This document shows, in pieces, positions 1 to 64,000 of a stretch of DNA of 64,000 nt (position 1 is the stretch's first letter; each line of letters starts with the position of its first letter). The stretch covers positions 62,001-126,000 of the forward strand of contig JADZAP010000005.1 of the NCBI GenBank assembly GCA_020852705.1. Direction: 5' to 3'. The translations under genes and the position numbers were made by a program. The notes below the pieces were generated by a model, which was given only the letters and a program-made list of their open reading frames with translations, ran no database searches and had not been told where the DNA came from. The DNA is from Ignavibacteria bacterium (lineage in GTDB: Bacteria > Bacteroidota > Ignavibacteria > Tepidaquicellales > OLB5).

Positions 1-2
1 AT

Positions 3-449
3 TCACCAACACAAAGAATAGTTAAAGGAACACCTGAAATTATTGCAGCCGTTGAAGAAGCTAAAAAAATCAGGAAGTTTGAGTTTGTATTGATTGAAGA
101 TACACCAAGAGATGAATTATTAAAAATTAAACAAACCTGTCATATTGCAATTGACCAGATTGGCAACAGAGGCGGTACAGGTTATGGGATAAATTCACTT
201 GAAAATCTATCTCTGGGAATTCCTTCAATTACAGATATGAACTGCGGTATGGATACCTGGCTTCCTGAAAATCCGTTTATAATTGCAAATAAAGAAACCC
301 TTGCTGAAAAACTTATTGAATTAATAGATAATGAAGAATACAGATTAAAAAAAAGGAACGATTCCAGAACGTGGGTAAATAAATATCATTCTTATGATTC
401 TGTATTCAGCAAGTTAAATGAATATTATCTGAATGCCGGAATTATTTGA
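3..449 (+). CDS. glycosyltransferase, C-terminal part (5' end outside window)
   Basis: Open frame continues upstream of the listed Met to the window edge; GGTGYGINSLENLSLGIPSITD...K.TLAEKLIELIDNEEYR resembles the GT-B family C-terminal region. Confidence 0.65.
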   Translation, partial: SPTQRIVKGTPEIIAAVEEAKKIRKFEFVLIEDTPRDELLKIKQTCHIAIDQIGNRGGTGYGINSLENLSLGIPSITDMNCGMDTWLPENPFIIANKETLAEKLIELIDNEEYRLKKRNDSRTWVNKYHSYDSVFSKLNEYYLNAGII

Positions 450-519
450 TCAATATAATTATACAATGTATAAAATAAAATTTATTGAAATTTAACCGGG
501 GAAAATTACAGACTATAAT

Positions 520-1980
520 TTGTCTTCTCAAATAAAGAAAATATTTTCAGATACCGTAATCTACACAATTGGCAGTGTATTTAACAGATTTTTACCGTTC
601 CTGCTTCTTCCCGTATATACATTTTATTTCCCCCCCGCAGAATATGGTATTTTCTCTCTTGTTTATTCTTTCTGGTTCTTTGTATCTGTGTTTTACTTAT
701 ACGGAATGGAAACAGCTTTCCAGAAATGTTTCCTTGAAACTGATGATTATGAATCAAAAAAAGGGATATACAGTAATACCTTAATTTTAATATTTTCTAC
801 TTCAATTATTTTCAGTGCAATTATTTACTTATTAGCAGATTTTATTGCTGAAAAAATTACCGGTACCACACAGAATGCATATCTTATAAGGTTATTGGCT
901 GTTATTTTAGTTGCTGATTCCCTTTACAGATTCCCTATGATACTTATTAACAGTATTCAGCGTTCAAAATTATATTCTTTTTTGAATATGATTGCTGTAG
1001 TGCTTAATGTTGCCGTAAATCTTATACTCATTATTAATTATAAGTTCGGTATTGAGGCGATATTTTATTCATATCTGGTATCCTATATCTTTTTATTTAT
1101 TATTTCATTTTCCAGTATTCTAAAATATTTTAAATTGTTTATAAATTATTCTTTCATAAAGAATCTTTTAAAAAATGCTCATCTGTTTCTGTATTATGGA
1201 ATTTTCCTGATTTCCATTGATCTGATTGACAGGTTTATTCTCGAGTATTTTAAAGGTTCTGCAGTGGTTGGTATATATTCCGCAAGTTACCGTATTGGCA
1301 TAGTTATGAATCTTGTTATAACAGGATACAAAGTAGCATGGACGCCTTTTTTTATGAACCTTAAAGGAGAAGAAGGGAATAAAGAAATTTTTTCAAAAGT
1401 ATTTACTTATTTTTGGTATGGGGGTTTAATAGTCTTTTTATTTTTCTCATTTCTTGCTGATGACCTTGTTAAAATAAATTATGCCGGTTATACACTGCTG
1501 AATGAAAAATACTGGAGCGGACTTGTAATCATTCCGTATATTCTTCTTGCTTATCTTTTTTCCGGTCTTTATCTTAATCTTAATGTTGCCTCTTTTTTTA
1601 AAAACAAAATTAAATATTTAATTATTTCTTCTGCAGCAGGCTGCATCAGCAATATATTGCTTAACTTTTTACTTATTCCTGAATATTCAATAACCGGAGC
1701 AGCAATTGCGACTATGCTTTCTTATTTCATTATGTTTGCTGTCCTTTATTTCTATTCTCAAAAAATATATAAAATTCAATATGAATGGAATTTAATTTTT
1801 AAAGCAATTTTATTGACTGCTATTTTATATTCAGTAAATTTTTACATCCCAAAAATACTTAATTTAAGTTATATTCACTCAATTTTAATTGAAATTTTGT
1901 TTGTTTGTTTTTTATTTGTTTATTTAATGGGTAAACAAACAATTAATCTGTTATTTTCATTAAAAAGAAATAAAGCTTAA
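520..1980 (+). CDS. oligosaccharide flippase / polysaccharide biosynthesis protein (Wzx/MATE-like, multi-TM)
   Basis: 486 aa, many TM segments, TTG start; N-terminal TVIYTIGSVFNRFLPFLLLPVYT typical of the family. Confidence 0.8.
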   Translation: MSSQIKKIFSDTVIYTIGSVFNRFLPFLLLPVYTFYFPPAEYGIFSLVYSFWFFVSVFYLYGMETAFQKCFLETDDYESKKGIYSNTLILIFSTSIIFSAIIYLLADFIAEKITGTTQNAYLIRLLAVILVADSLYRFPMILINSIQRSKLYSFLNMIAVVLNVAVNLILIINYKFGIEAIFYSYLVSYIFLFIISFSSILKYFKLFINYSFIKNLLKNAHLFLYYGIFLISIDLIDRFILEYFKGSAVVGIYSASYRIGIVMNLVITGYKVAWTPFFMNLKGEEGNKEIFSKVFTYFWYGGLIVFLFFSFLADDLVKINYAGYTLLNEKYWSGLVIIPYILLAYLFSGLYLNLNVASFFKNKIKYLIISSAAGCISNILLNFLLIPEYSITGAAIATMLSYFIMFAVLYFYSQKIYKIQYEWNLIFKAILLTAILYSVNFYIPKILNLSYIHSILIEILFVCFLFVYLMGKQTINLLFSLKRNKA

Positions 1981-2005
1981 AGTAACACTTTAACTGATTT
2001 AGCTC

Positions 2006-2036
2006 TTGACAACACTTCTTAATATAGTTATATTTG
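2006..2036 (+). promoter_or_regulatory. promoter of tRNA-Ser: TTG-N20-TATATTTG (also reads TTGACA-N17-TATATT)
   Basis: TTGACA 2006-2011, TATATTTG 2029-2036, about 38 nt upstream of the tRNA. Confidence 0.6.
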
Positions 2037-2074
2037 AAGAGCTTCTCCATTACTTTAAGGATATTTCTGCTTTT

Positions 2075-2161
2075 GGAGAGGTGCGAGAGTGGTTGAATCG
2101 GGCGGTCTCGAAAACCGTTGCAGAGGTAACTCTGCCGTGGGTTCGAATCCCACCCTCTCCG
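2075..2161 (+). tRNA. tRNA-Ser (CGA)
   Basis: Acceptor GGAGAGG/CCTCTCC, anticodon loop CTCGAAA, long variable arm, GTTCGAATCC T arm. Confidence 0.95.
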
Positions 2162-2216
2162 CAGAGTATCGTTTGCAGGTCATTAAAAAGTTTATTTAAT
2201 TTTTAACTATATCATC

Positions 2217-2726
2217 ATGAAGAACAAAATTATTTTTCTATTAGCTCTTTCCTTCCTGTATATTTTAATTTTTGTTAAAACTGCCAAATCACAGGATGAT
2301 ATGGATTTTGAAGAATTTATGGGTATGATGAGTGAAACCCTGACTGATGAACAGCTTGATGAACTAAGCTATGAACTTCCCTGGAATATCAGGGTTGCAG
2401 GATATGGTTACGGCGATTTTTCGGGAGACGGGAAAGATGATATTGTTCTTTCAATTGTTGAAAAAGATAAAACCCCCAAAAAATCTGTTGATGTATATTT
2501 TTTTGAAAATATAGATAATACTACATACCAAAAAATTAAAAAGAAGAACTATAAGTGGTATGAAATTCCGTTAGAAGTTGCTTTCTTAATAAAAGATGGT
2601 AAATGTTTCGTAACAAGCAGAGATGATAATAACTGGTATTTTGCCGGTTATGAAATTATTGAAGATAAGCTTGTAACCTCTGATGTTGAAAAATATCCAA
2701 TTGAATTTGAAAACGCAGGCAATTAA
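2217..2726 (+). CDS. hypothetical secreted protein with DFSGDGKDDI calcium-loop-like motif
   Basis: N-terminal signal peptide-like segment; YGYGDFSGDGKDDIVLS. Confidence 0.6.
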   Translation: MKNKIIFLLALSFLYILIFVKTAKSQDDMDFEEFMGMMSETLTDEQLDELSYELPWNIRVAGYGYGDFSGDGKDDIVLSIVEKDKTPKKSVDVYFFENIDNTTYQKIKKKNYKWYEIPLEVAFLIKDGKCFVTSRDDNNWYFAGYEIIEDKLVTSDVEKYPIEFENAGN

Positions 2727-2760
2727 TATTCTTTCCCCACTTAAAGCCTGTTTTCACGTC

Positions 2761-2787
2761 GCCCCGGTTTTTACCGGGGCTTTTTTT
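2761..2787 (+). terminator. rho-independent terminator
   Basis: GCCCCGGT-TTTT-ACCGGGGC perfect 8-bp stem followed by T7. Confidence 0.9.
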
Positions 2788-2838
2788 ATAGAAACGAACT
2801 AATTGTCACATTTTAAAAATATATTAATTTAGAAAGGG

Positions 2839-3093
2839 TTATGCAAGTTCTTTAACAGCTTCTGTAAAATATCTTAATGTATCCGGGCACAAATCAAATC
2901 CGTTCGGCCAATATATTCCCCTGCCATTATCATAAAGCTTAACCTTTGCAAAATAATCTTTATTCTTTAAAACTTCATTAATACTGTTTTCTTTGATAAA
3001 TTTGCTGAGATCAATTACTTTATCAGTATTATCTGAAAAGAAAAAGTGAATTAAATAATTTTGTAGTAATTTAATTTTAATTATTTTTACCAT
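2839..3093 (-). CDS. DUF2442 domain-containing protein
   Basis: 84 aa; L.NY.....F.D.....DLS.F......VLKN.DYF.KV.L...GRGIYWPNGFDLCPDTL. Confidence 0.8.
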   Translation of the reverse strand: MVKIIKIKLLQNYLIHFFFSDNTDKVIDLSKFIKENSINEVLKNKDYFAKVKLYDNGRGIYWPNGFDLCPDTLRYFTEAVKELA

Positions 3094-3098
3094 AGTTA

Positions 3099-3359
3099 TT
3101 ATTTTAATGGTTCAATTTTAAATAAAGTTTCAGGTTTTTGCGCTCTTAACCAGTCTTCTTTCAATTCCTCTTTGTGCAATCCAGCCCATTCTAATACCAT
3201 TGATTTTGCTCTTGGTGGTAAATTTCCATTAATAATCTTTAATGAGTTAATATCAAATATTGCTTCATAATCTTGATATTCTGCATGAAAATGTGCAGGA
3301 GAATGATCCTGAAAGAACATTTTAATTATTATTCCATAAAATCTGCAAATTTCAGGCAT
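3099..3359 (-). CDS. DUF4160 domain-containing protein
   Basis: MPEICRFYGIIIKMFFQDHSPAHFHAEY is the DUF4160 signature; internal MPEI start preferred over the listed MLMPEI. Confidence 0.85.
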   Translation of the reverse strand: MPEICRFYGIIIKMFFQDHSPAHFHAEYQDYEAIFDINSLKIINGNLPPRAKSMVLEWAGLHKEELKEDWLRAQKPETLFKIEPLK

Positions 3360-3527
3360 TAACAAATATAATAAAATATGTTTATGAAAACTACATTATC
3401 ATAGGTAATAAAAAGACAAGGATACTATTAAATTTTTTTTACCGGGGCTTTTTTATCCCAAAATATTTCGCTTATGCTCAATTTCAGTATTAACAAATTC
3501 TGACTATAATTATAAAAATTATATACA

Positions 3528-3535
3528 TAAATTTG
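3528..3535 (+). promoter_or_regulatory. TAAATTTG -7 element directly upstream of purB start (leaderless candidate)
   Basis: TAAATTTGTAAATG, ATG at 3539. Confidence 0.45.
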
Positions 3536-3538
3536 TAA

Positions 3539-4834
3539 ATGATTGAAAGATATACTCTCCCCGAAATTGCAAAAATTTGGTCAGATGAAAATAAATTTTC
3601 TATTTGGCTAAAAATTGAAATATTTGCCTGCGAAGCAAATAATAAACTCGGAATAGTTCCAACTTCTGCTCTTAAAAAAATTCTCTCAAAAGCGAGATTT
3701 AATGTAAGCAAAATCAATCAAATTGAATCTGTTGTTAAACATGATGTAATTGCTTTTTTAACCAATGTGGGCAGTTACGTAGGCAAAGACTCTCGTTTTA
3801 TACATTACGGCATGACAAGTTCAGATGTACTTGATACATCACTTTCGGTTCAGATGAAGGAAGCGGGTAATTTGATTTTAATGAAACTACAGCAGCTTAA
3901 ATCAGCACTTTCAAAGAAAGCAAAAAAGTATAAATATCTGCAAATGGTTGGCAGAACTCACGGCGTTCACGCTGAATCCATTACTCTTGGTTTAAAATTC
4001 GCATTGTGGTTTGATGAAGTTAACCGCAATATTGAAAGATTAAAAATTGCCGTAAAAAACATATCAGTTGGGAAAATATCCGGTGCAGTGGGCACTTATG
4101 AACACCTGAGCCCCTTTGTAGAAAGATATGTTTGCAGAAAACTAAATTTAAAACCCGCAAATGCTGCTACACAGATTATTCAGCGTGATATTCACGCTGA
4201 ATATATGACAACTCTTGCCATTATAGCTTCTTCACTTGAAAAATTTGCAACTGAAATTCGCCATCAGCAAAAAACTGAAATACTTGAGCTGGAAGAACCG
4301 TTCACAAAAGGACAAAAAGGTTCTTCTGCTATGCCCCACAAAAAAAATCCTGTAATCTGTGAACGGATTTCGGGACTTGCCCGTATTATCAGAGCAAATT
4401 CCTTAGCTGCTTTGGAAAATATTAATCTCTGGCATGAACGCGATATTTCACACTCAAGTGTTGAGCGTGTAATATTACCCGATAGCACTATGTTACTTTA
4501 TTATATGCTGGTTAAAATGATAGAAGTAATTGATGGATTAGTTGTAAACAAAGAAAATATTGCTAAAAATCTGAACCTAACCCATGGACTAATCTATTCA
4601 CAGCGTGCTCTGCTTAAATTAGTTGAAGCAGGTTTAACTCGAGAGCAGGCGTATAAGGCGGTGCAGAACAATGCTTTGCTGTCATGGAAAACAGGTCAGG
4701 ATTTCCGTAAATTACTTGAAAGCGATAAGTTAATATCAAAAAAAGTTAATAAAACTCAAATTGAAGATATTTTTTACTCAAAAAAAGTATTTAAAAATAT
4801 TGATTATATCTTTAAAAACGTTAAAATTAAGTAA
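3539..4834 (+). CDS. purB: adenylosuccinate lyase
   Basis: MIERYTLPEIAKIW...GSSAMPHKKNP signature. Confidence 0.97.
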   Translation: MIERYTLPEIAKIWSDENKFSIWLKIEIFACEANNKLGIVPTSALKKILSKARFNVSKINQIESVVKHDVIAFLTNVGSYVGKDSRFIHYGMTSSDVLDTSLSVQMKEAGNLILMKLQQLKSALSKKAKKYKYLQMVGRTHGVHAESITLGLKFALWFDEVNRNIERLKIAVKNISVGKISGAVGTYEHLSPFVERYVCRKLNLKPANAATQIIQRDIHAEYMTTLAIIASSLEKFATEIRHQQKTEILELEEPFTKGQKGSSAMPHKKNPVICERISGLARIIRANSLAALENINLWHERDISHSSVERVILPDSTMLLYYMLVKMIEVIDGLVVNKENIAKNLNLTHGLIYSQRALLKLVEAGLTREQAYKAVQNNALLSWKTGQDFRKLLESDKLISKKVNKTQIEDIFYSKKVFKNIDYIFKNVKIK

Positions 4835-5167
4835 AATAACCTAAATCCTCATGAATTAATTTATAGTTAATTTTTCAATATTATTATTAACTTGAATATA
4901 ATTTCATACCGTTTAGGTCTCAATTAAAACATTTACCCTTGAAAATACTTCATATTTTCACTATTTTTGTATTCTAACATTGAACTATTTTAGCCCGTCT
5001 GGCTGCTAAAGCGGTTCCGGTTTATAAAGAAAAACCGTTTCTTATAAAAGTCAGGATTGTTTTTTTAATCGCTGCAAAAATTGCAGTTTTATTTCAGACT
5101 TTGCTTTGTTATTTAATTTCCGGTTTAATTAATTGATAATTGTTCTTTGTTATTTGCAAATTTCAGA

Positions 5168-5241
5168 GGGCGGTTAGCTCAGTTGGTTAGAGCGCCACGT
5201 TGACATCGTGGAGGTCACCGGTTCGAATCCAGTATCGCCCA
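5168..5241 (+). tRNA. tRNA-Val (GAC)
   Basis: Acceptor GGGCGGT/ATCGCCC, D arm GCTC/GAGC, anticodon loop TTGACAT, T loop TTCGAAT. Confidence 0.95.
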
Positions 5242-5329
5242 CTAATGCGGGTATTTAAAATTCCAAATATCTAATTGCATTTTATATTGTTCACCGGTGA
5301 ATCTTAACAATTTTAATAACTAAAATTTA

Positions 5330-6535
5330 ATGAATATTTTTAAAATAAATATTTTTAAAATGAATAAATCAATAAAAATATCAGCTTTAATTTTTCTTTT
5401 TTTGTTATCATCAAATGTTTTTTCTCAGATATATTCTCCTAAGGATATTGTTAATATTTTTGATCCGTTCACAATTACCTTTGGTGATCTGGTTTTAAAT
5501 ACTAATGATGATGAATTTAAAGAGCATAATTTTCTGATCATTGTCACAATTACAGTAGGTTCAGAAAAAATTATCAAATTTTTTTATAAAGATGACCTCC
5601 TGATAAACAATATAAAAAGTTATAATGATGATTACTGGGCAATAAGTTTTTCTGCTAGGAAAAACAATATCATACTTTTTCCCGCTGTTTATAATGTCCT
5701 TAACAGCGGTGGAAATATAAATATAAAAATGGAAGGTTATTCAAATCTATCTCCCGGAGATGAAACAATGCTCAGTCAGCTTTCTTCAGGTTATGTATAT
5801 ACAAGTACTGCAATGAGCAGTATGATTGAACAGGCATACAAATATTTTGCCAATTCAACCGAAGTAAATAAACCTAACAACAGCTTGATAACATCAGCAG
5901 AAGTATTGCAGAGAAATGTATCTACACGACCCGGTATCTTTTATCTTGGCAATCCAACTGAAGTTAGCTATGCTATTCCGGTTGATCCTAAAAAAGTAAT
6001 CGGTACTAACCTGCTTATACAGGGTGATAAAAAAGTTGAATCTAAAATTTCATCCAAAACAACTGACCAGTGGAATTTGACTATTAATAAATTTACTGAT
6101 GTTAAAATTGTTCAGGGTGAAGGATATTATAACAAAATAAAAGGGGTTTTTAATGACATCATTAATTTACCTAAAATTGATGAAAACAAACGCGAGGGAC
6201 TCATAGCAAGATGCAATGAAGTTATTAACGAAGATCTTGTAATGGGAAGAAAATCTGATGTTTATATGAATCCGGAAGTTATAAAGCAGTTTACATATTT
6301 AATGAATTTTATTAAAGCTGGCATCCGTGCAAAATCTGATACTGCTTCAACCACCAACGATTTTATGAAAGCTGATGAACGTGAAGCTTTGAATTTTTTT
6401 GAAACTAATTTAAAGGAAAACGATTTTAATCTGGAAAACCAATATGTATTTGATGATTTCATCAGTTCATCAGTAAATAGAGGTGCTATACAGAAAGAAA
6501 TTGATATAATAAGAAGGTATTATCAGCTTAAGTAA
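5330..6535 (+). CDS. hypothetical secreted protein (start possibly 5360)
   Basis: 401 aa with signal peptide MNKSIKISALIFLFLLSSNVFSQ. Confidence 0.7.
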   Translation: MNIFKINIFKMNKSIKISALIFLFLLSSNVFSQIYSPKDIVNIFDPFTITFGDLVLNTNDDEFKEHNFLIIVTITVGSEKIIKFFYKDDLLINNIKSYNDDYWAISFSARKNNIILFPAVYNVLNSGGNINIKMEGYSNLSPGDETMLSQLSSGYVYTSTAMSSMIEQAYKYFANSTEVNKPNNSLITSAEVLQRNVSTRPGIFYLGNPTEVSYAIPVDPKKVIGTNLLIQGDKKVESKISSKTTDQWNLTINKFTDVKIVQGEGYYNKIKGVFNDIINLPKIDENKREGLIARCNEVINEDLVMGRKSDVYMNPEVIKQFTYLMNFIKAGIRAKSDTASTTNDFMKADEREALNFFETNLKENDFNLENQYVFDDFISSSVNRGAIQKEIDIIRRYYQLK

Positions 6536-6592
6536 TTATTTTGACGTTTTTACTGAAGTATATTTGCTCTATAGTATAATTAATGCTAAATT

Positions 6593-8524
6593 TTGAGTAA
6601 CAAAAATATAAAAATAACTTTCCCTGATGGAAGTATTAAGGAGTATCCAAGCGGTTCTTCTTCATTGGAAATAGCTGCATCTATTAGCAAAGGGCTTGCC
6701 GATGACGCTCTTGTTGCTGAAGTGAACAGTAAACTTGTTGATATTGTCAAACCGATTAACGAAGATTCTACGGTTAAATTTTATAAGTTTGGCGATGATG
6801 AAGGTAAGAAAGTCTATTGGCATACAACCAGCCATATTATGGCTCAGGCAATTGAGGAACTTTTTCCGGGTGCTAAATTCGGAGTTGGACCTCCGGTTGA
6901 AAACGGCTTCTATTATGATGTGGATTCAGAGCATAAGTTTACCGATGAAGATTTAAAGAAAATTGAAGATCGTATGCTTGATATTGCTAAACGTGATCTT
7001 AAAACCCAACGCGAGGAATTAAAACGAGAAGATGCAATTGCATATTTTAAATCAAAAAGAATTGATCCGTATAAAGTAGAAATACTTGAAGATATTGCTA
7101 AGAATGAAAATATTGTTTCATTGTATCATCAGGGTGAATTTACAGACCTGTGCCGCGGACCTCATATGCCAACTACCGCAAAATTAAAAAATATTAAACT
7201 CTTAAGTGTTTCAGGTTCATATTGGCGGGGTGATTCAAATCGTAAACAATTGCAAAGAATTTATGGCATATCTTTTCCTAAAAAGAAGGATCTTGATGAT
7301 TACCTCAATCTTCTTGAAGAAGCCAAGAAAAGAGATCACAGAAAGCTTGGTAAAGAACTTGAGCTTTTTATGTTCCATGAATACAGCCCGGGTGCACCCT
7401 TTTGGCTGCCAAACGGAATGGTTCTCTTTAAAGAACTTGAAAAATACTGGCGTGATATACACGATAGCAACGGCTACGAAGAAATAAATACTCCAATACT
7501 TGTTAAAGATAAATTATTTGAGCAGTCCGGGCATTTGGATCATTATAAAGAAAATATGTTCCGCGTTGATGATGGAAACGAAACATATTATCTTAAACCT
7601 ATGAATTGTCCTGAAGCTACTTTAGTTTACTCTTCAAAAATGCGGAGTTATAAGGATTTACCTGTCAGACTGAGCGAAATCGGAAGACTTCACAGAAATG
7701 AGCTTCGCGGTGCTTTAGGCGGGATGTTTAGAGTCAGACAAATTACTATGGATGATGCTCACATTTTCTGTACACCTGAACAGATTCAACAGGAAATTAC
7801 AGGTGTAATGAGTCTTATAAAATCCTTTTATGCATTGTTTGGACTTGAACCAAGGTTTTATCTTTCAACACGCCCCGATGAAGCAATGGGCACAAAAGAA
7901 GTATGGGATAAAGCAGAAGCAGCTTTGGCTTCTGCACTTGATGCAAATGAACTAATGTATTCAGTTAAAGAAAAAGACGGGGCTTTCTATGGTCCTAAAA
8001 TTGATGTACATATTAAAGATGCATTGAAAAGAGATTGGCAGATTGCTACTATTCAGCTTGATTATAACCTGCCCGAAAGATTTGATTTAACCTATGAAGG
8101 CAGTGATGGTCAAAAACACAGACCTGTTATGGTTCATCGTGCAATTTTTGGAAGTTATGAGCGGTTTATAGGAATGTTAATTGAGCACTTTGGCGGGAAT
8201 TTTCCCCTTTGGCTTGCTCCGATTCAGGCAGCTGTTTTGCCTATTACAGATAATCAGAAAGACTATGCAAAGGAAGTTTTTGCAAGATTAAAAGAATGCG
8301 GCTTTAGGGTTACAATTGATGACCGCAGTGAAAAAATTGGATATAAGATCCGTGATTGCGAAACTAAAAAAGTACCTTATATGATTATTGTTGGCGAAAA
8401 GGAAAAGCAAAACGGTAACATTACAGTTCGTGCTCATAAAAAAGGTGATCTTGGTGCTTTTGACCTTAATAAATTTATTGAACAAATTATTAACGAAAGA
8501 GATTTTAAAAAATTAAATTCATAA
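6593..8524 (+). CDS. thrS: threonine--tRNA ligase
   Basis: TGS domain, HTTSHIMAQA, MNCPEATL, class II motifs; TTG start. Confidence 0.97.
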   Translation: MSNKNIKITFPDGSIKEYPSGSSSLEIAASISKGLADDALVAEVNSKLVDIVKPINEDSTVKFYKFGDDEGKKVYWHTTSHIMAQAIEELFPGAKFGVGPPVENGFYYDVDSEHKFTDEDLKKIEDRMLDIAKRDLKTQREELKREDAIAYFKSKRIDPYKVEILEDIAKNENIVSLYHQGEFTDLCRGPHMPTTAKLKNIKLLSVSGSYWRGDSNRKQLQRIYGISFPKKKDLDDYLNLLEEAKKRDHRKLGKELELFMFHEYSPGAPFWLPNGMVLFKELEKYWRDIHDSNGYEEINTPILVKDKLFEQSGHLDHYKENMFRVDDGNETYYLKPMNCPEATLVYSSKMRSYKDLPVRLSEIGRLHRNELRGALGGMFRVRQITMDDAHIFCTPEQIQQEITGVMSLIKSFYALFGLEPRFYLSTRPDEAMGTKEVWDKAEAALASALDANELMYSVKEKDGAFYGPKIDVHIKDALKRDWQIATIQLDYNLPERFDLTYEGSDGQKHRPVMVHRAIFGSYERFIGMLIEHFGGNFPLWLAPIQAAVLPITDNQKDYAKEVFARLKECGFRVTIDDRSEKIGYKIRDCETKKVPYMIIVGEKEKQNGNITVRAHKKGDLGAFDLNKFIEQIINERDFKKLNS

Positions 8525-8568
8525 AAAATATTATAAAAAATATTTAATAACTTTAAGGAGTAATAATT

Positions 8569-9141
8569 ATCAAGGAAAAAAAGACTAAAACACGCATTAA
8601 TGAACAAATTCGTGTTCCGGAAGTAAGGGTTTTAGATGAAAATGGTGATCAGCTGGGTATAAAACCTACACAGGAAGCATTAAAGATTGCCAGATCAAAA
8701 GACCTTGATCTTATCGAAGTATCGCCAAATGCCAAACCTCCTGTTTGTAAAATAGGAAACTTTGGTAAATATAATTATGAAAAACAGAAGAAGGAAAAAG
8801 AGCAGAAAAAGAGCAAAAGTTCTACTCAAATGAAAGAAATCAGGTTTCACCCTAATACAGATACACATGATATGGAATTCAAATGCCGTCACCTGATTGA
8901 ATTCCTTATGCAGGGTCATAAGGTTAAAGCAACTATTATTTTTATCGGCAGAATGATGGTGCATCAGGATATTGGAAGGAAACTGATGGATGAAATTATA
9001 GAAAAGCTCACTGTAGTTGGAAAAATAGAACAGGCTCCAAAAATGGAAGGAAGATATTTAACGGTTATGCTTATTCCTGATAAAAAGAAAATAGAAGATT
9101 TTAAGAAGAACAAAGAAAAATCTATGGCTGTAAATATCTAA
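8569..9141 (+). CDS. infC: translation initiation factor IF-3, non-canonical start (ATC 8569 or ATT 8566)
   Basis: KTRINEQIRVPEVRVLDENGDQLGIKPTQEALKIARSKDLDLIEVSPNAKPPVCKIGNFGKYNYE...MKEIRFHPNTDTHD; in frame with ORF 8830-9141; AAGGAG at 8555-8560; no in-frame ATG/GTG/TTG between the stop at 8554 and the conserved N-terminus. Confidence 0.93.
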   Translation: MKEKKTKTRINEQIRVPEVRVLDENGDQLGIKPTQEALKIARSKDLDLIEVSPNAKPPVCKIGNFGKYNYEKQKKEKEQKKSKSSTQMKEIRFHPNTDTHDMEFKCRHLIEFLMQGHKVKATIIFIGRMMVHQDIGRKLMDEIIEKLTVVGKIEQAPKMEGRYLTVMLIPDKKKIEDFKKNKEKSMAVNI

Positions 9142-9213
9142 ACAAATACAGCAGTCTAATAATTTTTAATATTAAACAAAAAAAATATAACTCAAAGAAA
9201 GCAAGGTATTAAA

Positions 9214-9408
9214 ATGCCAAAAATGAAATCAAACCGCGGAGCTGCAAAATCTTTTAAGGTAACTGCAGGCGGAAAGATTAAAAGAAAACATTCATTAAAA
9301 AGACACATTCTCACAAAAAAATCTGCAAAAAGAATAAGGCAGCTTAGACATGATGCTCTGGTTTCTGAAGCAGATGCAAAACGTGTAAGAAGAATGCTTC
9401 TAGCATAA
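9214..9408 (+). CDS. rpmI: 50S ribosomal protein L35
   Basis: [27 protein letters not shown]. Confidence 0.97.
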
Positions 9409-9474
9409 GAACAATGATTTATTATTCTTATTTCAATTAATTAAAACTAAAATTTAAAATACAGGAGATTTAAA

Positions 9475-9822
9475 ATGCCTCGTTCAGTAAATTCAGTAGC
9501 TTCAAGAAAAAGACGAAAAAGAATGCTTGCCAAAGCTAAAGGCTACTGGGGCAGAAGAAGTAAAGTTACAACGGTTGCCAAACATAGTGTAGAAAAAGCA
9601 GGTCAGCATGCTTACTCAGGCAGAAAACTTAAAAAAAGAGTTATGCGTAATATATGGAACGTAAGAATAAATGCTGCTGCAAGAGATAATAATACTACAT
9701 ACTCAAAACTTATTGGTGCTCTGCATAAAAAAAATGTAGATATAAACCGCAAAGTTCTTGCACAGCTAGCTTATGATAACCCCGCAGCTTTTTCTGAAGT
9801 TGTAAAGTTTGCAATGAGTTAA
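9475..9822 (+). CDS. rplT: 50S ribosomal protein L20
   Basis: [29 protein letters not shown]. Confidence 0.97.
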
Positions 9823-9878
9823 AACTTTTTTTTACAGTAAAAATAAAATATTTTTGTCCAAATTAATTCTGATAAAAA

Positions 9879-10898
9879 ATGCTGTCTGATCTGACAGAAA
9901 TAGAACAGGAAGTAAATTCTTTTTCGGTTACTAATGCAAGTGAGCTGGAATCTTTCAGAATTATGTTCATTTCGCGTAACGGACGTATAACTAAGCTTTT
10001 TGATGAGCTTAAAAACATTAGCAAAGAAGAAAAACCTGCAGTAGGCAAAAAACTTAATGATATTAAAAAACTTGCTGAGGGAAAATACAATAGTTTAAAA
10101 GAGAAACTTGCTGACTCTTCTGCTGTAAAAGAAACCATGGATCTTACTCTGCCACCTGCTGAATTTTCTGTTGGAAGAGAACATCTTATTTCGCAAACCC
10201 TTCAGCAAATGGTTAAGATCTTCCGCGAAATTGGTTTCAAAGTTACTGATGGACCGGAGCTTGAAGAAGAATTTTATAACTTTGATGCTTTAAATACCCC
10301 GTATTATCATCCATCAAGAGATATGCAGGATACTTATTATATTCAAAACAATGTTGATAAAGATAAGAAATATGTATTAAGAACTCATACCTCACCGGTT
10401 CAGATAAGAACTATGCTTAACAATAAACCGCCTCTTAGAATAATAAGCCCCGGTAAGGTTTTTAGAAATGAAACTGTTACATATAAAAACTACTTCATGT
10501 TTCATCAGCTTGAAGGTTTATATGTTGATAAAAATGTAAGCATGCGTGACCTTAAAGGCGTTCTTTCTTATTTCTTTAAAAAATTCTACGGAGAAAATAC
10601 TAAAATAAGATTCATACCCAGTTTTTTTCCGTTTACTGAGCCCTCTGGACAAGTGGATATTACTTGTTTTATTTGCAGCGGTAAAGGATGCAAAACCTGT
10701 AAAGAAACCGGCTGGCTTGAAGTTGGAGGCTGCGGTATGGTTGATCCAAATGTGTTCAAAGCAGTTGATATTGACCCTGAAGAATTTACAGGATTTGCTT
10801 TTGGTATGGGTTTAGAGCGTATTACTATGATGAAATACGGCATTAAAGATATCAGGATCCTTTATCAAAATGATATTAGATTTTTAGACCAATTTTAA
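9879..10898 (+). CDS. pheS: phenylalanine--tRNA ligase subunit alpha
   Basis: HP..RDMQDTYYI, LRTHTSPVQIR, GGCGMVDPNVF, GFAFGMGLERI. Confidence 0.97.
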   Translation: MLSDLTEIEQEVNSFSVTNASELESFRIMFISRNGRITKLFDELKNISKEEKPAVGKKLNDIKKLAEGKYNSLKEKLADSSAVKETMDLTLPPAEFSVGREHLISQTLQQMVKIFREIGFKVTDGPELEEEFYNFDALNTPYYHPSRDMQDTYYIQNNVDKDKKYVLRTHTSPVQIRTMLNNKPPLRIISPGKVFRNETVTYKNYFMFHQLEGLYVDKNVSMRDLKGVLSYFFKKFYGENTKIRFIPSFFPFTEPSGQVDITCFICSGKGCKTCKETGWLEVGGCGMVDPNVFKAVDIDPEEFTGFAFGMGLERITMMKYGIKDIRILYQNDIRFLDQF

Positions 10899-10961
10899 TT
10901 TTTTTTTATTTTGCTTTAACCGTTTTCCTGAATAAACCATAGAAACGTAAAAATATATACA

Positions 10962-11591
10962 ATGCAGGGAATTTTTACAGTTTCAAATTTAATTGTTTTT
11001 GTTCTTTGTTATTTAATTGGTTCATTTCCAACTGCTTATATTCTTGTTAAAGCAAAAACAAATAAAGATGTTACCAAAGAAGGTTCCGGAAATGTAGGTA
11101 CGCTGAATTCATTTCAGGTTTCTAAATCAAAATTTATTGGCATTACCGTACTTTTTATAGATCTTCTAAAAGGTGCATTACCGGTTTATTTTTTGCTCTT
11201 TATAATGCCCCAAATGTATCAAACTGTAATGCTTGGTGCTTGTGCAATAATATTAGGGCACAATTATCCCATTTGGCTTAAATTTAAAGGCGGCAGGGGA
11301 CTCGCATCCGGTGCAGGTTTATTTTTGGTAATTAATTTTTATATCTTAATCGGTTGGTGTATTGTTTGGCTTTTAATGTTTCTGTTAAAACGAAAAGTTT
11401 TAATAGCAAATACTGCAGCTACTTTTTTACTGCCGGTATTTATTTTTGCTGTTAACTTTATTGCTGGTTTTCAGGTTAATACTAATAGAGAAGGTTATGA
11501 ATTGATTTATTTTACCGTATATTCTCTGATAATTACAGCAATAGTTCTTTCGCGGCACACCGAAGTTTTTAAAAATAATTCAAATAAATAA
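10962..11591 (+). CDS. plsY: glycerol-3-phosphate acyltransferase PlsY
   Basis: LIGSFPTAYI, GSGNVGTLN, GHNYPIWLKFKGGRGLASG. Confidence 0.93.
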   Translation: MQGIFTVSNLIVFVLCYLIGSFPTAYILVKAKTNKDVTKEGSGNVGTLNSFQVSKSKFIGITVLFIDLLKGALPVYFLLFIMPQMYQTVMLGACAIILGHNYPIWLKFKGGRGLASGAGLFLVINFYILIGWCIVWLLMFLLKRKVLIANTAATFLLPVFIFAVNFIAGFQVNTNREGYELIYFTVYSLIITAIVLSRHTEVFKNNSNK

Positions 11592-11615
11592 TTTTTATTA
11601 ATCAAATTATATGCT

Positions 11616-12503
11616 ATGTTTCCTAATTTAAAAAATCCAGTTTTTACAGATATCGATGATCTTAGCGAAATGGCTCGCCAGTTAAGACGCGATATAATAA
11701 ATGAACTACTTATTTCAAAATCAGGGCATTCTGGCGGACCACTTGGGCTGGCTGACCTTTTTTCTGTACTTTATTTCAATAAATTAAATATACTTCCACA
11801 GGATCCATATAATCCTGAAAGAGATTTTGTATTCCTTTCAATTGGGCATGTTGCACCAATTTGGTATGCAGCTCTTGCCCGCAGAGGATACTTCCCAATT
11901 GATGAGCTTAAAACTCTGCGTAAAATAAACGGGAGACTTCAGGGTCATCCCGCACCTTTAAAAACACACGGTCTCCCGGGTGTTGAAATTGCATCCGGTG
12001 CACTTGGGCAAGGTCTTTCAATTGCCGTTGGCACAGCATTAGGTTTAAAATTAGATAAAAAATCCAATCATGTTTTCTGTATCTGCGGTGATGGAGAGCT
12101 TAATGAAGGTCAAATTTGGGAAGCCGCAATGACAGCACATCACCATAAAACTGATAATTTGACCGTTATTGTTGATAGAAACCACTGTCAGATTGATAAC
12201 CGTACCGAAAATGTTATGATGCTTGAGCCTCTTGTAGAAAAATGGAAAGCTTTTGGCTTTGAATTGTTTGAAATTGACGGACATAATTTAAAAGAAATTA
12301 TGGATACAATTGATGCTGCAAAAAAAGTTAAAGGAAAACCTTCATGTATTATGCTTTATACTAAAATGGGCCAGGGAGTTTCATTTATGCAGGATAATTA
12401 TAAATGGCATGGTGTTCCGCCAAATGACGAACAGGGCAAAATTGCTTTAAGTGAACTTCTGCCAACAAAGTTTGGTGATTTTGTTGATTATTATAAAAAA
12501 TAA
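11616..12503 (+). CDS. transketolase, N-terminal (TPP-binding) subunit
   Basis: SGHSGGPLGLADL, GHVAPIWYAALA, GDGELNEGQIWEAAMTA. Confidence 0.94.
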   Translation: MFPNLKNPVFTDIDDLSEMARQLRRDIINELLISKSGHSGGPLGLADLFSVLYFNKLNILPQDPYNPERDFVFLSIGHVAPIWYAALARRGYFPIDELKTLRKINGRLQGHPAPLKTHGLPGVEIASGALGQGLSIAVGTALGLKLDKKSNHVFCICGDGELNEGQIWEAAMTAHHHKTDNLTVIVDRNHCQIDNRTENVMMLEPLVEKWKAFGFELFEIDGHNLKEIMDTIDAAKKVKGKPSCIMLYTKMGQGVSFMQDNYKWHGVPPNDEQGKIALSELLPTKFGDFVDYYKK

Positions 12504-12527
12504 TTTTTCTATTTAATTATACTAATT

Positions 12528-13001
12528 ATGAAAACATACTTTTTTCTTTCTATAGTATTTTTTATGGGTATGGCATTAAGCTCATGTTCATCAGAAGGCA
12601 GTGACGGTAAAAAACTGCCTATGGAAATTGTTATTAATGGCACTTATTCAAGTGTTGAAGATAAACGCGAAATGCTTATTAATAACAATGATGATTACCA
12701 GAAACTTATGAATGAAGTTTATAAAAACCTTGACCAAATGCCCAGAATTCCTGTTGTTGATTTTACAAAATACAGCCTAATCGCTGTATTTATTGGGCAA
12801 AGACCCAATGGCGGTTATATGGTTTCTATTGATAGTATATTGGATGTTTCTAAGATATATGTTAATGTAAAAGAGCAAACCCCCGGAAAGAACTGCAATG
12901 TTACAGATGCTATAACGAGACCTTATACTATTGTTAAAATACCTAAAACTGATAAGAAAGCTGTATTTAACACTAAACAAGAAGTTAAAGACTGTCAATA
13001 A
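12528..13001 (+). CDS. PrcB-like C-terminal domain lipoprotein
   Basis: Lipobox LSSCSS; YSLIAVFIGQRPNGGYMVSIDSI...VNVKEQTPGKNC...PYTIVKIPK. Confidence 0.65.
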   Translation: MKTYFFLSIVFFMGMALSSCSSEGSDGKKLPMEIVINGTYSSVEDKREMLINNNDDYQKLMNEVYKNLDQMPRIPVVDFTKYSLIAVFIGQRPNGGYMVSIDSILDVSKIYVNVKEQTPGKNCNVTDAITRPYTIVKIPKTDKKAVFNTKQEVKDCQ

Positions 13002-13045
13002 GTAATATTTAAATTAAAAATTTTAAAACAAAAAGTATATCAAAA

Positions 13046-14041
13046 ATGAACTATATAAATAAATGCGGTAATTTACTGATTGATAATTTAGATCTTAAAA
13101 ATCCTGAACATAAAGAAACCAGACGTGGTTTTGGCGATGCTTTAGTTGAATTGGGTAAATCAAATCCAAATGTAGTAGTACTTGGCGGTGATGTCAGCGG
13201 CTCTGTTAGAACTGATTTGTTTCGTGATGCATTTCCGGATAGATTTTTTTCTGTGGGTATTTCTGAGCAGGATATGATGGGAACTGCTGCCGGACTTGCT
13301 CTTGCAGGTAAAATTCCTATTGCTTCAACTTATGGTGAGTTTGCTACCGGCAGACCTTTTGATCAAATTAGACAATCTATTGCGTACAGTCAAATGAATG
13401 TAAAAATATGTGCTTCTCATTGCGGTTTTACTGTTGGACCTGATGGAGCTACACACCAGTCACTTGAAGATGTTGGAATAATGCGTATTCTGCCGCACAT
13501 GAATGTTGTTACACCGGTTGATTATAACCAAACATATAAAGCAGTTACTGAATGTGTTAAATCAGAACATCCGTTCTATATAAGATTTTACAGAGATAAT
13601 TCCCCTAATTACACTAACCCTGATGCACCATTTGAATTTGGTAAGGCAGATACTTTATACGAAGGAACCGACTGCACAATAATTGCAAGCGGGTTAATGG
13701 TATGGGAAAGTATGCTTGCTCTTGAACTGCTTGCTGAAGAAAAAATTTCATGCAGACTTATTAATATGCATACTATTAAACCAATTGATAGAAATGCAAT
13801 TGTTCAGGCAGCTAAAGATACAGACTGCATTGTTACCTGCGAAGACCATCAGAAAATTGGAGGTCTTGGCGGTGCAGTTGCAGAAGTGCTAGCTCAGGAA
13901 TATCCTGCACCGGTTGAATTTATTGGTGCAAGTGATACTTTTGGCGAGTCAGGCAAAGCTGTAGAACTTTATGAAAAATACGGGCTGTCTTTTAGGCATA
14001 TTGCCGAAGCTGTTAAACGAGCTGTTAAAAGAAAAAAATAA
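13046..14041 (+). CDS. transketolase, C-terminal (pyrimidine-binding) subunit
   Basis: TRRGFGDALVELG...GISEQDMMGTAAGLALAGKIP. Confidence 0.94.
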   Translation: MNYINKCGNLLIDNLDLKNPEHKETRRGFGDALVELGKSNPNVVVLGGDVSGSVRTDLFRDAFPDRFFSVGISEQDMMGTAAGLALAGKIPIASTYGEFATGRPFDQIRQSIAYSQMNVKICASHCGFTVGPDGATHQSLEDVGIMRILPHMNVVTPVDYNQTYKAVTECVKSEHPFYIRFYRDNSPNYTNPDAPFEFGKADTLYEGTDCTIIASGLMVWESMLALELLAEEKISCRLINMHTIKPIDRNAIVQAAKDTDCIVTCEDHQKIGGLGGAVAEVLAQEYPAPVEFIGASDTFGESGKAVELYEKYGLSFRHIAEAVKRAVKRKK

Positions 14042-14053
14042 TTCTTTTTGTTT

Positions 14054-14120
14054 TTTTAAAAACCGTTTAAGGGTACTTATAATAAATTCTGTTTATTTTA
14101 TAACTCTTTAACGGTTTTTG
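14054..14120 (+). terminator. long stem-loop terminator between transketolase and HtrA-like protease
   Basis: AAAAACCGTT...AACGGTTTTT arms, flanked by A/T tracts. Confidence 0.55.
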
Positions 14121-14204
14121 TTTTCTTTACTATTGAAACCTGTTTTAATGTTTCATCGTTTATGCTGTAAAAAATATTTTCAAAATATTCAAATTCCATT
14201 ATTT

Positions 14205-15365
14205 ATGAAAAAATCTAAATATATTCTCATTATACTTTCATTTATTGCTGTATTAGCTTCCGGATTTATATTTGGACGTTATTTGCTTAAAACTCCATCT
14301 GCTAATCTGAATGCTGAACAGAATGTTAATAAAGAGAGAGTTTACAATGATATTACAGACTCAAGAGAAAATGCTATTACCAGAACAGTAAGCGAAGTTT
14401 CTAAAGCTGTTGTTGGAATAAGTGTTACAGAAGTACGTGAATACAGAGACCCGTTTGCTGATGATCCCTTTTTCAAACAATTTTTTGGAGATAGGTCCTA
14501 TAAACAGGAAGTTCAGGGTTTAGGTTCAGGTTTTATTATTTCTGATGACGGATACATAATTACCAATGATCACGTTGTTGGAAATGCTACTAAAGTTGTT
14601 GTTAGTATGACAAACGGTGAGCATGTTGAAGCAACAATAGTTGGAAAGGATTCTTTTACAGATATTGCCTTATTAAAAATTGAGCGATCCGGTCTCCCCT
14701 TTATAAAGTTGGGTAACAGTGATGATGTGATAATTGGGGAGTGGGCTGTAGCACTTGGCAATCCCTTTGGATTGTTTGAAGTTAACCAAAAACCTACTGT
14801 AACAGTTGGGGTTATAAGTGCCTCTGGGATGAAGCTAAACAGTAATGAAAACCGTTACTACCGGAATATGCTGCAAACAGATGCAGCTATCAATTCCGGA
14901 AACAGCGGAGGTCCGCTGGTAAACAGTATTGGTGAGGTTATTGGTATGAATACATTGATTTATACAGGTAATTCAATGGCAGGCGGTAACATTGGACTTG
15001 GGTTTGCAATTCCAATTAATAAAGTTAAAAAAATTATTGATAAAATAAAAAAAGACGGCAAAATAGAAAGAAATTATAATATCGGTTTACGCCTGCAGGC
15101 AGTCGATAAAAATATAACTCAATACTATAAACTTAAAGATAATGTAACAGGCGCAATTGTAGTAAGTGTAGAAAGCGGCAGCGCTGCTGATAAAGAAGGA
15201 ATCCGTTCGGAAGATATTATACTTTCAGTAAATGGCGAAAAAATTGGCAGTGATGCGGATTTTTGGGGTATTGTTGTTGATTTGAATTTAGGTGATAAAG
15301 TAAAATTGCATATACTCCGAAATGGTGAGGAGTTAGATAAAGAATTTGAATTAAGAGTTAAGTAA
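14205..15365 (+). CDS. S1C family trypsin-like serine protease with PDZ domain (HtrA/DegP/DegQ-like)
   Basis: GSGFIISDDGYIITNDHVV, DIALLKIE, QTDAAINSGNSGGPLVN, C-terminal PDZ; MKKSKYILIIL start preferred over 14118. Confidence 0.93.
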   Translation: MKKSKYILIILSFIAVLASGFIFGRYLLKTPSANLNAEQNVNKERVYNDITDSRENAITRTVSEVSKAVVGISVTEVREYRDPFADDPFFKQFFGDRSYKQEVQGLGSGFIISDDGYIITNDHVVGNATKVVVSMTNGEHVEATIVGKDSFTDIALLKIERSGLPFIKLGNSDDVIIGEWAVALGNPFGLFEVNQKPTVTVGVISASGMKLNSNENRYYRNMLQTDAAINSGNSGGPLVNSIGEVIGMNTLIYTGNSMAGGNIGLGFAIPINKVKKIIDKIKKDGKIERNYNIGLRLQAVDKNITQYYKLKDNVTGAIVVSVESGSAADKEGIRSEDIILSVNGEKIGSDADFWGIVVDLNLGDKVKLHILRNGEELDKEFELRVK

Positions 15366-15409
15366 AAAGATTTATCGTGGCTAATTATTGCTGTGAATTT
15401 GTAAACATC

Positions 15410-15445
15410 AAAAAACCCGCAGTGTATTTTGCTGCGGGTTTTTTA
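15410..15445. terminator. bidirectional terminator between converging genes
   Basis: AAAAAACCCGCAG-TGTATTTTG-CTGCGGGTTTTTT. Confidence 0.85.
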
Positions 15446-15457
15446 GTTAGTATGAAT

Positions 15458-16309
15458 TTATTTTAAGTCTTCATAGGTTAAAGACAATTGTTCTGTTATT
15501 GGAAAATCTGTCAAATAGTTTGAGATAAAAAGTTCTTTACCCTTTTGATCAGATGTTTCGGTTATGTTTCGCATTCCATAGGTCAAGTCCCATGGAAAGA
15601 TGTTAGCAAATGAAAATAATTCTTTAATATAAGAGCATTCGTCATAAGTAATTAACCATTTGTGTTTACAATTTTTCATCGTTTCTGCAAATTGTTCGTG
15701 ATTAAATGCTTTATGTAAGTTTCCATTTTTACCGTACAATGCCGATTTTGTTGTAGAATAATAGGGAGGGTCAAGAAAGATAAAAACATTTTGTCCTTCT
15801 TTGTTTACAACTTCCTTATAGTCTAAATTTGTGATTGTCGTAGTTCCGTTTATGACTTGCGAAAATTTCTTTAAGCGTTGAATACTGCTTTCTGTAAATC
15901 GACCAGTAAAAGCTCCCTCACTAAAACCACCACTCATACTTGTTCCAGAAAAGGTAATGCGATTATATATAAAAAATGCTGCTGCTTTTTCTAAATCATT
16001 AAATGTATTAATGTTTTGATTTAAAAATATGTGCAATTCCTTGCCAATAGGAAAATGATCTCTCCATTCATAAATTTTGTCAATCAAAGCATTTACATTT
16101 TTTTGCGAGATCTCCCAAAATTTGTATAATTCATAATAAAGGTCGTTTACCCAATATATTTTATCAGGGAAACGTTGTATTGTATAAATAAATACCGAAC
16201 CACCGCCCACAAAAGGTTCTCGAAATTCGTTAAATGGTGGTATTAACTTTGCTATAATGTTTACAGCACGGCTTTTGCCACCTGGGTATCTTAACGGACT
16301 TTTTATCAT
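15458..16309 (-). CDS. D12-class (Dam-like) DNA adenine-N6 methyltransferase
   Basis: MIKSPLRYPGGKSRAV, FREPFVGGGSVF, VFIFLDPPYY. Confidence 0.9.
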   Translation of the reverse strand: MIKSPLRYPGGKSRAVNIIAKLIPPFNEFREPFVGGGSVFIYTIQRFPDKIYWVNDLYYELYKFWEISQKNVNALIDKIYEWRDHFPIGKELHIFLNQNINTFNDLEKAAAFFIYNRITFSGTSMSGGFSEGAFTGRFTESSIQRLKKFSQVINGTTTITNLDYKEVVNKEGQNVFIFLDPPYYSTTKSALYGKNGNLHKAFNHEQFAETMKNCKHKWLITYDECSYIKELFSFANIFPWDLTYGMRNITETSDQKGKELFISNYLTDFPITEQLSLTYEDLK

Positions 16310-17406
16310 TTTGAAAAACCAAGTTGAATAATAAAATTATTTATTCTTGCTTCATTTAAAACTTCTTTCACAAGTTTGGTTTGTGAAGGCGAAAACTTAT
16401 TTTTTGTGAAGAAAGCTGATACAGTTTTTTTGTTGTTCCTTGAATTAACAGATCCCTTGAGTTTTGATGAAGTTAAACTCAAAACAGCAATACTCTTAAA
16501 TTTCTCTTTGTTAACAGTAACATTTAAAAGATTGCAGTATAAAATCATTTTTAATAATCCATCTTTAATGTCTCCCTTGTTTGGGAGAATATTTTCTTTA
16601 CTATGTTTGCTTTCCTTTAAGAAAACAGTATTTTTATCAATGAAAACTTCATCAGCTGTTAAAAAATATTGTCCGCCTAAATAATTATAAATAGTAATTT
16701 TTGCTTTTGAATGCGTTGATAAACTTTCTTTAGGCTGTTGTGTTGCAAATTCTCTTGATTGTGCTTCTTTTGCTTTACTTCTAGAAAATGCCATAAATAG
16801 TTTTATATCTTTTTCGATTATATCTTTCAATTTATCAATACCTGAAATATTATGTAAAGGTACCTTTGTACCTTTTTCAATGCTTATATAAGCTGATTTT
16901 GCTTTGTTAATTATCTTATTTAGATTGTTATTGAGTTCATTCAAATTCCAATGTAGGGCAGAACTATGATATGCTTCAATTTCTTTAATTTTAGCAATTA
17001 TGAATTTATTATTAAATTGTTGATTGGTTATTTTTTGTTTGTTTCTTGGATTTACTTCGGCTCGATAGTAATAAGCAAAAATTACAAAGACATCAAGTAA
17101 TGACATTAGAGAAACTGTATCCCACTGAATAAAATCTCTGTCGCCTCTTGCTCCCTCGTCTTTTACTACCGGAATAACTGTGATTTTCTTTGATGTTGTT
17201 AGTGAATTGTAAACCCGTTCAAATGGATATGAACGTGTTCGTTTAGGTGAAACCCATTTAGAAATTGCAAGAGTCGTGTTTTTGTCAATCAGTAAACAAG
17301 TAGCTGGGACTTTGTTTATATTGAAACTTTTGAAATCAAATTGTTTTAAGTCATCACTAAAAATTATTGTGTATTTTATTCCTGTTAATTTTCCTGTAAT
17401 GTCCAT
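16306..17406 (-). CDS. putative type II restriction endonuclease (candidate PD-(D/E)XK)
   Basis: Overlaps the methyltransferase start by 4 nt (ATGA); ADEVFIDKNTVFLKESK fits a D-Xn-ExK core. Confidence 0.65.
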   Translation of the reverse strand: MDITGKLTGIKYTIIFSDDLKQFDFKSFNINKVPATCLLIDKNTTLAISKWVSPKRTRSYPFERVYNSLTTSKKITVIPVVKDEGARGDRDFIQWDTVSLMSLLDVFVIFAYYYRAEVNPRNKQKITNQQFNNKFIIAKIKEIEAYHSSALHWNLNELNNNLNKIINKAKSAYISIEKGTKVPLHNISGIDKLKDIIEKDIKLFMAFSRSKAKEAQSREFATQQPKESLSTHSKAKITIYNYLGGQYFLTADEVFIDKNTVFLKESKHSKENILPNKGDIKDGLLKMILYCNLLNVTVNKEKFKSIAVLSLTSSKLKGSVNSRNNKKTVSAFFTKNKFSPSQTKLVKEVLNEARINNFIIQLGFSK

Positions 17407-17487
17407 TTTTATCTTTCATCATTTCAAAGTTTCTACAATATTCTCTCCCTGTTTATTTAATGATGTCTTTTCTATTATTTCTTCATG

Positions 17488-18243
17488 TTATTTTGTCAAT
17501 ATCATCTTTTTAACTTCTGAATACTTATCTGTTTCAAGTTTATAAAAATAAATTCCGCTTGTCAAGTTTGCATATTTTGAAGCATCAAACGTAACTGTAT
17601 ATATACCTTTTGGCTGGGTGCCTTCTACTAATGTTGCTATTTCTTTACCAATTAAATCAAACACTTTAAGTTTTACAAATGAAGCATCATAGAGTTCGTA
17701 TGTTATATTAGTTGTCGGATTAAACGGATTTGGTGTATTCTGTTCAATCTTAAAATTCCTTATTCCTGTTATGCCTATTTTTATTTCATCAGCTTCAAAT
17801 AATACATTTCCGTTTGATGAGTAACCTTTCAGCTTGTAATAATATACTCCGTCTCTTTCAGGAGAGTCTTCATAGTCATACAAATATGTAAATACCTTAT
17901 TGTCATTTTCATTTTTTTCAAGAAAGTCATCTTTTCCAATCCTGTCATCATTAATCTTTACATATTCCTTTTTTTTAGGGTCAAGTCTTAATACTTCAAA
18001 GTACGCAATATTTTTTGGATTAAGTACACGCCAGTTTAAATAAACTGTTTTATCCTTAATTTTTGCTGAAAATACTGAAAGAGCATCTGCTGAGTCAGAT
18101 GGAGTTTCTGTTTTATCATCATCTCCGCCTGTTATGCCTGGTGCATTTTTATCAGATATTAAATTATCGTTTTCACCGCTAAATGAAGAAAAAGTGAAGA
18201 ATATTTGTAATACAAAAGCTAAAATTAGTAGGATTTTAATCAT
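17488..18243 (-). CDS. T9SS type A sorting domain-containing protein
   Basis: Signal peptide; [21 protein letters not shown]...[23 protein letters not shown]. Confidence 0.9.
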
Positions 18244-18743
18244 ACATTCTCACGTAAAAACTCAAGACGCTTCTTTAAGCGGCGCTCGCTCATAAGCAGC
18301 TTTTCTTTGCCGAATATTGCTTCATTTTGTGACGTAAAAGTTAATATATACTCATCGCTCATTATAATTGCTTCTTCCGGACACACTTCTTCGCAGAATC
18401 CGCAGAATATACAGCGAAGCATATTTATCTCAAATTTTACCGGATATCTTTCCTTATCCTGTGTAAATGTTTCATCTGCCTGAACTTCAATTGCTAAAGC
18501 GGGGCATACTCTTGAGCAAAGACCGCAGGCAACACAGCGTTCAGTTCCGTCTTCGGTTTCTACTAATACAGGTCTTCCGCGAAATGCTGTTGGCGGTGCC
18601 CATTTTTCCTCGGGATACTGCATTGTTATCTTAGGTCTGAACATCTCCCTTAGTGTTAACCATAGCCCGCCGAATATCTGCGGTAAATATGTCTTTTCTA
18701 ATAATGTTAAATCTTTGCTTCTTACCTGTTGAATATCTGCCAT
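18240..18743 (-). CDS. nuoI: NADH-quinone oxidoreductase subunit I-like 2x[4Fe-4S] protein
   Basis: [12 protein letters not shown] and [16 protein letters not shown]; NuoI-like N-terminus. Confidence 0.9.
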
Positions 18744-18837
18744 TTATGTTTCATTCCAATTACAATTGGGATATCTTTTTTTTCTCTTTACTTAATGTTT
18801 AAAACAAATAAATATACAATCTGTTCCAGCTGTTAAA

Positions 18838-19581
18838 TTATTTTACAAGAACCATTTTCTTCACATCAACATAATCACCTGCACGGAGCGAATAATAATA
18901 CATTCCGCTTGAAAGTCCTTTAGCGTTAAAATCTGCCTGGTATTCACCCTGCGATAACTGTCCGTTCACAAGAACCGATACTTCTCTGCCAAGCATATCA
19001 TATACCCTTAATGATACATATTCACTCTTTGGGATAGAGAAATTTATCTTTGTGTTTGGATTAAAAGGATTTGGATAATTTTGTGATAAACTGAATTCCT
19101 TTACAATACTGCTAATTTGCTGAATGCCGATAGTTTGTGTAGTATTACATCTGAAATCCACTTCTACATACTGTGAAGGATTTAAGACAAGCTCAGCTCT
19201 TATTCTCATGTGCCCTGCACCATGTACAAAAATGTTATCTATATTTCTGCAGTAAAAATGAAATGATAACGTATCATCAGCATGAGTAACCGAACTGTAA
19301 TTTGCAGTAACTGTATCTGTTTCAGGTGGATAGCAGTTTTGGTAATTGCAAATTGCTGAACCTAATGGCTGCCAGCTAGGTGTAAGATCTTCTATTGTTC
19401 TGATTAATCTAATATCAGCTGAACCTGTTGTAGGATTTAGTAATCCATACAATACACCCTCGTATGCATTTGTATCTGTTATTGTATGTGTTTCAGGGCC
19501 AATTCGGGTAAATGTTAAGCCTTGTGAATATGTGATGCTGCTCAATAGAAATAATGCAAAAATAAAAACTAATTTATTCAT
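18838..19581 (-). CDS. T9SS type A sorting domain-containing protein
   Basis: Signal peptide; FSLSQNYPNPFNPNTKINFSIPK...GMYYYSLRAGDYVDVKKMVLVK. Confidence 0.9.
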   Translation of the reverse strand: MNKLVFIFALFLLSSITYSQGLTFTRIGPETHTITDTNAYEGVLYGLLNPTTGSADIRLIRTIEDLTPSWQPLGSAICNYQNCYPPETDTVTANYSSVTHADDTLSFHFYCRNIDNIFVHGAGHMRIRAELVLNPSQYVEVDFRCNTTQTIGIQQISSIVKEFSLSQNYPNPFNPNTKINFSIPKSEYVSLRVYDMLGREVSVLVNGQLSQGEYQADFNAKGLSSGMYYYSLRAGDYVDVKKMVLVK

Positions 19582-19700
19582 GATTTGGATTGGTTTTTAA
19601 CAAATTTATATGAATTCTTTACTAAAATCAACTTAAATTAATGGTAATTTAACTAACTTAAAACCCTAATTTTCTTAAAATAATGAAAATATACAGGTTT

Positions 19701-20174
19701 TTAATAAACCTTTTTACTTTTTTTTAAAGCCCAATATTCAAATATTTCTACACATTCGTTTTTCATAAAATCACCCGTTATTTTAACTTTGCAATTTCCT
19801 AATTCCTTTAACATTTTATTTGATATTTTAAGTTCATTAAAACCGAACTTTTCTGCATCATTGATATTAGCACCATAGAAAATTCTGTCAATTCTTGCCC
19901 AATGAATTGCTGTAAAACACATTGGGCACGGCTCGCATGTTGAGTAAATTGTACTTCCGCTAAGGTCAATGCTGCCAATTGCTAAGCAGCCATTTCTTAT
20001 TGCATTAATTTCTCCGTGTGCAGTTATATCATTGCTTGCCCAAACAATATTATGGTTACAGGCAATTACTTTATCATCTTTAACTATACATGCAGCAAAC
20101 GGAGTTTGACCATTATCAACTCCTTCACGGCATTTATCAATTGCCATTTGCATATATTTTTCATCGCTAGTCAT
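19701..20174 (-). CDS. nucleoside deaminase (guanine/cytosine deaminase-like)
   Basis: HGEINAIRNG and STCEPCPMCFTAIHWARI zinc motifs. Confidence 0.9.
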   Translation of the reverse strand: MTSDEKYMQMAIDKCREGVDNGQTPFAACIVKDDKVIACNHNIVWASNDITAHGEINAIRNGCLAIGSIDLSGSTIYSTCEPCPMCFTAIHWARIDRIFYGANINDAEKFGFNELKISNKMLKELGNCKVKITGDFMKNECVEIFEYWALKKSKKVY

Positions 20175-20588
20175 AAGTAATTATGATTTGTATGCAAAAA
20201 TACTGATTATTATAATAATTTTCAGTACAATCATTTTCCTGCATATTGCATTTTCAGAAGCACTCTAATCAAACCTTTGTGTAACTTTACGGCTTTGTGC
20301 CTTTGTGTCTAAAATATTTAAGATTTGTTTTTTTGCCATTAAAAATTATAACTGAAACTTCATACCCCTTTTTTGTGTAATTTAATTATACAATATATCT
20401 TATATTTGAACTATATTGTAAATGTTGATAAATATAAATTTATGTTTTAAATATCGTTTAAAATTATTAAAAACCTTAAAAATTTAAAAATAAATTATAT
20501 TATTATATTTTACATTTAATGGAAATATTCTTGTATTTCAGAAGTCTTAAATATGGATTAAATTAAACAATTTCACGGTAATTTTGAT

Positions 20589-21569
20589 ATGAAATTCTGG
20601 CAAAAATTATTGATAGCTTTGGCGGGATTAATTGTTGTAACCCTGTTAATGAATTTTATTGTTATGCCATGGTATGTCAGACACGATACTCTTGTTAAAG
20701 TCCCTTCTGTTGTTGGCTTAAACTTTGAAGAAGCTAAAATTAAACTAGATAATTCAGGGCTTGAAGGTTTGCAGGGTGATATTCGTTATGACCCTTCAAA
20801 GCCAATAGGTGTTGTTATTGAACAGAATCCGCCTGCTGATCAGGTAGTTAAAGATGGCAGAAGGATTTATCTTATTATCAGCGGCGGTGAGCAGCTTTAT
20901 GATGTTCCAAATCTTGTTGGCAGAACCCTGCGCGAAGCAAAATTTATGCTTGATCAAAGAAATCTGGAAGTACAGGAAGTTGAATACAAACCTTCTGTTC
21001 AGTATCCGGCAGGTATTGTGCTTGCACAAATTGAAAATGCCGGCTCTAAGGTTAAAAAAGATACCAGGATAGGTGTAATTGTTTCAACCGGTATGGATGC
21101 CGGTAATATTAAAGTGCCAGATTTGACAGGTAAAAATCTTGAAGAAGCTAAAAAGCTTCTTACTGAAAATAAACTTTTAATTGGAAAAGTAAGCTATCAG
21201 CCATCAACAAATGTTCCTCTTAATTCAGTTATTGATCAGTACCCTAAAGCTAATACAATGGCAAAGGAAAATCAGAAAATTGATGTATTTGTTAACAGGG
21301 AATATAAGAAGAAAATAATTATTGAAGGTGAAGAAGATGGCATAAAAGAAAAAGAAGAGACAACTGAGCCAAAAGATAATAATTCTAATGAGGATCTGAA
21401 AAAGGATGATCGGAAAAAAGATGATTTAAAATCTACACCTCAGGAAAAAGATAAAAAAAATGATACTAAGATTAAGCCAAAGGATAAAAAAGGCGATAAA
21501 AAAACAACACCTGAATCTAAGCCAAAAAAAGACTCTGAAAAGAAAAATGATGACGGTACAAAATTCTGA
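20589..21569 (+). CDS. PASTA domain-containing membrane protein (three PASTA repeats, no kinase domain)
   Basis: N-terminal TM; VPSVVGLNFEEAK, VPNLVGRTLREAK, VPDLTGKNLEEAK; K/D/E-rich tail. Confidence 0.9.
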   Translation: MKFWQKLLIALAGLIVVTLLMNFIVMPWYVRHDTLVKVPSVVGLNFEEAKIKLDNSGLEGLQGDIRYDPSKPIGVVIEQNPPADQVVKDGRRIYLIISGGEQLYDVPNLVGRTLREAKFMLDQRNLEVQEVEYKPSVQYPAGIVLAQIENAGSKVKKDTRIGVIVSTGMDAGNIKVPDLTGKNLEEAKKLLTENKLLIGKVSYQPSTNVPLNSVIDQYPKANTMAKENQKIDVFVNREYKKKIIIEGEEDGIKEKEETTEPKDNNSNEDLKKDDRKKDDLKSTPQEKDKKNDTKIKPKDKKGDKKTTPESKPKKDSEKKNDDGTKF

Positions 21570-21587
21570 TAATACAGCTAAAATATT

Positions 21588-22241
21588 ATGAAACTCATAG
21601 CTCCTTCCGTACTTTCTGCTGATTTTTCTAAAATTCAATCAGAAATACAAATGATTACTGAAGCCGGTGCAGATATGCTTCATCTTGATGTTATGGACGG
21701 GCACTTTGTGCCCAATATTACATTTGGTCCAAAGATGGTTGAAAGCATTCGCAGGCATACTAAGTTAAATCTTGATGTGCATTTAATGATAAGTGAACCT
21801 GAAAAGTATATTGAGCAGTTTGCTAAAGCCGGGGCTGATTGGATAAGTGTTCATTTTGAGGCTTGTATTCACCTGAACAGAGTTGTTAATCAGATTAAAG
21901 ATTATGGTGTAAAAGCAGGAGTTGTTATAAATCCGGCAACTTCAGTATCTGTACTTCAAGAAATAATAGGGGTTGCTGACTATATTTTGTTAATGAGTGT
22001 AAATCCCGGTTTTGGCGGACAAAAATTTATCAGCAGTTCACCTGAAAAAGCAGTTAAACTTGCTGAAATGATTAAAAATAAAAACGCTGATACATTTATT
22101 GAAATGGATGGAGGTATTGATGTTGAAAATATTAAATTAATTAGTGATTCCGGTGTAAATGTTTTTGTAGCAGGTAACTCTATCTTTGGCTCAAAAGATC
22201 CCAAAGAAACAATTTCAAAAATGAAAAAGCTAATCAGCTAA
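21588..22241 (+). CDS. rpe: ribulose-phosphate 3-epimerase
   Basis: APSVLSADFSKI, HLDVMDGHFVPNITFGP, MSVNPGFGGQKF. Confidence 0.97.
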   Translation: MKLIAPSVLSADFSKIQSEIQMITEAGADMLHLDVMDGHFVPNITFGPKMVESIRRHTKLNLDVHLMISEPEKYIEQFAKAGADWISVHFEACIHLNRVVNQIKDYGVKAGVVINPATSVSVLQEIIGVADYILLMSVNPGFGGQKFISSSPEKAVKLAEMIKNKNADTFIEMDGGIDVENIKLISDSGVNVFVAGNSIFGSKDPKETISKMKKLIS

Positions 22242-22281
22242 GAATTAATTTTAAAATTAAAATTATTAATTATCATAAAAA

Positions 22282-23871
22282 ATGAAACCTGCTTTTAACT
22301 TCGGTGAAATTCGCGAAGCTGAAAAAAACATAATTGAAAAAGAGGGGATACCCTCTTTAATTTTAATGGAAAACGCAGGCAAAAATGCCTTTGATGTGAT
22401 TGTATCATTATTTCCCGATATTTCTGAAAGAGGTATATTCATATTATGCGGCAAAGGCAATAATGCCGGTGATGGTTATGTAATTGCCCGAAATTTTCTC
22501 CTTAATTCAATTCCTGTTGAAGTATTTAATCTTGCTTTACAGAGTGAACTTAAAGGTGATGCAATAATTAATTTTAATATACTGCATAGCTTAAATTCAA
22601 AATTGTGCAGTATGCACAACATTAACGAAAATAATTTTGAACTGATTTATAATGCTGCCAAAAACCATAAAGGTAAGTTAATTATCATTGATGCTCTACT
22701 GGGAAGCGGTATTAAAGGCAGTGCATCCGGTATATTTAAAAAAGTTATTGAACAGATTAATAAATTAAGAACTAAAAAAAAGAATCTGGAGGTAGTATCG
22801 GTGGATATCCCCAGCGGAATTGGAGAAAACTCCGGTACCGGTGCAGTAATTAATGCTGACCATACTATAACTATGGGAGCCGTTAAAACCAATCTATTGT
22901 ATGGAAGAGGGAAAGAATGTACAGGTAATCTGTATGTAGTTCATATTGGCATACCTGCAGGCAACTTGATAAAAAATAATTACTGCAATAAATATATTAT
23001 TGAAGAAAGTGATGTTAAGTTAATTTTTCCTGTTCGAAAAAAAACCTCTTATAAGTATTCCAATGGTAAAACCCTTATTATAGGTGGCTCTAAAGGACTT
23101 TCAGGTGCACTTATTTTAAGTTCACTTGCAGCATTAAAATCAGGGTGCGGTGCAGTTTTATCAGCTTTCCCTAAATCAATTTCTGCTCATTTCAGCAGAA
23201 AACTGAGTGAAGTAATAAAAACCGAATTAAACGAAACTGCTGATGGTTCAATTAATGCTGACTCTTATAAAATGCTTATTAAACAGATTGAAAAAGCTGA
23301 TGCTGTTTTAGTCGGACCCGGTATTTCTCTAAATAATGAAACTGCAAATTTTATTTTTGAACTTGTTACAAACATCAATAAACCTCTGGTTATTGATGCT
23401 GATGCTTTAACTTCTCTTGCAGATAACTTAGATATTTTATTAAACAGAACAGGGGAAAGTGATATCATTTTAACACCGCATCTAGGAGAATTCTCAAAGA
23501 TTTCCGGCAAAAGTATTCCTGAAATTAGTGCTGATATGTTTAATATTTCAAAACAGTTTGCTGCTAAATATAAAGTTAATCTTATCGTTAAATCAGAAAC
23601 CAGTTTTAGCTGTACCCAAGAAGGAGAAATATTAATTAATAATACAGGTAATGAACTCTTAGGAAATGCCGGCTCAGGTGATGTACTTTCGGGAATTACT
23701 GTATCAATGCTTGCGCAAACTAAGAGTATTCGCTCTGCTATGATTCTTGGCAATTACATCCACGGCAGAATAGCTGAGCATTATTACGAAAAGTACGGAA
23801 ATAAACAATCGGCTTCGGTGCAGGATCTGATTAAGTTTATTCCTGCTGTTATATCAGAAATATTAAATTAA
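22282..23871 (+). CDS. nnr: bifunctional NAD(P)H-hydrate epimerase / ADP-dependent dehydratase
   Basis: CGKGNNAGDGYVIAR; LTPHLGEFSKISG; GNAGSGDVLSG. Confidence 0.95.
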   Translation: MKPAFNFGEIREAEKNIIEKEGIPSLILMENAGKNAFDVIVSLFPDISERGIFILCGKGNNAGDGYVIARNFLLNSIPVEVFNLALQSELKGDAIINFNILHSLNSKLCSMHNINENNFELIYNAAKNHKGKLIIIDALLGSGIKGSASGIFKKVIEQINKLRTKKKNLEVVSVDIPSGIGENSGTGAVINADHTITMGAVKTNLLYGRGKECTGNLYVVHIGIPAGNLIKNNYCNKYIIEESDVKLIFPVRKKTSYKYSNGKTLIIGGSKGLSGALILSSLAALKSGCGAVLSAFPKSISAHFSRKLSEVIKTELNETADGSINADSYKMLIKQIEKADAVLVGPGISLNNETANFIFELVTNINKPLVIDADALTSLADNLDILLNRTGESDIILTPHLGEFSKISGKSIPEISADMFNISKQFAAKYKVNLIVKSETSFSCTQEGEILINNTGNELLGNAGSGDVLSGITVSMLAQTKSIRSAMILGNYIHGRIAEHYYEKYGNKQSASVQDLIKFIPAVISEILN

Positions 23872-23929
23872 AATAAATATTACACTCTGCATGGGAATGA
23901 AATTCATTTTAAAGTAACAGGATTATTTT

Positions 23930-24343
23930 TTGAAAAGTTTTTTTAGATATCATTTTTGGGTAATTGCTTGGGCATTAATTATTTTTATCCAATCAAGTTT
24001 TCCGGCTATTGAAATCCCAAAAGTTGAGTGGATTAGCATGGATAAAGTTATCCACATGGGTGTATTTGGTTTGCTGGTAATGCTTTGTTATATTTCTTTT
24101 ATCAATTTAAAACACCAAAATACTTTTAAAAGTAGTCCGCTTTTGTGGAGTGCAGTACTTACAATCATTTATGGTGCTTCGGATGAAATTCATCAGTATT
24201 TTGTGCCAAACCGTTCATCTGAAGTATTGGACTGGATGGCTGATATATTAGGTATAATTATAATGCTGTTATTAATAAAATATTATCTATCTAAAAAATT
24301 CAATTTTTTCAAAATTTCAAGTAATGTTGAAACTGCAGTGTAA
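23930..24343 (+). CDS. VanZ family protein
   Basis: WISMDKVIHMGVFGLL...SDEIHQYFVPNRSSEVLDWMADILG. Confidence 0.88.
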   Translation: MKSFFRYHFWVIAWALIIFIQSSFPAIEIPKVEWISMDKVIHMGVFGLLVMLCYISFINLKHQNTFKSSPLLWSAVLTIIYGASDEIHQYFVPNRSSEVLDWMADILGIIIMLLLIKYYLSKKFNFFKISSNVETAV

Positions 24344-24442
24344 TTTACTGAAGTTAGCGATATTTCTTAATTTCGATTTATTTTACTTAATTTCTGTTTG
24401 TTTTACTAAATAACTTTTGTGGATATTTTAAAAATAATATAA

Positions 24443-24473
24443 TTGATTATCTTAACAAAATTGAGTATTTTTG
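24443..24473 (+). promoter_or_regulatory. promoter of tgt: TTG-N20-TATTTTTG
   Basis: TTG 24443-24445, TATTTTTG 24466-24473, ATG at 24494. Confidence 0.5.
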
Positions 24474-24493
24474 TAAATAAGGGGACATTTTAA

Positions 24494-25633
24494 ATGTTCT
24501 TTAAAGTTCTTTCTCAGGATAGTAATTGCAAGGCAAGAGTTTCGGAAATTACTACTTCACATGGTACTTTTCAAACACCTGTTTTTATGCCTGTTGGTAC
24601 ACAGGCAACTGTTAAGGCTATTGAGCAGCGCGAACTTGATGATATAGGTGCTCAGATAATTCTTAGCAATACATACCATCTTTATTTAAGACCCGGAGTT
24701 GAGGTTTTAAATAAAGCAGGCGGACTGCATAAATTCATGAACTGGAACAAGCCGATACTTACTGATAGCGGCGGGTTTCAGGTTTTTAGTTTATCAGCCT
24801 TAAGAAAAATTTCTGCCGATGGTGTTGAATTTAAATCGCATTTAGATGGAAGCTATCATTTTTTTTCACCAGAAAAAGTTATACAGATACAAAGGATTAT
24901 TGGCTCTGATATAATGATGGTTCTGGATGAATGCCTTGAAAACCCAGCTGCTTTTGAAAAAGCAGAGGATTCTGTAAAGCTAACAACTAACTGGGCAAAA
25001 AAAAGCCGAAATGAATTTTTAAACTCAGAAGCACTTTACGGAAATTCGCAATATCAATTCGGTATTATTCAAGGTTCTACTTTTAATGAGCTTAGAAAAC
25101 AATCAGCTCTTGATTTGGCAGAAATGGATTTTGATGGTTATGCAATTGGCGGTCTTGCTGTTGGTGAAGAAAATAATGTGATGTATGATGTGGTTGAATA
25201 TACAGTTGATTTTATGCCAATAGATAAGCCCAGATATTTAATGGGAGTTGGCACCCCTCAAGATTTACTGAATTCAATTGAGCGGGGTATTGATATGTTT
25301 GATTGTGTAATGCCTACACGCAATGCAAGAAATGCAACTATTTTTACTTCACGGGGTAAGCTAAGGGCTAGGAATCTGGAAAATAAATTCAACTTTAATA
25401 AAATTGATGATGAAGTTGAAAGCTATACGTCACTTAATTTTACTCCTGCTTATTTAAGGCATCTGTTTATGTGTGATGAAATGCTTGCTGCTCAATTGGC
25501 AACAATACATAATTTACGGTTTTATCTGAATCTTATGGAAAGATCTCGCATGGCAATTAAGCAAAACAGGTTTTTAGAGTTTAAAAAAGAATTTTTAGAT
25601 AAATATAACAGTAACATTAATCTAAAAAATTAA
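24494..25633 (+). CDS. tgt: tRNA-guanine transglycosylase
   Basis: TPVFMPVGTQATVK, ILTDSGGFQVFSL, RNARNATIFTSRGKL. Confidence 0.96.
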   Translation: MFFKVLSQDSNCKARVSEITTSHGTFQTPVFMPVGTQATVKAIEQRELDDIGAQIILSNTYHLYLRPGVEVLNKAGGLHKFMNWNKPILTDSGGFQVFSLSALRKISADGVEFKSHLDGSYHFFSPEKVIQIQRIIGSDIMMVLDECLENPAAFEKAEDSVKLTTNWAKKSRNEFLNSEALYGNSQYQFGIIQGSTFNELRKQSALDLAEMDFDGYAIGGLAVGEENNVMYDVVEYTVDFMPIDKPRYLMGVGTPQDLLNSIERGIDMFDCVMPTRNARNATIFTSRGKLRARNLENKFNFNKIDDEVESYTSLNFTPAYLRHLFMCDEMLAAQLATIHNLRFYLNLMERSRMAIKQNRFLEFKKEFLDKYNSNINLKN

Positions 25634-25743
25634 TTTAATTATAAGAATTTATTTGGTTATTTAAAGTTAACATAGAGATATTTATATCAAATAAGTTAAT
25701 ATATAAATTTAGCATGTAAATCAATTAAGGAAGGTATATCAAG

Positions 25744-26067
25744 TTGAAATTTTTATTTATAATATTACTGCAGCAAACAGATGGCATTGCGAGTCTTGTT
25801 AGTTCATTATTGCCGTTTGTTCTTATAATTGCAGTATTTTACTTTTTAATTTTAAGACCTCAGCAAAAACGTCAAAAAGAAAGGCAGAAACTGCTGGAAG
25901 GCGTTAAAAAGGGTGATAAAATAATAACTTCAAGCGGTATTCACGGGTCAGTTGAAGGCGTTGAAGATGATTCAATTCTTGTAAAAATTGCAGATAACGT
26001 AAAAGTTAAAATGGATAAATCTGCAATTGGTACAATTGTTGGCTTAACCGATACAGCAAAAAAATAA
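25744..26067 (+). CDS. yajC: preprotein translocase subunit YajC
   Basis: FYFLILRPQQKRQKERQKLLEGVKKGDKIITSSGIHG; TTG start. Confidence 0.93.
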   Translation: MKFLFIILLQQTDGIASLVSSLLPFVLIIAVFYFLILRPQQKRQKERQKLLEGVKKGDKIITSSGIHGSVEGVEDDSILVKIADNVKVKMDKSAIGTIVGLTDTAKK

Positions 26068-26092
26068 TTTTTATTTTTTTATAATATTTTTA

Positions 26093-26126
26093 TTGTGGCG
26101 TTTTTTTAAATGCCACATTTTATTTA
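26093..26126 (+). terminator. terminator after yajC
   Basis: TGTGGC...GCCACA followed by TTTTATTT. Confidence 0.5.
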
Positions 26127-26162
26127 ATATATTGCAGCGCAAAATAAACCAAAGGTTTATTT

Positions 26163-27455
26163 ATGAAACCACAGTTAGTTAAAAATAAACAGATAAAAAA
26201 AATATCCCGTGCAGTCAGCGGAAGACTAAACGGTAAATACAAGTTCAGCTCAATTGAATCAGCTGTTGCTGATTTTAAAAAGGGTAAATGTGTAATTGTT
26301 GTTGATGATGAAGACCGCGAAAATGAAGGCGATCTGATTTATTCAGCAGAAAAATCAACACCCGAGCTTGTAAATTTCCTTATTAAATATACAAGCGGTG
26401 TTATTTGTGTACCTTTGGAAGATGAGCGGCTTAGAGAACTTAAACTTGATATGATGACTATTCATAATACCGCATTGCACGAAACTGCATTTACGGTTAG
26501 TGTTGATTACGTTCACGGCACAAGTACTGGAATATCCGCTTCGGACAGAAACAAAACTATACTTTCTCTTGTTAATAAAAAGACTAAGCCCGAAGACCTT
26601 GGCAGACCAGGACATGTGTTTCCCTTAAGAGCTTTCCCGGGAGGAGTGCTTCGCAGGGCGGGACATACTGAGGCAGCAGTTGATCTTGCAAAGCTTGCAG
26701 GACATTTTCCGGCTGGTGTATTGTGCGAAATTATTAAAAAAGATGGCGAAATGGCTAGAGTGCCGCAGCTTTTTGATTTAGCAAAAAAACATAAGTTAAA
26801 GATTATTACAATCAAAGACCTTATTAATTACAGACTTGAACGTGAAGTTCTAATAGAAAAAGTTGTTGATGTGAACCTGCCAACTAAGCACGGAACTTTT
26901 AGACTGCACATGTTCAAAAATCTGATTGATAATAAAGAGCATCTTGCGCTTGTTAAAGGAGAAATTCATTCTGATAAACCTATTCTAGTCAGAGTTCATT
27001 CTGAATGCCTGACCGGTGATTTGCTTGGTTCACTAAGATGTGATTGTCAGGATCAGCTGATAAAATCTTTAAAAATTATTGAGCATGAAAACAATGGCAT
27101 TGTTTTGTATATGAGACAGGAAGGCAGGGGCATTGGCTTAGCCAATAAACTTAGGGCTTATAAACTTCAGGATGAAGGTAAGGATACCGTTGAAGCAAAT
27201 GAAGCTTTAGGCTTTAAAGCAGATCTTCGTGATTACGGTATTGGCGCACAAATATTGCGTGCCCTGGGCGTAAAAAAGATGATTTTGCTTACAAATAATC
27301 CCAAAAAAGTTGTAGGATTAAAAGGATATGGGCTCGAAATTGTAAAACGAATTCCTATAGAAATTCCTGCAAATTCTGTAAACGAAAAATATTTAAAAAC
27401 TAAACGAGATAAACTGGGACATTTACTTTTAATCAACAAAAATCAGGAGAATTAG
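26163..27455 (+). CDS. ribBA: bifunctional 3,4-dihydroxy-2-butanone-4-phosphate synthase / GTP cyclohydrolase II
   Basis: VVDDEDRENEGDL; HSECLTGDLLGSLRCDCQ; RQEGRGIGL. Confidence 0.96.
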   Translation: MKPQLVKNKQIKKISRAVSGRLNGKYKFSSIESAVADFKKGKCVIVVDDEDRENEGDLIYSAEKSTPELVNFLIKYTSGVICVPLEDERLRELKLDMMTIHNTALHETAFTVSVDYVHGTSTGISASDRNKTILSLVNKKTKPEDLGRPGHVFPLRAFPGGVLRRAGHTEAAVDLAKLAGHFPAGVLCEIIKKDGEMARVPQLFDLAKKHKLKIITIKDLINYRLEREVLIEKVVDVNLPTKHGTFRLHMFKNLIDNKEHLALVKGEIHSDKPILVRVHSECLTGDLLGSLRCDCQDQLIKSLKIIEHENNGIVLYMRQEGRGIGLANKLRAYKLQDEGKDTVEANEALGFKADLRDYGIGAQILRALGVKKMILLTNNPKKVVGLKGYGLEIVKRIPIEIPANSVNEKYLKTKRDKLGHLLLINKNQEN

Positions 27456-27459
27456 TGCT

Positions 27460-27945
27460 ATGGATGCAAACAACAAAGGATTTGTATATTTAACTAAAAA
27501 CAGGCTGCATGAGCTTGAAACAGAGCTAAATAATCTTAAAATTGCCGGTAGAAAAGATATTGCTGAAAAAATTGCTGAAGCTAGGGCACATGGTGACCTT
27601 AGTGAAAATGCTGAATACGAAGCTGCAAAATACCAGCAGGAACAGCTTGAAATGCGTATTGCTAAATTTGAAGAAATGCTCTCAAGAGTTAAAATTATAT
27701 CAGCAGATGAACTGCCTAATGATAAAATTTATATTCTCCATAATGTAAAGCTTAAAGACCTTAAAACAAAGGAAGAATTTACCTATAAACTTGTTTCTCC
27801 TGAAGAAGCTGACCTTGAACAGGATAAAATTTCGGTTACTTCTCCAATTGGAAAATCTCTGTTAGGGAAAAAGAAAAATGAAGAAGTAGAAATTATTGTC
27901 CCCGCAGGAAAACTTAAATATAAGATCATGGATTTTACTAAATGA
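27460..27945 (+). CDS. greA: transcription elongation factor GreA
   Basis: EIAEARAHGDLSENAEYEAAK-type motif; SPIGKSLLGKKKNEEVEIIVP. Confidence 0.95.
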   Translation: MDANNKGFVYLTKNRLHELETELNNLKIAGRKDIAEKIAEARAHGDLSENAEYEAAKYQQEQLEMRIAKFEEMLSRVKIISADELPNDKIYILHNVKLKDLKTKEEFTYKLVSPEEADLEQDKISVTSPIGKSLLGKKKNEEVEIIVPAGKLKYKIMDFTK

Positions 27946-28012
27946 TCTTTAATTGTGATGCTTTTTTTTGCTTTGATGTATTTTTATTATATAAATTGAT
28001 CACACTTTCATA

Positions 28013-28927
28013 ATGGATAAAGATAAAAGAACTCTTTTAAAAGTTGGCATAACAATTGTAATTTCCATAATTATTCTCTTATGGGGAGTTGCTTTTTTAA
28101 AGGATCTTAAGTTCGGAGTGGAAACTAATGATCTCACGGTTTATTTTATGGATGTGAACGGATTAAAAGAAGGTGACCCTGTTAGCGTTAACGGGGTAAC
28201 TAAGGGCAAGATCACAAAAATTGAACTTGCCCCGGGTGATTCTGTTCGTGTTGATTTTGCTTTATCAAAAGAAGTTACTCTGCGTAAAGATTATAATGTT
28301 TCTGTTGCAATGATTGAGTTAATGAGCGGTAAACAGATATATATCAAACCGGGTACATCAAAAGAACTAGCAGATATTTCTAAACCCTTAGTTGGTGCCA
28401 AAACCAATGATATTGTTGGGTTAATAGGCACTATGAATGAGGTTGGTGAGGATGTTAAAATTATTGCAAAAAAACTTGATACTGCAATGACTAAAATGAC
28501 CGTTACTATAGAAAACGTAAATTCATTGGTTGGTGATGATGGTTTAAAAAGCAATATAAAAGGTGCTGCAAGTAATTTTAATTTAGCTTCACGCAATTTG
28601 AATCTTATGCTTACTGATACAAGAATTAATGTAAATTCTTTAACTCAAAAACTGAACAATATTGCATTAAATGTTGATAACACAGTTTCTGATACTAAAC
28701 CGGAAATTAAGGAAACTTTTAAAGACATTAGAACTCTTACCACAAGACTTGATTCACTTACAATAAATCTGAATAATTTTGTTACAGGTGCAAATGATTC
28801 TAATTCAACAGTTGGAAAACTGCTTACAGAAGATGAGATGTACAATAATATTAACACCGCTTTGCTTAACATAAATAAACTTGTAAAAAAAATTGAAAAA
28901 GATGGAATTCGTCTCCGTCTTTTCTGA
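28013..28927 (+). CDS. MlaD/MCE family protein
   Basis: N-terminal TM; VYFMDVNGLKEGDPVSVNGVTKGKI MCE domain. Confidence 0.9.
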   Translation: MDKDKRTLLKVGITIVISIIILLWGVAFLKDLKFGVETNDLTVYFMDVNGLKEGDPVSVNGVTKGKITKIELAPGDSVRVDFALSKEVTLRKDYNVSVAMIELMSGKQIYIKPGTSKELADISKPLVGAKTNDIVGLIGTMNEVGEDVKIIAKKLDTAMTKMTVTIENVNSLVGDDGLKSNIKGAASNFNLASRNLNLMLTDTRINVNSLTQKLNNIALNVDNTVSDTKPEIKETFKDIRTLTTRLDSLTINLNNFVTGANDSNSTVGKLLTEDEMYNNINTALLNINKLVKKIEKDGIRLRLF

Positions 28928-29028
28928 TTATTTCTTTAGTTTATTTAGTATATTTGTAATAATTTAGTATTAGCAACAAAAAACAACTTGTAACTGACTC
29001 AAAATTTATAACCAACTGAAATTTATTT

Positions 29029-30783
29029 ATGGTAAGAAAAAATTTGGGTTTCCTTGTTACAACTGCTCTAATAATACTTTTTCTGTATTATGCCTCTCAA
29101 TTCAATAGGCCCTTAATTGGATCTCAGAAAAAAGTTAATGATATTAATTATAAATCTGATGTAAGCAGTTCAAACGGCATGGTAGTAACTGCCGAGAGTC
29201 TTGCATCACAGGTCGGAATTGATATACTTAAAAAAGGCGGAAATGCCGTTGATGCTGCAGTTGCTGTTGGTTTTGCACTTGCTGTTACGTATCCGCAGGC
29301 TGGAAATTTAGGTGGCGGTGGATTTATGGTAATAAAAATTAAGGATAAGATAACAACTGTTGATTATCGCGAAAAAGCACCGCTTGGTTCATCACGTAAT
29401 ATGTTTCTGAATGATAAAGGTGAGTTTCAGCCTGATAAAAGTCAAGTTGGGCACCTATCTGCCGGTGTTCCCGGGTCTGTTGCGGGAATGCTTTATGCTC
29501 TTGAAAAATACGGCACAATGAACAAAGAAGATATTTTATCTCCTGCTATTAAACTTGCTGATGATGGTTTTGAAATTGAAGAAAAACTTGCCGAATCATT
29601 GAACAGCAATTTTGATCTATTTAAAAAATTTACTTCTTCACGAAAAATATTTACTAAAAACGGTTTAAATTATTCTGCCGGGGAAAAGTTTGTTCAAAAA
29701 GATCTTGCAAATACTTTAAAACTGATAAGTATTCACGGAAGAGATGGTTTTTATACAGGAATTACAGCTGATCTTATTGTTAAAGAAATGCAAAACGGAG
29801 GCGGAATTATTACACTGCAAGACCTCAATAATTATCAGCCGGTTGAACGTAATCCTATTCATGTTACTTATAAAGGTTATGATGTTTACTCAATGCCCCC
29901 TCCAAGCAGCGGGGGAATTGCTCTTGCTCAATTACTTAACATGGTTGAGCATGAGCAGATCCCTGATCGCAGTGATGTGTATAATGGTATTAAAGATCAA
30001 AGTAATTATCTAAATACTGTTATTGAATGTATGAAACGGGTTTATGCCGATAGATCTGAGTATTTGGGTGATCCTGATTTTTGGAAAGTTCCTGTTAATG
30101 AACTTATCAGCAAAGAGTATGCTAAAAAACGGAGAAAAGAAATTAATGATGTATCAACACCATCAAATGAAATAAAACCCGGTATTGTTATAAAAGAATC
30201 AAATCAAACTACTCATTACAGCATTATTGATAAAGATGGCAATATGGTAAGTGTTACAACAACACTTAATAATACTTATGGTTCCGGAGTTGTAGTTGAA
30301 GGTGCCGGATTTTTATTGAATGATGAAATGGATGATTTTGCTTCAAAACCCGGGGAGCCAAATATGTATGGTTTAATTGGCAGCGATGCCAATGCAATTG
30401 AACCAGGCAAAAGAATGCTTAGCTCTATGACTCCCACCATTATTCTAAAAGACGGCAATCCATTTATGGTTGCAGGCTCGCCCGGAGGCGGAAGGATTAT
30501 TACATCGGTATTTTTGACAATAGTAAATATTATTGATTTCCGCATGTCACTTGACTCAGCAATTGATAAGCCTCGCTTTCACCATCAATGGCAGCCTGAA
30601 TACCTGCAGTATGAAGCAGGTGCTTTTGATGATGATGTATTGGCTAAACTTATTGAAAAAGGACAGCAGGTTAAACAAATTTCAGACTACGGAAGAGTTG
30701 AAGCTATACTTATTGACTGGAATAAACATTTATACTATGGTCACAGTGACCGAAGAGGTTACGGGGCAGCTATTGGATTTTAA
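29029..30783 (+). CDS. ggt: gamma-glutamyltransferase
   Basis: GGNAVDAAVAVGFALAVTYP, GGGGFMVIK, TTHYSIIDKDGNMVSVTTTLN, GSPGGGRI. Confidence 0.95.
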   Translation: MVRKNLGFLVTTALIILFLYYASQFNRPLIGSQKKVNDINYKSDVSSSNGMVVTAESLASQVGIDILKKGGNAVDAAVAVGFALAVTYPQAGNLGGGGFMVIKIKDKITTVDYREKAPLGSSRNMFLNDKGEFQPDKSQVGHLSAGVPGSVAGMLYALEKYGTMNKEDILSPAIKLADDGFEIEEKLAESLNSNFDLFKKFTSSRKIFTKNGLNYSAGEKFVQKDLANTLKLISIHGRDGFYTGITADLIVKEMQNGGGIITLQDLNNYQPVERNPIHVTYKGYDVYSMPPPSSGGIALAQLLNMVEHEQIPDRSDVYNGIKDQSNYLNTVIECMKRVYADRSEYLGDPDFWKVPVNELISKEYAKKRRKEINDVSTPSNEIKPGIVIKESNQTTHYSIIDKDGNMVSVTTTLNNTYGSGVVVEGAGFLLNDEMDDFASKPGEPNMYGLIGSDANAIEPGKRMLSSMTPTIILKDGNPFMVAGSPGGGRIITSVFLTIVNIIDFRMSLDSAIDKPRFHHQWQPEYLQYEAGAFDDDVLAKLIEKGQQVKQISDYGRVEAILIDWNKHLYYGHSDRRGYGAAIGF

Positions 30784-30809
30784 TACGAATTACTAATAAA
30801 TTTAAAATT

Positions 30810-31196
30810 ATGAATAAGAATTATATATTTTCATTTTTGTTGTATTGTAAATTTCTGCTTGTATTTTATGCTTTATTCATTTTCTCATCCTGTGCAGGTT
30901 ATCAAGATTTAACCGGAGAGAGCCTTGTTATTAAAACAGGAGATACAGCATCTGTTAAATATACTGCTGATGCTTTCCACGGTTATGAGTGGGTTGTATC
31001 ATCAAATTCTGACCGCTCAATTGCTAAATTTATCGGTATTACAAATATTCCGGGCAGTAATAATAAAGATAATATAACCCAGGTGTTTAATTTTAAAGGA
31101 TTAAAAAAGGGCAAAACAATAGTTACTCTTAATTATATTAAGAAAAACGATATTATTGCAAAAAAATCACGTACATTAAATATAACAGTCTTCTAA
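30810..31196 (+). CDS. chagasin (I42)-like lipoprotein, degenerate inhibitor loops
   Basis: Lipobox FSSCAG; AFHGYEW matches loop 4 position, but GxGG and RPW loops not evident. Confidence 0.55.
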   Translation: MNKNYIFSFLLYCKFLLVFYALFIFSSCAGYQDLTGESLVIKTGDTASVKYTADAFHGYEWVVSSNSDRSIAKFIGITNIPGSNNKDNITQVFNFKGLKKGKTIVTLNYIKKNDIIAKKSRTLNITVF

Positions 31197-31205
31197 ATAA
31201 TTTTA

Positions 31206-32036
31206 TTGAAATTGAAAAATATTTATATAAATATTTTAGTGATTTTACTGATAATCATTCTTCATCAGCAGATATTTTCTTTTGGAGATACATCATCCAA
31301 TTCCGTTTATGGAGAATATACCTTTGTAAGACAGGATTATTTTGGACAGAATGATGAATACGAAACACCATTTTTTGTATTTAAAGGTTCTGAACCCGGA
31401 CCGGTTATGATATTAGACGGAGGTATTCACGGAGATGAAATTGCATCTTACATGGCATGCGATACTATTGTGAAATACATTAATTTAAAAAAAGGTACAC
31501 TAATTGTGATACCGCGCACAAATATTATTGCCTGTAAACAAAATACCCGTGAAATAAATTTTGATTTTAATCATGCATTCCCGGGTGATATTACTAATGA
31601 TACGTATGAATACAGGCTTGCTTATGAATTTATGTGGCTTGTTGATAGCGTTAAGCCAGACCTAATTATTAATCTGCATGAAGCTCATACTAAATGGACT
31701 CCGAAAGCTTTAACTGATCCTGAAAAAGCTTATGGACAAATTGTTATTTCCTGTATTCAGCCATTTGAAGAATTGCTTGTAAGGTCAGTGGATAATATGA
31801 ATCAGTTTATACCCGCGGGTGATTTTACTTTTCATACGCATTATTATTCTTTTAAAGAATATAGTTCATTGGATAATTTTGTTTCAAAATTCAATATTAA
31901 ATCTTATACGGTTGAAACTTACCGCGGATTTGCAATTGAAGACCGAGTTAAATTGCAGCTTATAGCTGCTTTGCAGTTTATGAAGGAAATAGGGCTGGAG
32001 TTTTATATACCTGATAGTATTACAAAATTCAAATAG
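31206..32036 (+). CDS. M14/AstE-AspA-like zinc metallohydrolase, secreted
   Basis: MILDGGIHGDEIAS, NFDFNHAFPGD, LIINLHEAHTKW; TTG start. Confidence 0.75.
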   Translation: MKLKNIYINILVILLIIILHQQIFSFGDTSSNSVYGEYTFVRQDYFGQNDEYETPFFVFKGSEPGPVMILDGGIHGDEIASYMACDTIVKYINLKKGTLIVIPRTNIIACKQNTREINFDFNHAFPGDITNDTYEYRLAYEFMWLVDSVKPDLIINLHEAHTKWTPKALTDPEKAYGQIVISCIQPFEELLVRSVDNMNQFIPAGDFTFHTHYYSFKEYSSLDNFVSKFNIKSYTVETYRGFAIEDRVKLQLIAALQFMKEIGLEFYIPDSITKFK

Positions 32037-32075
32037 AATATTTATTTATTAATTTTCAAAATTTGAGGTTAAATC

Positions 32076-32453
32076 ATGAAAAATTTAAGTACCTTGTTGT
32101 TTTGCATTTTTTTATTTTCTGCATGTTTAAGTTTTTCTCAGGAAAAAACTTATACTGAAATAGATACCGAAATTTCTGCATCTATAGGAGAAAATTTTAC
32201 TGTTTCATTAGAATCTAACCAGTCAACGGGTTACTCTTGGTCAGTTGGAATGATTTCCGATAATGCTCAGGTGGTTGTTACAGGTATGGATTATGACCTG
32301 CCTGATAACGCTAAAACAGGGCAGGGCGGAGCCGAAGTATGGCACCTTAAAGCTGTTGCACCCGGAAATGTGAAAATAATGTTTTATTATTCCAGAGCAT
32401 GGGAAAATGAAACACCCGCAAAAACCGTTTCTTTTAATGTAACGGTAAAGTAG
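32076..32453 (+). CDS. chagasin family (I42) cysteine protease inhibitor
   Basis: NQSTGYSW, GQGGAEVWHLKAVAPG, YYSRAWE match the three inhibitor loops; signal peptide. Confidence 0.82.
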   Translation: MKNLSTLLFCIFLFSACLSFSQEKTYTEIDTEISASIGENFTVSLESNQSTGYSWSVGMISDNAQVVVTGMDYDLPDNAKTGQGGAEVWHLKAVAPGNVKIMFYYSRAWENETPAKTVSFNVTVK

Positions 32454-32547
32454 TTTTTGTCAAAAATATTTCATTACAAATTTATTAATAATTGATCCCC
32501 AAACTTGGGGTTTGGGAATCAATTATCATTTTACTTCATTTATTATT

Positions 32548-33096
32548 TTACTTCACTGATGTTCCTTCAAATTCTAATCTTTTATCGTTTACACTCAATA
32601 TATCATTAAGTTCATAAACATTTTTGTAACCGTATCCGTATAGATTTAAATATGTGGGAATATTAAGTGCCAGAGTAATTTCTCTGTCTCCTCCACCTTT
32701 ATTCTCATCTTTCCGCGGAATTGTCATTTTTGTCGGAAAGTTCTGTTTGTCATCATTAAAATTATTATTGCAGTATATCAGAATTTTGGAATCAAATGAA
32801 GGAATTATTTTTCCAAGTGCCTCCTGAGTAAAATCAGAAAAACTCAAGTTTACTGCACCTTTTAAATGTTTACTTTTGTACATTGCATCTGAACGCGCAT
32901 CTAGGATTATAACACCTTCCTGTTTAGCCAACTCAAGATATTCAGTCAGCTCAAGCAGTCTTGCTTTCCTGTGTTCTTTAACTTCTGCCATAAGCTTTTC
33001 GTAATCTTCAAAGCTTACAAAAGGTGATTTTTCCTGTGAACAGGTAGAAAATATAAATAAGCATAAAAACACTAAAATAAATGAGAATTTACACAT
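32548..33096 (-). CDS. rhodanese-like domain lipoprotein
   Basis: Lipobox FSTCSQ; VIILDARSDAMYKSKHLKGAVNLSFSDF...ILIYCNNNFNDD. Confidence 0.85.
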   Translation of the reverse strand: MCKFSFILVFLCLFIFSTCSQEKSPFVSFEDYEKLMAEVKEHRKARLLELTEYLELAKQEGVIILDARSDAMYKSKHLKGAVNLSFSDFTQEALGKIIPSFDSKILIYCNNNFNDDKQNFPTKMTIPRKDENKGGGDREITLALNIPTYLNLYGYGYKNVYELNDILSVNDKRLEFEGTSVK

Positions 33097-33164
33097 AATT
33101 TTAAAGATTTTAATTAGTTAATATTCTTTATATATGTAAAAACATAAATTTGTTCCCTAATAAA

Positions 33165-33201
33165 AAAAACCCTTTCAATTGTTTAAACCTGAAAGGGTTG
33201 A
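33165..33201 (-). terminator. terminator for the TMEM175-like gene
   Basis: AACCCTTTCA...TGAAAGGGTT with T8 on the minus strand. Confidence 0.75.
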
Positions 33202-33243
33202 AAATAGAGAATGGTTTGCAAAACTAAATTATCAGGTTATTTT

Positions 33244-33819
33244 TTATCCATATATAACTTTTTCAATTCTTCTATCCGGTATCAGCCAAATTAATGCTGT
33301 TAAAACATAAATTGCACCTGATGCCCATTGATTAAAAAATGATAATATTATTGCAGCAATGTATAATACAGGTGAAATCTTACCTTTTATATCATTTCCA
33401 ATTGCTTTTTTCAGCAAAGAACCTTCACCATGGATTGTTAAAATTCTCTTTTGCAGAATAAAATATGCAATTGCTGCCATTAATAGGTCAACTCCGTATA
33501 ATGTGAGAGTAAGTGGGGCAAAATGATTTTCTGCCATCCAGCCCGTTGTAAAAGGAACTAAGCTTAACCAGAACAGCAAATGCATATTAGCCCATAATAT
33601 TCCGCCTGAAACTTTATTAACGGTATGAAGCATGTGGTGGTGATTGTTCCAGTAAATTCCAACATAAATAAAACTTAATACGTAACTTAAAAAATAGGGA
33701 TAAACTGGTATCAAATCGCTCAGTTCTGTTCCATGCGGTATTTTTAATTCCAATACCATAATTGTAATAATTATTGCAAGTACACCATCGCTAAATGCCT
33801 CAAGTCTGCTTTTTGTCAT
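33244..33819 (-). CDS. TMEM175/DUF1211 family integral membrane protein (putative K+ channel)
   Basis: MTKSRLEAFSDGVLAIIITIMVLELK signature; YWNNHHHMLHTV. Confidence 0.92.
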   Translation of the reverse strand: MTKSRLEAFSDGVLAIIITIMVLELKIPHGTELSDLIPVYPYFLSYVLSFIYVGIYWNNHHHMLHTVNKVSGGILWANMHLLFWLSLVPFTTGWMAENHFAPLTLTLYGVDLLMAAIAYFILQKRILTIHGEGSLLKKAIGNDIKGKISPVLYIAAIILSFFNQWASGAIYVLTALIWLIPDRRIEKVIYG

Positions 33820-34184
33820 TTGTTTTCGGGTTTATTATAACCTGTTTCACCAAATGGTTTCAGTTCATCAAGGTACAATTTTTCAAGTGCCTTTACTTCA
33901 TCAGCAATATCTTTATCTGTCATTTCTTCTTTTTGTTTTATTTCAGAAATTATTTCAAAACAGAATTTATCTTCTCCTTTTAACTTCCAGTCAGTCTGCA
34001 GATCAATACAAGGATGTGAACCTAAATTAAGCTGCAGGCGGTGCCGGTTCCATATTTTATCCAAATTTACGCTTGAGCTAAGAAAAATTTTGTTTGAAAC
34101 TAAGTTTTTAATGATAAATACCCCAGCTTTAAATTTCATTTGCTTGTATTCATCTTTAAGCTCTTTATTTGATTTATATTCCAT
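33816..34184 (-). CDS. GIY-YIG nuclease family protein
   Basis: AGVFIIKNLVSNKIFLSSSVNLDKIWNRHRLQLNLGSH...DWKLKGEDKFCFEII. Confidence 0.75.
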   Translation of the reverse strand: MEYKSNKELKDEYKQMKFKAGVFIIKNLVSNKIFLSSSVNLDKIWNRHRLQLNLGSHPCIDLQTDWKLKGEDKFCFEIISEIKQKEEMTDKDIADEVKALEKLYLDELKPFGETGYNKPENK

Positions 34185-34227
34185 AGCTTTTTTATTTGAA
34201 TTTAGAAAATTTATTTTTTAAATAAAA

Positions 34228-34257
34228 AAACCTGCTTTACTACAGCAGGTTTTTTGG
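34228..34257. terminator. bidirectional hairpin terminator
   Basis: AAAAAAACCTGCT-TTACTAC-AGCAGGTTTTTT. Confidence 0.8.
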
Positions 34258-34272
34258 TTAAGTTTACTTATT

Positions 34273-34881
34273 TTAAGCAATTTCTATTCCAAGCACTGCA
34301 TCCTTTAATCTGCCGTTAGGCTGCTTGTAAAAGGGAACACCAAGAACGCCATAATTTTTTACATTTATGTCGTAATTAATATTACGGATTGTATCATTTT
34401 TTTCGGCTTCAATCGAAAGAAAAATGAATTCGGCAATCTTACGTGCATCTTCTTTTGAGTAATTAAATCCGGTAAGTTTTACATTATATTTTTGGGGTGA
34501 AGGAACTGTGTTTTTGGTCGTAAAGCTTACTCCGATATTTTTTACCGATTCAATCGGCATCCAGAATGCCGGGACATAAAATTTAACATCACCTTCAGTT
34601 TTATTGGTGCCGCCAAAAAGGTTTGAAATCCACCCGCCGCTTGAATCACGGGAATTTATCTTAACAAACGCATCAACAAGCCAAAAACCTTTATAAACCA
34701 TTTCGCCATCACCTTTTACTAATGGTGCTGCAAAATTCACTTCAATTGGCTGTAATTCATCGTTAACTATTTCCCAGCCATTTCCGCAGCTTGAGCAATA
34801 CACAATATTATCATTCATTTCTACGGTTAAACCGCTGTCGCATGATTTACATTTAACCGCTATTAATTTAAAATCTTCCAT
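34273..34881 (-). CDS. zinc-ribbon protein of SPFH-associated cluster
   Basis: CKSCDSGLTVEMNDNIVYCSSCG; FYVPAFWMPIESV. Confidence 0.65.
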   Translation of the reverse strand: MEDFKLIAVKCKSCDSGLTVEMNDNIVYCSSCGNGWEIVNDELQPIEVNFAAPLVKGDGEMVYKGFWLVDAFVKINSRDSSGGWISNLFGGTNKTEGDVKFYVPAFWMPIESVKNIGVSFTTKNTVPSPQKYNVKLTGFNYSKEDARKIAEFIFLSIEAEKNDTIRNINYDINVKNYGVLGVPFYKQPNGRLKDAVLGIEIA

Positions 34882-34971
34882 ATAAAATATTTATTACTCT
34901 ATTGTTTATCCAAAGTATTTATTAAATATTTAATCTATTTTGACTTTTTCCGTTAGAATAATTGCATCTAT

Positions 34972-36057
34972 TTATTTCTTCAGAAAACTAGACGCAATGC
35001 TTGCAATATCAACTACATTACCAACAGAAGCCATGCTTTTGAGATTGGTTACATTTTTATTGCCAAAAAATCCTTTTTTTGGAGGTGCAACTATTCCAGT
35101 ACCTTCTTCAACTTCCCCTCCGTAACGGAATTTTTTATATCCCCACATCATAATTATAATACCAAATATGAATGCAAATACATACACCGCAAATGCTGCC
35201 TTTGCGCTATCTCCATCTCCAATTATGCCAAAAATTCCGAAGAATGTAATGAGATATGTACCAATTGCAGTGCCAAAAATTCCAATTACTGCCCGGTACA
35301 AATTATTGCCGGGTGCTTTGCCGTAACAAATTGATCCATCATCACCATCAACAACAACCTGATATGTTTTTCCCTGAAATATATAACGAACTACCCATAG
35401 AGGATAGTAAACTATTGAAACATTAGGTCTAACTAAATCATTATGCTGAAATGTAATTTGATCAACTCTTACAGAGTTTACTGCTTCTTCCACAAATTGT
35501 GATTTAGCAATATCGGTTACTTCTTTTTCTGAAGAAATAATGTTAAACATCATACCTTCTGATTGAAGATTCTCAAAATTTACCGGCAGCATTTCATCTC
35601 CCGCTAAATTTACCTTTCTTACACCAAGCTCAGCAACATCACAGGCGGCATAAGTTCTGTCATACTGTTTCTGTATCTTTTTTTCAACATCAACATAATA
35701 AGTGGTTGTTCTGCCGTTCACAGTTTGTGTTCTTCGCTCTTTGCCAAAAACCCACCCAATTACATCAGCTCTCACACGCCAGTATGGTATATAAACAAGA
35801 AATGCATCATCAAGCTTAGCAGTATTTTTTAAGCCGCGGGCTTTGGCAAATCCTTTGCCGAGCCAGTTGAACATATTTTGTATAGCAATATTTCGCTGTA
35901 CTTTTTTAACTACATTATATTTAATAACGCCTTCAACACCTTTTGTTAACAGCAGTGTTCCGCAATATTTGCAGTTAAAGCTTTTTATCCCTTCACGTAA
36001 ATCAAGCTCGCCTGCACATGCAGGACAAGTGATACCTTTTAATACTTTTTCAGCCAA
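34972..36057 (-). CDS. zinc-ribbon membrane protein of SPFH-associated cluster
   Basis: CPACAGELDLREGIKSFNCKYCG; VYIPYWRVRADV; SIVYYPLWVVRYIFQGKTYQVVVDGDDGSI; two TM segments. Confidence 0.7.
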   Translation of the reverse strand: MAEKVLKGITCPACAGELDLREGIKSFNCKYCGTLLLTKGVEGVIKYNVVKKVQRNIAIQNMFNWLGKGFAKARGLKNTAKLDDAFLVYIPYWRVRADVIGWVFGKERRTQTVNGRTTTYYVDVEKKIQKQYDRTYAACDVAELGVRKVNLAGDEMLPVNFENLQSEGMMFNIISSEKEVTDIAKSQFVEEAVNSVRVDQITFQHNDLVRPNVSIVYYPLWVVRYIFQGKTYQVVVDGDDGSICYGKAPGNNLYRAVIGIFGTAIGTYLITFFGIFGIIGDGDSAKAAFAVYVFAFIFGIIIMMWGYKKFRYGGEVEEGTGIVAPPKKGFFGNKNVTNLKSMASVGNVVDIASIASSFLKK

Positions 36058-36139
36058 TTAATTATTAATATTAAAATATTTTTGAAATTCTTATATCCGT
36101 ACGACTACGCCTTTTAGGCATGGGTTGTGATGATTTAAT

Positions 36140-36955
36140 TTAAACTTTCTTCGCTATAAAATATGCCATAATTATCAGAGGAACAGAAACAAGTCCGTAT
36201 GCAAATATCTTAAAAAATTCCGCCGTAAGTAATGCCTCTTCTGTACTGCTGTTTAAAACAAATCCAAGGACATAACAAATTATACTGGTTACAATAAACG
36301 CAGCAATGCTTAATCCAAACAATATCCTGAAAGGTGCTTCACTTTTTGCAGGATATACATTAGAGTAAACCTGCCCTGATGAAGCTTCCACTAAAGCAGT
36401 ATAGCTTTGCCCGGCAAATGAATATGTAAATTGGTAAAATGGAATATGAACTAAAGCAGCTTCTGTTACTGTATCTAAATTAACTCCGGAGCTTTGCAGC
36501 CAGGCTTTTGCTGAATCATAAAGAACATCAGGTTTCTTAATTTCATCTTCATTATATGTATTTTTCTCATAGAATTTAAGAGCACCTGCAGGTATTTGCA
36601 GTTTTTTTATTTCAGAAACTGATGTGCTTGCTGCGGGCTGCAGATAAATCTTATCACCTGAAGTATCTTTTGTCTTAAAATACCACACTGGGAAAAAATA
36701 GAACTCAGATTTTACAATCTGTGCTTTTTTATCTAGATCTTTAACAGTATGGTTTCCTGACATCCAGCGTTTTAAATTGCCTTCTGCTTCATTTGGCTTA
36801 AAATTAGAATTGATAAGATAATGGAATACTACTTTCCGTTTATCTAAAAATAACGCTGAGGCACAGAAGGGACACTCTATGAATGTTTCATCCTGCTGAA
36901 CGGTTACATCAGCACCGCATTGTGTACATTTTATCTGCATTTTAAATTCCGGCAA
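36140..36955 (-). CDS. zinc-ribbon membrane protein of SPFH-associated cluster
   Basis: CTQCGADVTVQQDETFIECPFCAS; EFYFFPVWYFKT; LVHIPFYQFTYSFAGQSYTALVEASSGQV; C-terminal TM segments. Confidence 0.7.
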   Translation of the reverse strand: MPEFKMQIKCTQCGADVTVQQDETFIECPFCASALFLDKRKVVFHYLINSNFKPNEAEGNLKRWMSGNHTVKDLDKKAQIVKSEFYFFPVWYFKTKDTSGDKIYLQPAASTSVSEIKKLQIPAGALKFYEKNTYNEDEIKKPDVLYDSAKAWLQSSGVNLDTVTEAALVHIPFYQFTYSFAGQSYTALVEASSGQVYSNVYPAKSEAPFRILFGLSIAAFIVTSIICYVLGFVLNSSTEEALLTAEFFKIFAYGLVSVPLIIMAYFIAKKV

Positions 36956-37095
36956 AGTGAAGGTTTACTTCACTTAAATTGTAATCTTAAAAACTAAAAA
37001 TAATAAATGTTTTGAAAATTTGAAATGTATTATATTATTACTTTTACTAACAGTCATTCTAACAAAGGGTTAAGAGACTATTTCGAGTGAATCTT

Positions 37096-37130
37096 ACAAA
37101 CAAAACCCCTCTCTTATTAAGGAGAGGGGA
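37096..37130 (-). terminator. terminator downstream of SPFH gene
   Basis: CCCCTCTC-loop-GAGAGGGG followed by TTTTG on the minus strand. Confidence 0.75.
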
Positions 37131-37148
37131 ATGGTTGTGATGAATAAA

Positions 37149-38159
37149 TTATAACTTTGAAAGCAGGTCTTTTTTCTTAGCATCAAATTCTTCCTGCGTT
37201 AGTGCACCTGCATCTTTTAGCTTTGCAAGTTTTTCAATTGTTGCAAGTACATCTTCCTGTGACTGCTGTACAGGGGGTGCCTGCTGATTATTTTGCTGTT
37301 GGTTTTGCGGTTGCTGCTGATTCATAGAGCCCATCATCATATTAGCCATTGTCATTCCGGCACCTAAACCTACACCAAGTCCTGCTGTTCCTCCGCCACC
37401 GGGATTTTCAGCTGCTTTTTCCATTGCCATTGCAGTTTTGAATTTCATGTATTGATCCAGATTTCCGATAGCGCCCATTGAACTTCTTTCGTTGATCTTT
37501 TCCTGTACTTCATCAGGCGGAACAATTCCGATGATTATTAAATCAGTAACTTCAATACCCATTGAATTGAAGAAATCTGTTACTTCACTCTTTATACCTG
37601 TTTCAATTTGTGGATAATATTGACCCAAATCAAATACTGTTTTCAGATTCTTTCCAAGTACTGTATTTAACCTTGATACAATTGAATCCCTTAAGTAATC
37701 TTCAATTTCGTTAGTCGTGTATTTACCCTGCGTACCAACAATTTCGTTAATAAAAAGCTGAGGGTCTTTTACTCTCATCGAAAATTTACCCGATGCTCTT
37801 AACTGAACAAATGAAAGCTCACTATCACGGAAGTTAATTGGAGATTTGGTTCCCCATTTAAGATCAATGAATTTCTTCATTGATACATAATAAACCTGTG
37901 CCTGAAATGGTGAGTTAAAACCAAATGGCAGTGAAAGCAGTTTTGTTAAAAATGGAATGTTGGCAGTTGTTAGAGTATGCCTTCCAGCACCAAATACATC
38001 AAGTGCTTTTCCGTCCTTATAGAATACTGCCGTTTGAGAGTCCTGAACAATAAGTTGTGCTCCCATTTTTATATCTGTTGAACCGGCTTGCGGTTCACGG
38101 TGTACCAGTTCTTTGCCCGATTCATCAAAAAACTGGATTATTTCTAATGCATTACCCAT
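37149..38159 (-). CDS. SPFH domain protein with C-terminal SHOCT-like domain (YdjI-like)
   Basis: N-terminal [29 protein letters not shown]-terminal [35 protein letters not shown]. Confidence 0.88.
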
Positions 38160-38439
38160 TTTATTTGTTTCCTTCTATATTTATTAATTTATTTATGTAA
38201 AATTAATCATTTGTATTTTTAAATACAATTATAGAACTGTTATTTTTACAGATTGTTTCAGGAAAATTTTAGGTGATTGTTTCAGAATAAATACTCTAAA
38301 AGACTTTAAAACCTGCATTCCGCTTACTTTAAATTTTTAAAATCGTAATTTTATTGCAATTTAAATAAGCAGAATATTAAAAATTGATATTAATTTTAAA
38401 CATTTGTATTTTGCAAGGTTAAAAATCAAATATTTAAAG

Positions 38440-39861
38440 ATGGAAAATAAACATTCATTGGTACAAAGACTTGGACTTTTCACAGCAGTTACTATTGTAA
38501 TTGGCTCTATGATTGGTTCTGGTATCTTTAAAAAATCAGCTTCAATGTCAGGAGAGTTAGGTGCTCCTGGAATTGTACTTATTATCTGGCTTGTTGCGGG
38601 AATTGTAAGCTTAATAGGTGCTTTAACAAATGCTGAAGTTGCCGGTATTCTGCCAAGGGCAGGAGGTCAATATGTTTATTTCCGTGAAATGTATGGTAAT
38701 TTTTCTGCTTATTTGTATGGCTGGGCAATATTTGCAGTGATACAAACCGGTTCTATTGCCTCAATTGCCTATGTATTCAGCGGTTACTTTGAATATTTTT
38801 TCCCTGCACCGCAACTCTCTTCAGGATGGGAAGCATGGGGTTTTTCTTTGAAATGGGGTGAACAGGTTATCCTTGATCTTTATCCGCTTAAAGATATCGG
38901 ATTAAAAATGATGACAATTCTGCTCATTATGTTTCTTTCTACGGTCAATTACTTTGGAGTAATGTTTGGGGGGGTTGTTCAGAATATTTTTACAATATTA
39001 AAGAATATAGCAATTGCTTTTATAGTGGTTCTTGCACTAACTGCAGGTGCTGGCTCTGCTGCAAATTTTTCGCCTTTTGTTAATTCAGCATTCCAATATC
39101 CTACAGGCAGTTTGATTGGCGGAATTGTACTGGCTTTAAGCGGTGCATTTTGGGCTTATGACGGATGGAATAATATTACTTATCTGGGTGGTGAGGTAAA
39201 AAATCCACAGCGTAATATTCCTAAAGCTATGATCTTCGGAATGTCATTTGTCATTATAGTATATCTGCTGGTTAATCTTGCATATTTTTATGTTTTACCT
39301 GTTGATGTAATGAAGGGTTCATCTTTTGTTGCAGCTGATGTAATGAAACATGCCGTTGGGCAGTGGGGTGGAGTTTTTGTTTCAATTGCTGTACTAATTT
39401 CAACCTTTGGTACAACCAACGGTACTATACTTGTCAGTGCCAGAGTTTATTACGCAATGGCCAAAGATGGTTTGTTTTTCCGCAAACTAGAAGATGTTCA
39501 TCACAAATATAAAACTCCCGGAACATCTATTATAATTCAGGGAATATGGGCAAGCTTAATTACTATGACAGGTACTTTTGATCAGCTTACAGATATGCTG
39601 ATATTTGTTTCGTGGATCTTCTACGGTCTGGGTGCTTATGGTGTATTTGTACTTCGCAAAAAAATGCCTAATGCAGAGCGTCCTTACAAAGCATTTGGAT
39701 ACCCAATACTTCCGGGTTTATTTGTAATATTTTCAGCATTTTTTGTGGGATTCAGCATTTGGTATAATGTAAGAAATGCTGTGTTTGGTTTATTGCTGGT
39801 TGCAATAGGTATTCCGCTATACTTTTATTTTAAAAAACAGAATGGTGCCGGTAAAGTATAG
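38440..39861 (+). CDS. APC family amino acid permease
   Basis: LGLFTAVTIVIGSMIGSGIFKKSA; MENKHS start preferred. Confidence 0.93.
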   Translation: MENKHSLVQRLGLFTAVTIVIGSMIGSGIFKKSASMSGELGAPGIVLIIWLVAGIVSLIGALTNAEVAGILPRAGGQYVYFREMYGNFSAYLYGWAIFAVIQTGSIASIAYVFSGYFEYFFPAPQLSSGWEAWGFSLKWGEQVILDLYPLKDIGLKMMTILLIMFLSTVNYFGVMFGGVVQNIFTILKNIAIAFIVVLALTAGAGSAANFSPFVNSAFQYPTGSLIGGIVLALSGAFWAYDGWNNITYLGGEVKNPQRNIPKAMIFGMSFVIIVYLLVNLAYFYVLPVDVMKGSSFVAADVMKHAVGQWGGVFVSIAVLISTFGTTNGTILVSARVYYAMAKDGLFFRKLEDVHHKYKTPGTSIIIQGIWASLITMTGTFDQLTDMLIFVSWIFYGLGAYGVFVLRKKMPNAERPYKAFGYPILPGLFVIFSAFFVGFSIWYNVRNAVFGLLLVAIGIPLYFYFKKQNGAGKV

Positions 39862-39885
39862 TTGTTTTAGAAAATGCAGGTAAGA

Positions 39886-40842
39886 TTACTTCCTCATATC
39901 ACGTAACTTTTCAAACAATCTTTTTTCTTCAGAAGAGAGGTCTTTTGGTGTTTGAATGTTAATTTTAACAAAAAGATCGCCATAAACCGAATCATTTCCG
40001 TATTTAGGCATACCAAGACCGGTTAACTTTAATGTTTTTCCGCTTGATGTTCCTTCAGGAATTGAAATTTTAATTTTACCTTTTAAAGTATTTACTTCCG
40101 GCTTTCCCCCAAGTATAGCAGTATAAATATCTATTGGCATGTCCATATAAAGGTCATCATCAATTCTGTTATATAATGAGTGCTTCTGTATTTTTAAAGT
40201 AAGAAAAAGATCACCGTTTGCTCCGTTCTTATTCCCGGGATAACCTTTCCCTGAGAGTTTAAGCAATTGATTGTCATAAGCACCTTTTTTAATTTTTAGT
40301 TTAATGGTTTGACCATTAAGATCAAAAAATTTTTCTGCACCATTATATGCTTCTTCCAATGAAATTGGAAGCTCTGCTTGCATATCTTCACCTTTTATTT
40401 GCTGTCTGCTTCGGCTTTTAGAGCGTTTTGATTGACTTGTAAATCCGGAGCCTCCAAAAAATGCTTCAAAAAAATCAGAAAAACCTCCGCTTCCTTTTCC
40501 AAATGCACTTCCAAAATCGCCAAAATCTGTATAATATGTTTGTCCGCCCTGATTTCCGTTATATTGCTGCTGATATTTGCCCCAATCAAAACCACCTTGG
40601 CCCTGGCTGTGCTGATAACTGTTCCAATTGCTTCCTAATTCATCGTAGCGCTTTCTTTTTTCAGGATCACTTAATACTTCATTGGCTTCATTTGCTTCCT
40701 TAAATTTTGCTTCAGCATTTTTATCACCCGGATTTTTATCAGGATGATATTTTAATGCAAGTTTTCTGAATGCCTTTTTTATTTCATCTTGACTTGCTGA
40801 TTTGGATACACCAAGTATTTTATAATAATCTTTGTATTCCAT
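39886..40842 (-). CDS. DnaJ/CbpA-type J-domain protein (no Cys-rich zinc domain)
   Basis: [37 protein letters not shown]-terminal substrate-binding domain. Confidence 0.93.
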
Positions 40843-40889
40843 AAATTAGTTTACTATATAATAGTATATATGCTGTGATGTATTTTATT

Positions 40890-41342
40890 TTATATTGAAT
40901 CTGATCGCCATAAAAAGAATGAATGAAAATCATCTTTTATCCATCCTGTTTTTTTATATAAGTTCATAGCTGCGTGATTATCATTTTGTGTTTCAAGTAT
41001 CATACCTGCTGCTCCGGTTTCTTTTATATGATCCTTGCTCCTGTTGATTAATTTACTTGCAATACCTTTTTTACGGGCAGTAATATCAACATACAGATCA
41101 TTTAGTATCCACATTTTTCTCATTCCCACTGATGTAAATATTGGGTAAAGCTGAACAAATCCCAGCCCGTTATTATCATCATCAATTGCAACGTAAATTG
41201 CTGATTCATTATTTCTTATTCTTTCGCTAATGAATTTTACGGCTCCATCTAAATCAGATTCCTGATCATAAAATACTCTGTAATCATTAAAAAGTTTTGC
41301 AGTTTGCTCTATCTCGTTGTTTGACGCTTTAATTATTTTCAT
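40890..41342 (-). CDS. GNAT family N-acetyltransferase
   Basis: LNDLYVDITARKKGIASKLINRS; ETQNDNHAAMNLYKKTGW. Confidence 0.9.
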   Translation of the reverse strand: MKIIKASNNEIEQTAKLFNDYRVFYDQESDLDGAVKFISERIRNNESAIYVAIDDDNNGLGFVQLYPIFTSVGMRKMWILNDLYVDITARKKGIASKLINRSKDHIKETGAAGMILETQNDNHAAMNLYKKTGWIKDDFHSFFLWRSDSI

Positions 41343-41443
41343 TCTAATATAAAAAAATATATTATCAGTCTTAAATTAATTGCCGTATATAAATAAATGC
41401 ATTAATAATTTTTGTTTTAAAAAAAATCTAACATTATTACATA

Positions 41444-42421
41444 TTAAAACTGTGCTGCTATTAAAGACATATTGAAAATATCAGTTGCTCTGCATCCGCG
41501 GCTTAAATCCATAACCGGTTTTGCCAAACCCTGTACAATTGGTCCTGTTGCTATAGCTCCGCCAATTCTTTCGGCAATTTTATATGCTATGTTGCCTGAA
41601 TTCAGATCAGGAAAAATAAAAACATTTGCATTTCCCTTAAGTCTGCCTTCAGGATCTTTTCTTTTTGCAACTTCCGGTATAAAAGCTGTGTCAAACTGCA
41701 ATTCACCATCGCAAAATAGATTGGGTTCGCGTTTTCGTGTTAAACGCAATGCTTCCGATACCTTCTCAATTGTTATATCTTTTGCACTTCCTTTGGTAGA
41801 AAAACTTAGAAATGCAGTTCTTGGTATCTTGCCTGTTAGCTTAAAGTAATTTTTTGAACTTTGTATTGCAATTTCGCACAATTGCTGAGCAGTTGGATTT
41901 GGAAGTACACCGCAATCAGCAAAAGCTAATGTTTTACCGGAAAATTTATTATGTTTTGGAAAACTCAAAAGGAAAAATGATGATACTGTTTTATTCCCTT
42001 TTTTTAGCCCAACAATTTGAATAGCAGTTTTTAAAACCATACCGGTTGAATAAACGCTCCCCGAAACAACAGCATCCGCATATTTATTTACAAGAAGCAT
42101 ACAAGCAAAATGCAATGGATCAGTTAATCTTCTTTCAGCTTCTTTCAGATTTAATAAAGGTTCTTTATTTTTTCTTTTTTTAAAGTATTCGGCTGCAAAC
42201 TGTTTAGAAAAATTTACATCAATTATATCAATATTTTTATTCCCCTTAATCTTTATAGATTTTCCGGTATCTATCAATATTATTTTTGCTATTTGCTTTT
42301 TGGTAATTAACTTTGCTGCCTCAATAACTCTTTCATCATAAGATTCAGGCAGAATTAAAGTTTTATGTTTTTTTCTGGATGCGTGCTCAAGTTTTTTAAT
42401 AATATCCAAAGTATTAAACAA
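41444..42421 (-). CDS. pta: phosphate acetyltransferase
   Basis: LPESYDERVIEAA; DAVVSGSVYSTG; PIVQGLAKPVMDLSRGC. Confidence 0.92.
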   Translation of the reverse strand: MFNTLDIIKKLEHASRKKHKTLILPESYDERVIEAAKLITKKQIAKIILIDTGKSIKIKGNKNIDIIDVNFSKQFAAEYFKKRKNKEPLLNLKEAERRLTDPLHFACMLLVNKYADAVVSGSVYSTGMVLKTAIQIVGLKKGNKTVSSFFLLSFPKHNKFSGKTLAFADCGVLPNPTAQQLCEIAIQSSKNYFKLTGKIPRTAFLSFSTKGSAKDITIEKVSEALRLTRKREPNLFCDGELQFDTAFIPEVAKRKDPEGRLKGNANVFIFPDLNSGNIAYKIAERIGGAIATGPIVQGLAKPVMDLSRGCRATDIFNMSLIAAQF

Positions 42422-42431
42422 ATCTAATTTA

Positions 42432-43526
42432 TTAATTTAAAATTTGCTGTATAATTCCGCCACCAATAACATCATCACCATCATAAAATACCGCTGATTG
42501 ACCCGGAGTTATTGCTTTCTTAGGGTATTTAAACTCTGTTTTAATTAAATCATCATTAATCTGCTCAATCAATGCTGGTGAGCCCGGGTCTTTATATCTT
42601 ATCTTTACTGTTGCTTCCATTGGCTTATTAATTTTGGCAGTTTTCTGCAGATTAATTTCTTTGCATGTAAAACCGTAGTGAAATAAACCCTTCTCATCAT
42701 CTACGTAAATCAAATTATTTTCTGCATCAATTTTCGAAACATAAACGGGTTTTCCAAGAGAAATTTCAAGTCCGCGTCTTTGACCAATAGTGTAATTTAT
42801 GTACCCTTTGTGCCTGCCAATCTTTTTATTGTGATAAATAATATCTCCGCCTTCTATAGCATGTTTTAACTCAGGCATTCTGAGTTGAATCAATTTTCTG
42901 TAATCATCATTGGGTACAAAACATATTTCCTGTGAATCAGGAATGTTTGCGGATTTTAAACCAAGTTCGGAGGCAATTTCTCTAATCTCAGACTTTTTAA
43001 AATCTCCCAGCGGAAATAATGTTTTGCTAATTGCAAATTGTGAAAGCTGCCAAAGTGCATAAGACTGATCTTTTGAAAGGTCATTTGCCTTACTGATATA
43101 ATGACGTTCATTTTTGGAATATGCTTTTGCATAATGACCGGTTGCAATATAATCAGCTCCAAGTTCAATGGCTTTATCAAGCAAAACACCCCATTTTATA
43201 ACCTTATTGCAAAGCACGCATGGGTTAGGTGTATTTCCTTTAATATATTCCTCAATAAAATTATTAATAACAGTTTCATTGAATTTACCTGTAAAATCCA
43301 TAGTGTAATGGGGAAAACCTAATTGTAATGCGGCATTTCTGGCACTGTAAATTGTTTCCAAAGAACAGCAGCCGGAATCCCTTTCGGGAATGTCATCATA
43401 ACCCCAGGTTTTCATTGTAACCCCGATTAGACTATAACCCTGTTTCTTTAACATATACGCAGCAACAGAAGAATCAACCCCTCCGCTCATAGCTACAAGT
43501 ACTGTTTTCTTTGATTTTTTGGTCAT
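42432..43526 (-). CDS. mnmA: tRNA-specific 2-thiouridylase MnmA
   Basis: VAMSGGVDSSVAAYMLK; NPCVLCNKVIKWG; DQSYALWQL. Confidence 0.96.
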   Translation of the reverse strand: MTKKSKKTVLVAMSGGVDSSVAAYMLKKQGYSLIGVTMKTWGYDDIPERDSGCCSLETIYSARNAALQLGFPHYTMDFTGKFNETVINNFIEEYIKGNTPNPCVLCNKVIKWGVLLDKAIELGADYIATGHYAKAYSKNERHYISKANDLSKDQSYALWQLSQFAISKTLFPLGDFKKSEIREIASELGLKSANIPDSQEICFVPNDDYRKLIQLRMPELKHAIEGGDIIYHNKKIGRHKGYINYTIGQRRGLEISLGKPVYVSKIDAENNLIYVDDEKGLFHYGFTCKEINLQKTAKINKPMEATVKIRYKDPGSPALIEQINDDLIKTEFKYPKKAITPGQSAVFYDGDDVIGGGIIQQILN

Positions 43527-43575
43527 TTATGCAAAATACCTATATTTTATTAACTAAAAAAGATGAAAAATATGG

Positions 43576-43606
43576 TTGGAATTTGTTTTTAAAATCTCTA
43601 TATTTG
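43576..43606 (+). promoter_or_regulatory. promoter of Lys-rich protein gene: TTG-N20-TATATTTG
   Basis: TTG 43576-43578, TATATTTG 43599-43606, ATG 43648. Confidence 0.5.
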
Positions 43607-43647
43607 TTTTGATTTATTAACTATAATGCTCGAAAGGGGGGTATTAA

Positions 43648-44121
43648 ATGACCAAAAGAACATTTCTCGTATGGGCAATGATCCTGATTTTTGGTATAGC
43701 CAGCCTGCCTGCTATAGGATTTTCTGCTGAAAGCAAGCAAACCGGTAATACCGAATTAACCAAAAAGAAAAAACCCAAGAAGAAATCTTCGAGAAAAACC
43801 AAAAAATCTTTAAAGAAAAAGAAAGGTTCAAAGAAGAAGTATTCAAGCGGTAAAAAGAAGTACTCTAAAAAGAAAAAATATTCTAAAAAGAAAAAGTACT
43901 CTAAAAAGAAAAAATACTCTAAGAGGAAAAAACACTCAAAGAGGAAAAAGAGCTATAAGAAAAAATATTATGCTCCAAAAACCAACAGCAGCAACGTTGA
44001 ATACCGCAATTATAAAAGATCTGATGAATCCCAAAACAGCGGGAACAATGAAGTGAATATTGAAAAAATTGCTCCTTCTAAAGAAATAAAAAAAGAACCT
44101 AAAAAAGAAGGTGAAAAATAA
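43648..44121 (+). CDS. exported lysine-rich repeat protein ([KKKKYS]n)
   Basis: Signal peptide MTKRTFLVWAMILIFGIASLPAIGFSAE then KKYSKKKKYSKKKKYSKKKKYSKRKKHSKRKK. Confidence 0.75.
   Translation: MTKRTFLVWAMILIFGIASLPAIGFSAESKQTGNTELTKKKKPKKKSSRKTKKSLKKKKGSKKKYSSGKKKYSKKKKYSKKKKYSKKKKYSKRKKHSKRKKSYKKKYYAPKTNSSNVEYRNYKRSDESQNSGNNEVNIEKIAPSKEIKKEPKKEGEK
43846..43950 (+). repeat. 18-nt imperfect tandem repeat encoding KKKKYS
   Basis: Repeated AAGAAGTACTCTAAAAAG/AAAAAATATTCTAAAAAG units with synonymous drift. Confidence 0.8.
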
Positions 44122-44136
44122 TTAAACGAAGTAATT

Positions 44137-44170
44137 AAACCCCGTAAGTATAAACTTACGGGGTTTTTTG
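44137..44170 (+). terminator. rho-independent terminator
   Basis: ACCCCGTAAG-TATAAA-CTTACGGGGTTTTTT. Confidence 0.9.
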
Positions 44171-44294
44171 TTATATCTAATCTTAATTATAAAAATTAAG
44201 CAATGTAATATATTTGCATTTATTATTTATTTAAAATTCCTGATAATTGTTAATAAATATAAATTTATCTATACATAAAAATGAGGAATGATAT

Positions 44295-47264
44295 ATGTTT
44301 ATTAAATATTCTCTTTTTCTGGTTATTTTAATTGCATCATTTAGCATCAAGTCTCAATCTCTCATTACTACATATAATTTCCCTTCATCAACTGTTTATA
44401 ATGGATTTTGGGGTATTACCCAGATAAATGATACATTAAAAATTGGCTCAAGCTATAATGGTAAAATATTCACAGTTACTAAAACAGGGGTAATAAAGGA
44501 TAGTCTTGTTACTCCATTTAATTTTAATAACGGGCTTGCCTGGGATGGAACAGGGTTCTGGATTGCAAGAAACGCATCCGGTTCTTCTTCCAGAATTATT
44601 AAAATAAACACGTCAGGTTCTCCTGTTGATACTATCCGCATTACCTCGCTTTATGGCAGCAGCACTATTGGTATTGGCGGAATTGCAATGGATGGTGCAA
44701 ATTTTCTTTGGGCAGCTATTTATTATCCTGATTTTTCATCTTATCCCTTTGCTTATGCTTATAAATTTAATCTATCCACAGGTTCTATTGTTGATTCCAT
44801 TCCTTTACGAGGAAGGCAGGTTCAGGGAATTACAGTTAAGGGAGATACTATATTATATGTTACCGATAATTTTCAAGGTGACCAAGAAAGAATCTATGCA
44901 TACAGAAAAGCTGTTGGCGATACTTTATTTTCATTTGCAGCCCCTGATCCGGATAACGACTGTGATCCGCGCGGACTTTTTTGGGACGGTGCAAATCTCT
45001 GGTTAATGGCTTACAGGGTTGGGCCTGCTGCTAATCAATTCAGAACATTATATAAATACTCTCTTACAGGTGCAGGCAGCCCTTCAATTACTACAAACAT
45101 TTCTTCGGTAAATTTTGGTAATGTAATAATTGGACAAACAGGAATAGTTCCTTTTACTATTAACAATATCGGTTCTGCTCCGCTGATAATTAGCAGCTAC
45201 ACATTTACAAACCCAAGATTTTCAATTCAGCCCTCTAATGTACCTGATACAATTGCAGCAGGTTCATCTAAAAATTATAGTTTAAGATTTTCGCCAACAC
45301 AATACGATACTACATCAGGAGAACTTAGGATTGCCAGCAATGATATTTCAAATCCACTTAAAGTAATTACTATGAGAGGAAAAGGAATACAAAACGGTGC
45401 ATATATAAGTATTTCTCAAAACACATTTAATTTTAATAATAAACGGGTTAATTCCTTATGCGGTTTTACATTTGATATATCCAATCATGGCAATCTGCCA
45501 TTAACTATAACCGGATGCAATTTTTCCGGTTCCCGCTTCAGATTTGATACCACAAATGCAAAGTTCCCCGTAACAATAGATACTCAGCGTACACGAACTT
45601 TCAGGATTTGGTTTAATCCAAATGCTGCTTCATCATTTAATGATAATGCAGTATTTATTTCTAATGCTGTTAATAGCGGCTCAATTTCTTTGCAGGGAAC
45701 AGGTATTGATGTATTGCCGGTTTTGGGTGATATTATCTGGGAAACAATTATTCCGGATAATCCTCTAACATCCTCAGATGACCCTCAGCCAAAATCTTTA
45801 AAACAGATTCCTGATGTTAATGGTGATGGTGTTGCTGAAATGATTTGTGCAACTGAAAACTACTGGACAATATGCTATAACGGAAATTCTTATGGACAAG
45901 CGGATACTTTGTGGAAGTTTAATACTTGTTTTGGTACCAATAATACCGGTTCAGTTGATTGGGAAGATGCTATGCAGATTATGGATGATTTGAATGGTGA
46001 TGGTGTTAAAGAAGTTGTAATTGGCTGCGGAGGAGGAAATGAGGAAGTTTATGTGCTTAGCGGTTCAACCGGTAGAATTATATGGGAATACGCCGGTCCA
46101 AACACTAACTACGATGGTGATATTAATGGCATAAGAGTTGATAAAGATTATAACAGCGATGGAAAAAAGGATGTTCTTATTTCTGCAAGCGGTGAAGGTT
46201 CTACTCATCCGGGAAGGCATTCTGCAATTTGCCTTAATGCTCTTAACGGTAATGTATTGTGGCAAACACAGATAAACAGTGAATTTACTTATGATGTTGT
46301 AACAACATCTGTTGGTGGTGCAATTGGTTTTTCTAACAATGGTGGACCTTATGGAATTGTTGGTATATCTAACTCAGGTTCTCAAACATGGACTCACTCT
46401 TTGCCCGGTTCATTAAATGCTGTTTGGAGCTTAAAGGAAGTACCTGATATTAATAATGACGGAGTAACAGATATTGCAGGTTTGTATGGTTTCAGCGGAA
46501 ATATTATGGCGATTTCAGGAAATACCGGCAGTGAATTATGGACACTTAGTCTCGGTACAAGCAACAATGGTACTGTTCAGTACCTTGATGACCTTGATAA
46601 AAATGGAGTTAATGACCTTGCTTACAGCGGACCGCAAACTGCCTTTAGAATTGATGCTAAAACAGGTAATCAGCTTTGGGTACAAAGCTTCGGTGCTTCG
46701 TATATTCGTGATGCCGATATGCTTGGAGATATAAATCAGGATACAGTTGCAGAAGTGCTCTATTCAACTCAAGAACCCGGTCGGGTTTATGTACTGAACG
46801 GTAAAACCGGCGCAATACTGTTTATGTATGAGTTTGGTGCTTCATTGCTTTACAGGGCTGATAGAGTAGCTGCTTTAAACAGTGTAGATGGAAATCAATT
46901 TAATGAATTTGTTGGCGTTTGCCGCGATGGAAGAGTTAAATGTTTTAACGGCGGTAATGGAACAATAATAGGTATAACTAACACAAACAATTCCATACCA
47001 GAAAAGTTTGCATTGCATCAAAATTATCCAAATCCGTTTAACCCTGAAACAAATATTAAATTTGAACTGCCAAGAGTTTCAAACGTTAAACTTGCAGTTT
47101 ATGATATTTTAGGCAGGGAAGTATCATTGCTTATAAACAACAAAATGGATGCTGGTATTTATAATGCAACATGGAGCGCAGAACCGTTTTCAAGCGGTGT
47201 TTATTTTTACCGTTTAACTGCAGATGGTTTTACTGATGTAAAGAAAATGATTGTTGTGAAATGA
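44295..47264 (+). CDS. T9SS cargo: FG-GAP/PQQ-like beta-propeller with choice-of-anchor D-type domains
   Basis: Loops DVNGDGVAEM, DLNGDGVKEVVIG, DYNSDGKKDVLIS, DINNDGVTDIAG; C-terminal NYPNPFNPETNIKFELP...GVYFYRLTADGFTDVKKMIVVK. Confidence 0.9.
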   Translation: MFIKYSLFLVILIASFSIKSQSLITTYNFPSSTVYNGFWGITQINDTLKIGSSYNGKIFTVTKTGVIKDSLVTPFNFNNGLAWDGTGFWIARNASGSSSRIIKINTSGSPVDTIRITSLYGSSTIGIGGIAMDGANFLWAAIYYPDFSSYPFAYAYKFNLSTGSIVDSIPLRGRQVQGITVKGDTILYVTDNFQGDQERIYAYRKAVGDTLFSFAAPDPDNDCDPRGLFWDGANLWLMAYRVGPAANQFRTLYKYSLTGAGSPSITTNISSVNFGNVIIGQTGIVPFTINNIGSAPLIISSYTFTNPRFSIQPSNVPDTIAAGSSKNYSLRFSPTQYDTTSGELRIASNDISNPLKVITMRGKGIQNGAYISISQNTFNFNNKRVNSLCGFTFDISNHGNLPLTITGCNFSGSRFRFDTTNAKFPVTIDTQRTRTFRIWFNPNAASSFNDNAVFISNAVNSGSISLQGTGIDVLPVLGDIIWETIIPDNPLTSSDDPQPKSLKQIPDVNGDGVAEMICATENYWTICYNGNSYGQADTLWKFNTCFGTNNTGSVDWEDAMQIMDDLNGDGVKEVVIGCGGGNEEVYVLSGSTGRIIWEYAGPNTNYDGDINGIRVDKDYNSDGKKDVLISASGEGSTHPGRHSAICLNALNGNVLWQTQINSEFTYDVVTTSVGGAIGFSNNGGPYGIVGISNSGSQTWTHSLPGSLNAVWSLKEVPDINNDGVTDIAGLYGFSGNIMAISGNTGSELWTLSLGTSNNGTVQYLDDLDKNGVNDLAYSGPQTAFRIDAKTGNQLWVQSFGASYIRDADMLGDINQDTVAEVLYSTQEPGRVYVLNGKTGAILFMYEFGASLLYRADRVAALNSVDGNQFNEFVGVCRDGRVKCFNGGNGTIIGITNTNNSIPEKFALHQNYPNPFNPETNIKFELPRVSNVKLAVYDILGREVSLLINNKMDAGIYNATWSAEPFSSGVYFYRLTADGFTDVKKMIVVK

Positions 47265-47465
47265 TATCTTTAATTTAAGATGAAACTTGCTGTTAATTTA
47301 TTTATATGATTATGTGCAATTGTATAATTTAGGTTAATTTTCAATTGTTGATATTTTCTTAATATTTTACGAACTTGTTCCTCACCTTAAACTTGTATTG
47401 CACATTTCTATGCATGGAAATATATTGTTTTTAAACATAATGATTTTTAAAATATGGGGGTAAAA

Positions 47466-48731
47466 ATGAAATATTTTCTAATTTCTAAGGTTTTAATTAT
47501 AATTTTTTCTGTTTCAGTTTTTTCACAGAGTATAAGCTGGCAAGAGCAAACAAGCGGAGTTACTACACAGCTAACCTCAGTTAGTGCAGTTAACGGTAAT
47601 AATGCATGGATCTGCGGTTATTCCGGCAGGGTGCTTCGCACAACTAACGGAGGAGCAAACTGGATAAGCGTGAATTCCTCTCCCATACCAGGAACACTTG
47701 ATCTTCATACTATCTTTGCAATAGATTCAATGACAGCACTAGTTGGAGGGTCAGGCACGTCTTCATTCCTTTTCAGGACTTCAAATGGTGGCGCAACATG
47801 GACCCAGGTATTTACCGAAACCGGAGGTTTTTTAAACTCAGTACAAATGGGGAACAGTTTTGCGGGATTTATGATGGGTGATCCGGTTGGCGGAAGATGG
47901 TCTTTATGGGGTACAACTACAGCAGGGTTAACATGGGACTCTTCAAGTTTTTACCTGCCCCAAAACAATTCAGAAGCTGGATGGAATAATTCATTTTACT
48001 TTGATGTATCAGCAGGTGTGTGGTTTGGTACCAATAATACCAGAGTATATAAAAGTTTAACACTTGTTAACTGGATAACTCAGCCAACTACTGGTCAGCT
48101 TAATTCTTATGCAATTTGGTTCAATACTCCATTTATTGGATTAACAGGCGGAACAGCACTTTTGCTAACAACAAATGCCGGAGTTACATGGGGTGCACCA
48201 GGCTCAGCTCTTCCCGGAACTGCAAATATTTCAGGTATTACAGGTTTTGGTACAACTTGGATAGTGGTTAGGCAAGCAACCGATATTTATTTATCTGTAA
48301 ACAATACATCAACTTGGAGCACAAGTTATACTGCACCTGCCGGAAGTTTCAGGCATATTACAAAAAACCGTGCTGATAACCTGACTTTTTTTGCAGTAAG
48401 GTCAAATGGCGGAATTTCTAAAGGTACTTTAGTAACAGGGATTGAACCAATTTCAAATATCATTCCGGATAAATTTGTTCTAAAACAAAATTATCCAAAT
48501 CCATTTAATCCTAAAACTACTATAGAATTTATGATTCCAAAAAATTCAATGGTCAACCTATCGGTATTTGATGCATTAGGCAGAGAAGTACAGAATATAA
48601 TAAATAATGAACTTAAAGCTGGTGAATACCGAATTAACTTTAATGCGTCAGATCTGCCTAGCGGTACATATTTTTATAAGCTCATAAGCGGTGAAAATGT
48701 TCAAACTAAAAAAATGATACTAATAAAATAA
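47466..48731 (+). CDS. T9SS cargo with Ycf48/BNR-like beta-propeller
   Basis: SWQEQTSGVTTQLTSVSAVNGNNAWICGYSGRVLRTTNGGANW repeats; NYPNPFNPKTTIEFMIP...KMILIK. Confidence 0.9.
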   Translation: MKYFLISKVLIIIFSVSVFSQSISWQEQTSGVTTQLTSVSAVNGNNAWICGYSGRVLRTTNGGANWISVNSSPIPGTLDLHTIFAIDSMTALVGGSGTSSFLFRTSNGGATWTQVFTETGGFLNSVQMGNSFAGFMMGDPVGGRWSLWGTTTAGLTWDSSSFYLPQNNSEAGWNNSFYFDVSAGVWFGTNNTRVYKSLTLVNWITQPTTGQLNSYAIWFNTPFIGLTGGTALLLTTNAGVTWGAPGSALPGTANISGITGFGTTWIVVRQATDIYLSVNNTSTWSTSYTAPAGSFRHITKNRADNLTFFAVRSNGGISKGTLVTGIEPISNIIPDKFVLKQNYPNPFNPKTTIEFMIPKNSMVNLSVFDALGREVQNIINNELKAGEYRINFNASDLPSGTYFYKLISGENVQTKKMILIK

Positions 48732-48818
48732 CGTTTTTATTTTTAAATTTAATTTATTGATTTATTTTGATTAATTAATCTATTCCAATTGCAATAAATA
48801 TTGTCATAATATTTTTTT

Positions 48819-48848
48819 AAAGGCATCCATGAATGAGATGCCTTTTTT
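48819..48848 (+). terminator. rho-independent terminator
   Basis: AGGCATC-CATGAATGA-GATGCCT followed by TTTTT. Confidence 0.85.
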
Positions 48849-48862
48849 ATATTTTGTTTGTT

Positions 48863-48870
48863 TATCTTTG
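48863..48870 (+). promoter_or_regulatory. TATCTTTG -7 element upstream of DUF2569-like gene
   Basis: TATCTTTGTAAATAAAT; supports MSDKK start at 48888 rather than 48858. Confidence 0.4.
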
Positions 48871-48887
48871 TAAATAAATTATTCTTA

Positions 48888-49346
48888 ATGTCTGATAAAA
48901 AAATAAATACAAATCAGCTTGGAGGGTGGCTTATTGCTATTCAGGTTTTTATAATTCTAAATGCAATTAGCTGGGTTGGTAATCTCCAGTTATATTACAA
49001 ACTGCTGGGTGAAAAAGATGTTTTAATTAAAGAAAATGGATTAAACGATCCTTCTATTCTTAATGTATTTTTTTATTATGAACTTGCTGCAAGTCTTGTA
49101 TTTACATTTTTGGCATTTGTTGTTTTTTATTATTTTTTTAAACGAAATAAACTTTTCCCTCTATTGATGACTATATACCTAATTTCAGAAGTAATTGTTG
49201 AGGGGCTTTCATTTATATTGTTCGGATATTTATCAAGTACTCAGCAATTAATATGGCAAAAATTAACTTTTAGTATTGTGGTTACTATTGTAATTATTAT
49301 TTATTTAAAAAAATCAGAAAGAGTTAAACAAACTTTTGTATTTTAA
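48888..49346 (+). CDS. DUF2569-like four-TM membrane protein
   Basis: INTNQLGGWLIAIQVFIILNAISW; multi-TM; MSDKK start chosen. Confidence 0.65.
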   Translation: MSDKKINTNQLGGWLIAIQVFIILNAISWVGNLQLYYKLLGEKDVLIKENGLNDPSILNVFFYYELAASLVFTFLAFVVFYYFFKRNKLFPLLMTIYLISEVIVEGLSFILFGYLSSTQQLIWQKLTFSIVVTIVIIIYLKKSERVKQTFVF

Positions 49347-49582
49347 TTATATTAAGCAAATATTTTTTCAATTATTCACCTTACTAAGTTATAGAATTTA
49401 ATGTGAGAAGTTATCCGTACTTCTGCATACTCAAATTTAGTTAAACTCATTGAATTTAACTCTGTTTTTTATTTTATCTATTTTTTAGAGGCAATTCTTT
49501 ATATAAATTTTTTAAAAATATTTGAAAAATTATTGCAGGAATTGTCAAAATTTCATTCCTTTATACTTAAAACACATATAAT

Positions 49583-49590
49583 TATATTTG
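49583..49590 (+). promoter_or_regulatory. TATATTTG -7 element directly upstream of pheT start (leaderless candidate)
   Basis: TATATTTGTAAATTATG, ATG at 49597. Confidence 0.45.
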
Positions 49591-49596
49591 TAAATT

Positions 49597-51660
49597 ATGA
49601 AAATTTCACAGAATTGGTTACGGAATTATATTGATATATCGCTGACTGTCAAGGATCTGATTAAGGGATTAACTGACCTTGGGATTGAAGTAGAAGGTGT
49701 TGAAGATCAGAAAAAAAAGTTAGATAAATTTGTAATAGGAAATGTAATTGAACGAAAAAAACATCCCAATGCTGATAAACTAAGCGTTTGCAAGGTTGAT
49801 GCCGGTACCGGTGAAATTCTGAATATAGTATGCGGTGCACCAAACGTTGATACCGGGCAAAAAGTATGTATTGCTCTTGTTGGAGCAATTGTTCCTAATA
49901 GCGGCTTTGAGATTAAAAAAGCAAAGCTTCGGGGAGAACCCTCTGAAGGAATGATTTGCTCTGCACGCGAGCTTGAGCTTGGTGATGACCATACCGGAAT
50001 AATGGTGCTTAATACTGAGCTTCCTGTTGGTACACCATTTGCTGAATATTTAAAACAAAACGATGTTATATATGAAATAGGCATTACCCCGAACAGAGGA
50101 GATCTGCTTTCACACATCGGCGTTGCTCGTGAAATTGGAGCATTAACGGGAAATAAATTAAATGAACCTGTTCTTATAGGTAAATTTTCAGGTAATGAAA
50201 TCAACAAAAAAATATCTGTTGAAATAGAAAATAACAAAGGGTGCTTTAGATATTGCGGTGCAATGGTTGAAGGTATTACGGTTAAAGAATCACCCGAATG
50301 GCTGAAAAATTATTTAACTGCTATTGGACTTCGCCCTATAAATAACATAGTTGATATTACTAATTATGTTATGATGGAGTGCGGTCAGCCGCTTCATGCA
50401 TTTGATTATGACTCTATTGCCGGTAAAAAAATCGTTATACGGTCTGCAGGAAGTAATAAAAAATTCAAAACCTTAGATAGCAAAGAGCGAAACCTTCGCG
50501 ACGATATACTTATGATTTGTGACGGCGATAAGCCTGTTGCACTGGCTGGAATTATGGGCGGTGAAAATTCAGAAATAAACAGTAATACTGTAAACGTATT
50601 TATTGAAAGTGCGTATTTTGAACCTGTACTTACAAGGCTTTCTTCAAAATTTCTTGGGCTGCAAAGTGATTCATCTTATCGCTTTGAAAGGGGTGTTGAT
50701 ATTGACCGAACAGAATGGGCATGTAAAAGGGCAGCGGAACTGATTGCAGAACTTGGCGGAGGAAAAATTACTCCCGGGTTTATTGATAACTATCCCGAAA
50801 AGCTTGAAAAACTTAAAGTATCATTAAGACCTTCTCAGCTTAACCGTATTGCGGGTGCAGAATATAATAGCAAGAAAGTAATTTATTTGTTAAATAGCAT
50901 TGATATTAAAAATATTTCAATAAACGGTGATAACCTGCTATTTGAAATTCCTCAGGCAAGGAGAGAAGATTTGCAAAGAGAAATTGATCTAATTGAAGAA
51001 GTATTAAGACTTGACGGTTACGATAAAATTACTATTCCGCAAAATACACAACTGCAATATGATACAAGGGAATTTTGGGGAAATGAATATGATAAACTTC
51101 AGTTTCTAAGAAATTTTATTATAGGCAGAGGTTTTAAAGAAGTAATTTCAAATACTTTAGTTGATAAAGAATTTCAAAGTAAATTTGATAATGAATATAT
51201 CAGCTTAATAAACCCTTCAAGTGATAAAATGAATGTTTTACGTACAGATATATCAATAGGAATGTTTGATGTTATTAAGCTGAACTTTGAAAATTCAAAT
51301 AGTTCACTTAAATTGTTTGAAACCGGAAATTCCTTTAAAATAAACAAGGATGGTAAAATTATTGAATATAAAAGTATTTTGCTGGTTTTAGCAGGTGAAC
51401 TTGATTTTAAGATTTTTAATCAAAAACAGCGAAACTTTAACATTTTGGATATGGCATCAGAGGTTGAGGCTTTGTTTGAAAAATTAAGCGTTGAAAATAT
51501 TAAAAAATATGATTATAATGCCCAGAATTTTATGGAAGAATGTTCTATTGAGTATAAAAGCCGGAACAATGGAATTTGTAAATTGATTAGTTATTCCGGT
51601 AAGTTTCTAAATTCAATTGGAATAGAAAAACCTGTGATATTATGCCGGATACCATTTTAA
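49597..51660 (+). CDS. pheT: phenylalanine--tRNA ligase subunit beta, main part lacking FDX-ACB domain (frame ends early)
   Basis: MKISQNWLRNYIDI; tRNA-binding, B3/B4, B5 and core regions recognisable; ends ...IGIEKPVILCRIPF*. Confidence 0.93.
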   Translation: MKISQNWLRNYIDISLTVKDLIKGLTDLGIEVEGVEDQKKKLDKFVIGNVIERKKHPNADKLSVCKVDAGTGEILNIVCGAPNVDTGQKVCIALVGAIVPNSGFEIKKAKLRGEPSEGMICSARELELGDDHTGIMVLNTELPVGTPFAEYLKQNDVIYEIGITPNRGDLLSHIGVAREIGALTGNKLNEPVLIGKFSGNEINKKISVEIENNKGCFRYCGAMVEGITVKESPEWLKNYLTAIGLRPINNIVDITNYVMMECGQPLHAFDYDSIAGKKIVIRSAGSNKKFKTLDSKERNLRDDILMICDGDKPVALAGIMGGENSEINSNTVNVFIESAYFEPVLTRLSSKFLGLQSDSSYRFERGVDIDRTEWACKRAAELIAELGGGKITPGFIDNYPEKLEKLKVSLRPSQLNRIAGAEYNSKKVIYLLNSIDIKNISINGDNLLFEIPQARREDLQREIDLIEEVLRLDGYDKITIPQNTQLQYDTREFWGNEYDKLQFLRNFIIGRGFKEVISNTLVDKEFQSKFDNEYISLINPSSDKMNVLRTDISIGMFDVIKLNFENSNSSLKLFETGNSFKINKDGKIIEYKSILLVLAGELDFKIFNQKQRNFNILDMASEVEALFEKLSVENIKKYDYNAQNFMEECSIEYKSRNNGICKLISYSGKFLNSIGIEKPVILCRIPF

Positions 51661-51992
51661 GCTTAAGCAATACATTAAACGGAAAATTAATTTTTAAGGA
51701 GTATTCTAATTTTCCGCCTGTGCTAAGAGATATCTGCATTATTGCGGATAATAATATTAAACAGGGTGATATATTAAATACAATACTTTCAGTAAATACT
51801 GCTAAGTTATTAAAGAAGGTTTTGTTATATGATGTATATGAACCAAAGGGTGAAACCGGCAGAAAAAGTTTTACTTATTCGTTGGAATACAGGGCTGAAG
51901 ACAGAACGTTAACAAACGAGGAAATTAATAAACTGCAGGATAAAATTATTGCAGAACTTCAAAAGAAACATCATGCAGAATTAAGAAGCTAA
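51642..51992 (+). CDS. pheT: PheT C-terminal FDX-ACB (anticodon-binding) domain in the -1 frame
   Basis: FKEYSNFPPVLRDICIIAD...LLYDVYEPKGETGRKSFTYSLEYRAEDRTLTNEEINKLQDKI is the FDX-ACB signature. Confidence 0.9.
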   Translation: MPDTILSLSNTLNGKLIFKEYSNFPPVLRDICIIADNNIKQGDILNTILSVNTAKLLKKVLLYDVYEPKGETGRKSFTYSLEYRAEDRTLTNEEINKLQDKIIAELQKKHHAELRS

Positions 51993-52051
51993 TCTCGATA
52001 AAGCTAAATTTTTAATTTTATAATAATTAAATTAATCAGATATCCTGAATT

Positions 52052-52411
52052 ATGGATAATCAAATATTAAAAGTTAATGATCAGGGTTTAAAAATTGAGC
52101 TGGAAAAAATGTTTTCCAGAATAAAAGTCCTAGTAGAAAAATTTAATATCACAAAAGATGAAAACAAACTGCTTAAAGATAAGGTTCTGGAACTTGAGCA
52201 TTCTTTAAGCGAATCTGAAATAAAGGTTTCAAACCGGAATTCAGAATTATTGCTTAAGGATAAAGAAATTACAGATCTTAAAAATAAAATATTAGAAGAA
52301 AGAAAAAATAAAGTTTCAACTGAGGATAAAGCACAGCTTAAATCCAGAATACGCGAACTTATGGTCAGACTGGATTCTCATCTCGAACAGAAAACAAATA
52401 ATAACTTTTAG
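52052..52411 (+). CDS. hypothetical coiled-coil protein
   Basis: 119 aa heptad-like, between pheT and zapA. Confidence 0.65.
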   Translation: MDNQILKVNDQGLKIELEKMFSRIKVLVEKFNITKDENKLLKDKVLELEHSLSESEIKVSNRNSELLLKDKEITDLKNKILEERKNKVSTEDKAQLKSRIRELMVRLDSHLEQKTNNNF

Positions 52412-52533
52412 TTTTATATATAATAGAGCAGCAATTTTATAATAAGTTATTTTAAGCTAAAAGTTATTGGTTGTTTTAGCTTCACAAAGGTCGGGATTTA
52501 ATTAACGGTAAATTAAAAACTTCAATAAATCGT

Positions 52534-52833
52534 ATGGACACAAAGGATATCAGAATAAAAATATTTAACAATCATTACACATTAAAAGGTGATGATGTTG
52601 AATTGCTTGAAAAAAGTGCACAATATGTAGATACCTTGATGCATAAAGTACAAAATGATATTCCTAATCAGTCTGATTTTACGGTAGCTATAGTTTCTGC
52701 TCTTAATATTGCAGAAAATTATTACAGGGAAAAGAATTCAAGTTCAGTTCTTGACCAGAATTATAAATCATTAGTAAGCGGTTTAAATGCCCAAGTAAAA
52801 GAAATTAATGATTTTATAGAAAGTAATACTTAA
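52534..52833 (+). CDS. zapA: cell division protein ZapA
   Basis: IRIKIFNNHYTLKGDDVELLEKSAQYVDTLM...VAIVSALNIAENYY. Confidence 0.88.
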   Translation: MDTKDIRIKIFNNHYTLKGDDVELLEKSAQYVDTLMHKVQNDIPNQSDFTVAIVSALNIAENYYREKNSSSVLDQNYKSLVSGLNAQVKEINDFIESNT

Positions 52834-52949
52834 GAAGCATTTTTTAAAATGGAACTTAGCTAACGTAATATAAGGTTTATTTATTATATCGTTCTTTGTA
52901 AAACAGATGAAAACTATTTGTTTTCATCACGGATAAGTAAAAAAGTTTA

Positions 52950-53197
52950 CCGCACCGACCAGCCGTAGCCAAAAATTAAATAGATCCAACACTATTTAAT
53001 TGGGGAGAACGCTCGACAATGAATGTCAATTACAGGCCTCATTCTAACTGATTTTCTTCAGTTGAAATCACCGGGATTTTTTATCCCAGAGTTTTTGTGA
53101 TCATTGGAAGTTAAAAGACATTTCGGCACTCACCCACTGTGTTGAAAGAGAGGGATCTATAACTCTTTCGCTATGGTTTTGTTGTGTGCGGTTTTTT
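52950..53197 (+). ncRNA. structured ncRNA candidate, possibly 6S RNA-like (zapA-rny intergenic)
   Basis: Termini pair CCGCAC/GTGCGG then CCGTAGC/GCTATGG; internal hairpins AATTAAATA/TATTTAATT, AACTGA/TCAGTT, GGGAT/ATCCC, GAAAGAG/CTCTTTC; ends in T6. Confidence 0.6.
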
Positions 53198-53312
53198 ATT
53201 TATTATATTTAAACCTCCGGTATTTATTAGTTTTTTATGACAAATTTGACCGGCTAAAATTTTTAAATGTATCACCCTAAATTTATATGTTAAAAATACG
53301 GAGAAATTAAAA

Positions 53313-54881
53313 ATGTTTCAGGAAATTTATGTATTAATACCTATTATCGTCATACTCTGTGCGGCGACATTTTATCTTGGCTGGATTCTGCAGAACAAGG
53401 TAACCAGAGGTAAACTTAACAGCGCAGAGGAACAGGCAAAAAGAATAATTGCTGATGGTGAAAAAGCTGCTTTAAATATTAAGAAGGAAAAACTGCTTGA
53501 AGTTAAAGATGAATGGTATAAAAAGAAGCAGGATTTCGATTCCGATTACCAGTCTAAAAAGAACAAGTTGAAATCCTATGAAAAACAGATTCAGGAAAAA
53601 GAAGAAATTTTAAGCAAAAGAATGGATGAATATGCAAGAAAGGAAAAAGGTCTGCTGAAAGTAGAAAATGATTATAATGTTAAAATTAATAATTTAAGTG
53701 AAAAAGAAACCAAACTTGAAAGCCTGATACTTGAACAGAATAATAAGCTTGAAAATATTTCAGGTTTAACTTCTGAAGAAGCTAAAACAATTTTGATGAA
53801 TAACCTTATTGAAGAAACTAAAATGCAAGCAGCCGGCAAGCTCAAGGAGATTCGTGATGAGATGAAGCTTGAAGCTAAAAAGCTTGCACGAAATCTTATT
53901 GTTCAGGCAATTCAGCGAAGTGCTGCTGATCATTCAGTTGAAACAACAGTAAGCGTTCTTAATATTCAATCCGATGAGCTTAAAGGAAGAATTATTGGAA
54001 AAGAAGGACGTAATGTGCGTGCTTTTGAAGCTGCAACAGGCGTTGATATTATTGTTGATGATACCCCAGAGGCAATTACTATTTCCGGATTCGATCCCTT
54101 TAGAAGAGAAGTTGCAAAAATTTCAATGGAAAGACTTATTTCAGACGGCAGAATCCATCCTACTCGGATTGAAGAAGTAGTTGATAAAGTAAGAAAAGAG
54201 CTTGAAGAAGAAATTATCCGCATCGGTGAAAACTCAATTATTGAGTGTGGTCTGCATGGGCTGCATCCTGAAATGATAAGGCTTGTTGGAAGAATGAAAT
54301 ACCGTACAAGTTACGGGCAGAATCTTCTGCAGCATAGCATAGAAGTTGCTCACTTATGCGGTATAATGGCTGTTGAACTTGGACTTGACCCTGTTATGGC
54401 AAAACGTGCAGGTTTACTGCATGATGTTGGGAAGGTTATAGATAGAGAAGTTGAAGGTCCGCATGCAATACTTGGTTATGAACTTGCTAAAAAATACAAG
54501 GAGCATCCTGTAGTTTGTAATGCAATTGGTGCACACCATGAAGATATGGAAATGGAAACTCCGATTGCAGTTATTGTTCAGGCATGCGATGCAATTAGCG
54601 GTGCACGTCCAGGTGCAAGAAGAGAATCAGTTGAAGGTTATGTAAAACGACTGCAAAAACTTGAAGAAGTTGCTAAATCTTTTGAAGGTGTTGGCAGAAC
54701 TTATGCTATTCAGGCAGGCAGGGAGGTTAGAGTTATTGTTGAGCATGATAAAGTAAGTGATGCTCTTGCTGACCAGCTTTCTGTTGATATTGCTACCAAA
54801 ATTCAGGAAGAAATGGAATATCCCGGACAAATTAAAGTGACCGTGATAAGAGAAAGAAGATCTGTAGCATACGCTAAATAA
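53313..54881 (+). CDS. rny: ribonuclease Y
   Basis: N-terminal TM and coiled coil; KH domain GRIIGKEGRNVRAFEAATGVDIIVDDTPE; HD domain RAGLLHDVGKVIDREVEG. Confidence 0.97.
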   Translation: MFQEIYVLIPIIVILCAATFYLGWILQNKVTRGKLNSAEEQAKRIIADGEKAALNIKKEKLLEVKDEWYKKKQDFDSDYQSKKNKLKSYEKQIQEKEEILSKRMDEYARKEKGLLKVENDYNVKINNLSEKETKLESLILEQNNKLENISGLTSEEAKTILMNNLIEETKMQAAGKLKEIRDEMKLEAKKLARNLIVQAIQRSAADHSVETTVSVLNIQSDELKGRIIGKEGRNVRAFEAATGVDIIVDDTPEAITISGFDPFRREVAKISMERLISDGRIHPTRIEEVVDKVRKELEEEIIRIGENSIIECGLHGLHPEMIRLVGRMKYRTSYGQNLLQHSIEVAHLCGIMAVELGLDPVMAKRAGLLHDVGKVIDREVEGPHAILGYELAKKYKEHPVVCNAIGAHHEDMEMETPIAVIVQACDAISGARPGARRESVEGYVKRLQKLEEVAKSFEGVGRTYAIQAGREVRVIVEHDKVSDALADQLSVDIATKIQEEMEYPGQIKVTVIRERRSVAYAK

Positions 54882-54898
54882 TTTATAAAAATTCTGCT

Positions 54899-55489
54899 GT
54901 GAAGCTAAAAATAGGCATAACAGGTGGTATTGGTTCCGGCAAAAGTTTGGCAGCATCTTTCTTTGAATCAAAAGGCTACCCTGTAATTTATGCAGATAAA
55001 GTTGCCAAAGAGCTATATAATTCTGATAGAACTTTGCTGAAACTTCTTGTAAAAGAATTTGGTAAAGGGATACTTGACAATAAGGGAAAGTTTAACAGTA
55101 TTAATGCCAGAAAAATAATATTTTTAAATAGAAAAAATATTAAAAGGGTGAACTCTATTGTTCACCCTTTTGTATTAAAACAGATTGACGAAATATCTGC
55201 AAAAATCAATTCAAATATTGTGTTTATAGAAGCAGCCATAATGTTTGAGTCAGGCAGTTACAAAAAAATGGATTATGTACTGCTTATTTTTGCAAATAAG
55301 AAAACACGTATAAAACGTATTATGAAGCGGGATAAAATTAAACAAAGTGAGGTTTTAAAATTAATGAATCTGCAAATGAATGAGCAGGAAAAACTAAAAC
55401 GAGCGGATTTTATAATAAAAAATAACGGATCTTCAAATGAGCTTTTTGCAAAGTTAAATTCTTTTTGTAAAAAACTTAATCAATTATAA
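54899..55489 (+). CDS. coaE: dephospho-CoA kinase
   Basis: KIGITGGIGSGKSLAASFFESKGYPVIYADKVAKELY; GTG start. Confidence 0.95.
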   Translation: MKLKIGITGGIGSGKSLAASFFESKGYPVIYADKVAKELYNSDRTLLKLLVKEFGKGILDNKGKFNSINARKIIFLNRKNIKRVNSIVHPFVLKQIDEISAKINSNIVFIEAAIMFESGSYKKMDYVLLIFANKKTRIKRIMKRDKIKQSEVLKLMNLQMNEQEKLKRADFIIKNNGSSNELFAKLNSFCKKLNQL

Positions 55490-55497
55490 ATAATTTA

Positions 55498-56679
55498 ATG
55501 GATATAAACTGCCTTATTAAAATGGAAGAAAATGATTTTTTCCAAACCTATAAAAGACTGGAAATAGCAATAGAAAAAGGTGATGGGTGCTTTCTATATT
55601 CGTCTAATGGTGATAAAATTCTGGATATGTTTGGCGGACTTGCGGTTAACGTACTTGGTTACGGTCATAAGCAAATAAATGAAGCTATTAAAGCTCAGGT
55701 TGATAAGTATATACATATTTCAAACCTGTTTTATCAGGAAAATCAATTAAAGCTTGCAGAAAAAATAAAATATTTATCCGGCTCTTCTAAAGTCTTTTTC
55801 TGTAATTCAGGAACAGAAGCTGTAGAAGCAGCAATTAAAGCTGTGCGTAAGTTTTTCCTTGGGTCCAATAAAACTGAGCTTATTTCATTCACAGGTTCAT
55901 TTCACGGCAGAACACTTGGTGCACTAACACTTACAGCCAGAAAGAAATACCGCGAACAATTTTTACCTCTTTTACCTGGTGTAAAGCATTTAGAATTTAA
56001 TTCAATAAAGGACCTTGAAGAAAATGTCAACAATAAAACTGCTGCCGTATTTATTGAATGTTTACAAGGCGAAGGCGGTATAAAACCTTCGTTGCCTGAA
56101 TTTATTGAAAAGCTTAACGACCTTAAAAATAAATTCGGTTTCATTATTGCTGCAGATGAAATACAATCAGGAGTTGGAAGAACAGGCACATTTAACGCAT
56201 ACACACAGTTTACTCTAGATGCAGATATTACAATTATGGCAAAAGGTATTGGGGGCGGCCTGCCGCTTGGCGCAATTTCAGGAAATGAAAGAGTAAAAAA
56301 TGTGTTTACTTACGGAGAGCATGGTTCAACTTTTGGGGGCAACCCGGTTGCCGCTGCAAGCGGACTTGTAGTTATGGACGAACTTGAGAAGGGTTTGATG
56401 GATCTTAATTTACAAAATGGAAATTTACTCAAAGAAGGACTAAACAAGATCAAACAAAAATACCCCAATATAATAAAAGATGTAAGAGGTATGGGTTTAA
56501 TGCTTGGTGTTGAACTAGTCTCTGCGGCTCAGCCAATTGTTATAGAAATGCTCAAACAGAAAGTTCTTGTTAATTGTACAAACGAAAATGTTATAAGACT
56601 TTTGCCGCCCTATATTATATCTCAAACAGAAATTCATACATTTTTAAATGTATTTGAAATTGTAATTTCCGAATTATAA
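55498..56679 (+). CDS. class III aminotransferase (acetylornithine transaminase-like)
   Basis: FFCNSGTEAVEAAIKAVRKF, GSFHGRTLGALTLTA, ADEIQSGVGRTG, MAKGIGGGLPLGA. Confidence 0.92.
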   Translation: MDINCLIKMEENDFFQTYKRLEIAIEKGDGCFLYSSNGDKILDMFGGLAVNVLGYGHKQINEAIKAQVDKYIHISNLFYQENQLKLAEKIKYLSGSSKVFFCNSGTEAVEAAIKAVRKFFLGSNKTELISFTGSFHGRTLGALTLTARKKYREQFLPLLPGVKHLEFNSIKDLEENVNNKTAAVFIECLQGEGGIKPSLPEFIEKLNDLKNKFGFIIAADEIQSGVGRTGTFNAYTQFTLDADITIMAKGIGGGLPLGAISGNERVKNVFTYGEHGSTFGGNPVAAASGLVVMDELEKGLMDLNLQNGNLLKEGLNKIKQKYPNIIKDVRGMGLMLGVELVSAAQPIVIEMLKQKVLVNCTNENVIRLLPPYIISQTEIHTFLNVFEIVISEL

Positions 56680-56697
56680 TTTGCCAGCATAAAAAAT

Positions 56698-56726
56698 GCC
56701 GTCTAAAAATCAGACGGCTTTTTTTT
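56698..56726. terminator. hairpin terminator between converging genes
   Basis: GCCGTCT-AAAAATC-AGACGGC followed by T8. Confidence 0.85.
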
Positions 56727-56748
56727 AAAACGATAATTATGTAATTAC

Positions 56749-57105
56749 TTATGCAAAGCCCCATTTTGCCTTATTAGCAGCTATTTCATCAGGTGTTGGA
56801 TTTTTCTTTATAGGTGTACAATCTGTTGTGAAATCCTCTGGGGGGTGAACTTCAAATACTTTTGCATTCAATTCAATATCTGCATTGAATAAAGCCGGCA
56901 CCTGTGAATCTTCATAAATTGCCTGCCAGGGGCAAGCTGGTTCACAAGCTGCACAGTCAATACACTCTGCAGGATGTATGTAAAGCATATTTCTAGAAAA
57001 ATTCTCATCTTCAACCTGAAGATCATATATACAATCAACGGGGCAGACTTCAGCACATTCTGTATCTTTGCAGTCAAGACATAATTTGGTTATAACCCAC
57101 GGCAT
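56749..57105 (-). CDS. ferredoxin (7Fe/bacterial type)
   Basis: CLDCKDTECAEVCPVDCIY; CIDCAACEPACPWQAIYED. Confidence 0.93.
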   Translation of the reverse strand: MPWVITKLCLDCKDTECAEVCPVDCIYDLQVEDENFSRNMLYIHPAECIDCAACEPACPWQAIYEDSQVPALFNADIELNAKVFEVHPPEDFTTDCTPIKKNPTPDEIAANKAKWGFA

Positions 57106-57283
57106 ATTTTAAATCTCCTTAAATTATTTGAATCTTACTTATACAAATATAATTATAATGCATTAATTAAAAAGTGAACTTTTTAAGTATTACATAATTT
57201 TTAATTAATTTAAAGTGTGTAATGATTTATAAATTTTTAAATCTTTAATTACACCTTTTTAATAAAAATAATCAGGTAAGTTT

Positions 57284-59371
57284 TTACGGAATATTATTTC
57301 TTTTTCGCAGTACCCACTCAACTGTAAAAAGCAATATTGCCAATAAAAGGTAATATTTGTTTCCCCAAAGGTTAAATCGTACATACCTGTTATTTAGCAG
57401 TACATTATTATGTTTGTTTTTCAGATTAATTAATAAATCAGGATAATTTGAAACGCTGTCACCATTTAATATAACCCCACCGGTTTTATCAGCAATATCT
57501 TTTAGAAGTTCAAGTTTCATTCTGGTTTCAAGGTATTCTGAATTTAAAGTATCGATTAAAACTCTGTTTGTTGCTTTTGACAAATAAGTCCCGTTTAGTT
57601 CTGCATCACATACAATATTATAATCACCGGCAGGGATATTTTCTAATGAAGCATAAAATATATTTTCAAAAGGTATAAATGTAAGTTCTCCGGCTTTTGA
57701 GCCGTCTTTTCTGAATAAACTTCCTGATACTTTGGCATTTCTTGTTATATTATAATTTTCGTCATAAACTTCAGCGGCAATTTTTACATTTTCAGTGTAA
57801 TCAAATACATCCCTTACAGGATAAACTTTAAATCTTGTGCGTTTCTCTTTTTCAATTGTCAAATTTATTAACTCCAACAGCAATGATTCTAATGTTTTTT
57901 CGGAATTATTTCCGCTGTTTAGTTTCCATTTCCATAACCCATAAGCAAGAAATGCTGCTGAACGGCTCATTCCTGTTATTCTGCTCAATAAAACCGGTTC
58001 ACCTGATGCTTTATCGGTTGCAAGTGTAACGCTTCCGGGTTTTGGCATAATGCCCGAAACATTCCTGAAAATATCATTTGTAGATCCAATTCCCTGTACA
58101 TTTTGTAAACCGTTTTCAATTCCGCTCACCGGTGCAAGTTTAAAAAGATTCTCACTGCTATTAGGTTTGTTAAGTGTAAACGGCAGAATATCATCAAGCG
58201 AAGAGAGTTTGCCGTAATCTGTATTTTTACCCGCAAAGAAAATTACGGGTATTTTAAATTGCTTGATAGCATTCACAATTTCACTGAACAGTGGGGAAGA
58301 AGTTACGTTTACCGGGAAGTTAAGAAGGAAAACTGCTGAAAGCTCGGGAAATGCTTTTGTATCTAAAGGACCTTCGTAAAAATCACCGGCTGATTTTTGT
58401 GTCTTATATGTAATATTATAGTTTCCAATTCTTTTCAAAACAGAACCTGTGAATTCATTATCGTAACCTGGTCCGCCTGATAATACAAGAATATTAATTT
58501 TGTTATCAATGTAAGTGATAAAAAAATCATTATTGTTATTTTTATCTGTAAGCTCTCCCGGGATATTTTCTGCTGAAATACTGTAATGAATCTTGGCAGG
58601 TGTATTTTCGGTTACCGTAAATTCGGCTTCGTATGTATTTTGTGATGGTAAATAATGTAATTGCTGAGTACTGATCTCGTTTCCTTCTCTCAGAAGCTTT
58701 AATTGCAAAATACCATCACCTGCTTTAAATACATTTATAATTACCCGTATTTTTACTGAGCTTCCAGTAAAAGCTTTATCATTATGTAAAACATTTTTTA
58801 TTACAACATCATTAACTTCTGTTGTATCGCCAACAGGGAATATAACAAAAGGTACATTAAACTTTTCAGCTTCATATAAAGGATTCCCACCATCATTGAA
58901 TATTCCGTCACTAATAAGAGTTATTGAATTATATGAATTATCAGGATAGTTTTCTTTTATATTCCTAAATGCTGAGCTAATATTTGTAAATGCACCATTA
59001 AAAACCAATGAATCTTTATGGTTGAATTGTTTTATGTTTGTTGAAAAGGTGAATATATCTTCTTTGGAGGAAAGATAATTATTGTATATGTTACTAATCT
59101 TATCATGACGGTTTTCAATTCCGCTGCTTCTGGAAACATCAATAAGAACAATACTTTTTAGGTTATTGTTGTTATTGGTGATATATGAAATTACAGGTTC
59201 AATAAATAGTGCCAGCAATATGAATATTGCAAATGTTTTTATGCAAATGAGCAGAATTTTTTTCCATTTTAAAACTTGAGTATTGCGGTAAAACAGCCAT
59301 GATGCAGCTGCTGCAATTGCAAATATTAAGGCAAGGAAAAGGGGAGAGTAAGTTGAAGAAAACCCGAACAT
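57284..59371 (-). CDS. VWA-like membrane protein (BatA-type N-terminus, MIDAS-like DVSRS)
   Basis: Two N-terminal TMs, IVLIDVSRSSG, SITLISDGIFNDGGNPLYEAEKFNVPFVIFPVGD; C-terminal TM. Confidence 0.75.
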   Translation of the reverse strand: MFGFSSTYSPLFLALIFAIAAAASWLFYRNTQVLKWKKILLICIKTFAIFILLALFIEPVISYITNNNNNLKSIVLIDVSRSSGIENRHDKISNIYNNYLSSKEDIFTFSTNIKQFNHKDSLVFNGAFTNISSAFRNIKENYPDNSYNSITLISDGIFNDGGNPLYEAEKFNVPFVIFPVGDTTEVNDVVIKNVLHNDKAFTGSSVKIRVIINVFKAGDGILQLKLLREGNEISTQQLHYLPSQNTYEAEFTVTENTPAKIHYSISAENIPGELTDKNNNNDFFITYIDNKINILVLSGGPGYDNEFTGSVLKRIGNYNITYKTQKSAGDFYEGPLDTKAFPELSAVFLLNFPVNVTSSPLFSEIVNAIKQFKIPVIFFAGKNTDYGKLSSLDDILPFTLNKPNSSENLFKLAPVSGIENGLQNVQGIGSTNDIFRNVSGIMPKPGSVTLATDKASGEPVLLSRITGMSRSAAFLAYGLWKWKLNSGNNSEKTLESLLLELINLTIEKEKRTRFKVYPVRDVFDYTENVKIAAEVYDENYNITRNAKVSGSLFRKDGSKAGELTFIPFENIFYASLENIPAGDYNIVCDAELNGTYLSKATNRVLIDTLNSEYLETRMKLELLKDIADKTGGVILNGDSVSNYPDLLINLKNKHNNVLLNNRYVRFNLWGNKYYLLLAILLFTVEWVLRKRNNIP

Positions 59372-59464
59372 TCTTTTTAGTCGTCTTCCTGTTATTAAAC
59401 TTATTAAATTAAAGCCGGTATAAATAACCGGCTATATAAAAATTGTTTTGTGAAAAATATTATA

Positions 59465-60763
59465 CTACATTTTAATATCAACGTATATAGTTTTTTTAAG
59501 TTCTTCAAACCACTCGCCAAGTAATTTTTGCTCTTTGTATCTCTGTGCATATTGCTGTATAAGCGGGTAGTCACCTTCAAGAGTAGCATTGTGCTGCGGT
59601 ATTTTATCTTTTACATAGTACATATAATATCCGTAAAATCTGCTGTCGCCAACTTTTACCGGGTCACTTATATCACCTGAACTTAAATTTTTTAAAGCTT
59701 CAACTTCCATCGGGTCAAGATTATTTACGCTTACTTTACCTACATAACCGCTATCCGCTGCTGACTTTGGCTCCTGTGAGTACTCAACTGCTGCTTTTTT
59801 AAATGTAATCTGTCCCGAGTTTATTTTTTCACGAAGATCTTTAAGAAAATTTATTTCTGTAAAATCTGCTGCTTCTAATCTGGGAAATTTTACCAGAATA
59901 TGCTGTGCAGTGATAAAATCACCTGTTTTATCAATCAGCTTAATAATGTGATAGCCAAATTCAGTTTCAACTATACCAGATACTTCACCGGGTTTCAAAA
60001 GAAATGCCGCATCTTCAAACTCTTTTACAAATGATCCTTTCTTGGCTTTGCCAAGTGATCCGCCCTGAATTGCGCTTAATGAATCATCAGAGTTTCGTTT
60101 AGCAAGTTCACTGAAATCTATCCCCATTTTAACAGAATCTAGTATCTTTTCAGCTTTTTCACGTGCTATAAATTTAGCATCTTCTGTAATTTTAGGTATT
60201 CTTACTATCTGATACAATTCGTATGTTTCCGGAACTTGAGGCAGGGAGTCCTTATAGTCATTATAGAATTTTGTAACTTCAGGCCTGGTTACATTTATTC
60301 CATAACCGAATTTCTGCTGCTTTAAACGGTTTATCTTTAAATTACGTTCAGTTTGTTCACTTAAAAGATTTTTAATTTTCGCAATCGTCATTCCGTAAGC
60401 ATCTTCAACATTCTTTTCACTTCCAAACTGTGAAACCATATCACGAAGTCTGCCTTCAACCTGTTTATTAACTTCATCAGCTGTAACGGTAATGCTGTCC
60501 TGTTCGGCTTTTGCAAGCATCAGTTTTTCAGTTACAAGTCCCTGAAAAACCTGCTGTACAACATCGTTGGTAACTTCCTGCAGGTTGTTTTGCTGCATGT
60601 AGCTGTATAACTGAAAATTCAGATCTGATTGAAGTATTACTTCATTGCCAACAATTGCTATAATTTTATCACCTTCACTCTGGCCAAAAACTTTTGCACT
60701 TGTTAATGCAATAAGTAATACAATTGCTGCTAATATTACATTTGTTAACTTAATATTCTTCAA
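59465..60763 (-). CDS. SurA-like peptidylprolyl isomerase
   Basis: KIIAIVGNEVILQSDLNFQL; SDDSLSAIQGGSLGKAKKGSFVKEFEDAAFLLKPGEVSGIVETEFGYHIIKLID. Confidence 0.92.
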   Translation of the reverse strand: MKNIKLTNVILAAIVLLIALTSAKVFGQSEGDKIIAIVGNEVILQSDLNFQLYSYMQQNNLQEVTNDVVQQVFQGLVTEKLMLAKAEQDSITVTADEVNKQVEGRLRDMVSQFGSEKNVEDAYGMTIAKIKNLLSEQTERNLKINRLKQQKFGYGINVTRPEVTKFYNDYKDSLPQVPETYELYQIVRIPKITEDAKFIAREKAEKILDSVKMGIDFSELAKRNSDDSLSAIQGGSLGKAKKGSFVKEFEDAAFLLKPGEVSGIVETEFGYHIIKLIDKTGDFITAQHILVKFPRLEAADFTEINFLKDLREKINSGQITFKKAAVEYSQEPKSAADSGYVGKVSVNNLDPMEVEALKNLSSGDISDPVKVGDSRFYGYYMYYVKDKIPQHNATLEGDYPLIQQYAQRYKEQKLLGEWFEELKKTIYVDIKM

Positions 60764-60780
60764 ATTTTTTAAATAAAAAT

Positions 60781-62538
60781 TTATTCTTTAAATGCTTCTG
60801 CAAGCACATCTTCGTGTATAGTTACGGGGTATTTTGCTCTTAAACCATCTAAGTAAGCTTTTTCAGTATCTTTAAACTTTATCTGCTGAATTTCGTTAGA
60901 AATTTCAGCTTTTGCTTCATCCAAAGTTTTTGTCACCTGCTTACCTGTTGAATCAACCTTGGTAAATTTCTCTTTGTTCTGTTCGTAATAAGTGTTGATA
61001 TCTGCTTCATTTACTTTCACTTTACTCCATAACTCATCTTGATCAATCCTGAATACAAGTAGTCCGTTTTCATAGTCAGTAATGTTTGCAATAAATTCAT
61101 CATCTTTTTCAATATTTTCATCCTCAGCTTTTTTATTAAGCAGTACATTTTCAGCAGCTGAATTTATAATTGAAACAATTGTTGACTCAATAAGCGCCAT
61201 TCTTGAAAAATCTCTGTTTATATTCAGATTATTCAGCATGTCAGTAACCGTAACTTTTCCTCCTTTAAATTCAGCAAGTGCTGTTTCTTTATCCTTTGCA
61301 GAAAATATACTATCCAGATTATAGTCTGCTATTCCTTTTGTAGTATCAAACTTTGAGCGTAAAAAACTTATTCCTTCCGGTAATACCTTATAACTGTATT
61401 CCTGCTTTAATGTTTCAATAAATTTGGCATAATCATCTTTGTAAGCTTTTGTTTTTTTGTAATCGTTCTTAATATTTTCAAATTCTTTTTCTAATGAACC
61501 AACTTTTTTCTCACCGGATTTTTTTAAAATGTGCCATCCGTAAGGTGACCTTATAGGTCCCGCAATACTGCCAACCGGCATTAAAAATCCAGCTGAATCA
61601 AGCGGCTGTGCAAGCCTTCTTCTTTCAACGTTTCCTAAATCGCCGTTTGTTGCTTTTGAACCTGCATCTTCACTGTATTGCTGCACTAAACCCTCAAAGC
61701 TTTCGCCATTTTTTGCTTTGTTGTAAACATCAAGTGCTTTTTGATATGTTGCCAGTGAATCTATTATAGCTCCGGTGCTGTCTCGTTTATCCTGTATAAG
61801 TATGTGGGAAAGGTGGACAGATTCAGTACGAGGTTTTCTATCTGTAAGTTTTATAATATGAAGTCCAAACATTGTTCTCACCGGTTTCTTTGTGAAGTCA
61901 CCTACATTCATACCATATACAGCATCCTCAAATTCTGGTACTGTCATACCAGCTGTAAAGTAATACAGGTCGCCACGGTTTTGTTTAACAGTTCTATCCA
62001 TTGAGTACTGCATTGCAACCTCACCAAAATCTTCTCCCTTATCAAGTTTTGCAATAACTGTATCAGCTTTCTGGTATGCAGCAATTGAATCCTGCGGTGT
62101 AGGATGATCTGAGAGATTTATTAATATGTGTGAAGCTCTAACTTCATCCTTGCGTCTTTCATACAGTGCTTTAACTTTATCGGCAATTAATAATTTATCA
62201 ATCAGATAACTAGGTGCATAGTTTCTTTTGTACTCTGCAACTTCCTTCAGAATATCCGGATTATTTTGCAATCCGCGCTCACGTGCATCTTTAACTTTAA
62301 GTCTGAAATTAATATATAAATTAAGAAATGCCCTTTTATCTTCAATTGATTTGTTTTTGGCACTATCCAGATTTCCAACAGTTTTAAGATATTGTTTTTC
62401 AAACTCGCCAAGGGTTATTTTATCGCTGCCAATATCAACTAATGTTTTATTTGCCTTGTTACAGGTGCCTGCATAAAAGGTAAATAAAGAAATTATTAAA
62501 AGTATTCCGTACATTTTGAATTTGATCATTTTATTCAT
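60781..62538 (-). CDS. parvulin-type peptidylprolyl isomerase lipoprotein (two rotamase domains)
   Basis: Lipobox YAGTCNK; VRASHILINL and VHLSHILIQD; FTAGMTVPEFEDAVYGM; PYGWHILKKS. Confidence 0.92.
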   Translation of the reverse strand: MNKMIKFKMYGILLIISLFTFYAGTCNKANKTLVDIGSDKITLGEFEKQYLKTVGNLDSAKNKSIEDKRAFLNLYINFRLKVKDARERGLQNNPDILKEVAEYKRNYAPSYLIDKLLIADKVKALYERRKDEVRASHILINLSDHPTPQDSIAAYQKADTVIAKLDKGEDFGEVAMQYSMDRTVKQNRGDLYYFTAGMTVPEFEDAVYGMNVGDFTKKPVRTMFGLHIIKLTDRKPRTESVHLSHILIQDKRDSTGAIIDSLATYQKALDVYNKAKNGESFEGLVQQYSEDAGSKATNGDLGNVERRRLAQPLDSAGFLMPVGSIAGPIRSPYGWHILKKSGEKKVGSLEKEFENIKNDYKKTKAYKDDYAKFIETLKQEYSYKVLPEGISFLRSKFDTTKGIADYNLDSIFSAKDKETALAEFKGGKVTVTDMLNNLNINRDFSRMALIESTIVSIINSAAENVLLNKKAEDENIEKDDEFIANITDYENGLLVFRIDQDELWSKVKVNEADINTYYEQNKEKFTKVDSTGKQVTKTLDEAKAEISNEIQQIKFKDTEKAYLDGLRAKYPVTIHEDVLAEAFKE

Positions 62539-62896
62539 TAAAATTACTATAAATATTTATTTTTTTTTAGATTAGCTCCAATTTTAGCTATTTTTATCAA
62601 TAGTTACAATGCAATTTAGCAATGGCGGGCAAATGTAAAAGTGAATTTATTATTCCTGTTTTAAAATCTATGTTATTTTTTGGGATGCCGTTTAAAGGTA
62701 TATTTTCTTTAAAAATAAAGAATAAAACATATTCATTAAAATACATTATTGCACCGTGAAAATACAATCAATAAGAAAAACCATATTATTTATGAAATAA
62801 TTCCTTAGTATTGCCAGAAATCGATTATTTATTTGCTCTATAAATTAAATATGTTCTTTACGAAGGTTACTATTTATTAAATTAATAAATTAAGAT

Positions 62897-63012
62897 TAGC
62901 GGTGGGAATTGATGTGAAGTTTGATGTTTAATTGTATTACCCCTCCGCTAGTCTGCAGCTAATTAAGCTGCAGACCGGTTACTCTGCTTAAAGGTATTTA
63001 GAGCGGCGGGGG
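62897..63012. repeat. intergenic inverted-repeat element with nested/alternative stems
   Basis: GTCTGCAGCT-AATTA-AGCTGCAGAC (62951-62975); outer CCCCTCCGCT (62940-62949)/AGCGGCGGGG (63002-63011); alternative upstream arm TAGCGGTGGG (62897-62906). Confidence 0.7.
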
Positions 63013-63060
63013 AAATGATAATTGTTAAAAGGTCTTTAAAATACAGCACCTGTTAATTAT

Positions 63061-63957
63061 TTATCCTCTTTTACTTAAAAGAGTGTAATGTATTAAACTA
63101 TCATTGTAAGTAAGTTCAAATCCGGAAAATTTATCGTTTTCAAATCTCATTTCCTTACCTTCACCTGCTGCTTTATCATTGCTAATTATGGATTCTTCTG
63201 CATAATATATTTTTTTGTGAAGTATATTGATAGCATGCTGCTCGGTTAATGATGATATAGTGGACTTCCTTTGCAAATTAAGAGATGCTGCATTTATAAT
63301 TCTCTCAAAATATTGCTTATAAAGTTTTTCTGTACCAAAAATATCTGCATTCAGAATTTTTGTTCCGTAAAATATTGCCATTCCGTTTGCACCTTCTGCC
63401 GGTTTAAATTTATCTTTTAAGGTATTACTGTGCTTTTTATATACAGCTTCATAATCATCAGAATCAGAAATTACCTTTTTTAAACACATTTCTTCTTTAA
63501 CTATATCCCAAATGTGACTTTGGTCTGTTTGATATGATTTTTTGCTATTGTAGTTCTTGTTTACAGAGGATGACTTCTTAGCTCTGAAGTCAGATGTTAC
63601 AGTATATTCTGAACTATTAAAATCTCTTGAATAATTTGACCATCTGCCGCTTTCAACACAGCTTACCGGGATATTAAGTTTGTTGTTTGGGCTAACAAGC
63701 ACAGAAGTATTAAGTATCCTGTTTTGTTTAGCTCCTCTTAAAATATCACCGTCTAGCATGAAAAGAAAATACGAACTTAAATTGTTAACAATAATATTAT
63801 TCACATTTCCTGAATTGCTGACTTCACAAATTTCTACCTCTTTTGTTTTTAGCAGTTCGTTTAGTGTTTTAATTTCAATTTTTGAAAGTTTGGTAGATTT
63901 AAACTGCAAAACTGAAACTGAACCTTCGGAACTGAATAACAGCTTGTTAAATTGCAT
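63061..63957 (-). CDS. ARPP-1/DUF6569-like domain protein
   Basis: YFLFMLDGDILRGAKQNRILNTSVLVSPNNKLNIPVSCVESGRW. Confidence 0.72.
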   Translation of the reverse strand: MQFNKLLFSSEGSVSVLQFKSTKLSKIEIKTLNELLKTKEVEICEVSNSGNVNNIIVNNLSSYFLFMLDGDILRGAKQNRILNTSVLVSPNNKLNIPVSCVESGRWSNYSRDFNSSEYTVTSDFRAKKSSSVNKNYNSKKSYQTDQSHIWDIVKEEMCLKKVISDSDDYEAVYKKHSNTLKDKFKPAEGANGMAIFYGTKILNADIFGTEKLYKQYFERIINAASLNLQRKSTISSLTEQHAINILHKKIYYAEESIISNDKAAGEGKEMRFENDKFSGFELTYNDSLIHYTLLSKRG

Positions 63958-64000
63958 AATTTCATCCTTTCTGTTTATAGTTAAACATAATTAGAAATTT

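Follow-up and report, generated by a model that had tools for sequence, protein, structure and literature searches.

A probable divergent 6S RNA in the zapA-rny gap of an Ignavibacteria bacterium

The zapA-rny gap and its predicted RNA gene

Here, we describe a predicted gene for a structured RNA in a 64,000-nt stretch of the genome of an Ignavibacteria bacterium (hereafter the window), where the zapA stop (52833) and the rny start (53313) enclose a gap of 479 nt with no open reading frame of at least 40 amino acids (features and coordinates in Table 1). A preliminary description of this DNA had noted an ORF-free gap of ~480 nt, and this was confirmed. The gene 3' of rny is coaE. Between pheT and zapA, the window encodes a small coiled-coil-like protein (52052-52411) without a Pfam match, whose position is also kept in family f19.

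Within the gap, CCGCAC (52950-52955) pairs with GTGCGG (53186-53191), CCGTAGC (52963-52969) with GCTATGG (53170-53176) and, at long range, AATGTC (53022-53027) with GACATT (53117-53122), and the closing stem runs into six T residues, so that its end resembles an intrinsic terminator; all of these elements had been named in the preliminary description and were located at exact positions. The segment has a folding energy of -79.1 kcal/mol, compared with -54.4 +/- 4.3 kcal/mol for dinucleotide shuffles (z -5.7, 0 of 200 shuffles), and a DNA search identifies 13 genomes from its genus and family that carry it with 75-85% identity, with weaker matches elsewhere in the order. With this z-score and with a structure conserved across the class (below), the proposal of a structured RNA of ~250 nt is borne out. 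The 9-bp hairpin that had been described ahead of it is present and perfect, but it lacks conservation among relatives and was rejected as a component of the RNA.

Table 1. Coordinates, in the window, of genes, predicted RNA elements and alternative hairpins at the zapA-rny locus
Feature	Position	Strand	Evidence or remark
zapA, upstream neighbour	52534..52833	+	Pfam PF05164, E 2e-12
boxA-like GTTCTTT, 5' of the RNA	52891..52897	+	followed by the 9-bp hairpin 52906-52928
9-bp perfect hairpin	52906..52928	+	between boxA-like site and RNA; not conserved; outside the RNA
6S RNA (ssrS) gene, predicted transcript body ~248 nt	52950..53197	+	R1 match 52972-53162, 54.7 bits; boundaries kept in relatives
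Closing stem, 5' side: P1 52950-52955, inner part 52963-52969	52950..52969	+	partner 53170-53191
Alternative hairpin H5 (AAUUAAAUAG/CUAUUUAAUU), 10 bp	52974..53001	+	52974-52983 with 52992-53001; exclusive with P2
Helix P2, 5' strand AUAGAUCC (GAACC in most relatives); predicted pRNA template	52980..52987	+	RNAalifold; compensatory change in 6 of 8 pairs
Central bubble, 5' strand	52988..53001	+	aligned by cmscan, in relatives, with the RF00013 5' bubble strand
Helix P3, 5' side (GGGGAG..GCU)	53002..53013	+	also seen in RF00013 alignments
Apical arm, 5' side: AAUGUC 53022-53027, conserved internal loop AUUACAGG with UUA 53030-53032, CCUC 53037-53040	53022..53040	+	
Variable apical domain, two hairpins	53041..53103	+	sequence and length differ among relatives
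Apical arm, 3' side: UUGG 53104-53107, AAGUUAAAA, GACAUU 53117-53122	53104..53122	+	
Helix P3, 3' side (GGC..CUCACCC)	53125..53135	+	pairs with P3 5' side
Central bubble, 3' strand	53136..53152	+	RF00013 alignments of relatives
Alternative hairpin H3 (GAAAGAG/CUCUUUC), P2 3' strand in loop	53144..53169	+	53144-53150 with 53163-53169
Helix P2, 3' strand GGAUCUAU	53153..53160	+	pairs with AUAGAUCC
Closing stem, 3' side (53170-53176, 53186-53191), then T6 53192-53197	53170..53197	+	
rny (RNase Y), downstream neighbour	53313..54881	+	Pfam PF12072, E 2e-50

Homology to 6S RNA and covariation of the rod

6S RNA is a small RNA that keeps bacterial RNA polymerase in check. The Rfam 6S family (RF00013) has no match at E<=10 in the window, nor anywhere in the genome, and a scan of the window region against the whole of Rfam (E<=10) returned low-complexity chance matches only. 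6S-Flavo (RF01685) was not matched in the window, its own genome or the sampled class members, and Bacteroidales-1 (RF01693), which had been named as a model to scan with, was not supported, with no match at E<=10. In other families of the class, RF00013 matches the zapA-rny gap at 9 of 20 loci with its full model and in the same orientation, scoring 49.8, 46.9, 43.8, 39.3, 38.6 and 38.3 bits, with three more at 25-31 bits (cut-off 46.4 bits; the best match spans model positions 1-187). One further class locus is above the threshold, and two loci of the window's own order (L015 and L112) give full-length, sub-threshold matches of 34.2 and 27.9 bits. Since relatives at the same locus pass the threshold and loci of the same order come as close as 34.2 bits, we attribute the miss in the window to a limit of the model.

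In the cmscan alignments of these relatives, the 6S helix beside the bubble is aligned with GAaCC/GGuUC, its far side with GGGAGC and CACCCACC across the bubble, and the apical loop element with GCC..GGAAG; the window RNA carries the same series of elements. A covariance model (R1) was trained on 18 sequences (alignment A3), all of them from other families and none from the window's order; its match to the window RNA has an E-value of 3.8e-9 for the window and of 1.8e-7 for the genome, both rough because the calibration was short. This is the single significant match in the genome, the next best being short, AT-rich and not significant. Several loci in R1, or from the families in R1, are RF00013-positive, and the window RNA can be aligned end to end with its class relatives, so that R1 and this alignment tie it to recognised 6S RNAs. 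Its one significant genome match, and the retention of the predicted gene where rny is absent, mark it as a separate, predicted trans-acting gene of one or few copies. Conserved blocks in a 24-sequence alignment are GAACCAACA, GGGAG..AGCTC, AATGTCAATTACAGGCCTC, CAGTGGAAGT.AAAAGACATT, GGCAC.CACCCAC, AGGGTTCT and the closing CCGCAC/GTGCGG followed by T.

RNAalifold, run on 36 class sequences, recovered P2 and P4 unprompted, with many compensatory changes. For the 30-pair 6S rod counted on this same alignment, 91.0% of cells are paired (82.9 +/- 0.5 in shuffles), 19 pairs have changed on both sides (9.3 +/- 1.5) and the covariation score is 0.279 (0.125 +/- 0.008), with none of 500 shuffles attaining any of the three measures. 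Covariation in homologous gaps, on which the preliminary description had made its proposal depend, is thus present. Sliding the partner by 1-3 columns lowers pairing to 37-51%, a comparison on cells paired that favours the rod because its structure was partly derived from the tested sequences; the shuffles do not preserve relatedness, and the count of compensatory pairs is the measure least open to these biases.

Among the single helices, P1 is paired in 87% of cells with compensatory change in 4 of 6 pairs, the GGG/CCC of P3 is paired in 107 of 108 cells, and compensatory change is found in 5 of 6 pairs of the apical stem P4 (one of them UA in 19 sequences and CG in 16) and in 3 of 3 pairs of P4b. 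P2 reads GAUCC/GGAUC in the window and most of its genus, GAACC/GGUUC in further genus and family members, and GAAUC/GAUUC or GAACU/AGUUC elsewhere; the best-conserved parts of the RNA include its strands and the nucleotides flanking the predicted pRNA start. The third pair of the apical CCNC/GNGG helix varies between U.U, C-G, A-U, U-A and G-U. At this pair (columns 131/220 of alignment A1; window 53039/53105), U.U occurs in 26 of 36 sequences and A-U, C-G, U-A or G-U in the other 10, and U.U is a conserved mismatch. A CAGTGG/CCACTG pairing that would turn AATGTC/GACATT into a pseudoknot was dropped, since CCNC/GNGG covaries instead and P4 is therefore nested.

The structure that emerges is a rod with a closing stem, P2, a large central bubble and an apical arm, as in 6S RNA. 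These computations show that the RNA is conserved by descent, has 6S architecture and is homologous to same-locus RNAs recognised by RF00013. With a probability of about 0.93, the RNA of the zapA-rny gap is the divergent 6S RNA (SsrS) of this Ignavibacteria bacterium; that identity had been suggested from the zapA neighbourhood and the pairing of the ends, and the RF00013 matches in relatives, R1 and the covariation of the rod all support it.

Distribution, known relatives and rival explanations

Of 197 class genomes, 171 have an R1 match, always as a single copy, and in the phylum R1 has matches in 79 of 148 genomes, 47 of these outside the class. rny lies 33-190 nt downstream in 27 of the best 30 loci of the phylum search and directly 3' of the RNA in almost all class members. 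In flavobacteria, 6S-Flavo is also directly upstream of rny, and in family f24 of the same phylum RF00013 matches lie between pheT and rny at scores below the cut-off, so that Rfam misses most of this family too. Given rny-adjacent 6S genes in the class, the flavobacteria and f24, the pheT-zapA-6S-rny arrangement appears ancient in the phylum. At loci L194-L207 (mostly f24), the RNA 5' of rny has conserved AAAGAACTAACAC and GGGTTCTTGAATCTTACAC, with RF00013 scores of 27-42 bits.

This distribution fills a gap in the map of 6S RNA, with nearly the whole class Ignavibacteria having a single 6S gene that is mostly missed by Rfam; 6S genes adjacent to zapA are found far outside the proteobacteria, and several Bacteroidota lineages have theirs 5' of rny. 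RF00013 could be extended with the alignment as a ready seed. Within the open-licence literature we found no paper naming both Ignavibacteria and 6S, and a 2014 survey in RNA Biol (as cited in PMC7366714) may list members of the Ignavibacteria or Chlorobi.

The window RNA resembles the 6S RNA of RF00013 in its length class, closing stem, P2 (GAgCC/GGuUC), central bubble, GGG/CCC helix and GCC..GGAAG apical loop element, in having zapA upstream, and in its same-locus relatives above the gathering threshold; it differs in scoring below detection, in an AU-richer P2, in bubble strands that can both form hairpins, in a large, variable, two-hairpin apical domain and in having rny downstream. 6S-Flavo shares the phylum and the place directly 5' of rny, but its model misses the window and its class. 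In Bacteroides thetaiotaomicron, which belongs to the same phylum as the window's bacterium, 6S RNA and pRNAs were detected experimentally (PMC7366714).

The position directly 5' of rny in almost all class members, together with the terminator-like stem and T6 at the RNA's end, would also suit a cis-acting rny leader, either autoregulatory or a riboswitch, that controls RNase Y through a long-range terminator. No rny was detected in the 13 genomes of family f11, yet some members retain the RNA, which adjoins coaE in the three genomes examined (L243, L244 and L245), and family f19 (L231 and L241) keeps pheT, the coiled-coil gene, zapA and the RNA while the next gene is convergent and lipid-kinase-like, not rny. 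Because the RNA is kept in both families without rny as its neighbour, and is thus not always in cis to rny, the leader is largely refuted, and the direct homology to 6S adds to making it very unlikely. The place of the 6S gene beside coaE in f11 would fit a deletion of an intervening rny.

That the minimum free energy (MFE) fold is multi-branched and that the window itself has no Rfam match might instead indicate a new class of large multi-branched RNA, unrelated to 6S and with a partial, convergent likeness to RF00013; this is extremely unlikely, as RF00013 matches the relatives over the whole length of the model with bubble, GGGAG, GCC/GGAAG, CACCCAC and GGUUC in register, matches the same locus in many lineages, and compensatory change backs P2 and the rod. 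We also consider it very unlikely that the RNA is a 6S descendant with a changed partner, such as core polymerase, and without pRNA synthesis. Its sequence has drifted beyond RF00013, and the Ms1 RNA of actinobacteria, a 6S-like RNA that binds core polymerase (PMC9130861), offers a precedent; against such a change stand the conservation of the P2 strands and of the nucleotides near the predicted pRNA start, and the pRNAs made by a Bacteroidota relative (PMC7366714).

Alternative fold, proposed mechanism and boxA-like leader

The MFE fold of the probable 6S RNA is without P2 and has the hairpin H5 instead, and H3 can form too once P2 is excluded. Constrained folding gives -72.6 kcal/mol for the P2 rod and -74.2 kcal/mol for H5 with H3 (~1.6 apart, a small gap of the kind a release switch would show), against -77.5 kcal/mol unconstrained, and the in silico pair probability of P2 is 0.07, the hairpin fold being slightly more stable than the P2 fold. 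Of 79 distinct relatives, 46 have a stem of at least 6 bp where H5 lies and 50 have one where H3 lies, and the mean longest stem is 6.1 versus 4.5 in shuffled letters for H5 and 6.4 versus 5.3 for H3 (4.9 versus 4.4 for an unrelated-segment control); P2 is better in all 79 (7.4 versus 4.1), with P2 anchors chosen by motif. Because compensatory change supports P2, MFE branching was demoted as the functional fold. The preliminary description had seen a branching richer than the 6S rod: a branched MFE fold does exist, but it represents an alternative fold plus variable apical hairpins and not another class of RNA.

In E. coli, opening of P2 during pRNA synthesis leads to a 9-bp hairpin in the 3' bubble strand and then to release (PMC8876501), and the anatomy of H3 is that of this hairpin. 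Compared with the release elements of E. coli and B. subtilis, the window RNA has an additional 5'-strand hairpin, H5; a central bubble collapse helix was not found in the window RNA by eye. We infer that H5 and H3 may be release or off-state elements; the pRNA hybrid would itself have H5 as a competitor.

From established 6S biology, the rod would mimic an open promoter for RNA polymerase with the housekeeping sigma factor, and the RNA would occupy the polymerase in nutrient-poor or stationary cells. It would also be the template for a short pRNA (predicted template 52980-52991) begun just within the 5' bubble strand, beside the P2 strand AUAGAUCC, with its start predicted 2-4 nt into the bubble strand, comparable to U44 of E. 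coli. Synthesis of the pRNA would open P2, after which the competing hairpins of the two bubble strands could arise and assist in releasing the polymerase; the main one would be H3, which has the freed P2 strand in its loop.

Of 45 non-redundant class loci, 30 have GTTCTTT 5' of the RNA, where 0.29 would be expected. It precedes the closing stem by 26-56 nt, and this variable distance argues against a promoter element. No sigma-70-type promoter was recognised upstream on the RNA strand by a scan whose scope does not extend to Bacteroidota promoters. Bacterial boxA reads GTTCTTTGAAAACT in B. subtilis and GCTCTTTAACAA in E. coli. In one relative, GTTCTTT lies 115 nt before the 16S gene; in the 16S leader of a second it was found, by reading the sequence, as GTTCTTTCAACAA; and both relatives have it once more past the end of the 16S gene. 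The comparison draws on these two relatives because no 16S gene was found in the bacterium's own assembly. These occurrences suggest that GTTCTTT, which resembles bacterial boxA, is a candidate site common to 6S and rRNA leaders. As a putative signal upstream of 6S and common to rRNA leaders, the boxA-like GTTCTTT is new here; no paper bringing boxA, 6S RNA and antitermination together was found in the open-licence literature.

By a further step of reasoning, the boxA-like site could have the RNA transcribed with the Nus antitermination machinery of rRNA and, if real, it would link a polymerase-restraining RNA to the machinery of rRNA transcription. The combined model, in which H5 and H3 take the P2 strands and so make the central bubble bistable, the RNA alternating between a rod that binds polymerase and an inactive form with two hairpins, and in which a boxA signal has 6S made by an rRNA-type, Nus-modified polymerase, is offered as a tentative and rather doubtful one. 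Elsewhere in the window, GTTCTTT (5142-5148) lies 26 nt 5' of a tRNA gene (5168-5241) and is followed by GTTATTTGCAAAT, comparable to the GTTATTGCAAAAT that one relative has in its 16S leader; several stable-RNA genes may have this boxA-like site in common.
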